The notes beneath the pieces were generated by a model. That model was not told the DNA's origin, did no database searches, and saw nothing but the letters and a program-made list of their open reading frames with translations. The position numbers and the translations under genes are program-made. From the IMG/VR virus record IMGVR_UViG_3300035703_000337, positions 1 to 29,500 of that record: a stretch of DNA of 29,500 bases; one strand, given 5' to 3'. This stretch comes from a virus. Of this stretch, positions 1 through 29,500 are shown piece by piece (positions within the stretch are counted from its first letter, which is position 1; each line of letters begins with the position of its first letter).

Positions 1-1
1 T

Positions 2-334
2 CGTGCATTCCAGTTCAAGGTCATCGCAACAACCATCGACCCATCGCAGAACATATTGATCACTGATGTCGGCGTTACAGCCGAGATGCAGCAGCGTGCC
101 GAAGCATCGGAGGTGATCACATCATCGGCATCACTGGCAACCTATTCGTTTGATGTGCCGTTTTACAACGCGCCTAGCGTTGGCGTTACGGTTTACACTA
201 TGGACAGCAACGACGCATTAGAAGTCTCGAATGTAACAAGGACTGGCTTTGATCTAGAGATCATTCATGGCGGCACACCGCAAAGCCATGACTTTACCTA
301 CACCGCCGTCGGATACGGCAAGGAGATCACCTAA
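2..334 (+). CDS. Tail-tip / host-specificity protein, C-terminal end (partial)
   Basis: The reading frame is open from the first bases of the window, so this is the C-terminal 110 residues of a longer protein whose start lies outside. The visible part is rich in Val, Thr and Ser and is predicted to be beta-stranded. It contains a motif like VGVTAEMQQRAE and ends in AVGYGKEIT. This style is typical of the C-terminal receptor-proximal region of J-like phage tail-tip proteins. Its stop codon overlaps the ATG of the next tail gene (TAATGG), so the two are probably translated together. The family assignment is from recognition only. That it is a virion tail protein is fairly safe given the tail-fibre genes that follow; the exact role is not. 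Confidence 0.65.
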   Translation, partial: RAFQFKVIATTIDPSQNILITDVGVTAEMQQRAEASEVITSSASLATYSFDVPFYNAPSVGVTVYTMDSNDALEVSNVTRTGFDLEIIHGGTPQSHDFTYTAVGYGKEIT

Positions 335-1050
335 TGGCGCAACACGACTACAACATTGCCAACCTAGCTGGTGCAGCATTTCGCGCTGACCTTAATGATG
401 CGCTGTCGGCCATTGCGACCAATAACAGCGGAACCACGGCACCCTCGACGACGTTCGCTTACCAGTGGCACGTTGACACCGATGCGCCGGCAACGCTGTA
501 CATCCGCAACGGTGCCAACAGCGCTTACATCGAGGTCGGTGATGTAACGCTCGATAACCTTGGACTCAAGAAGACCAGGCGCGCTACCGCTCAGGCATCC
601 ACGTCTGGCACGGCGATCACATTTGGCAGCATCCCGAGCTGGGCTAATCAGATCACCATGATGCTGAATGGCGTCAGTGGCTCTGGTACCAGCGAGCTAC
701 TGGTCCAGCTTGGCACCGCCAGTGGTTTTACTACGAGTGGCTATAATTCCAATGCTGATAGCTGCACTGCAACGGCTAGCGAGAATAGTACGGCTGGATT
801 CCTTCTTGAGAATACTAACAATGCGTCTTATCTGCATTCCGGTCTTGTTGAGATGATGAGAATCGATGGCAATGCCTGGGTTTATACGTCAGCGTTAAAG
901 CGATCTTATTCTGGCGGCACAACTGTAATCAATTCCTATGGCGCTGGCGATGGCACGCTTGCTTCAGTCCTGACACAAGTGCGTTTGACCACGGTCGGAG
1001 GAACAGATACCTTCGACGCTGGTACGGTTAACATAGTGTACGAGTCCTGA
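334..1050 (+). CDS. Tail fibre-like structural protein
   Basis: This 238-residue protein starts at an ATG overlapping the stop of the tail-tip gene. The N-terminus (MAQHDYNIANLAGAAFRADL, followed by a segment ending in TFAYQWHVDT) is a pattern I recognise from phage tail-fibre or tail-appendage proteins, where it usually serves as a virion attachment module. The remainder (about residues 90-238) is Gly/Ser/Thr-rich and beta-stranded, with no catalytic motif visible. It probably extends from the tail tip and contributes to host recognition. The next gene starts 6 bp downstream, so the two fibre genes form one unit. The specific fold and receptor are unknown. Confidence 0.7.
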   Translation: MAQHDYNIANLAGAAFRADLNDALSAIATNNSGTTAPSTTFAYQWHVDTDAPATLYIRNGANSAYIEVGDVTLDNLGLKKTRRATAQASTSGTAITFGSIPSWANQITMMLNGVSGSGTSELLVQLGTASGFTTSGYNSNADSCTATASENSTAGFLLENTNNASYLHSGLVEMMRIDGNAWVYTSALKRSYSGGTTVINSYGAGDGTLASVLTQVRLTTVGGTDTFDAGTVNIVYES

Positions 1051-1056
1051 TAGCAC

Positions 1057-2154
1057 ATGGCCGACCGTAAGATCTCTGACCTGACAGCGCTTACGGCGCC
1101 TGCTGCAGGCGACTACCTGCCGATCGTTGACATCAGCGAGGCATCAGCCGCCAACAAGAACAAGCGCATCACAATCGAGGAACTGCTCCGCGGCGCACCC
1201 GATGGCACCGCGGCAGCGCCCAGCATCGGCTTCGAGAGCGACCCCAACACCGGCATCTACAGCCCTGGCGCGGATCAGCTTGCGATCAGCACCGGCGGCA
1301 CCGAACGCGCCCGCATCGACAGCTCCGGCCGCCTGTTAGTGGGGACGTCTAGTGCGCAGGGGGATTTCACGCTTCAGCTTCAAGGTGACGCTGCCGGCGC
1401 TACTGCTGCGGGCAGTATTTACCTGCGTCGCGGCCTCAATACAGCAGCTATTGGCGGCAACGTTGGTGCTGATCTTGGGTCGATTGATTTCGGTGCAAAT
1501 GATGGCACGATTGCTGGTCGTATTGAATGCCTTTCTGACGCAACTTGGAGCAGCACGAGTGATACCCCAGGTCGTTTAGTGTTCTCCACTACGGCCGATG
1601 GGGCGTCTTCTCCGACGGAGAGGATGAGGATTGGTAGCAGTGGCGAAGTAATTATTGATGACAGTGGCAACTTGCAAACAGACGCGGTTTACGTTCGCCC
1701 GACCGGAGGAATTATTGGCACGGATAGATTGATTTCTGCAGCTTCTGCTGGCAGCACTACTGCTACGGTTTACATTGGAAATGCTGCGATTCAAGTCAGT
1801 TCAGATGCTCGCATTAAAAAAGAAATAGAAGATACAACTCTGGACGCCTTAACGGCAATCAGTCAAGTAAAAGTTAAAGATTTCCTGTGGGACGATCCTA
1901 CTGATGCCAGCTACAACAACCGCAATGCTCGTGGCAAGTGGACTGGCTTGATCGCGCAAGAGCTAGTGGAAATTTTGCCGTTTGTTGTCAACGCTCCGCG
2001 CAAAGAAGAGGATGGATCGGTTGACTACGAAAGCGAGGCCCTTTGGACGCTAGATCAATCTCAACTTTGCCCTGTGCTGATCAAGGCGATTCAACAGCAG
2101 CAAGAAATCATTGCCGGACTGGAAGCCCGCTTGTCAGCCCTTGAGGCCGCGTAG
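1057..2154 (+). CDS. Tail fibre with C-terminal S74 intramolecular chaperone
   Basis: This 365-residue protein has an N-terminal attachment-like segment (residues 1-60) and a central fibre region with motifs such as SDPNTGIYSPGADQLAISTGG. From about residue 247 it has a Peptidase_S74 intramolecular chaperone auto-processing domain. The hallmark SDARIKK is at residues 249-255: Ser249 and Lys254 have the same five-residue spacing as the Ser-Lys dyad described for endosialidase chaperones. GLIAQELVEILP follows, and a coiled coil forms the end (QQQQEIIAGLEARLSALEAA). In the family the domain trimerises, folds the fibre and then cleaves itself off before the Ser, which would leave a mature fibre of about 248 residues. 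Bases 1590-1900 look more AT-rich than the surroundings, compatible with exchange of receptor-binding sequence. Confidence 0.85.
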   Translation: MADRKISDLTALTAPAAGDYLPIVDISEASAANKNKRITIEELLRGAPDGTAAAPSIGFESDPNTGIYSPGADQLAISTGGTERARIDSSGRLLVGTSSAQGDFTLQLQGDAAGATAAGSIYLRRGLNTAAIGGNVGADLGSIDFGANDGTIAGRIECLSDATWSSTSDTPGRLVFSTTADGASSPTERMRIGSSGEVIIDDSGNLQTDAVYVRPTGGIIGTDRLISAASAGSTTATVYIGNAAIQVSSDARIKKEIEDTTLDALTAISQVKVKDFLWDDPTDASYNNRNARGKWTGLIAQELVEILPFVVNAPRKEEDGSVDYESEALWTLDQSQLCPVLIKAIQQQQEIIAGLEARLSALEAA

Positions 2155-2203
2155 TCCTACTCTCTACTGATCCGTACTAAACTTACACAGTCACCCACTA
2201 ACC

Positions 2204-2509
2204 ATGTCCACCACCGTTTTCACCTGGCACATCGCCCAACTGGAGCGCGAGACCGCTGACGGTTACGTTTTCGTGGCCCACTACACCGTCGATGCCAACG
2301 ACGGCACCTATAACGCTGGCGCCTACGGCTCGATCGGCTTCGAGCGTCCCGAGGAAGATCTGATTCCCTTTGCTGATCTCACCGAAGAGATCGTCATCGG
2401 CTGGGTCAAGGAACGGTTGGACGTTGAGCAAATCGAGGCAGCACTGCAAAGCCAACTCGACGAGCAGCGCCATCCCAGCAAGGCCAGTGGGCTGCCCTGG
2501 GCTGCTTAG
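2204..2509 (+). CDS. DUF7936-like small phage protein
   Basis: A 101-residue soluble protein. The N-terminal half alternates hydrophobic and polar residues (TVFTWHIAQLER, YVFVAHYTVDANDGTY, GAYGSIGFE) and is probably a beta sandwich. The C-terminal half is helical (DLTEEIVIGWVKERL) and ends PWAA. I recognise this architecture as a small protein that commonly sits between tail-fibre and lysis genes of phages (DUF7936-like); its function is not established. The 49-bp gap before it holds a TAAACT box at 2178-2183 that resembles a -10 element. Its TAG stop is part of a TTAGACTAGTGG sequence that recurs after the endolysin gene. Confidence 0.6.
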   Translation: MSTTVFTWHIAQLERETADGYVFVAHYTVDANDGTYNAGAYGSIGFERPEEDLIPFADLTEEIVIGWVKERLDVEQIEAALQSQLDEQRHPSKASGLPWAA

Positions 2510-2518
2510 ACTAGTGGC

Positions 2519-2767
2519 ATGATCGAGCTGATCGCTGCTGTTGCGGGTGCATCCATCAGCGTGGCGGCTATGGGCGCCATGGGGTTCAGCCGTCGCAACG
2601 ATGAAGCCCGTGAGGCAGTGATCAGGCTCACCGCTGCAGTGGAGCACATCGCCACGCAGCTTGAGGTCATGCACACCGACATCCGCACCGACCGCCAGGA
2701 GACATTCAAGCGGCTCAATGGCGTCGAGCAGCGTGTCGCTACGCTTGAGGCACGACCACACCGCTAA
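2519..2767 (+). CDS. Small membrane protein with coiled coil, holin/lysis candidate
   Basis: An 82-residue protein with one N-terminal hydrophobic segment (about residues 2-22, MIELIAAVAGASISVAAMGA). A charged helical region follows, with heptad-like spacing (about 30-78, IRLTAAVEHIATQLEVMHTD and RLNGVEQRVATLEA). Its position immediately upstream of a second tiny membrane protein and the endolysin suggests a role in lysis: a holin, an XhlA-like accessory or a spanin-like component. The topology resembles XhlA in reverse. No family was recognised with certainty. It starts with ATG 9 bp after the previous stop. Confidence 0.6.
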   Translation: MIELIAAVAGASISVAAMGAMGFSRRNDEAREAVIRLTAAVEHIATQLEVMHTDIRTDRQETFKRLNGVEQRVATLEARPHR

Positions 2768-2769
2768 CT

Positions 2770-2910
2770 ATGGACGCCCAGACTGTTGCCGTTGTCGCCA
2801 TTGTCCTTGCTGCTGGCAGTGAGATCATCGCGCTGACACCACTCAAGTCCAATAGCTGGATCCAGCTCCTGCTGCAAGCACTCAAGCTGATGTTCCCCAA
2901 GCGTGGCTAA
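2770..2910 (+). CDS. Putative holin-like protein (46 aa)
   Basis: This ORF is too short for most ORF cut-offs: ATG at 2770, TAA at 2908-2910, 46 residues. It has a hydrophobic stretch at about 5-23 (TVAVVAIVLAAGSEIIALT), then PLKSNSWIQLLLQALKLMF and a basic C-terminus PKRG. It lies 2 bp after the previous gene and overlaps the endolysin start by 8 bp. Small proteins of this form directly before endolysin genes are usually holins or membrane helpers that let the muramidase reach the cell wall. The coding call rests on the tight packing with both neighbours and the plausible membrane protein; the holin role is inferred from context. Confidence 0.6.
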   Translation: MDAQTVAVVAIVLAAGSEIIALTPLKSNSWIQLLLQALKLMFPKRG

Positions 2911-3964
2911 AGCACCGATCAAACCCAGCGACCTGTTCCGGTACTGGAAGGCGCTGCCGCATCAGCAGGCGGCGATCGTTGAATTGGAAGCTGAACTGTT
3001 AAAGGTTGCGCCTGATTTGTTTAATAGGGATCAGCCATGGTTCCAGACATGGAGCCAATGCGGCAAAGTGCACAGTTATGACGCAGCCGTCAAGCTGATC
3101 AAAGAGTTCGAGGGCTGTCACCTGTCGGCCTACCCCGATCCGCTCAGTGGCGGCGAGCCATGGACCATCGGCTACGGCACCACCAAATACAGCGACGGCC
3201 GCAAGGTGCAGCGCGGCGACAAGATCACCGTCATTGACGCCAACAGGCTGCTGGGCCTTGAGATCGAGCGCGTCGCCGAGAAGCTGCGGGCGACCGTGCC
3301 GTTCTGGAATGCCATGTCCGGCGACAAGCAGTCTGCGCTGATCAGCTTCGCCTACAACCTGGGCAGCGGCTTCTACGGCACCACCGGATTCGAGACGATC
3401 AGCAAGTGCCTAAAGGACAAGGACTGGGCAGCGGTGCCTGATGCGTTGCTGCTGTACCGCAACCCTGGCACCAACGTTGAGGCCGGCCTGCTGCGCCGCA
3501 GGCAGGCTGAGGGTCGGTTATGGGGCGTCGAGCAGCAAACCGCCAAGTTGACACCGAGCAGCCCGTTTACGGCACGAATCACACCACACATTACCCTGGG
3601 CGAGTTTGCACTCGGGCGGGATGCGCGGCGCTTCGACCACCAGTACCAAGTCGACACCGCAGCCGAGCTGGCGGCGTTCCTCGAGCGGGTGCGCGGCGCG
3701 TTCGGCGGCAAGCCAGTGGTGATCACCAGCGGCTACAGGCCAGCAGCGATCAACCGCTCAGTTGGCGGTGCCAGCAGCAGTGAGCACCTATACGACGCGC
3801 CAAGCGTCGGTGCAGTGGACTTCTACATCCAAGGCGCCGACATCAACGCAGTCCAGGCATGGTGCGACAAGAACTGGCCCTACAGCATTGGATACGGCGC
3901 ACCTAAAGGGTTCGTGCACCTTGGCGTCCGCAAAGGCCGGCCTCGCGTGCGCTGGGACTATTAG
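2903..3964 (+). CDS. Two-domain endolysin: GH24 muramidase + M15 peptidase
   Basis: A 353-residue protein starting at a GTG inside the end of the upstream small membrane-protein gene. Residues 58-210 form a T4-lysozyme-type (GH24) muramidase. Glu70 in FEG, Asp79 in YPDP and Thr88 in WTIGYGTT match the E-D-T catalytic triad order; Glu and Asp are nine residues apart, as in T4 lysozyme. Residues about 225-353 resemble a peptidase M15 / D-Ala-D-Ala carboxypeptidase domain: VVITSGYRP at 272-280, then SSEH (His295), GAVDFY (Asp306) and KGFVHLG (His339), the expected zinc ligands. The enzyme would cut both the glycan backbone and the peptide stem of peptidoglycan. No signal peptide is visible, so export depends on a holin. 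It is longer than single-domain GH24 endolysins because of the fused peptidase. Confidence 0.9.
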   Translation: MAKAPIKPSDLFRYWKALPHQQAAIVELEAELLKVAPDLFNRDQPWFQTWSQCGKVHSYDAAVKLIKEFEGCHLSAYPDPLSGGEPWTIGYGTTKYSDGRKVQRGDKITVIDANRLLGLEIERVAEKLRATVPFWNAMSGDKQSALISFAYNLGSGFYGTTGFETISKCLKDKDWAAVPDALLLYRNPGTNVEAGLLRRRQAEGRLWGVEQQTAKLTPSSPFTARITPHITLGEFALGRDARRFDHQYQVDTAAELAAFLERVRGAFGGKPVVITSGYRPAAINRSVGGASSSEHLYDAPSVGAVDFYIQGADINAVQAWCDKNWPYSIGYGAPKGFVHLGVRKGRPRVRWDY

Positions 3965-3992
3965 ACTACTGGTGTAAGCCGCTACACACGGC

Positions 3993-4847
3993 ATGGCGAT
4001 CAGCGCAAAACGGCTATCGCCAGAATTGATAGAGATACGGATACCGTACAGCAGTCACAAAGAAGAATCAACATTCCTGCTCGCGTCAGATATACACCTT
4101 GACAATCCAAAATGCAACCGCAAACTGCTACTGCAGCACTTAGCTGAATGCCGCGATGCCAACGGTCATGCGTTGTTTTTTGGTGATGTGCTGTGCCTGA
4201 TGCAAGGCAAAAAAGACCGCCGCGGCAGTAAAGGTGACATCAGGCCAGAGCATCTAGGCGGCAACTACTTTGACCTGGTATTTCGTGAATCAGCAGATCT
4301 GCTAAAGCCATACGGCGACATGATCTTGATGATGGGTGATGGCAACCACGAGACTGCCGTGCTCAACAATCAAGAGGTTGATCCGCTTGAGAATGTAGTC
4401 CGACTCATGCGCAACGATGGCGCTGTCACTGAACACATGGGTTACCAGGGGTTTGTGCGGTTTGTGTTCTATCGCGGCGAGAATGAAGCCGTCAGACGGT
4501 GCACGTTGTTCTTTCATCACGGCGCATGGGGTGGCATCATCACCAAAGGCACCATGGGTGGAGGCCGGTATGCAAGCATCGCACCGGATGCGGATGTGAT
4601 TGTCAATGGCCACAACCATGAGCGCAGCATTGTCGCGCATCCGTGCTACAGGATTGCTGACAACGGCAAGGCATGGATTGAGCAGCGCTGGCACCTACAA
4701 ACCGGCACCTACAAGCAAGAGTTTGGCGGCACTGGCGGCTGGGCCATTGAGCGCATCGTGATGCCTAAGTCACTGGGTGGGATCTGGCTTACGCTGAAGC
4801 CACGCAAACGCGGTGGCGTTGACATCACCTGCCGGCCAACCGTATGA
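3993..4847 (+). CDS. Calcineurin-like metallophosphoesterase
   Basis: A 284-residue protein with the full metallophosphoesterase motif series in order: ASDIHLD (Asp33, His35), FFGDVL (Gly64-Asp65), GDGNHE (Asn118-His119-Glu120), FHHGAW (His175/176) and GHNHE (Gly206-His207-Asn208-His209). These residues bind a di-metal centre. The family includes protein phosphatases, nucleotidases and DNA exonucleases of the SbcD/Mre11 type; nothing in the sequence decides the substrate. Phages often carry such an enzyme for nucleic-acid processing. It follows the endolysin after 28 bp, a gap containing a TAGACT box at 3962-3967, and its end overlaps the next gene by 4 bp (ATGA), so these genes are probably cotranscribed. 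Confidence 0.85.
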   Translation: MAISAKRLSPELIEIRIPYSSHKEESTFLLASDIHLDNPKCNRKLLLQHLAECRDANGHALFFGDVLCLMQGKKDRRGSKGDIRPEHLGGNYFDLVFRESADLLKPYGDMILMMGDGNHETAVLNNQEVDPLENVVRLMRNDGAVTEHMGYQGFVRFVFYRGENEAVRRCTLFFHHGAWGGIITKGTMGGGRYASIAPDADVIVNGHNHERSIVAHPCYRIADNGKAWIEQRWHLQTGTYKQEFGGTGGWAIERIVMPKSLGGIWLTLKPRKRGGVDITCRPTV

Positions 4848-5026
4848 AGCAGTACGTCCTAGAGATCGAGTACACCATCGTCGTTGAGAGTGATAACGAT
4901 GATCCGGGAGAGGTATCGGACGACTTTGCAGCGCGGCTCACTGAGTTAGCGCCGTCCAACGATCACATCCTGGGGTTAAGTCTTCAGGTGCTACCAATCC
5001 CCGAATTGCGTGGATCACTCGATTGA
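4844..5026 (+). CDS. Small hypothetical protein (60 aa)
   Basis: The ATG overlaps the phosphoesterase stop in an ATGA and the end overlaps the HNH gene by 17 bp. The protein is acidic with a beta-like N-terminus (MKQYVLEIEYTIVVESDNDD) followed by a helix (VSDDFAARLTELA). No family is recognised. The overlap on both sides is the main evidence that it is translated. Confidence 0.5.
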   Translation: MKQYVLEIEYTIVVESDNDDPGEVSDDFAARLTELAPSNDHILGLSLQVLPIPELRGSLD

Positions 5027-5330
5027 TGGCTCTAACCTCGTTTCCAAGCGCAGTGCAAAGCATCAATTCAGGCAGCAGATCTTTGAAGCATGGGGTCATC
5101 AGTGTGCATACTGCAGCGCGCTAGCCGACACGCTGGACCACGTCAAGCCACGCCATAAAGGCGGCGCTACAGTTACAACCAATCTGGTGCCAGCGTGCCG
5201 CAATTGCAATCGCAGGAAAGGCAGTGAGGAATGGCGCGAGTGGTTCAGCCGTCAGGACTCATGGACTGTTGATCGCGTATTAAAGATTCAGGATTGGTTG
5301 ATTGATTCAACATCTGATGATAGAAAATAA
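5010..5330 (+). CDS. HNH endonuclease
   Basis: A 106-residue protein using a GTG start. It has a compact HNH nuclease module: zinc-binding CAYC (Cys32, Cys35), the metal-binding pair Asp43-His44 in TLDHVKPRH, and NLVPACRNCNRRKGS (Cys63, Cys66, Asn67). The rest is basic and helical. In phages such enzymes act either in packaging, as partners of the terminase, or as free-standing homing nucleases. Here it is the last gene of the plus-strand lysis segment and is not next to the terminase, so the role is open. It is followed by a 59-bp convergent gap with a small hairpin and then the 3' end of the sigma factor gene on the other strand. Confidence 0.85.
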   Translation: MDHSIDGSNLVSKRSAKHQFRQQIFEAWGHQCAYCSALADTLDHVKPRHKGGATVTTNLVPACRNCNRRKGSEEWREWFSRQDSWTVDRVLKIQDWLIDSTSDDRK

Positions 5331-5355
5331 GCGCTTGCCAGTCTTGCGCATGATC

Positions 5356-5369
5356 ACGGCACATGCCGT
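5356..5369. terminator. Small hairpin between convergent genes
   Basis: ACGGC-ACAT-GCCGT forms a five-base-pair stem with a four-base loop in the 59-bp gap between the HNH gene (plus) and the sigma factor gene (minus). The place is right for a shared terminator, but there is no clear U-tract on either side, so this is a weak call. Confidence 0.3.
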
Positions 5370-5389
5370 TAATGCAGACGCGCCACATT

Positions 5390-6286
5390 TCACCGTGACG
5401 CTTGATCGTTGGTTCCAAGGGGCGTGTCCGTCAGGGGGTTGCTCATCAGCATACGGATGCGGCCGACGCCGCGCTTATAGATGTCGTAAAGGGCAGCCTT
5501 AGAGATGCCATACTCGCGCTCAAGTTGCGCCCATGTGACGGCTGGATAACATGACCGCGCTTCAATAACTGCTTTGGTTCTATCGTCTAGGTACTGGTCA
5601 ACGTAACGCAGCATGATTTGCACATCTTGGCTGATGTCATTGTCAACTACATTGGGATCAGCAATGGTGTCAACAATGCTGTGGCCTTCTGAGTTGTTGA
5701 CCTGTTGGTCGATGCTGGTAACGGTATAGGTCTGCCGGAGCAGATTGGATAACTCGCCAGGGTCCATGTCGATCTCTTCTGCCACTCTGGTAATGCTCGG
5801 TTGGTAACCGAGTTGATGGCTCAGATCTTGGATCGTGCGGTTGATCTTGTACATCGTCTCGTGTACACCGATCGGCAGCCGGATAATGGCATCGCTGCTG
5901 ATCAGTGCACGCGTGATGCCTTGGCGGATCCACCAGTAGGCGTAGGTCGAGAACTTGTAGCCGCGGCTTGGGTCAAACAGCTCAACAGCACGAGCTAGGC
6001 CGATGTTGCCCTCCTGGATCAGGTCGAGTAGCTCCATGGTCTTGTTGTTGCGCTTGTCGTACCTGCGGGCGACATGCACGACCAGTTGCAAGTTGCACTG
6101 GATAAACCGCTGGCGGGCGCGTTCACCGCTGCGCTTCTCACGCTGTTCGGCATTGGTCAGCGGGCGATCCAGTGATTGCAGCTCACGCAGTCGTTGCACG
6201 CGTCTGCCGAGTTGTATCTCTTGCTGCGGTGTCAACAGTGGATACTTGGCGATACTGTTGAGATAATCCTTGATGCTGTCAGACAT
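5390..6286 (-). CDS. Phage-encoded sigma-70 family factor
   Basis: A 298-residue factor that would redirect host RNA polymerase. Region 1.2 is at residues 2-31 (DSIKDYLNSIAKYPLLTPQQE). Region 2 is at 61-137 and contains DLIQEGNIGLARAVELFDPS and KFSTYAYWWIRQGITRAL, nearly the canonical cyanobacterial group 1/2 sequence used for core binding and -10 melting, followed by IRLP. Region 3 spans about 138-195 and region 4 about 225-281. The region 4.2 helix-turn-helix (TWAQLEREYGISKAALYDIYKRG) keeps the scaffold, but its recognition helix differs strongly from the usual RERIRQIE pattern, so -35 specificity is probably altered. Group 1 region 1.1 is absent. It is the last gene on the minus strand of the early region, separated from dCTP deaminase by an antisense gene. 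It could turn on the late plus-strand genes; that is inference. Confidence 0.9.
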   Translation of the reverse strand: MSDSIKDYLNSIAKYPLLTPQQEIQLGRRVQRLRELQSLDRPLTNAEQREKRSGERARQRFIQCNLQLVVHVARRYDKRNNKTMELLDLIQEGNIGLARAVELFDPSRGYKFSTYAYWWIRQGITRALISSDAIIRLPIGVHETMYKINRTIQDLSHQLGYQPSITRVAEEIDMDPGELSNLLRQTYTVTSIDQQVNNSEGHSIVDTIADPNVVDNDISQDVQIMLRYVDQYLDDRTKAVIEARSCYPAVTWAQLEREYGISKAALYDIYKRGVGRIRMLMSNPLTDTPLGTNDQASR

Positions 6287-6287
6287 G

Positions 6288-6530
6288 ATGAATCCGTTAG
6301 TTCACACAATGGAAGCACAATTTCACGGCGCAGCCAATGCCCAAATGTTGCGCGAGCTACATGCAGCAAAGGACTACAACGCATTGCTGGAGTATGCGCT
6401 GCTGCTGGCTGAGCAAGAGGCCAGCCAGCGATCACAGATCAAGTGGTTGATTGCTGAAGCGATGCGCTCATGCAGCGTTGAACCATGGCACCTAGCGGCT
6501 GCCGCTGAACTGCTTGGACGCCGCGACTAG
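6288..6530 (+). CDS. Small helical protein on the opposite strand
   Basis: About 80 residues from the ATG at 6288, or 73 from the ATG at 6309. The sequence is alpha-helical (MLRELHAAKDYNALLEYALL, then LAEQEASQRSQIKWLIAEAM), a pattern I recognise from other cyanophage-type small proteins of unknown function. It is divergent from the sigma gene with almost no gap: the 6288 start is 1 bp from the sigma ATG, so 6309 may be the real start. Its 3' end overlaps the dCTP deaminase gene tail-to-tail by 39 bp. It is a single plus-strand gene inside a minus-strand operon, so antisense effects on the operon are possible. No function can be assigned. Confidence 0.6.
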   Translation: MNPLVHTMEAQFHGAANAQMLRELHAAKDYNALLEYALLLAEQEASQRSQIKWLIAEAMRSCSVEPWHLAAAAELLGRRD

Positions 6531-7019
6531 CTTGTCGTTGTTGTAGCTACCAGTCAGCGCGTAGCTCAGCGCCGGGCGTTGGCTCATGCGGAAGAATACC
6601 ATTTGCCCGATCTTCAGCCCTGGGTAGATCGGCAGCGGCTGCAACTGCCGGGCGTTCTTCAACTCCAGCGTTAGCGCGCTGCCATGCCAGCCTGGATCGG
6701 CATAGCCGGCGTGCAGGTTCTCATAGCCCTCGCGTGCACGGCTTGACTTCAGGAAGAACAACCCGGCGACGTCCTCCGGCATGACGAATGTCTCGATGGT
6801 CTGCGCAAGGATGAACTGCCCTGGCACCAACTGGTAAGGATGTTCGGCGGTGTAGTCCTTGATCGACAGAGGAATCATCTGGTGCGACTCCACCGACTCC
6901 AGCATGATCAGGTTGCCAAGCCGCAGGTCCAAGCTGGCAGGGTTGATCAGCTCTTGCTGGTGATGCTGCACCATGCCCTGTTCGATCAGGTCGTGGATCT
7001 CGGTGTCACAAAGGATCAT
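6492..7019 (-). CDS. dcd: dCTP deaminase (Dcd/dUTPase family)
   Basis: A 175-residue protein from the ATG at 7019; a longer in-frame extension upstream does not look like this family. It contains NPASLDLRLG (residues 26-35), KSSRAREG (91-98, phosphate-binding Ser-Arg), NLHAGYADPGWHG (101-113) and TLELKN (117-122), where Glu119 aligns with the catalytic glutamate. These are the signatures of trimeric dCTP deaminases, which convert dCTP to dUTP, or to dUMP in bifunctional members, and so supply thymidylate synthesis. Its start overlaps the end of the zinc-ribbon gene by 14 bp. No thymidylate synthase is visible in the window, so the product would feed the host enzyme or one encoded elsewhere. 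Confidence 0.9.
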   Translation of the reverse strand: MILCDTEIHDLIEQGMVQHHQQELINPASLDLRLGNLIMLESVESHQMIPLSIKDYTAEHPYQLVPGQFILAQTIETFVMPEDVAGLFFLKSSRAREGYENLHAGYADPGWHGSALTLELKNARQLQPLPIYPGLKIGQMVFFRMSQRPALSYALTGSYNNDKLVAASKQFSGSR

Positions 7020-7230
7020 TGTTGCGAATAGCGATGATGTGTTTTTTATTGGACCACTGCAATAGGCAGCGCGGCACCTGTACTTCGGCTGGTTGCTGCG
7101 TGTACCACCGATGATCGCAGGCTCTGCAGTGGCGACGCCTAACGATAGTGCCATCGTCAAGTTGATTGGTCATGACGATATAGGTTTGCCTAGAGGTGCA
7201 GCTAGGGCATTGAACTTGAATCGCGGGCAT
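7006..7230 (-). CDS. NrdR-like zinc-ribbon small protein
   Basis: 74 residues with CPSC at 8-11 and HCRACDHRWYT at about 34-44, joined by VMTNQLDDGTIVRRR. This is the layout of the N-terminal zinc ribbon of NrdR (CPxC, then RRRxxCxxCxxRF), but the NrdR ATP-cone is absent. It is probably a small nucleic-acid-binding protein. It overlaps both the RHH-like gene upstream and dcd downstream. Its adjacency to a nucleotide-metabolism gene is suggestive but proves nothing. Confidence 0.65.
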   Translation of the reverse strand: MPAIQVQCPSCTSRQTYIVMTNQLDDGTIVRRRHCRACDHRWYTQQPAEVQVPRCLLQWSNKKHIIAIRNNDPL

Positions 7231-7438
7231 CTTCTAGATCCTGTGCCATGACGGCTGCACTGCGCAGCATGGTGCTGAGCTTAATCGGACGCATGTTCTT
7301 CCAGCAGGCATACCGGATGGCACGACGGAAGCCCATACTAATGTTGCCGTCGCCTAACTTGCGAGCAGCTTCGATCTCTTCACGGCTCATGCGGATGTTG
7401 ACCGTAAAGTTGCGGCCTTTGTTTACTTGATTAGCCAT
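7202..7438 (-). CDS. Small RHH-like / helical DNA-binding candidate
   Basis: 78 residues from the ATG at 7438 (MANQVNKGRNF). The segment FTVNIRMSREEIEAARKLGD then GNISMGFRRAIRYA resembles a ribbon-helix-helix fold: one beta strand followed by two helices with a turn at GN. A helical tail, RSAAVMAQDLEDARDSS, follows. It would be a small regulator, but the match is by shape only. It overlaps the DUF3310 gene by 16 bp upstream and the zinc-ribbon gene by 29 bp downstream. Confidence 0.55.
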   Translation of the reverse strand: MANQVNKGRNFTVNIRMSREEIEAARKLGDGNISMGFRRAIRYACWKNMRPIKLSTMLRSAAVMAQDLEDARDSSSMP

Positions 7439-7626
7439 TGCATGTACCAATTGGCTTTGCGCAGTGACCCATTGCCGCCTTTGTGTTGCTCACGCCAGAC
7501 ATATTTCAGCACGTTGCCTTTGCAGTAGCCTTTGAACTCTTCTGGTGTCAGTGCTGCCTGGATGGCTTCGATGCACTCGATGCCGCCTTGCGTGTAATGC
7601 GATGGGTGATTGACTGGGTCGTTCAT
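7423..7626 (-). CDS. DUF3310 protein
   Basis: 67 residues. NHPSHYTQGGIECIEAIQA at the N-terminus, followed by YCKGNVLKYVWRE and ending in LRKANWYMQWL, is the complete DUF3310 pattern found in many phages, sometimes annotated as nucleotide-kinase-like or SaV-like. The biochemical role is unsettled. The ATG overlaps the stop of the RlpA-like gene in an ATGA, so translation is probably coupled. Confidence 0.8.
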   Translation of the reverse strand: MNDPVNHPSHYTQGGIECIEAIQAALTPEEFKGYCKGNVLKYVWREQHKGGNGSLRKANWYMQWLIK

Positions 7627-7946
7627 TGGTGTGAGATGCGAACGGTTGCGATGCCGTCAAGCGGCACCCCTAAGCGGTGTGCAGCGCCGGCGCTGAGGTC
7701 GATGCTGCTGCAGTCGCAGCGATCGGTTACAGGCACCACCAGCGTGCGGCCTTGATGGCTGACACGGACTCTGGTGCCGCAGCTCAGCCATGGGTGCGCG
7801 GCGCTGACGCCCCAGTGCTGGTACGTCTGGCCGCAATAGGTGACGCGGCCATGAAACCAGCCGTCGTAGACCGTAGCGGTGACGGATCTGCTGGGCTGCG
7901 CCATGGCGGGCGCTTGGAGCAGCAGCAGCAATGCAAGCCGGATCAT
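7623..7946 (-). CDS. Secreted RlpA-like double-psi beta-barrel protein
   Basis: 107 residues. A signal peptide is visible at residues 1-17 (MIRLALLLLLQAPAMAQ, with an AMA-Q cleavage site). The rest is a minimal RlpA-like double-psi beta-barrel: ATVYDGWFHGRVTYCG, then WGVSAAHPWLSCGTRVRV, VVPVTDRCDCSSIDLS and AAHRLGV. His51 and Asp75 sit where the catalytic His/Asp pair of RlpA lytic transglycosylase lies. Four Cys (38, 56, 77, 79) could form disulfides in the periplasm. RlpA cleaves glycan strands lacking stem peptides, so this protein may act on the host wall. It overlaps both neighbours by 4 bp within an early-type operon, away from the lysis cassette. It could instead be a non-catalytic binder or a superinfection-exclusion factor. 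Confidence 0.75.
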   Translation of the reverse strand: MIRLALLLLLQAPAMAQPSRSVTATVYDGWFHGRVTYCGQTYQHWGVSAAHPWLSCGTRVRVSHQGRTLVVPVTDRCDCSSIDLSAGAAHRLGVPLDGIATVRISHQ

Positions 7947-8176
7947 TGGCCCTCCAGCTCGGCGGCGATGGCGTGCAACGCGTCACGAGTCCAGTTGATA
8001 CTGAGACTGTGCGCTGCATCGGGTTCTATTCGCCCTTCCCATTGGGCGGCTAATACCTGATCCGCAGCAGCTCGCAAGGCGGCGGCAAGGATTAGGCGAG
8101 AGTCAGTGCAGGGATGCAGGTTGCTAGCATCCAGCACCGCCTGCGCGGCGGGGGAGAAGTCAGTCATTGAGGCCAT
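7943..8176 (-). CDS. Small hypothetical helical protein
   Basis: 77 residues from the ATG at 8176, preceded by a good Shine-Dalgarno (GAGGAG, 7 nt upstream). An in-frame ATG at 8167 would give 74 residues and matches the ATGACTGA start pattern of neighbouring genes. The sequence is helical (FSPAAQAVLDASN, LILAAALRAAADQVLAAQ, DALHAIAAELEG), a style shared with other phage small proteins. Function unknown. It overlaps the RlpA-like gene by 4 bp. Confidence 0.55.
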   Translation of the reverse strand: MASMTDFSPAAQAVLDASNLHPCTDSRLILAAALRAAADQVLAAQWEGRIEPDAAHSLSINWTRDALHAIAAELEGQ

Positions 8177-8348
8177 TGAGATACTCCTCTTGCGAAATCG
8201 TTGGCAGTGGATCACCAAGTGCTTCAAGTGCGCAGATCATGCACCAGTGCCCTTCGTGACCTTTGATGTTGCTTGCGATGGTGTGCGGGTGTGTTCCATG
8301 CTTGGGGCAGATCACACCGGGGCCGGCCCATGTATAGAAGTCAGTCAT
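8160..8348 (-). CDS. Small Cys/His protein, zinc-finger candidate
   Basis: 62 residues from the ATG at 8348 (MTDFYTWAGPGVICP). CPKHGTHPHTIA and HEGHWCMICALEALG give a Cys/His arrangement that could hold one zinc. It starts with ATGACTGA, whose ATG overlaps the upstream gene's stop (ATGA). Function unknown; the tail (EEYLNGLND) is acidic. Confidence 0.55.
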   Translation of the reverse strand: MTDFYTWAGPGVICPKHGTHPHTIASNIKGHEGHWCMICALEALGDPLPTISQEEYLNGLND

Positions 8349-8590
8349 TTTTGATAGCAGCGAATAGATTGGCAAATTTCATTGCGACGTTTTTGCGTTT
8401 GCCAGACAAGCTCTATGTAAGCATTGATGACAGAAGCAGCTAGAAGTCGCTCTTGCATGTTGAAGATGTATCCCCTTTGCATATGCCTAAGCGTATGCTC
8501 TAGGTCGCGCAATTGATTTCCAGGAATAGGCCACACTGTTCCGTCAAAATGAACAAATGGGCTGCCTTCAAGAGTGGCGGCGTCAGTCAT
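8345..8590 (-). CDS. Small hypothetical protein (81 aa)
   Basis: Starts MTDAATLEGSPFVHFDGT, with a G-rich stretch just upstream that may act as ribosome binding site. The first third is beta-like (FVHFDGTVWPIPG) and the rest helical (LRDLEHTLRHMQRGYIFNMQ, LLAASVINAYIELVWQT). Codon use looks slightly more AT-rich than the neighbours (8350-8520), which may mean separate acquisition. ATGA overlaps at both ends support translation. Unrecognised. Confidence 0.5.
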   Translation of the reverse strand: MTDAATLEGSPFVHFDGTVWPIPGNQLRDLEHTLRHMQRGYIFNMQERLLAASVINAYIELVWQTQKRRNEICQSIRCYQK

Positions 8591-8934
8591 TGATCCCCCC
8601 AGTGGGCAAGGACAGCGCGGGCATATTCCAGCGCAACGGTGTTGAGCACAACGCGAAACAGACCTGGCTCGACCTGATCGCCAGTGGCTGCGGAGTACAC
8701 ACTGGAAACCGCCGCAAACTCATCCCGCATAGTCTCGGGCATCAGTTCCAACAGCTCATCGTCTGTTGGCTCGGGCTTGGTGTTCTGCTTGAGAAACTCC
8801 ACCATCAACCGATGAGCTTCACCAGCGTCAGCAATGAACTGGCCCCGATAGTGGAAGCCTTCTTTGTCGAGGCGCAACACCTCTTCAGTTGGTGGAGAAT
8901 TGAATGTGATGCAGTTGGTGGGGTGATCAGTCAT
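8587..8934 (-). CDS. Hypothetical phage protein (115 aa)
   Basis: 115 residues from the ATG at 8934 (MTDHPTNCITFNSP). The segment EVLRLDKEGFHYRGQFIADA followed by EAHRLMVEFLKQN is a motif I associate with small proteins in cyanophage genomes. The C-terminal half is helical (ELLELMPETMRDEFAAVS; FRVVLNTVALEYARAVLAHW). An in-frame upstream start (8988) exists, but the MTD start fits the pattern of the cluster. Function unknown. It overlaps the next gene upstream by 8 bp (ATGACTGA). Confidence 0.6.
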   Translation of the reverse strand: MTDHPTNCITFNSPPTEEVLRLDKEGFHYRGQFIADAGEAHRLMVEFLKQNTKPEPTDDELLELMPETMRDEFAAVSSVYSAATGDQVEPGLFRVVLNTVALEYARAVLAHWGDQ

Positions 8935-9238
8935 GGGAGCAGTACCGGGGGTGGAGGTTGCCGTGTTCATCGGTGAAGCCAGCTTCATGCAGGAACTGCC
9001 GAGCGGCTTCTTTGTCGCCAGCTAAGGCGCGATCGAGCAGGGTTGGAGCGGTGAGTTCAGTGGCAAACTCTTCAAGAGTGTCAGTCGTGACTCCGTGCCA
9101 ACACTCGTCACCATCGCTGTAGTTGTCCCAGGTGACGGCCAGGTGCAGCAGCACATTGGCAATGCCCTCGCGAACGCTTTTGCCTTCCTCAAACTCTTCG
9201 ATCAGGCGCTGGGCGCGGGAGGTGAGATGGTCAGTCAT
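8927..9238 (-). CDS. Hypothetical phage protein (103 aa)
   Basis: 103 residues from the ATG at 9238 (MTDHLTSRAQRLIEEFEEGK). GGAG lies 7 nt upstream. Helical N-terminus (REGIANVLLHLAVTW), an acidic middle (NYSDGDECWHG), and a C-terminus with an ankyrin-like look (LLDRALAGDKEAARQFLHEA) ending in HGNLHPRYCSHD. No family assigned. The start shares the 8-bp ATGACTGA overlap with the upstream 59-aa gene. Confidence 0.55.
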   Translation of the reverse strand: MTDHLTSRAQRLIEEFEEGKSVREGIANVLLHLAVTWDNYSDGDECWHGVTTDTLEEFATELTAPTLLDRALAGDKEAARQFLHEAGFTDEHGNLHPRYCSHD

Positions 9239-9410
9239 TGATAGGCTCCATTGCAACGTGGATGTCGCGGCCGATGCCGCAGGTGCCCCACAGGACAAAC
9301 ATGCGACGCAGGCCAGGGATGACGTCTTTGCCGTCGATCTTCACCGATGGCTGAGAGTTGATCCACCACAGCTCACCGATGCGGCCTTGATTGGAGTTGA
9401 TGTTGATCAT
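9231..9410 (-). CDS. Short hypothetical protein (59 aa)
   Basis: ATG at 9410, TGA at 9231-9233. Begins MININSNQGRIGELWWIN, then KIDGKDVIPGLRRMFVLWGT and ends VAMEPIND. It fills exactly the gap between two called genes, overlapping the upstream gene by ATGA and the downstream gene by ATGACTGA; that fit is the main evidence. Probably a small beta-rich domain; function unknown. Confidence 0.5.
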   Translation of the reverse strand: MININSNQGRIGELWWINSQPSVKIDGKDVIPGLRRMFVLWGTCGIGRDIHVAMEPIND

Positions 9411-9766
9411 TCGGGGAGGGCCTCCAGTGCGCGGCGGATGGTGCGGTGGCGTTCAATGCTGCTCATGTTCAGGATCGTGTCTCCCGTGGGGCCTGTCTCC
9501 GGCAATGGATCCGGTCCCAGCGCTTCCAGCGCCTGCTCCTTCAAACTCGGCGGCTTAGGGCGGCGGGCGGCGCGGAGGTCGGAGGGACCAGCCATGAAAT
9601 CGCGGTCCATCAGCTCACAGCACGCCTCCAGCTCCTGGTCAGCGCCATATTGGGCGGCGCGGGTGGCGATGTACTGGTGTACCTGATTGACCAAATAGCG
9701 AAAGGTGTTAGCTTCTTTCACCCATTGCTCTACCAGCTCCGGCGGTGGGGTGATGGGATGGGTCAT
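9407..9766 (-). CDS. Hypothetical phage protein (119 aa)
   Basis: 119 residues, MTHPITPPPELVEQWVKEAN at the N-terminus, a helical centre (AAQYGADQELEACCELMDRD), a Pro-rich basic linker (AARRPKPPSLKEQALEALGP) and a C-terminal helix (HRTIRRALEALPE). I recognise this composition from a widespread unnamed family in cyanophages and prophages. No motif for activity. ATGA overlaps at both ends. Confidence 0.6.
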   Translation of the reverse strand: MTHPITPPPELVEQWVKEANTFRYLVNQVHQYIATRAAQYGADQELEACCELMDRDFMAGPSDLRAARRPKPPSLKEQALEALGPDPLPETGPTGDTILNMSSIERHRTIRRALEALPE

Positions 9767-9915
9767 CGCTCGGCCTCCTGCTCCATCAGCTCGACCAGCT
9801 TGAGAATGTGTTCAGCGAAAGCGACGTGGGTCATGACGGCATGGGTGCCCGGAGGCACCCCATAGCTGTCACGCCACCATGCGTCAAAGGCTGCTTTGAT
9901 TGATGTGCTGTTCAT
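9763..9915 (-). CDS. Short hypothetical protein (50 aa)
   Basis: 50 residues from the ATG at 9915 (MNSTSIKAAFDAWWRDSYGV). A longer in-frame start at 9987 is possible but would overlap the upstream small gene almost completely. The FDAWW pattern followed by a helix (FAEHILKLVELMEQEAE) recurs in phage small proteins. Function unknown. It overlaps the upstream gene by 32 bp. Confidence 0.5.
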   Translation of the reverse strand: MNSTSIKAAFDAWWRDSYGVPPGTHAVMTHVAFAEHILKLVELMEQEAER

Positions 9916-10027
9916 AAAGCCCCGTGTAGAGTGCGTGCATTGGATGGTCGGGATTATCCCGGCCGTCCTCGTGGTATAAGCGCTCAAGCAGCTCCTGGCG
10001 CTCGTTGTCCTGCTTGATGTCAGTCAT
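9884..10027 (-). CDS. Short hypothetical protein (47 aa)
   Basis: ATG at 10027 sharing one base with the SSB stop codon (TGATG), TGA at 9884-9886. Begins MTDIKQDNERQELLERLYHE and has a charged middle (DGRDNPDHPMHALYTGLYEQ). It is supported mainly by tight coupling to ssb and by the MTD start shared with neighbours. Unrecognised. Confidence 0.45.
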   Translation of the reverse strand: MTDIKQDNERQELLERLYHEDGRDNPDHPMHALYTGLYEQHINQSSL

Positions 10028-10368
10028 CAGAAAGCAGCCTCTTCTGACTTGGCACGCGGCAGGTACTCGAACCGTTGCACGTTCAGCACATGCTTGCTGC
10101 GCTTGGTGCCGGTGTCCTTGTCGTTCCAGTCTTGGCGGCGAATGGCACCGGTCACCATGATGCTGTCACCCTTTTTGCAGTTGTCGGCGATCATCTGACC
10201 GCCTTTGCCCCAGACTTCTACGTCGATGGCGTTGTTGATGTAATTGCCGTCCTTATCTTTGCCTTCGCTGATGCCACCACCGAAGTTGCAAACACAAGTG
10301 CCAGAATCAAAAAACTTGATCTGCGGTTCGCTAATAATACGAACGACGCCGGAAGCATAAAGGCTCAT
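10027..10368 (-). CDS. ssb: Single-stranded DNA-binding protein
   Basis: 113 residues with an OB-fold pattern: ASGVVRIISEPQIKFFDSGT, NFGGGISEGKDKDGNY, then IDVEVWGKGGQMIADNCKKG and DSIMVTGAIRRQDW. It is shorter than bacterial SSB and lacks the long disordered linker, but it ends in an acidic-hydrophobic tip (SEEAAF) reminiscent of the DDDIPF tail that recruits partner proteins. It would coat single strands during replication and during RecE/Bet recombination; both of those genes lie just upstream in the same operon. It overlaps the HTH gene by 4 bp. Confidence 0.85.
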   Translation of the reverse strand: MSLYASGVVRIISEPQIKFFDSGTCVCNFGGGISEGKDKDGNYINNAIDVEVWGKGGQMIADNCKKGDSIMVTGAIRRQDWNDKDTGTKRSKHVLNVQRFEYLPRAKSEEAAF

Positions 10369-10568
10369 GGGTTGACAGGGGTAATGGAATTGGACTCTTC
10401 AAAGGCCAGGACATCCGCTATGGGATACCTGACCCGCGACTCGCCTAGCGGCAAGCCGAACCGCGGGACCGTGTAGTAAGCCGGTCCCTGGCCCCGCAGC
10501 CGTTGGGATTTGATGCTGCTTGGCTTCAAGCCCCAACGTGCTGCTAGCTGTTCAGTCGTCAGATACAA
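10365..10568 (-). CDS. Excisionase/MerR-like HTH protein (TTG start)
   Basis: 67 residues if started at the TTG at 10568, which has an excellent Shine-Dalgarno at 10575-10581. The longer in-frame start at 10610 would lie deep inside the Bet gene. The sequence [20 protein letters not shown] then [14 protein letters not shown] is the winged-HTH layout of small excisionase-like DNA-binding proteins (LTxxELAxxxGxxxxTI, then RYxxxDVxAF). It would bind DNA as a regulator or architectural factor. No integrase is visible, so a role in excision is not supported. It overlaps the 3' end of bet by 17 bp and ssb by 4 bp. Confidence 0.7.
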
Positions 10569-11301
10569 GATCAGCCTCCTTCTCAAGCATCTGCTGCAGC
10601 AGCTTGTCATGCTGCTCTTGCGTCAAGTCGCCATCCTCCAGCCGCTTTGCCATGCGCGGTTGCAGGTCCTCGAGGTCCTGCAGGCTCTTGGCCTTGGCGA
10701 TGGCAGCAGCACCGGCAGTGAAGAACTTGCTGGTGTCTTTACGCGCAGGCAATGCAGGAGCGGCTTCGGTGGTCACTGTTACAGGCTCAGCGTCTGCCTG
10801 CTGCATCTCGTCGGTGGTATAGACCCCGGACATGTCAGCAGGGAATGCCTTCCTGAGGGCAAGGGCCTCGCTGCACTTGGCGATCATCGCGGCAGGCATC
10901 TTGGACCACAGGCCCTGGCCGGCGTTGTAGTCCGCAAAGCGGGCGACGCCAACAAAGGCGTGGTTGCTGCCCTTGCGGTGCACGATCGTCTTGGCCGCGG
11001 CAGGTGGCTTGGATGACAACCACACATCGCGCCAGTCGCCTTCCTCGCCACACCAGTAAGTCTCGGATCCGTCAAGCTGCCCGGTGCGCTCGGCAATGGC
11101 ACGGAGGCCGTCAATGCCGGCTTGGATGGTCAGCTTGCCGCCACGCTTGATGGCGTAGATCTGCTTGCTGAACGGATCCAGCCCGGTGCGCTGGCAGGCA
11201 TACGCAAACAGCCGCAGCTCGTCATTGGTGCAGCCCGGTGCAATGGTGCTGCTGATCAGTTGCACCTGATCAGGGGTCCAGGTGGTGATTGCTGTTGACA
11301 T
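10552..11301 (-). CDS. bet: Bet/RecT-type single-strand annealing protein
   Basis: 249 residues. The N-terminal half carries the Bet-family signature: [40 protein letters not shown] and RAIAERTG (about 27-74), then the [13 protein letters not shown] motif around residues 142-154. The C-terminal third is variable and charged. The protein anneals complementary single strands generated by a partner exonuclease; here the RecE-like gene ends one base into its ATG (TGATG), so the two are translated together. SSB follows, giving a complete Red/RecET-like recombination module. Length is close to that of lambda Bet. Confidence 0.92.
10575..10581 (-). promoter_or_regulatory. Ribosome binding site deciding a TTG start
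   Basis: On the minus strand the sequence reads AAGGAGG-CTGATC-TTG, a full-length Shine-Dalgarno six bases before the TTG. It lies inside the last codons of the Bet gene and supports TTG initiation of the excisionase-like gene. Confidence 0.65.
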
Positions 11302-12089
11302 CAGAAGGTCTCAGTTTCGATGGGATTTGTCGCCCACTTAGGCAGGCTGATGGTCTGGATGAACGTGTCGCCGTAGCCAGGCCACACGCCTGCGGCATGG
11401 CATCCGGCGATCACGTCCATGCCATTGTCCCGCATGGTCCGCCCTAATGCAAGGGCTTCGCTGTCGAGCTCGTACACCGCAACGGCGTGCGGGTAAACCT
11501 TCTCAACTGCGACGAACACAAACCGCTGGCAGCGGTCTGACAGTCCTTCGAGGTAATGCGCAGCCTGGATGTGGTAGCCGAAGGTGGCCACGCTACGGGC
11601 GAATGCCTGCGGGCTGGCGTCGGTGGTGGTCTTGATGTCCACCACAGTGCTGTCGTAGTACCAGTCAGGACGGCATTTGCAGCGCAGGCTGGTGGCGGTA
11701 TCAGTCCACCAGAACGACTGCTCAGCTTTGCCATGCTGCAGCAATGCTGCTGCTGCCCGGTGGTTGCGGACTGCCGCCGCCATGCCCATGGCAAGTGCCA
11801 TGTCGCTGCTGGTGACCACCTCGATACCTTCGGCTTCCATGGCCGCAGCCTGCTCCTTGCCGGCTTTGGTGTTGCGCGGTGCGCAGATGCCGTAGCGGTT
11901 CAGCAGCTCGTCTGGTTCAAGGATGGCGCAATGGGCGAGGCTGCCCAGCTTCATCGCAGCAGTCGGCTCAACCGGGTTGCGGTTTGGGTCAACGTACCGG
12001 CTCCAGTAGTGGTAAGGCGATTGCATTACCGCCTTCAGGTGGCTGGCGCTGACGGCTGGATCGGAGTGGTAGTCAAAGTTGCTGATCAC
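11301..12089 (-). CDS. RecE-like PD-(D/E)XK exonuclease
   Basis: 262 residues from a GTG at 12089 that overlaps the upstream stop (GTGA) and has GGGAGG seven bases upstream; an ATG at 12104 would add 5 residues. The pattern is the RecE/exonuclease VIII C-terminal nuclease: [33 protein letters not shown] (His53), EQSFWW (Glu123), CRPDW (Asp142), VVDIKTT (Asp151, Lys153) and the YHIQAAHYL motif at 172-180. It degrades the 5' strand of duplex ends to provide single strands for the adjacent annealase. It is much shorter than full-length RecE, matching the catalytic domain only. Confidence 0.88.
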
Positions 12090-12472
12090 GCCTTTGCCTC
12101 CCATTCGCCGCACCAAGATGAACAAACAACTTCAGGCCAAAATGCTGAGGAATGTTCCTTGTCGCCCGTTGTGGGTTTTGGCGCGTAACGCCTGCAAATA
12201 CCTTGGCGAGCGGCCATAGGAGAATCAAAGAATCGGCAAGTTGAGCACCATTGGTCAGCGCTTGTAAAAAGAACATGCTGCGGATGCGTATCTTCTACTT
12301 TGCGTTTGCGTCTTTTTCGTTGTGTATGGCGCCATGGAGTTCCTGGCTTGTAATTGGATTCATGAACACGCACTGCACCATCGCCTGGAAGATCTTGAAT
12401 GTGCACATGTCCGTAGATGTCAAAATCAAACTCTTCGGGGTCTCGATCAGCAATCCATACATAAGTGCTCAT
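12086..12472 (-). CDS. Cys-rich small protein, paralogue of the 17366-17542 product
   Basis: 128 residues. An N-terminal region (TYVWIADRDPEEFDFDIYGH) and a basic linker (RHTQRKRRKRKVED) precede a C-terminal module CSTCRFFDSP...GICRRYAPKP...FWPEVV...[10 protein letters not shown]. The four Cys (CxxC, CRRY, WCGE) probably bind a metal. The same CxxC / C-x-RYAP-x-P / WCG order is seen in the 58-residue protein at 17366-17542. Such proteins occur widely in phages without a known function. ATG overlaps the upstream gene's stop (ATGA); GAGG lies 5 nt before the start. Confidence 0.65.
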   Translation of the reverse strand: MSTYVWIADRDPEEFDFDIYGHVHIQDLPGDGAVRVHESNYKPGTPWRHTQRKRRKRKVEDTHPQHVLFTSADQWCSTCRFFDSPMAARQGICRRYAPKPTTGDKEHSSAFWPEVVCSSWCGEWEAKA

Positions 12473-12657
12473 TTCTGCCTCAGTTGGCGATGGATCAGGG
12501 TTTGGGGTCCGAAGCAGTGCAACAGTTGCGGGAATGCCTCGAACAGGGTGTGTCGGTTGCTTGGATCAGCCACCAGCCCTGCATCGGCAAGGCGGGAGAT
12601 GAACCCGCCGCCGTGCTGCTTGGCGGTCTGGAAGGTCCAGAAGTCGTCAGATGTCAT
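12469..12657 (-). CDS. Small conserved phage protein (62 aa)
   Basis: 62 residues from the ATG at 12657. FWTFQTAKQHGGGFISRLAD then AGLVADPSNRHTLFEAFPQL is a pattern I recognise from many phages and prophages (an unnamed family with HGGGF and DPxNR). The function is not known. The start has no Shine-Dalgarno but has the ATTCTACCTATG context, close to the ATTCCACCCATG context of other genes upstream in this operon. Confidence 0.6.
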   Translation of the reverse strand: MTSDDFWTFQTAKQHGGGFISRLADAGLVADPSNRHTLFEAFPQLLHCFGPQTLIHRQLRQK

Positions 12658-12684
12658 AGGTAGAATGGTGTTGTGAGGATCGAG

Positions 12685-12703
12685 GGGCGGTGATGGGCCG
12701 CCC
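12685..12703. terminator. GC hairpin in small intergenic gap
   Basis: GGGCGG-TGATGGG-CCGCCC gives a six-base-pair stem, followed on the plus strand by TGTTTTC. It lies 8 bp downstream of the membrane-HTH gene and 28 bp upstream of the next minus gene. On the minus strand no U-tract follows, so it may be an attenuator or RNA-processing site rather than a terminator. Confidence 0.35.
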
Positions 12704-12710
12704 TGTTTTC

Positions 12711-12890
12711 TCATGCCAGTGCTACGCGGACGCGATAGCGGGTGATGCCGAGATGCTCGGCAATGCGCCGCTGCGACCAGCCGTAGCCATGCAGCCGCTT
12801 GGCGCGCTGCTCGGTTGACTCCGTCGCCCACAGCAGCACCAGCAACGGCAGCAGCAGCAAGGCGAGGATCAGGGTCAGTGTGGTTGTCAT
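12711..12890 (-). CDS. Membrane-anchored HTH microprotein (59 aa)
   Basis: ATG at 12890, TGA at 12711-12713. Residues 4-22 (TLTLILALLLLPLLVLLWA) form one strong transmembrane helix. Residues 24-59 are TESTEQRAKRLHGYGWSQRR followed by IAEHLGITRYRVRVALA, a clear helix-turn-helix of the kind seen in small DNA-binding domains (WSQRRIAEHLGITRYRVR). This would place a DNA-binding domain at the inner face of the membrane. I have seen similar small proteins in cyanophage-like sequences but know no function. It is below common ORF length cut-offs; the coherent two-part architecture is strong evidence it is real. Confidence 0.65.
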   Translation of the reverse strand: MTTTLTLILALLLLPLLVLLWATESTEQRAKRLHGYGWSQRRIAEHLGITRYRVRVALA

Positions 12891-12901
12891 GGTGTTAACG
12901 C

Positions 12902-12910
12902 GGGTGGAAT
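12902..12910 (-). repeat. ATTCCACCC element, copy 1
   Basis: ATTCCACCC on the minus strand, 11 bp before the ATG at 12890. Identical to the copies at 13140-13148 and 13357-13365. Confidence 0.5.
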
Positions 12911-12913
12911 GGT

Positions 12914-12938
12914 GCCGGGATTGGGTGCGGCTCCCGGC
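12914..12938. other. Perfect 7-bp stem hairpin after a small gene
   Basis: GCCGGGA and TCCCGGC form a seven-base-pair stem with an 11-base loop, 12 bp after the stop of the gene at 12951-13139 and just before an ATTCCACCC element. No U-tract follows, so termination is doubtful; it may stabilise mRNA ends or modulate expression. Confidence 0.35.
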
Positions 12939-12950
12939 TGGCCGCGTGGG

Positions 12951-13139
12951 TTAGGCAGACTGCAGTGCAGCCAGTGCATCGTCTTTCGTCATGTATCCAG
13001 AGCGATTGCCGTAGCGATCGCAGATTTGCCAGCCATTGTTACGAGAGTCCTCTAATGCTTTAAGGCTCCAATCCGACCGGGCGTAACCGCGCTGCCAGAT
13101 TTCGGGATCTTTGTCGTAGCCGAATTGAATTAAGTTCAT
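12951..13139 (-). CDS. Small hypothetical protein (62 aa)
   Basis: 62 residues from the ATG at 13139 (MNLIQFGYDKDPEIWQRGYA), with SDWSLKALEDSRNNGWQICD and a C-terminal helix KDDALAALQSA. Tyr/Trp-rich and probably a small alpha/beta domain. The start is immediately preceded by ATTCCACCC with no Shine-Dalgarno. No family recognised. Confidence 0.5.
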   Translation of the reverse strand: MNLIQFGYDKDPEIWQRGYARSDWSLKALEDSRNNGWQICDRYGNRSGYMTKDDALAALQSA

Positions 13140-13148
13140 GGGTGGAAT
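13140..13148 (-). repeat. ATTCCACCC element, copy 2
   Basis: Directly abuts the ATG at 13139 (ATTCCACCCATG on the minus strand). Confidence 0.5.
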
Positions 13149-13155
13149 GATGGGT

Positions 13156-13356
13156 TCAGTCGAGCCCGTAGACACGACATAGGCGGCTGAACTCCGCCAT
13201 GTCGAATTGAGGATGCGACATCCAGCGGTCAAGGCTGGCGCTCCAGCGGTCCCATGCCTCCATGTCTGACCCGACCGATGCGATGCAGGCCGACTGGCAG
13301 CGCACGGCCATGTTGGTGGCGCTGGAGGGGAGCATGGCGAGATGTGTGCGGGTCAT
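13156..13356 (-). CDS. Small hypothetical protein (66 aa)
   Basis: 66 residues from the ATG at 13356 (MTRTHLAMLPSSATNMAVRC). The C-terminal part (MEAWDRWSASLDRWMSHPQF, then MAEFSRLCRVYGLD) is helical and Trp-rich. Four Met in the N-terminal half leave the true start open (for example 13284, MEAWDRW). It is the first gene after a good sigma-70-like promoter. Unrecognised. Confidence 0.45.
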   Translation of the reverse strand: MTRTHLAMLPSSATNMAVRCQSACIASVGSDMEAWDRWSASLDRWMSHPQFDMAEFSRLCRVYGLD

Positions 13357-13365
13357 GGGTGGAAT
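13357..13365 (-). repeat. ATTCCACCC element, copy 3
   Basis: Directly abuts the ATG at 13356 (ATTCCACCCATG on the minus strand), identical to the other copies. Confidence 0.5.
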
Positions 13366-13383
13366 CCGGTTGACTGTCCCCAC

Positions 13384-13411
13384 ATCCTACACCATGCGCC
13401 GCCGTGGTCAA
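13384..13411 (-). promoter_or_regulatory. Sigma-70-like promoter inside the early operon
   Basis: On the minus strand: -35 TTGACC (13411-13406, 5 of 6 to TTGACA), 16-bp spacer, -10 TAGGAT (13389-13384, 4 of 6 to TATAAT). The -35 overlaps the stop codon of the VRR-NUC gene. Transcription would begin near 13377, about 20 bases before the ATG at 13356, and read through the small genes towards the RecE/Bet/SSB module. The 13 bases CATGGTGTAGGAT recur at 23651-23663 on the plus strand. Confidence 0.6.
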
Positions 13412-13755
13412 GCGTGCTCAGTCACAATGCGTAACGCGTCCTCCACGGACCGTGCCACGCCAGCAATGCCGCCTGCAGACTGCACCGCATCGAGCCAATG
13501 CTGCTGCTCGGGCCTCAGCCTGCCGGTTGGTGTCTTTACCTCGATGCTGAGGAACACAGCGATGCGCTGGCCGACCATGTCAGGGGTGATGGTGCGCGTG
13601 GTCCAGCCGATCAAGTCAGCGCTGCCCTTGCATAGGCCGAACTGCACCGGGCGGCCATGCTGGTCGCGCAGGGTGCCGGTGTTGTTGCGGTACAGGCGCA
13701 CCGGGCCAGTGCCGCAGGCAATCCGGATCTGTTGCTGGATCTGCTGTTCGGTCAC
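13408..13755 (-). CDS. VRR-NUC nuclease
   Basis: 115 residues with a GTG start directly after the helicase stop (TGAGTG). The order TEQQIQQQIRI, RLYRNNTGTLRD, GRPVQFGLCKGSADLIGW (Asp47) then FLSIEVKTPTGRL (Glu72-Val-Lys74), PEQQHWL and GGIAGVARSVEDA is the full stand-alone VRR-NUC pattern, a PD-(D/E)XK nuclease that cuts branched DNA. Phages often pair it with an SF2 helicase, as here, and the two probably process replication or recombination intermediates together. Confidence 0.9.
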   Translation of the reverse strand: MTEQQIQQQIRIACGTGPVRLYRNNTGTLRDQHGRPVQFGLCKGSADLIGWTTRTITPDMVGQRIAVFLSIEVKTPTGRLRPEQQHWLDAVQSAGGIAGVARSVEDALRIVTEHA

Positions 13756-15114
13756 TCACAGCCCATGCCGCTTGGCCAACCTAGCTTGATAGACCCGCTC
13801 TGCCCAGCCGCGCTTGTAACCGCGTTGCTGTGCTAGTTGGCGGAGGTCCTCGAGGCTTTGGGCATTACCCTGCTCGCGTTTGCGCTCGCGTGTGGTCAGC
13901 TCCTGCAACTCGCCCTCGACCACCTTCAGCTCCCTGGTCTCTTGCGGGGCGAACACATGGCCGCAGTCAGGGCACACCTGCGTGGCGCTCATGCTGGTGG
14001 CAAAGCACACCGGGCACACCTTGACCGATGGCGCACGGTCGGCGTCGCGTTTCTTGATGCCGTCGAGGCTCCAGTCGCGGTTCTCAAGATGGTGCCCGAG
14101 TCGCAGCGTATTGCCGACATGGTCCAGCACCACAGCAGCAGGCTTGCCCGGTGACGGTCTGAGGCAGCGACCGATCATCTGCAGGTGCAGGCTGACGGAC
14201 TGCGTTGGCCGCAGCAGGATGCACCCGCCGACGCTTGGCACGTCCACGCCTTCACCGATGAGACTGCAGGATGTGAGCACCTTGATGCGACCGGTTCCGA
14301 GCGCCTGCAACAGGTCCCTGCGCTGGTCAGTGGTCATGCTGCCGTCAATGCTGGCGGCTGGGATGCCTTGGCTTATGAACAGAGCGGCCACTGCCTCGGC
14401 ATGGGCCACGCTGCAGCAGAACGCGATCGCCGTCTGCCCTGCCAGGTGCTTGCGATAGTGGCTGCAGCAGTCACCCATGATGGTGCCAACGCGCTGCTCA
14501 GCGTCCTTGGTGTCGAAGTCACCCATACGCTTGCGCAGCCCAGTGCTGTCGAACCCCGGCGGTGCCAGCACACGAGCACTGGCGAGGTAGCCGTTGTCAG
14601 TCAACCATGCAGCGCTCGGACCGAGCACCATGGCCTGATAGTGGTCACCAAGGCCGCGGCCGTCACCGCGGCATGGCGTGGCGGTCACACCTAGGACATG
14701 CGCTGTTTGGAAATGCTGCAGCACCGTTGCCCACTGGCCTGCATTGGTGTGATGCGCCTCGTCAACCACCAGCAATTGAAAGAACCCAGCCGGCAGCTTG
14801 TGCAGCCTGCGTGCCAGGGTCTGGACTGAGGCCACCTGCACCGCATGGCTCAGATCCATGCTGCGGCCTGCAGCGATGCGACCATGCGGCACGCCCATAG
14901 ACGTGAGGCTGCGGCTGGCTTGATCCAGCAGCTCGGCACGGTGCACCAAGATGCAGACCCGGTTGCCTTTGCGGGCGGCGGATTGGGCGATGTAGCTGAA
15001 TATGCAAGTCTTGCCGCCGCCGGTGCTAAGGACGCCAAGAACAGACTTTTTGCCGAGTTGGTATTGGAGGCGGATTTCATCCACCATCTTTTGCTGGTAA
15101 GGGCGGAGGTTCAC
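13756..15114 (-). CDS. SF2 DEAD/DEAH-box helicase with zinc ribbon
   Basis: 452 residues, GTG start overlapping the upstream stop (GTGA). Helicase motifs in order: LRPYQQKMVDEI (Q-like, 3-14), STGGGKT (Walker A, 30-36), VVDEAH (116-121), TATP (144-147), then IKVLTSCSLIGEGVDVPSV and QMIGRCLRP (motif VI, 312-320). A four-Cys zinc ribbon CPVC...CPDC (Cys367, 370, 381, 384) follows, and a basic helical tail. The layout resembles phage helicases of the SSL2/RecG-like group that unwind or remodel branched DNA. With the adjoining VRR-NUC and the upstream helicase-methylase it forms a DNA-processing block. Confidence 0.9.
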   Translation of the reverse strand: MNLRPYQQKMVDEIRLQYQLGKKSVLGVLSTGGGKTCIFSYIAQSAARKGNRVCILVHRAELLDQASRSLTSMGVPHGRIAAGRSMDLSHAVQVASVQTLARRLHKLPAGFFQLLVVDEAHHTNAGQWATVLQHFQTAHVLGVTATPCRGDGRGLGDHYQAMVLGPSAAWLTDNGYLASARVLAPPGFDSTGLRKRMGDFDTKDAEQRVGTIMGDCCSHYRKHLAGQTAIAFCCSVAHAEAVAALFISQGIPAASIDGSMTTDQRRDLLQALGTGRIKVLTSCSLIGEGVDVPSVGGCILLRPTQSVSLHLQMIGRCLRPSPGKPAAVVLDHVGNTLRLGHHLENRDWSLDGIKKRDADRAPSVKVCPVCFATSMSATQVCPDCGHVFAPQETRELKVVEGELQELTTRERKREQGNAQSLEDLRQLAQQRGYKRGWAERVYQARLAKRHGL

Positions 15115-17369
15115 ACCAGCTCCCCCTGTTTGTGCGACTCGACGACCTGTAGGTTCTTAACCGCGCAGTTGAAGTAGCTGGGCTTCAGCTCGAAGCCAAC
15201 GAACCGGCGACCCATCTGCAAGCTGACATAGCCCTCGCTGCCGATGCCGGCGAATGGGCTAAGCACCAGATCGCCTGGGTTGCTCCATAGCTGTAGGCCG
15301 CGGCGGATCACCTCAAGCTGAAGCGGGCAGATGTGCCGCTCGTCCTCATTGGCACGCGCGCTGCGGTACTGCAGCGTGTCTGATGGGTTGATGTCCATCC
15401 ATACCGGGCTGGCATACCGCTGCCAGATGTTGATGCTGTCCTTGATCGCGTCGCCGCTCTTGGCTGGTGGATTCTCGCCGGCGAACTCAGTGAATGGACC
15501 AGCGCACGGCTCAGGGTTGTCTCCCAGCTTGCGCACCGTGACCAGATAGTCAGGGATGCCTTGACGGCTCAGAGCCGAATCCTTGCGCACCTGCTTATGC
15601 AGCAGCCCGATCGCTTTGGTGCGCTGCATGGCGGTGACCGGGTCCTTCCAGATGCAAACCTCTGAGTGGAATACAAAGCCAGCCGCTTGGAAGATGCGCA
15701 GCATGTCGCCACGGAAGTCCTTCACACCGATGAACCCGTCGCGTTCTTTGCTGCTGGGCAGATTCATGCAGTGGAAGCTGATCAGCCTGCCGGGCATCAT
15801 CACCCGATGCAACTCATGCGCTAGATAGACGAAGTGATCAAAAAACTCCTGGTCATTGCGGCTGTTGCCCATGTCGCGGTCGCTGTTGGAGTAGGTGTAC
15901 AGCGACGCAAACGGTGGACTGAAGATGCTGTAATGAATGCTGTCTGAGTCGATCTGCTTGATGCTCTCAATGCAATCGCCCATATACAGATCCCAGTTGT
16001 CGCCGGACTTGTGCTCGGTGATGTGAGGCGCAACCTGACGCTGGATCTTTTTTAGTTGTTCCATGGTGGTTTGCTTCATGATGGTGACCATTGACTCAGC
16101 CATTGCGATGCTGTCCGCTTCCTTGCGGCGGATGTTCTCGATCACGCGGCCCTCGGCTACGTCGTAGATGATGTGCGCATTGACCGGGTGCTGCTGCCCG
16201 AATCGCCAGCATCGGCGGATCGCTTGATAGAACGCCTCGTAGCTGTGCGACAGGCCAACGAAGGCGACATTGTGGCAACCCTGGAAGTTGAGCCCGAATC
16301 CAAAGATGCTCGGCTTGCTGACCAGAACGCGGATCTTGCCATCCTGGAAGTCGATCGCAGCACGGCGCTTGTGATCGTCGCTGTCGCTGCCTGACACCTC
16401 AACCGCACCATTGATGGCAGCAGTCAGCGCCTTGGACTCGTCGTTGAGGTCACACCAGATCAGCCATTGGTAGGTGTCGCCATTGGCCAGTGCTGCTGCG
16501 GCATCCACGCGCATCTGCAGCGATGCCTTGCGCACATGCCGCTGATCGCTGAGCGTGCGGGCTTCCATGGCGAACAGCGCCATCTGGCCGGACTCATCAG
16601 GCATCGCCTCGCGTGGCGTCTCAACCGTGCAGTCTTGGATCCGCAGCTCGGGCAAGATGAATCTGCCGTCGTCGTAGCCCAAGTCCGACGGCTTGCGGAT
16701 GGTGACAGCCCAACTGCAGACCCACTCCCAGAACTTGTCTTTGGCGTGACCCTTAAGCCGCCACTTGCTGGTGTCGCCGCCATCGTGGACGAAGAACATG
16801 GCCAGCATCTCAGCCCTGGTCATCACACCGATGAACTCGGCATGGTTGCCCAGCTCCATGTGGTCGTTGGGTGCTGGCGTGGCCGAACAAGCCAGTCGGA
16901 ATGGCGTCTGCGCGAATGACTCGATGATCTGATTGCGGATCTTGCCGGTGTACGCCTTGAGGATGCTGCTCTCATCGAGCACCACACCAGCAAAGCTGCC
17001 CGGATCAAAGTGGCTCAGCTTCTCGTAGTTGGTCACCGTGATGCCGGGCCTGACCTCGCCTTGCGTTGCAGCGAACGCGCATGGGATGCCGAACTTGCTG
17101 CCCTCGCGCACGGTCTGATGCGCCACGGCCAATGGCGCCAACACCAGCACGTTGCCGCCGGTGTGTTGATGCACCTGATGCGCCCACTCAAGCTGCATGG
17201 CGGTCTTGCCCATGCCGCAGTCAGCCCAGATGCAGAACCTGCCAACGCGGCAGGCCATGGTGACGATGTCCCGCTGGAATGGGAACAGCGGCGCGGTGAA
17301 CCGCTGCGGATCAAAGCCAGCAGCAGGGCACGCGGTGGATTTGGAGGCTAGGAAGTCTTTGTAGGTCAT
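15111..17369 (-). CDS. Helicase-DNA methyltransferase fusion
   Basis: 752 residues. Residues 1-430 are an SNF2/SF2-type helicase: FPFQRDIV (Q-like), WADCGMGKTA (Walker A, 48-57), VVLDESSILKAYTG (motif II, Asp132-Glu133), ACSATPAPND (160-169) and QAIRRCWRFGQ (motif VI, 382-392). Residues about 455-752 are a DNA amino-methyltransferase. LYMGDCIESI precedes the catalytic SPPF (484-487), and the AdoMet-binding FAGIGSEG (706-713) is near the C-terminus, i.e. motif IV before motif I as in beta-class enzymes. SPPF is common in N4-cytosine and some N6-adenine enzymes, so the base is undecided. The fusion could translocate on DNA while modifying it, protecting the genome from restriction. It overlaps both neighbours by 4 bp. 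Confidence 0.9.
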   Translation of the reverse strand: MTYKDFLASKSTACPAAGFDPQRFTAPLFPFQRDIVTMACRVGRFCIWADCGMGKTAMQLEWAHQVHQHTGGNVLVLAPLAVAHQTVREGSKFGIPCAFAATQGEVRPGITVTNYEKLSHFDPGSFAGVVLDESSILKAYTGKIRNQIIESFAQTPFRLACSATPAPNDHMELGNHAEFIGVMTRAEMLAMFFVHDGGDTSKWRLKGHAKDKFWEWVCSWAVTIRKPSDLGYDDGRFILPELRIQDCTVETPREAMPDESGQMALFAMEARTLSDQRHVRKASLQMRVDAAAALANGDTYQWLIWCDLNDESKALTAAINGAVEVSGSDSDDHKRRAAIDFQDGKIRVLVSKPSIFGFGLNFQGCHNVAFVGLSHSYEAFYQAIRRCWRFGQQHPVNAHIIYDVAEGRVIENIRRKEADSIAMAESMVTIMKQTTMEQLKKIQRQVAPHITEHKSGDNWDLYMGDCIESIKQIDSDSIHYSIFSPPFASLYTYSNSDRDMGNSRNDQEFFDHFVYLAHELHRVMMPGRLISFHCMNLPSSKERDGFIGVKDFRGDMLRIFQAAGFVFHSEVCIWKDPVTAMQRTKAIGLLHKQVRKDSALSRQGIPDYLVTVRKLGDNPEPCAGPFTEFAGENPPAKSGDAIKDSINIWQRYASPVWMDINPSDTLQYRSARANEDERHICPLQLEVIRRGLQLWSNPGDLVLSPFAGIGSEGYVSLQMGRRFVGFELKPSYFNCAVKNLQVVESHKQGELV

Positions 17370-17542
17370 GACTGCGGCCGGCGCATCATGTAATCACCAC
17401 ACCAATCATCGGGACCGACAATCCACCAGCACTGGCCGTCGGGCTGAGTGCCTGGGCGTGGTGCATAGCGATGACACTCCAATTCGCCATCACGATCTCG
17501 ATGGCGCATAAAAACGCAGTTTTGACAACAATGAGAGTCCAT
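17366..17542 (-). CDS. Cys-rich small protein (58 aa)
   Basis: 58 residues from the ATG at 17542 (MDSHCCQNCVFMRHRDRDGE). CQNCVF, LECHRYAPRP and DDWCGDYMM give a C-x2-C / C-x-RYAP-x-P / WCG order that matches the C-terminal part of the 12086-12472 protein, so the two look like paralogues. It is the first gene of the leftward operon and overlaps the helicase-methylase by 4 bp (ATGA). A longer in-frame ORF reaching 17911 overlaps the primase gene and is not protein-like in its N-terminal part. Function unknown; probably metal-binding. Confidence 0.65.
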   Translation of the reverse strand: MDSHCCQNCVFMRHRDRDGELECHRYAPRPGTQPDGQCWWIVGPDDWCGDYMMRRPQS

Positions 17543-17609
17543 GCTTGCAACGCGTGGCCCTGCAACCCTAGCGCAGCCCGGTAGACTGCGCAAGTAACCG
17601 CTAGGAACC
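17543..17609. promoter_or_regulatory. Divergent promoter/operator region
   Basis: This 67-bp gap separates the leftward operon from the rightward RHH-primase pair, so both must be transcribed from here or nearby. On the minus strand TTGCGC, a 17-bp spacer and TAGGGT form a weak -35/-10 pair. On the plus strand TAGACT at 17582-17587 is a -10-like box 23 bp before the GTG of the RHH gene, with no good -35. GCGCAG/CTGCGC symmetry around 17570-17592 (GCGCAGCCCGGTAGACTGCGC) could be an operator. Confidence 0.4.
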
Positions 17610-17774
17610 GTGGCCTTATCGCATCCATTAGCTGTCCAGTTCACGACTGAGCAGCTTGCCTGGCTTGATTCCCGCCGTGTGGCTGGGCTGTCACGGTCGG
17701 CAGTATTACGGCTTGTGGTCGAGGAAGCCATGCGCCTGCACCGCGACGGCATCCTGCCAGCAACTAAGCGATGA
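17610..17774 (+). CDS. Ribbon-helix-helix small protein (54 aa)
   Basis: GTG start at 17610 with AGGA just upstream, TGA at 17772-17774 overlapping the primase ATG (ATGA). The sequence LAVQFTTEQLAWLDSRRVAG then LSRSAVLRLVVEEAMRLH is a standard CopG/Arc-type ribbon-helix-helix: a strand (AVQFT), helix 1 (TEQLAWLDSRR) and helix 2 after LSRS. Such dimers bind operators and often autoregulate. Its place at the head of the primase operon and facing the divergent early operon makes it a good candidate regulator. Too short for common gene finders. Confidence 0.7.
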   Translation: MALSHPLAVQFTTEQLAWLDSRRVAGLSRSAVLRLVVEEAMRLHRDGILPATKR

Positions 17775-20230
17775 CCATCCTCGACGCAGCACGCGGCAGG
17801 TGGCCTGATCTGCTGCAGCAGCTTGGTGGCCTGACCCCAGACCAGCTCACCGATAAGCACCAGCCGTGCCCGCTTTGTGGTGGCAAGGACCGCTACCGCT
17901 TTGATGACCAAGACGGCTCCGGCTCCTGGTTCTGCAACAAATGCGGCGGCAAGTCAGGCACAGGCGGCGCAGGGAGTGGCATGGATCTGCTGATGCGGCG
18001 CATGGGTTGGTCGTTCGCAGAAGCTGCGCAGCGGATTGAGCAGCATCTGGTAGTGGTGCCCGAACCGCCAACCGCTGGCGCTGATCACGTCTGGCGATAC
18101 ACCAACACCTTCTACGTCTGCCGGTTTCCTGGCAAGCGCATCCGCCCGCTGTGGTGGGATGGCGACGCATGGCGATGGAAGGCACCGCCAGCACCGCGTC
18201 CTCTGTACTGGCCGCGGCGTGACAGCAACCTGCCGCTGTTGATCGTTGAAGGCGAAAAGACCGCTGATGCAGCCGCTGCCCTGTTCACCGGTCACGCCGT
18301 AGCCACATGGCCGTCAGGTTGCAAAGCCATTGACAAAGCCGACTGGTCGCCGGTTGCCGGTCGCCGTTGCGTGCTATGGCCCGATGCTGACATGCCAGGC
18401 CGTGAAGCCATGGCCAAACTCGCACCGCGGTTACTGGCTGCTGGTGCCGCGCAGGTCCGTATTGTTCACCCGCCAGATGGTGTGCCCGAAGGGTGGGACC
18501 TCGCTGATGCCGATTGGTCACCAGCTCAAGCCGCAGCGCATCTCATGTCCAACCGCTCAGCGCCAGTTGAGCTGCCTGAGCCGATGCCCGCTGATCCGGT
18601 TGCTGAACCAGATCCCATACCACAACCTGATGGTTGTTTCACCTGCCTTGGCTTTGACAATGACAGCTTCTACTACCAGCCGCACAGCACTGGGCAGGTA
18701 ACCCGGTTGTCACGCAGCAGCCACACCGGAACCAATCTGGTGTCACTCGCGCCTCTTGGCTATTGGGAGACCTTGTACCCGTCCAAGACTGGTGTCAACT
18801 GGACTGCAGCGGCAAGCAGCTTGTTTGAACGGCAGGCTGCTGTTGGCGTCTACAGCCCTGATCGCATCCGTGGCCGTGGCGCATGGTGGGATCAACGCAG
18901 CAGTGTGCTGCACCTAGGTGATCGCCTTGTCGTCAATGGCATCAGCCGTGATGTCAGCGCTGGCGTTGATGGCAGTGCTTACCTCTACCAGCGTCTTGCC
19001 AAGCTGCGTGGTCCTGGTGACGTCAAGCCACTTGATGACACCGAGGCATACATCATCGCTGAAATTGCCGAGCGGTTTCGATGGGAAGTCCCAGCGTCAG
19101 GACTGCTGCTCGCCGGTTGGGTAACCCTTGCGCCTATCTGCGGTGCACTGCAATGGCGTCCACATGCCTGGTTGACCGCAGGCGCAGGCTCTGGCAAGTC
19201 CGCCATCCTTGATCGTTATGTCCATCCATTGCTAGGTGACATGGGCCTGAACGTTGGTGGCAACACCACCGAACCCGGCATCCGGCAGGCGCTCCGTGCT
19301 GATGCGTTGCCGGTTGTCTTTGATGAAGCCGAGTCCAATGAACGCACCGATCAGCAGCGGATGCAGGCGATCCTCGGGCTTGCTCGTGTCGCCAGCAGCG
19401 AATCCAATGCGCACACACTCAAGGGCAGCCCTGAAGGTGATACACAGCGTTACACGATCCGGTCAATGTTTCTGATGAGCAGTATTGCAACGGCGCTGAA
19501 ACAAGGTGCCGACAAGTCACGCTTTGCTCAGCTCACCTTGCGCAATCCGAATGAGATGCCAAAAGCTGAACGTATTGCGCACTGGGAATCGCTCGATCGT
19601 GACCTTGACAAGCACATATCCCAAGCCATTGGTCAACGATTGCAGGCCCGCACGATTGCGTTGATACCCGTGATCAGGGAGAGCGTTCGTATCTTTACCC
19701 GTGCAGCAGCAGACGCATTTGATAGCCAACGGCTTGGTGATCAATATGGCACGCTATTAGCAGGTGCATGGTCTTTGCAGTCCAGTGAGGTTGTCACCCG
19801 CGATCAAGCATGGCAATTGATTGAGCAGAACAACTGGGAACCTTACTCCCAGTCGATTGAGATACCAGATGAAAAGCGCTGCCTACAGCGCATCCTGCAG
19901 CATCAAATGCGCGTTGAAGGCAGCAAGGTTGTCACCAGGACTATTGGTGAACTTGTAGATCTGGCGCTGCATCATGGTCACGATGTTGATGTCACAGCAG
20001 ACCTCGCAACTGCCACCCTTGGTCGCAATGGCATCAAGGCGGAGCAGGGCGCCATTTGCGTGTCCAACACCGCCAACGCCATTGCAGCCATCCTCTCGGA
20101 CACTCCCTGGAGCAACTGCTGGTCCACCGTGCTGGCGCGTTTGCCAGGTGCGGAGAAGGTGGGCGTTATTTGGTTCAAAGGTTCAGGCGGTAACAGTCGA
20201 GCCACCAAAATCCCGCTCGAGGCTGCCTGA
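17771..20230 (+). CDS. Primase-helicase (zinc ribbon, Toprim, P-loop ATPase)
   Basis: 819 residues. The N-terminal zinc ribbon is CPLCGGKDRYRF ... WFCNKCGG (Cys33, 36, 55, 58), as in P4 alpha/T7-type primases. A Toprim-like segment follows: LLIVEGEKTADAAA (Glu160) and CVLWPDADMPGREA (Asp205, Asp207). A C-terminal helicase-type ATPase has Walker A GAGSGKS (471-477) and Walker B PVVFDEAESNE (514-524). It would prime and unwind DNA at the phage fork. The linker at 250-300 is Pro-rich. The next 245 bp hold a repeat array likely to be its origin or a regulatory region. Confidence 0.88.
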   Translation: MTILDAARGRWPDLLQQLGGLTPDQLTDKHQPCPLCGGKDRYRFDDQDGSGSWFCNKCGGKSGTGGAGSGMDLLMRRMGWSFAEAAQRIEQHLVVVPEPPTAGADHVWRYTNTFYVCRFPGKRIRPLWWDGDAWRWKAPPAPRPLYWPRRDSNLPLLIVEGEKTADAAAALFTGHAVATWPSGCKAIDKADWSPVAGRRCVLWPDADMPGREAMAKLAPRLLAAGAAQVRIVHPPDGVPEGWDLADADWSPAQAAAHLMSNRSAPVELPEPMPADPVAEPDPIPQPDGCFTCLGFDNDSFYYQPHSTGQVTRLSRSSHTGTNLVSLAPLGYWETLYPSKTGVNWTAAASSLFERQAAVGVYSPDRIRGRGAWWDQRSSVLHLGDRLVVNGISRDVSAGVDGSAYLYQRLAKLRGPGDVKPLDDTEAYIIAEIAERFRWEVPASGLLLAGWVTLAPICGALQWRPHAWLTAGAGSGKSAILDRYVHPLLGDMGLNVGGNTTEPGIRQALRADALPVVFDEAESNERTDQQRMQAILGLARVASSESNAHTLKGSPEGDTQRYTIRSMFLMSSIATALKQGADKSRFAQLTLRNPNEMPKAERIAHWESLDRDLDKHISQAIGQRLQARTIALIPVIRESVRIFTRAAADAFDSQRLGDQYGTLLAGAWSLQSSEVVTRDQAWQLIEQNNWEPYSQSIEIPDEKRCLQRILQHQMRVEGSKVVTRTIGELVDLALHHGHDVDVTADLATATLGRNGIKAEQGAICVSNTANAIAAILSDTPWSNCWSTVLARLPGAEKVGVIWFKGSGGNSRATKIPLEAA

Positions 20231-20262
20231 CCGTTCGGAGGCGTTCGGCTGAAAACCGTTGG
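20231..20262. repeat. CCGTTCGG-type repeats, left cluster
   Basis: CCGTTCGG (20231-20238), GCGTTCGG (20241-20248) and CCGTTGG (20256-20262) start right after the primase stop codon. They are inverted relative to the CTAACGG repeats that follow. Confidence 0.6.
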
Positions 20263-20306
20263 TATGACTGGAAACTAACGGTCCTAACGGTCCTAACGGT
20301 TTTCAG
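20249..20306. repeat. Perfect 12-bp inverted repeat around the iterons
   Basis: CTGAAAACCGTT (20249-20260) is the exact reverse complement of AACGGTTTTCAG (20295-20306). The 34-bp interior holds two whole CTAACGG repeats; the third overlaps the right arm. It could form a stem in RNA or a cruciform, or bind a dimeric protein. Confidence 0.75.
20275..20301 (+). repeat. Three tandem CTAACGGTC iterons
   Basis: CTAACGG at 20275-20281, 20284-20290 and 20293-20299, phased every 9 bp, two of them followed by TC. Direct repeats of this kind are typical binding sites of replication initiators or repressors. Confidence 0.7.
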
Positions 20307-20450
20307 GAAGAGCCCCCCTATAAGAGAGAAAGCGTAGGTAAGTGGGTAGGTGGGATGCTTCTTCTTGTATGTATATGTCTTTTTTAGCGTTAGGAGTGTT
20401 AGGTTAGGGCCTCAGCCCAGTGGTGGCGGGCGATCTCGGCCGAACGCCCA
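20307..20450. other. Possible origin core: AT-rich stretch and GTTAGG repeats
   Basis: This non-coding stretch has a run of C (CCCCCC near 20313), an AT-rich segment (about 20358-20387, including TGTATGTATATGTC and TTTTTT), and then CGTTAGG (20388-20394), GTTAGG (20398-20403) and GGTTAGG (20402-20408), which are reversed, partial copies of the iteron. The combination of iterons with an AT-rich stretch next to a primase gene is the usual layout of a replication origin. It could equally be the promoter/operator of the RHH gene. Confidence 0.5.
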
Positions 20451-20478
20451 CCGTTAGGCGACCGTTCGGACCGTTATG
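20451..20478. repeat. CCGTTAGG-type repeats overlapping the RHH start codon
   Basis: CCGTTAGG (20451-20458), CCGTTCGG (20462-20469) and CCGTTATG (20471-20478) are inverted copies of the iteron, spaced 11 and 9 bp. The last one includes the ATG of the RHH gene, so a protein bound here would block its expression. Confidence 0.65.
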
Positions 20479-20748
20479 AAGGAAGTCAAAGTCCGTTTTG
20501 AGCCTGCTGACCTGCAGCAACTCGACCAAGCAGCAGCGGCGGCAGGTGTCAGCCGGGCGGAGTTGATCCGCAGTCGGGCGCTTGTGTCGGATTGCAAAGG
20601 TGGCCTTACCGTTGCTGGTTATCACCGCCTAGTGTCAGATGCGCTCGCCAGTGTCCGTGGTGACATCCCACGTCGATTGGTTGAGCAGCTTGTTGCATTC
20701 ACCCTCACATGGAACTCATCAACATCGCAGCCAAGCAGCAACCCGTGA
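20476..20748 (+). CDS. Ribbon-helix-helix protein (90 aa)
   Basis: The N-terminus EVKVRFEPADLQQLDQAAAA followed by GVSRAELIRSRAL (residues 3-36) is a clear RHH fold: strand KVRF, helix 1, a GVSR turn and helix 2. The rest (TVAGYHRLVSDALASVRGDI, RRLVEQLVAFTLTW) is helical and may be an oligomerisation or effector part. The start codon lies in an array of CCGTT/AACGG repeats, strongly suggesting autoregulation or an origin-binding role. No Shine-Dalgarno is evident. It overlaps the next gene by 40 bp. Confidence 0.75.
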   Translation: MKEVKVRFEPADLQQLDQAAAAAGVSRAELIRSRALVSDCKGGLTVAGYHRLVSDALASVRGDIPRRLVEQLVAFTLTWNSSTSQPSSNP

Positions 20749-20909
20749 TCAACCGGCTTCATGACGCCATGGAGCACGCGCTGGCGTATGCTGCTGCGAT
20801 CCGCGACAATGCCCAAGACGATCAGCAGCCCATCCCTGCTGAACTGGTCGCGTCATTCGCAGCCGATTACAACCGGCTGATTTCAATCCTCACCGAAGCT
20901 GCATCATGA
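20709..20909 (+). CDS. Small helical hypothetical protein (66 aa)
   Basis: 66 residues, MELINIAAKQQPVINRLHDA, EHALAYAAAIRDNAQDDQQP, then IPAELVASFAADYNRLISIL. All-helical, acidic, unrecognised. It overlaps the RHH gene by 40 bp and the clamp gene by 4 bp (ATGA), so it is translated with both. It could be a partner of the sliding clamp, but no clamp-binding motif is obvious. Confidence 0.5.
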   Translation: MELINIAAKQQPVINRLHDAMEHALAYAAAIRDNAQDDQQPIPAELVASFAADYNRLISILTEAAS

Positions 20910-21946
20910 AACTCATCACCACACAGGCTGATCTCAGCCATGCGCTGCGCACCATTGCGCCGGCCATCAGCACCAGCAACAGCCATCCGATCCTGTCCTG
21001 CTGCTTGGTAGCTGCCAGCGGCGGCACCATGACCGTCACCGGCTTCAACCTGGACCTGGGCATCACGGTCACCGTTCCTGCAGCCGTAGACACACCTGGC
21101 ACCGTGGCGCTGCCGTATCGGCTGCTGGCTGGCCTTGTGAGCCGCATGGACGATGGTGAGCCTGTGACGCTGTCAGACGGCTCTGTGACGGCTTCCAGCG
21201 GCTCCTACGGCCTTGCTGTGCAGGATGCGGCGGATTACCCGGCATTGCCCGCTGTAGAGGCTCCTGGCGCTGAGCTGGACCTCACCGCTGGTGTGCGTGC
21301 TTGCATGGCAGCCGTCAGCACTGATGCCAGCAAGCAAATCCTGCAGGGCATTCACCTCGCCGCTGGGTTCATGGAGTCCACCGACGGCCATCGGCTCATG
21401 CGCGTGCCCGTAGCATTGCCTGACGCCATCGACCTGGTGCTACCTGCCAGCACCATGAAGCTGCTGCAGGATCGCACCGTCACCGTGGCTGCAGCCCGCG
21501 GGCAGGCGGTCATCGACGCCGGTGATGGCATCGTCATGTACAGCCGCATCCTCGATGGCACCTATCCCAACGTGGCAGCGCTGATCCCCACCAGCTTCGA
21601 GCACGCCATGACCATGGACCGGCACCGGTTCACCCGATGCCTAGAGCGCGTCGCGTTGATCGCTGAGGCGCACAACAATGCCGTTAAGCTCACGGCCAAA
21701 GGTGGTGCGCTCACCATCACCGCCGAGGCCGATGCCAACAACGGCAAAGAGCTGATCACTTTCGAGGGCAGCGCCGCTGGGTCATGGGCGTTCAACGTGC
21801 ACTACCTGCTCGATGGACTGAAGGCCATGCGATCGGCGGAGACTGTTACACTGTCAGCCAACAGCGCAACAACCCCAGTGGTGTTGACGCCGACTAGCAT
21901 GACAGAGCAGACATACCTCATCATGCCAATTCAAATCCGGGAGTAA
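20906..21946 (+). CDS. dnaN: DnaN-like beta sliding clamp
   Basis: 346 residues, slightly shorter than E. coli DnaN (366). Matching landmarks run the whole length: MKLITTQADLSHALRTIAPA and HPILSCCLV at the start, then VQDAADYPALP, ESTDGHRLMRVPVALP, MYSRILDGTYPNVAALIP, WAFNVHYLLDGLKAM and the C-terminal TYLIMPIQIRE, the equivalent of AYVVMPMRL that lines the partner-binding pocket. It would form a dimeric ring around DNA and tether a polymerase. A bacterial-type clamp is unusual in a phage. It sits between an RHH/small-gene pair and the terminase, not beside a polymerase gene, and no polymerase is visible in the window. It ends 4 bp before the small terminase gene. Confidence 0.9.
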   Translation: MKLITTQADLSHALRTIAPAISTSNSHPILSCCLVAASGGTMTVTGFNLDLGITVTVPAAVDTPGTVALPYRLLAGLVSRMDDGEPVTLSDGSVTASSGSYGLAVQDAADYPALPAVEAPGAELDLTAGVRACMAAVSTDASKQILQGIHLAAGFMESTDGHRLMRVPVALPDAIDLVLPASTMKLLQDRTVTVAAARGQAVIDAGDGIVMYSRILDGTYPNVAALIPTSFEHAMTMDRHRFTRCLERVALIAEAHNNAVKLTAKGGALTITAEADANNGKELITFEGSAAGSWAFNVHYLLDGLKAMRSAETVTLSANSATTPVVLTPTSMTEQTYLIMPIQIRE

Positions 21947-21950
21947 AGCA

Positions 21951-22274
21951 ATGGCGCGCAAGTGCAACAATACAGAATCAGAACAGCGCACAAATGCTGT
22001 TTATGATTTGCTCTTGCGCGCTTACAGCAGGAAGCAGATCATTCAATTTGCCGCAGAAAACTGGGGGGTCGGTGAACGTCAAACTGATGCTTATATTGCC
22101 CGCGCTCGTGAGATTTTGTCTGCTGATGCCAAGCTGGAGCGGTCCCAGTGGCTAGAGGGTGCAATTGCACGAGCGATGGAGTACGAGCGCCGAGCATCCG
22201 AGAAGGATCAGCTCAACACGGCGCTGATTGCCTTGGACAAGCAAGCCAGGCTGTTGCAGTTTGAGATGTCATGA
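21951..22274 (+). CDS. Terminase small subunit (putative)
   Basis: 107 residues preceded by GGGAG. The N-terminal part (RTNAVYDLLLRAYSRKQIIQ, then FAAENWGVGERQTDAYIARA) looks like a helix-turn-helix of the kind found in small terminase subunits. A helical oligomerisation region follows (LEGAIARAMEYERRASEKDQ). It would recognise the packaging site and feed DNA to the large subunit, whose ATG overlaps its stop (ATGA). The assignment is by HTH plus position. Confidence 0.75.
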   Translation: MARKCNNTESEQRTNAVYDLLLRAYSRKQIIQFAAENWGVGERQTDAYIARAREILSADAKLERSQWLEGAIARAMEYERRASEKDQLNTALIALDKQARLLQFEMS

Positions 22275-23620
22275 GCCTGTTGGCAGGCATCTGCGAGGAC
22301 GTTCCGCTGTTGTCATTCCTGCAGCAGCAGACGCCCGAGGACACCGCTGACCTGATCACTCGCATCCGCAGCGACCTGCACCCTGGGCAGCTTGCGTTTG
22401 TGGATGACACCGCAACGCAGATCATCGGCATCAGTGCGGGCTATGGCGCTGGCAAGACTCGAGCGCTATGTGCCAAAGCGGTGATGCTGGCCGCGGCCAA
22501 TCAGGGATTCATCGGCGCGGTGATGGAGCCCACAGGTCCACTGATCCGGGACATCTGGCAGACGGACTTCGACGACTTCCTTGATGCCTATGGCATCCCG
22601 TACACGTTCAGGGCTAGCCCGCTGCCGGAGTACATGCTGCACCTGCCAGGCGGCGACACCAAGATCCTGTGCCGCAGCTTTGAGAACTGGAGCCGCATCA
22701 TCGGCTTGAACCTTGCCTGGGTGCTCGCTGATGAGATCGACACGGTGACGCCGAGCATTGCCAACAAGGCATTCCCTAAGATCCTTGGCCGTTTGCGATC
22801 TGGCAATGTCCGGCAGTTCGGCGCTGCATCGACACCTGAGGGGTTCCGCTGGATGTGGAGCACGTTCGGCAGCGACGAGGCAAAGCAGCGCGTTGATCGG
22901 AAGCTGATCAAGATGCGCACGGCGGACAACCCGCACCTGCCGCCGGACTTCATCGAGCGGTTGGAAGCTAACTACGACCCAAGCCTGCTGCGTGCGTACC
23001 TCGACGGTGAGTTCGTCAACCTGACCACTGGGCAGGTGTATGACCGTTTCGACCGGGCGAAGCATGTCATCACCGCCGTGCCTGACACCAGCAGGGAACC
23101 GCTGCGCATTGGCGTGGACTTCAACGTTGGCAACATGTCTGCGGTGATCGCCGTGCGGCTTGGCAACGGCCTGCTGGTGATCGACGAGATCGCCGGTGCG
23201 CATGACACCGACGCCCTGGCGCAGGAGATCCGCAGGCGGCACCCGCAGCAGCAGATTTACGTTTACCCAGACGCGAGCGGCGGCAGTCGCAGCACCAACG
23301 CGAGTCAGACCGACATCCAGATCCTTGAGTCCTACGGCATGTCGAACCAGTCACCACGGAGCAACCCGCCAGTTCGTGATCGAGTGGCAGCCGTGCAGGC
23401 GCTGCTGGAGAACGGCAAGGGGCAAGTCCGGTTGCAGGTGGCCGAACGCTGCAAGCGGGTGATCGAGTGCCTTGAGCTTCAGTGCTACAGCGACAAGGGC
23501 GAGCCGGACAAGGACGCAGGGTTCGACCACATGAACGACGCGCTCGGGTACCTGGTCTGGCGTGAGTTCAACCCGTTGCACGCTAGCGCTGGCCGCGGCA
23601 CCGGGGTGAGGCTTTATTGA
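22271..23620 (+). CDS. terL: Terminase large subunit
   Basis: 449 residues. ATPase domain: Walker A GYGAGKT (57-63), Walker B WVLADEID (150-157), motif III-like FGAASTPEGF (183-192). RNase H-like nuclease domain: IGVDFNVGNMSAVIA (Asp283), VYPDASGGSR (Asp334), then GFDHMNDALGYLVW near the C-terminus with the third acidic position. It is the motor and nuclease that cuts concatemers and packages DNA into the prohead. Length is normal for the family. Confidence 0.95.
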   Translation: MSLLAGICEDVPLLSFLQQQTPEDTADLITRIRSDLHPGQLAFVDDTATQIIGISAGYGAGKTRALCAKAVMLAAANQGFIGAVMEPTGPLIRDIWQTDFDDFLDAYGIPYTFRASPLPEYMLHLPGGDTKILCRSFENWSRIIGLNLAWVLADEIDTVTPSIANKAFPKILGRLRSGNVRQFGAASTPEGFRWMWSTFGSDEAKQRVDRKLIKMRTADNPHLPPDFIERLEANYDPSLLRAYLDGEFVNLTTGQVYDRFDRAKHVITAVPDTSREPLRIGVDFNVGNMSAVIAVRLGNGLLVIDEIAGAHDTDALAQEIRRRHPQQQIYVYPDASGGSRSTNASQTDIQILESYGMSNQSPRSNPPVRDRVAAVQALLENGKGQVRLQVAERCKRVIECLELQCYSDKGEPDKDAGFDHMNDALGYLVWREFNPLHASAGRGTGVRLY

Positions 23621-23650
23621 GGTTTGCAACAACGGCGCACCACGGCTGAC

Positions 23651-23663
23651 CATGGTGTAGGAT
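23651..23663 (+). promoter_or_regulatory. -10-like box with 13-bp match to another promoter
   Basis: CATGGTGTAGGAT is identical to the -10 region on the minus strand at 13396-13384. No -35 lies at the proper distance here. It is 31 bp after the terminase stop and could start transcription of the small hairpin-flanked gene and the head genes. Confidence 0.45.
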
Positions 23664-23694
23664 CAGTGCATCGGGGGCAACGGACCTCCACTCG

Positions 23695-23710
23695 GCAGCC
23701 CAGAGGCTGC
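23695..23710 (+). other. Hairpin directly upstream of a small ORF
   Basis: GCAGCC-CAGA-GGCTGC, a perfect six-base-pair stem with a four-base loop, ending 7 bases before the ATG at 23718 where the Shine-Dalgarno would be expected. It may control translation or protect an RNA 5' end. Confidence 0.45.
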
Positions 23711-23717
23711 GCTTCAG

Positions 23718-23894
23718 ATGCTGGATCAGCTCACTGCTCTGATCGCTCGGTACGAAGCCGAAGCCGTTGAGCTTGCCGCTCAAGTCAGGCAGGCCAAGAT
23801 CGACAACGATCGCGAGTGGTATCTGCAAAGCATCCGCGCTTTCGATGAACGCAAGATGTGGGTTCATCAATTGCAGCGGCACTTGCCCGCCTGA
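23718..23894 (+). CDS. Small helical hypothetical protein (58 aa)
   Basis: ATG at 23718, TGA at 23892-23894. MLDQLTALIARYEAEAVELA then QVRQAKIDNDREWYLQSIRA and FDERKMWVHQLQRHLPA form a long amphipathic helix, likely a coiled coil. The gene is framed by two perfect hairpins, one just before the start and one beginning inside the stop codon. No Shine-Dalgarno is visible. The stretch might also encode a structured small RNA rather than, or as well as, a protein. Confidence 0.5.
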   Translation: MLDQLTALIARYEAEAVELAAQVRQAKIDNDREWYLQSIRAFDERKMWVHQLQRHLPA

Positions 23895-23908
23895 GCCCTT
23901 CGGGGCTC
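23893..23908 (+). terminator. TTCG-loop hairpin at the stop codon
   Basis: GAGCCC-TTCG-GGGCTC, a perfect six-base-pair stem with an extra-stable UUCG-type loop, beginning within the TGA stop. The following bases are CTACCATCCC, with no U-tract, so it is either a weak terminator, an RNA-stability element or a processing site. Confidence 0.5.
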
Positions 23909-23922
23909 CTACCATCCCAACC

Positions 23923-24066
23923 ATGACCACCAACACCATGATCAACCGCATCGCATTTCTGACCCTGCTGTTCATGATCTACGCCATTGGCGTCACCATG
24001 GGCCGTGATCAAGCTGCTGAAGCGCATCACAACCACCCGGCCTGCCATCAGGGACTGAAGCCGTAA
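23923..24066 (+). CDS. Small single-pass membrane protein (47 aa)
   Basis: ATG at 23923, TAA at 24064-24066. MTTNTMINRIAFLTLLFMIY then AIGVTMGRD contains one transmembrane helix (about residues 9-27), followed by a His-rich tail (AEAHHNHPACHQGLKP) that could bind metal. It could be a second lysis-associated or superinfection protein; no family recognised. Position between terminase and portal is unusual for a lysis gene. Confidence 0.5.
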   Translation: MTTNTMINRIAFLTLLFMIYAIGVTMGRDQAAEAHHNHPACHQGLKP

Positions 24067-24095
24067 ACTGACACCATTGTCACTAGCTAGCGGTC

Positions 24096-25565
24096 GTGTA
24101 CACAGGCTTTAACGCATACGACCGGCCGCTAGCGCAGCGCACCGTCACCAAAGTCTCTGATCCGAACACAACCTGGTTTGCGCAAGAGCCGCATTGGATC
24201 CTGATCGAGGATCTGCTGCAAGGCACCTACGGGATGCGCAAGAAGCATCGCCGGTACCTGCCGCAAGAGCCAAGGGAGCAAGATGAGAGTTATGACAACC
24301 GCCTAGCCCGTAGCGTCTGCCCGCCGTACTACATCCGCCTCGAGCGGATGCTGGCTGGCATGTTGACCCGTAAGCCCGTGCGGTTGGATGACACCGCTGA
24401 CGTGATCCGTGAGCAACTATTCGATGTCGATCTCCAAGGCAATGACCTCAACGTCTGGACCTATGAAGCAGCCCGAAAGATGGTCCGTTATGGCCACGTT
24501 GGCACACTTGTGGATGCACCTGCTACTGGGGGTAGACCCTACTGGGTGACCTACACGCCTCGGCAGATCCTTGGCTGGCGCACCGAGACGCAAGAGGGCA
24601 AGCAGGTGCTGACGCAGCTACGGCTGGCCGAAATGGTCACCGTGCCCGATGGTGAGTTCGGCGAGAAGGCTGTCGAGCAGATCCGGGTGCTGACGCCTGG
24701 CGAGTACCGCATCCACCGCAAACAGGACAACGGCGACTTCACTGTTGTCGATGAGGGTCGCACCAGCCTGAGCGAGATCCCATTCACGATTGCCTACGCC
24801 CAACGCCATGGATTCATGGAGTCGCGGCCGCCGCTGGAGGACATCGCTGAGCTGAACCTGAAGACCTATCAGGTGCAGTCTGACCTAGACAACCAGCTTC
24901 ACATCTCAGCAGTGCCGATGCTGGCGTTCTACGGGTTCCCGTCAAGCGCTGAAGAGGTATCAGCAGGACCGGGCGAGGCGATCGCGTTTCCGGCTGAAGG
25001 GCGCGCTGAATACATCGAGCCAGCAGGCAAGAGTTTTGAGTCGCAGTTCCGCAGGCTTGAGCAGCTTGCGATGCAGATCAACGAGTTGGGCTTGTCAGCA
25101 GTGCTGGGCCAGAAGCTGAGCGCCGAGACCGCTGAGGCAAAGCGCATCGACCGCAGCCAAGGCGACAGCACCATGATGGTGATCGCGCAGAACATGCAAG
25201 ACATGATCGACAATTGCCTGCAGTGGCACGCCACCTACCTGGGCAATGCCACAGCCGCAGGCAGCAGTTACGTCAACCGCGACTTCCTCGGCGCACGCCT
25301 TGAGCCTGCAGACATCAACAGCCTCCGGGATCTGTATGTGGCAGGCGTCATCAGCCAAGAGACCTTGCTGCGTGAGTTGGCCGAAGGCGATGTGCTGGGC
25401 GATAACTTTGATGTAGATGAAGAGCTGGAGGCAACCTCCAATGCGGGCCTTGATCTACCGTCTGCTAGACCAACTGACAGACTGGCTAGTGGACCTGATG
25501 ATATGGATGGAGCCGAAGAAGCCGAGGAAACAGGAACTGGACTATACGATATGCAACCTTCCTGA
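24096..25565 (+). CDS. Portal protein (DUF4055-like)
   Basis: 489 residues with a GTG start; TAAACT at 24064-24069 upstream resembles a -10 box. The N-terminal part (HWILIEDLLQGTYGMRKKHR, then YDNRLARSVCPPYYIRLERM and LAGMLTRKPV) is the characteristic start of DUF4055 portal proteins. The long helix QVQSDLDNQLHISAVPMLAF and the RLEQLAMQINELG/AEAKRIDRSQGD region correspond to the wing and stem. It forms the 12-mer ring through which terminase packages DNA. The acidic C-terminal 45 residues overlap the next gene in another frame. Confidence 0.88.
   Translation: MYTGFNAYDRPLAQRTVTKVSDPNTTWFAQEPHWILIEDLLQGTYGMRKKHRRYLPQEPREQDESYDNRLARSVCPPYYIRLERMLAGMLTRKPVRLDDTADVIREQLFDVDLQGNDLNVWTYEAARKMVRYGHVGTLVDAPATGGRPYWVTYTPRQILGWRTETQEGKQVLTQLRLAEMVTVPDGEFGEKAVEQIRVLTPGEYRIHRKQDNGDFTVVDEGRTSLSEIPFTIAYAQRHGFMESRPPLEDIAELNLKTYQVQSDLDNQLHISAVPMLAFYGFPSSAEEVSAGPGEAIAFPAEGRAEYIEPAGKSFESQFRRLEQLAMQINELGLSAVLGQKLSAETAEAKRIDRSQGDSTMMVIAQNMQDMIDNCLQWHATYLGNATAAGSSYVNRDFLGARLEPADINSLRDLYVAGVISQETLLRELAEGDVLGDNFDVDEELEATSNAGLDLPSARPTDRLASGPDDMDGAEEAEETGTGLYDMQPS
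25426..25440 (+). other. Hairpin containing the Shine-Dalgarno of the next gene
   Basis: TGGAGG-CAA-CCTCCA is a perfect palindrome that ends at the ATG at 25441. If RNA folds here, the GGAGG that would serve as ribosome binding site is sequestered, which could time expression of the downstream gene. Confidence 0.35.
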
Positions 25566-25761
25566 TGAGATCCTGGCTGTCGTCCGTCTGACCTGGTACA
25601 AGGATGGCAAGGCTGATGAGGTAGACGAGCTGCGCATCATGGAAGACGGCCAGAACGGTTACGATGCCTTCGCTGCAGCGGTGCAGGGTGCATTGAACCG
25701 CGGCGCTAATGTCAGCATCAGGTCGCAGTACAGACCCGAGCATCTTGGCATCATTTCATGA
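25441..25761 (+). CDS. Small head-module hypothetical protein
   Basis: 106 residues from the ATG at 25441 (MRALIYRLLDQLTDWLVDLM); ATGs at 25498 (MIWMEPKKP) or 25507 would shorten it and reduce the 125-bp overlap with the portal gene. From MEPKKPRKQELDYTICNLPD on it is an alpha/beta domain (EILAVVRLTWYKDGKADEVD, YDAFAAAVQGALNRG). Unrecognised; its ATGA overlap with the MuF gene places it in the head operon. Confidence 0.55.
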   Translation: MRALIYRLLDQLTDWLVDLMIWMEPKKPRKQELDYTICNLPDEILAVVRLTWYKDGKADEVDELRIMEDGQNGYDAFAAAVQGALNRGANVSIRSQYRPEHLGIIS

Positions 25762-26981
25762 GCACACCAGAAGCGCTATACCGCAACGCAATTGACCTGA
25801 ACCGTTACAGCAACAGCGTTGCGCGGCGCATCATCAATGCTTACAACGACATCATCATTGACGCTGTCAACCAACTGCGCACTATTGATGAGTTAGCAGC
25901 ACCGGTCAAGGCGGCACGGTTGCGGGCGATCCTGGCGCAACTGAAGGACAGCCTCGGCACCTGGGCAGGTGATGCGACCGAACTAACGGCAACCGAGCTA
26001 CAAGGCATCGCGCAGTTGCAGTCTGAGTTTGTGACCGATCAGTTGCGGCGTGCATTGCCTGCTGGTGCTCGGGATGCGGTGCGCACGGTTGAGATCAGCC
26101 CACAATTTGCGCAGTCAGTGGTCACGACCGATCCGACACAGCTCAATGTGATTGCGCTGTCGGATGACCTGTTCAAGTCGGTCTATGGCGCAGATGCCCT
26201 AGCGCAGCAAGCCGGCACTGGCACATTCAGCCTCACCGCGGCCAAGGGCGCAACGATCACGCTGCCCAATGGCGAGGTGATCAGCAAAGCGTTCAGGGGC
26301 ATTGCAGTGGACCAGGCTGAGCGGTTCTCGCAGGTGGTCCGGCAGGGGCTGCTGACTGGTGAGCCAACGCCAGCCATGGCTAAGCGGCTGATCGGTAGCC
26401 TGCAGTTCGGCGAGGAGGGCAAGACCGTCAGACAGCTAGTGGCCGCAGGCGGGCAGGCCACAGCAGTAGCGGACAACCAAGTGGTAGCCCTTGTTCGCAC
26501 GAGCATTAACCAGGTGGCCAACACCGCCAGCCAACAGGTCTATGAGGCCAACCCAGACATCACCAGCAAGTATCGCTACGTCGCCACGCTTGACACCAGG
26601 ACCAGCGCGATATGCCGGGCGCTAGATGGGAAGGAGTTCCCGTACGGCAAGGGCCCGACACCGCCGCAGCATTTCAACTGCCGCAGCACCACAGTGCCGG
26701 TGATCGACTACGAGGGCCTCGGGTTCACGCCGCCACCAGAGGGCACCCGTGCAAGCGCTGGCGGTCAAGTACCGGCTGACACCACCTACGGCGAGTGGCT
26801 AGCCAATCAGCCGCTGGCGGTCAAGGCAAAGGCCCTCGGCGCTGGCAAGGTGGCCTACTTTGACAAGCTGTCTGAGAAGTACGGCCCTAGCGCAGCGATC
26901 ACGAAGCTCGTCCGCGATGATGGGTCAGAGCTAACCTTAGATCAGTTGCGCGCTAGGTACGGTGCCGTTAAAGAAAGGTAG
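25758..26981 (+). CDS. MuF-like minor head protein
   Basis: 407 residues. The C-terminal part has the phage Mu F / SPP1 gp7 signature: [20 protein letters not shown] (243-262), [20 protein letters not shown] (270-289), [20 protein letters not shown] (290-309) and STTVPVIDY. The conserved Cys286 and the HFNCRS motif are typical. MuF proteins bind the portal inside the head and may help inject DNA or effectors. The residues after the MuF domain (about 320-407) are a helical extension. ATG overlaps the previous stop. Confidence 0.88.
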
Positions 26982-27102
26982 CTCCCAGAAGACCATCTCG
27001 GCCAACATCAAAACCGAGATGAAGGCCGGCAAGCCGCAAAAGCAAGCGGTTGCCATTGCCCTGTCCAAAGCCGGCAAATCCCGCAAACCCAAAGGCAAAT
27101 GA
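26962..27102 (+). CDS. Small basic conserved phage protein (46 aa)
   Basis: GTG at 26962, TGA at 27100-27102, overlapping the end of the MuF gene by 20 bp. [20 protein letters not shown] and [19 protein letters not shown] match a very widespread short phage protein (KGSS, N[16 protein letters not shown]). It is highly basic and may bind DNA; the function is not established. Missed by length cut-offs. Confidence 0.7.
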
Positions 27103-27104
27103 TC

Positions 27105-27269
27105 ATGGCAAAGAAGCCTGGCCTTTACGCCAACATCCACGCCAAGCGCGAGCGGATTGAAGCTGGCAGCAACGAGCGCATGGCGCGCAAAGGTGAAGCC
27201 GGCAGGCCCACTGCTGCAGCTTTCAAGGCTGCGGCAAAGACCGCTAAGAAGCGCAAGCCAAAGAAATGA
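27105..27269 (+). CDS. Small basic conserved phage protein (54 aa)
   Basis: ATG at 27105, 2 bp after the previous stop. AKKPGLYANIHAKRERIEAG, then GEAGRPTAAAFKAAAKTAKK is a recognised short phage family (GLYANIHAKR...GSNEKMR...GRPTAxAFKxAAKTAKK). It is very Lys/Ala-rich and probably DNA-binding or a head-internal protein. ATGA overlap with the next gene. Confidence 0.7.
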   Translation: MAKKPGLYANIHAKRERIEAGSNERMARKGEAGRPTAAAFKAAAKTAKKRKPKK

Positions 27270-27538
27270 TCACCTACCGCGGCGAGCAGTTCGAGGGTTA
27301 CAACAAACCCAAGCGGACACCAGGGCACCCGACTAAGTCCCATGCGGTGCTCGCCAAGGAAGGTGACACCATTAAGCTGATCCGGTTTGGGCAGCAAGGC
27401 GTCAGCGGCAGCCCGCCGCGTGAAGGCGAATCAGCAGCAGCTAAGGCCAGGAGGGCATCGTTCAAGGCAAGGCACGCCAGTAACATTGCTCGCGGGAAGA
27501 TGTCCCCGGCTTACTGGGCGGACAAGGTGAAGTGGTAG
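27266..27538 (+). CDS. Conserved small phage protein (DUF6321-like)
   Basis: 90 residues. YRGEQFEGYNKPKRTPGHPT, KSHAVLAKEGDTIKLIRFGQ, QGVSGSPPREGES and a C-terminus KMSPAYWADKVKW make up a family found in many phages (DUF6321-like), of unknown function. Very basic. The last 77 bp overlap an antisense gene. Confidence 0.75.
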   Translation: MITYRGEQFEGYNKPKRTPGHPTKSHAVLAKEGDTIKLIRFGQQGVSGSPPREGESAAAKARRASFKARHASNIARGKMSPAYWADKVKW

Positions 27539-27725
27539 CTGATTCTTGCTGGTGAATCCAGTCCTTCAGCTCTGACACATACCGCCGCAGATCATGTGCT
27601 TTGGCGGCGTGCCATCCGTTGCCGGTGCTGCGATACAGGTGCTCGTGGCGGTCGATCGCATTGAGGCACGCCTTGATCAACGGGTTCCACGGTTCACGGA
27701 TTGGTGTATCCCATTCCCGTGCCAT
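27462..27725 (-). CDS. Antisense small gene inside the head module
   Basis: 87 residues, ATG at 27725. The first 63 residues (REWDTPIREPWNPLIKACLN, AIDRHEHLYRSTGNGWHAAK, AHDLRRYVSELKDWIHQQES) read like a compact helical domain of a type I associate with phage small proteins. The last 24 (TTSPCPPSKPGTSSREQCYW) lie in the overlap with the plus-strand gene and look less conserved. It is the only minus-strand gene in the head operon and ends convergently. The 27539-27774 gap between plus-strand genes is otherwise empty, which supports it. Confidence 0.55.
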   Translation of the reverse strand: MAREWDTPIREPWNPLIKACLNAIDRHEHLYRSTGNGWHAAKAHDLRRYVSELKDWIHQQESATTSPCPPSKPGTSSREQCYWRALP

Positions 27726-27757
27726 TGCCGTCTAGCTGATACGATGGCAGCGTACTT

Positions 27758-27770
27758 AACCCTGCGGGTT
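27758..27770 (+). other. Small hairpin before the scaffold start
   Basis: AACCC-TGC-GGGTT, a five-base-pair stem 4 bases before the scaffold ATG. The loop is small; it may influence translation initiation of the scaffold gene. Confidence 0.3.
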
Positions 27771-27774
27771 ATTC

Positions 27775-28437
27775 ATGTCGGATGAAACACAAACCCAGGA
27801 GCCTGCGGCGACTGAGGATTTGCAACGAAGCGTTGAAGCATTAGAACGCAAGAACAAAGAACTGATTGCCGAACTGCGCGCTGCAAAGAAAGCGCCTGCT
27901 GTGCCTGATGGCGTAGACGTCAATGAACTGCTGGAGTTCAAACGCAACTATGAACAGCAGCAGCTTGAGTCGCAAGGCAAGTACCAAGAAGCCAGGCAGG
28001 CTCTGGAGCAGCAGTTCCGTGAGGCGACGGCGGAGAAGGACCAGCGCATTGCGTCACTTGAGGCCAGAGTGCGCGAGCTGGAGCTGGTCACGCCAGCCGT
28101 AACGGCATTGGCTGACATCGTGCACGACCCAGACATGGTGCTCAAGACCAAGCTGAGTGCCGATCAGATCGAACGCGATCCCGATGGCACTGTCGTCGTG
28201 GTCGATGGCTACCAGCGCACACCAGTGCAGGAATGGGCCAAGACACTGCCGGCATGGATGCAAAAGCAACCCAAGCCGCAAGGCAGCGGCGCGCCATCTG
28301 GTGGTGTCAGCAGCAGCATCCCGACCGGCATGTCAAACCCGTTCAGCCGTGAATCGTTCAACCTGACTGAGCAGGCCAGGCTATTCCGCACCGACCGTGA
28401 TTTGTATGAGCGCATGAAAGCAACCGCCAACCGCTAA
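27775..28437 (+). CDS. Capsid scaffold-like protein
   Basis: 220 residues, no catalytic motif, very charged. Coiled-coil heptads span roughly residues 15-40 (LQRSVEALERKNKELIAELR) and 50-100 (LLEFKRNYEQQQLESQGKYQ; FREATAEKDQRIASLEARVR). A Gly/Ser/Pro-rich linker (about 165-185, PKPQGSGAPSGGVSSSIPTG) and a short C-terminal helix (TEQARLFRTDRDLYERMKAT) follow; the end of a scaffold usually binds the capsid. It stands directly before the major capsid gene. Scaffolds guide prohead assembly and are then removed. Confidence 0.8.
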   Translation: MSDETQTQEPAATEDLQRSVEALERKNKELIAELRAAKKAPAVPDGVDVNELLEFKRNYEQQQLESQGKYQEARQALEQQFREATAEKDQRIASLEARVRELELVTPAVTALADIVHDPDMVLKTKLSADQIERDPDGTVVVVDGYQRTPVQEWAKTLPAWMQKQPKPQGSGAPSGGVSSSIPTGMSNPFSRESFNLTEQARLFRTDRDLYERMKATANR

Positions 28438-28507
28438 GCTGCAACTAACCGGCTGCGCTGGTGATACGGGCTGCGCCCACACCGTAAACCATTTCTGGTG
28501 ATTCATC

Positions 28508-29500
28508 ATGGCGACTCTTCGCTCTGACATCATCATCCCTGAGGTTTTTACGCCTTACGTCATTGAGCAAACCACTCAGCGCGACGCCTTCCTGGCTAGC
28601 GGTGTGGTTCAGCCGATGGCTGAGCTGAACGCTACTGAGGGTGGTGACTACATCAACGTTCCATTCTGGAAGGCCAACCTGTCCGGCGACTTCGAGGTGC
28701 TGTCCGACAGCACCAGCCTGTCGCCTAGCAAGATCACCGCTGACAAGCAAGTTGGCGTGATCCTGCACCGCGGTCGTGCATGGGAAGCCCGCGATCTGGC
28801 AGCCCTGGCTGCTGGCGCTGACCCCATGGCTGCCATCGGCGCCAAGGTGGCTGACTATGTCGCCAACCAGCGGCAGAAGGACCTGATCAAGTGCCTCGAA
28901 GGCGTCTTCGGTAGCCTCACCGGTTCCGATAGCCCTGCGTTCACTGATCTGCGTGTTGACACGACCGGCATGGGCACCCTGAGCCCTCGCACTGTTGCGA
29001 AGGTTCGCGCCAAGCTGGGCGATCAAGGCGACAAGCTGACCGCCGTTGCCATGCACTCGGCGATCTACTACGACCTGGTCGAGCGCAAAGCGATCGACTA
29101 TGTCGCCACTACCGATGCACGCGGCACCACCACCACCCAATCGGGCGGTTCGATTGCTGCTGCTTTCGGCGAGGTAAGCGTTCCGACCTACATGGGTCTG
29201 CGCGTGATCGTCTCGGACGACCTGGCACCTACCAGCACCAACTATCCGGTGTACTTCTTCACTGCCGGCGCTATCGCCAGCGGTGAGCAGATGGCAATGC
29301 AGACCGAAACCGATCGTGACATCCTCGCCAAGAGCGATGCCATGTCGATCGACCTGCACTACTGCTACCACCCGGTTGGCGCTAAGTGGACTGTCGGCAC
29401 TGTCAACCCCACCCAGGCACAACTGGCGACGATTGGCAACTGGACGAAGGTGTACGAGACCAAGAACATTGGTATCGTGCGTGCTACTTGTACTTCTAAC
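28508..29500 (+). CDS. Major capsid protein (partial)
   Basis: Open from the ATG at 28508 to the window edge, 331 residues without a stop. MATLRSDIIIPEVFTPYVIE, TTQRDAFLASGVVQPMAELN, GGDYINVPFWKANLSGDFEV then ADKQVGVILHRGRAWEARDL is the start of an HK97-fold-like major coat protein of the group that accompanies DUF4055 portals. GLRVIVSDDLAP near residue 235 is a further typical segment. The 70-bp leader holds two GGCTGCGC direct repeats (28451-28458 and 28469-28476). The long minus-strand ORF opposite is only a shadow of its codon bias. Confidence 0.85.
   Translation, partial: MATLRSDIIIPEVFTPYVIEQTTQRDAFLASGVVQPMAELNATEGGDYINVPFWKANLSGDFEVLSDSTSLSPSKITADKQVGVILHRGRAWEARDLAALAAGADPMAAIGAKVADYVANQRQKDLIKCLEGVFGSLTGSDSPAFTDLRVDTTGMGTLSPRTVAKVRAKLGDQGDKLTAVAMHSAIYYDLVERKAIDYVATTDARGTTTTQSGGSIAAAFGEVSVPTYMGLRVIVSDDLAPTSTNYPVYFFTAGAIASGEQMAMQTETDRDILAKSDAMSIDLHYCYHPVGAKWTVGTVNPTQAQLATIGNWTKVYETKNIGIVRATCTSN

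Follow-up and report, generated by a model that had tools for sequence, protein, structure and literature searches.

The open reading frame at 5390..6286 (minus strand) of the window, i.e., the whole 29.5-kb IMG/VR virus record analysed here, encodes a sigma-70-family factor with an altered −35 recognition helix. This raises the question of which promoters such a protein would serve, and whether its helix accounts for the −10-like boxes, without a −35 element, that occur at gene boundaries of the same DNA. The predicted product (298 aa, ATG start) matched the RNA polymerase sigma factor family of PHROGs, and its regions 1.2, 2 and 3 scored above the curated Pfam cut-offs, whereas region 4 did not. 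Judging from these regions and from the modelled fold of region 4, the protein most probably belongs to group 1/2 of the sigma-70 family.

The virus is a cyanosiphophage and its hosts are picocyanobacteria. The window encodes terminase, portal, head morphogenesis, scaffold, capsid, tail fibre and endolysin proteins, as well as RecT, an exonuclease, a dCTP deaminase, a primase, a helicase and a DnaN-type clamp. With the "early" and "late" arms assigned from gene content, the sigma factor gene closes the early arm, which lies on the minus strand, and is directed towards the end of the late arm on the plus strand, convergent with the endolysin and phosphoesterase genes. This layout is common to 12 syntenic contigs, with genes, strands and positions taken from our own simple gene finder on IMG/VR contigs that may be incomplete, and it resembles that of the isolates S-CBS1, S-CBS3 and S-LBS1, where the sigma gene also adjoins the lysozyme gene or lies near it. 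Outside the nearest relatives the sigma factor retains 57–71% identity, compared with mostly 70–99% for most of the neighbouring genes. Two further features of the early arm may be mentioned, namely a cassette of about six small genes (8160-9766, minus strand), mostly missing from the 12 syntenic relatives, and a 752-aa protein (15111-17369, minus strand) in which a helicase and a DNA methyltransferase are fused (phrog_16 plus phrog_67); in S-LBS1, helicases and a methylase are annotated as separate genes.

The roles of individual E. coli RpoD residues in −35, core and flap contacts are well established, and they served as the reference for the alignment. Regions 2.3-2.4, the canonical −10 reading segment (residues 110-128; 5903..5959, minus strand), include the stretch KFSTYAYWWIRQGITRAL (residues 111-128) and match Y425-Q437 of the E. 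coli protein identically except for T432Y. The core-binding residues of region 2.2 (D403, Q406, E407 and N409) are conserved as well. The sequence-only reading of this locus had described region 2 as almost canonical, and canonical it proved to be; binding of the host core RNA polymerase is therefore predicted.

Region 4.2 is different. Its recognition helix, ISKAALYDIY (residues 261-270; 5477..5506, minus strand), stands in place of VTRERIRQIE, so that the replacement of TRERIRQIE by SKAALYDIY, and with it the loss of most −35-contacting residues, both proposed from the window alone, hold in the alignment to RpoD. The changes comprise R584K, E585A, R586A, R588Y, Q589D and E591Y, together with the loss of three residues, the F563-G564-I565 loop, while R562 and R599 persist unchanged and K593, K597 and L598 persist as R, R and I, respectively; the canonical contact set R584, E585, R588 and Q589 is thus absent. 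The same applies to the whole clade. In an alignment of 23 cluster representatives (more than 100 sequences, drawn from more than 598 IMG/VR relatives), the −35-reading residues were replaced and the loop was deleted in 23/23, with T/A/S/G/Q at the position of E585, Q/C/Y/H/S at R588 and N/D/E/Q/T/G/S at Q589. R562, R593 and R597 were retained throughout, and L598 and R599 nearly always. All 25 aligned picocyanobacterial (cellular) sigma factors, in contrast, carry R588. Mean entropy within the clade was 1.82 bits at the five −35-contact positions, 0.75 bits at scaffold positions and 0.20 bits in regions 2.3-2.4. In a tree of regions 1.2-3, from which region 4 was left out, the window clade formed one branch with 100/100 support.

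The altered helix does not mean that region 4 has been lost. The C-terminal 89 residues alone aligned in register with Sigma70_r4 at 12.8 bits, i.e., below the cut-off of 24.1, and AlphaFold (mean pLDDT 78) predicted a complete, ordinary sigma-4 domain with helices at 216-232, 235-245, 252-259 and 263-282, the last two forming the helix-turn-helix characteristic of region 4. Foldseek placed SigA and RpoS as the nearest solved folds, with 286-297 aligned columns. Across 84 pairs, dN/dS was about 0.03 in regions 1.2 and 2, 0.10 in region 4, 0.12 in the recognition helix and 0.057 in the C-terminal tail. We therefore rejected the idea of a decaying region 4; with such low ratios, the domain is still in use. 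The tail itself, RMLMSNPLTDTPLG (residues 278-291; 5414..5455, minus strand), is clade-specific, follows the recognition helix and shows the conserved pattern RMLM.NPL..TPLG.

One use of a retained region 4 would be the reading of a different −35 sequence, at promoters outside the class of boxes described below. The low dN/dS of the recognition helix and the conservation of the helix scaffold and of basic positions (R/K584, R593, R597 and R599) are in its favour, but positions 585, 586, 588 and 589 differ among phages that share the same late boxes, no conserved element lies upstream of these boxes, and no other strong hexamer was found at late boundaries, which makes this reading improbable. 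It is somewhat easier, yet still unlikely in our judgement, to imagine that the full, selected region 4 has given up reading a −35 and now serves to contact proteins, e.g., the phage clamp or some other activator of late transcription, so that a normal-looking group-2 sigma factor would operate in the single-element mode of T4 and phiEco32 on TARACT-N6-A promoters. A specific form of this idea is that region 4 and the tail bind another phage protein such as the sliding clamp (20906-21946), in the manner of the replication-coupled late transcription of T4 (gp55, gp33 and gp45). A DnaN-type clamp gene is indeed present both in the window and in relatives carrying this sigma factor, and T4 late transcription pairs promoters having only the downstream element with a clamp (PMC2988020). 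On the other hand, inspection of the tail by eye gave no known clamp-binding motif and no obvious Q-L-x-L-F, and in KBS-S-2A, which shares the boxes, no clamp was matched; we regard the clamp contact, a proposal drawn from sequence, as very improbable.

The boxes were sought at gene boundaries by strand-contrast counting of hexamers in which at most two positions were degenerate, with no preset motif; this replaced an EM motif search of all upstream sequences, which returned only GC-rich coding composition. A generic sigma-70 promoter scan was also set aside, as its sites were no more numerous than in shuffles. Of all the hexamers tested at late boundaries, TARACT came out on top, with 39 sites where 2.0 were expected and none antisense, and no second strong hexamer emerged. 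The broader TARRCT occurred 55 times against 4.6 expected, whereas the count for TARAYT equalled that for TARACT, which means that TARATT is absent and the C at −8 almost invariant. Across nine syntenic genomes, all turned so that the sigma gene lies on the minus strand, the late strand had 51 TARACT sites; 40 of these fell at gene boundaries, including 23 exactly on a stop codon. On the opposite strand only 1 of 11 sites was at a boundary. The early-arm boundaries of the window clade had none. TARACT is not enriched in whole-genome counts, so the signal consists of location and strand. As the genomes are related, sites were collapsed into 20 clusters for the nine genomes and 31 for a larger clade set.

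Within the window (all on the plus strand), TAAACT at 2178..2183 is followed after 26 nt by the gene at 2204, and TAGACT at 3962..3967, on the endolysin stop codon, is conserved in six of the nine genomes compared. A TAGACT at 17582..17587, in the divergent region, precedes the primase gene by 189 nt. The box TAAACT at 24064..24069 precedes the portal gene, as do boxes in KBS-S-2A, S-H1 and two KBS-like contigs, G038 and G039, and the variant TAAGCT at 28435..28440, before the major capsid gene, fits TARRCT. In the capsid and scaffold leaders (28437-28508 and 27735-27774, plus strand), GGCTGCGC/GGGCTGCGCCC and AAGCCTGCGGCTT-like inverted repeats are kept in relatives; the folding of the capsid leader hairpins was not clearly better than that of shuffles, and Rfam had no match in the window, these repeats included.

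An A seven bases after the last T of TARACT was found in 60% of the 31 clade clusters, compared with 26% of 118 control clusters, part of this signal coming from TARACT sites 12 nt before an ATG; the corresponding figures were 67% for other sigma-bearing KBS-like phages (26 clusters) and 88% for records without a sigma factor (eight clusters). The spacing of exactly 12 nt occurs in the window, where TAGACT at 2507..2512 (plus strand) overlaps a stop codon and would place the start on the A of the ATG at 2519, and also in G007 (3563), G010 (15449), G014 (2333) and G012 (32416). Leaderless late mRNAs are predicted from this arrangement. Translation or stop-codon context was rejected as the cause of TARACT, because 17 of the 40 boundary sites lie off stop codons and the A at +1 is enriched. 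Upstream, at spacers of 15-19, none of the 31 clade clusters had TTGACA with at least five of six matches; neither had any cluster in the other two groups, mean matches equalled those at control offsets, and the −35 zone of the information profile was near noise. The −10-only boxes suspected from the window are thus real. The early arm, by comparison, includes a host-type promoter, TTGACC-N16-TAGGAT (13384..13411, minus strand), conserved in most genomes compared. As the early boundaries contain this promoter and no TARACT, two putative promoter classes coexist, an early one with a −35 box and a late TARACT class. Neither the altered-helix clade nor the TARACT late boxes are described in the literature searched, where most subscription journals lay outside coverage.

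Does the helix explain the boxes? KBS-S-2A and the contig G017, whose sigma factors have the canonical helix SRERVRQ, also carry TARACT at late boundaries without a −35 element, in KBS-S-2A at orthologous places (before the portal and tape-measure genes). Conversely, S-CBS1, S-CBS3 and S-LBS1 have a sigma factor and no TARACT late boxes. G038 (48.9 kb) and G039 (38.5 kb) possess KBS-like capsid and portal genes, an endolysin and the early-arm junction, but neither PF04542 nor phrog_351 detected a sigma gene in them. Their boundaries nevertheless have three and five boxes, respectively, at a similar density, and none at early boundaries. The boxes thus follow the lineage of the structural genes and not the helix. 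Since the same boxes accompany canonical sigma factors, the change of the helix did not create the promoter class, and the causal link drawn in the sequence-only reading fails, while its other elements (region 2 kept, −35 contacts lost, boxes without −35) stand. Among these contigs, which span loci L521-L525, an early gene of G038 (L521:17312-17851) weakly matches a D5-like regulator (E 0.0014). Another phage sigma clade (L526-L530, in G043 and G045) has its own type of region 4 (GIAQDTT...) and a conserved C-terminal SSSLIWGWG.

The boxes of G038 and G039 show that something else can read them there, and the host holoenzyme, or another factor, is a strong rival as their reader. TARACT might be recognised by the host enzyme carrying SigA or one of the host's group-2 sigma factors, in which case the phage protein would do something else, such as serving other promoters or displacing the host sigma factor. 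The isolate S-H1, with three boxes and no sigma gene found, points the same way, although its record, in which no endolysin was found either, may be incomplete. Cyanobacterial host promoters also have no strong −35 consensus (PMC3219970), so −10-only boxes are not diagnostic of a special sigma factor. The gene boundaries of the host RCC307 likewise show TANNNT without a strong −35 consensus; this motif is diffuse, with little TARACT (4 vs 2 antisense), unlike the phage boxes with their nearly fixed C at −8, and the host −10 consensus was accordingly rejected as the source of TARACT. Confinement of the boxes to the late strand, with none at early boundaries of the window clade, also argues against a host reader, which we consider possible but less likely than the phage sigma factor.

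We favour, with about even confidence, a phage late sigma factor that works on −10-only TARACT promoters, its region 4.2 freed from base reading and its region 4 kept. The protein would derive from the picocyanobacterial group-2 or the phage sigma pool, would be expressed from the final early-arm gene, would dock on host core RNA polymerase by its ordinary region 2, and would open single-element late promoters of the form TARACT-N6-A(+1), with no −35 box. Being encoded at the end of an early arm that itself has no boxes, it is the natural candidate for the reader of the late class. In the simplest history, single-element late promoters were in place in this phage group before the helix changed; with no −35 to be read, region 4.2 would have been free to change at its base-reading positions, so that the −35-reading surface came under weaker constraint and was then altered. 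Region 4 would have been retained, the probable reasons being docking on the beta flap and a new contact made by the conserved C-terminal tail. That the factor reads TARACT, that it binds the host core, that TARACT starts transcription and that region 4 has this role are what we infer from the sequences. One phage group combines the same late promoter with a canonical sigma factor, with a sigma factor without −35 contacts, or with none found, and this comparative series makes it testable whether −35 recognition was lost because the promoters stopped needing a −35. The TARACT-N6-A signal could also make the late operons of uncultured picocyanobacterial siphophages predictable from sequence.

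Sigma factors of cyanosiphophages are already known and annotated (PMC3751600, PMC6157547, PMC2784084). S-CBS1, S-CBS3, KBS-S-2A and S-LBS1 encode an annotated group-2 sigma factor (rpsD4/RpoD; PHROG 351) with 32-44% identity to that of the window and the same regions 1.2-3; those of S-CBS1 and KBS-S-2A keep SRERxRQ, unlike the window, whereas those of S-CBS3 and S-LBS1 deviate in other ways, and only KBS-S-2A among the four shares the TARACT late boxes. The closest cellular relatives are picocyanobacterial group-2 sigma factors (e.g., L086 and L105; 36-47% identity), all with R588 and most with SR[ED]R in region 4.2, in contrast to the window protein. Further afield, the late sigma factor gp36 of phiEco32 uses −10-only middle and late promoters (tAATGTAtA) (PMC8948821). 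Like the window at the sequence level, phiEco32 has single-element promoters and late genes on the strand opposite the early ones, but its boxes differ and gp36 has no region 4 homology, whereas region 4 of the window protein is present in register, with a predicted fold and under selection. The T4 protein gp55 works without a sigma-4 domain, relying on gp33 and the clamp (PMC2988020); it does without −35 reading, as predicted for the window protein, and both phages encode a sliding clamp, yet gp55 has no sigma-4-equivalent domain and leaves the flap to gp33, while the window encodes a full-length, group-2-like sigma factor. By its putative promoters the window protein is thus like gp36 and gp55, and because its region 4 is present and selected, it is of neither type.
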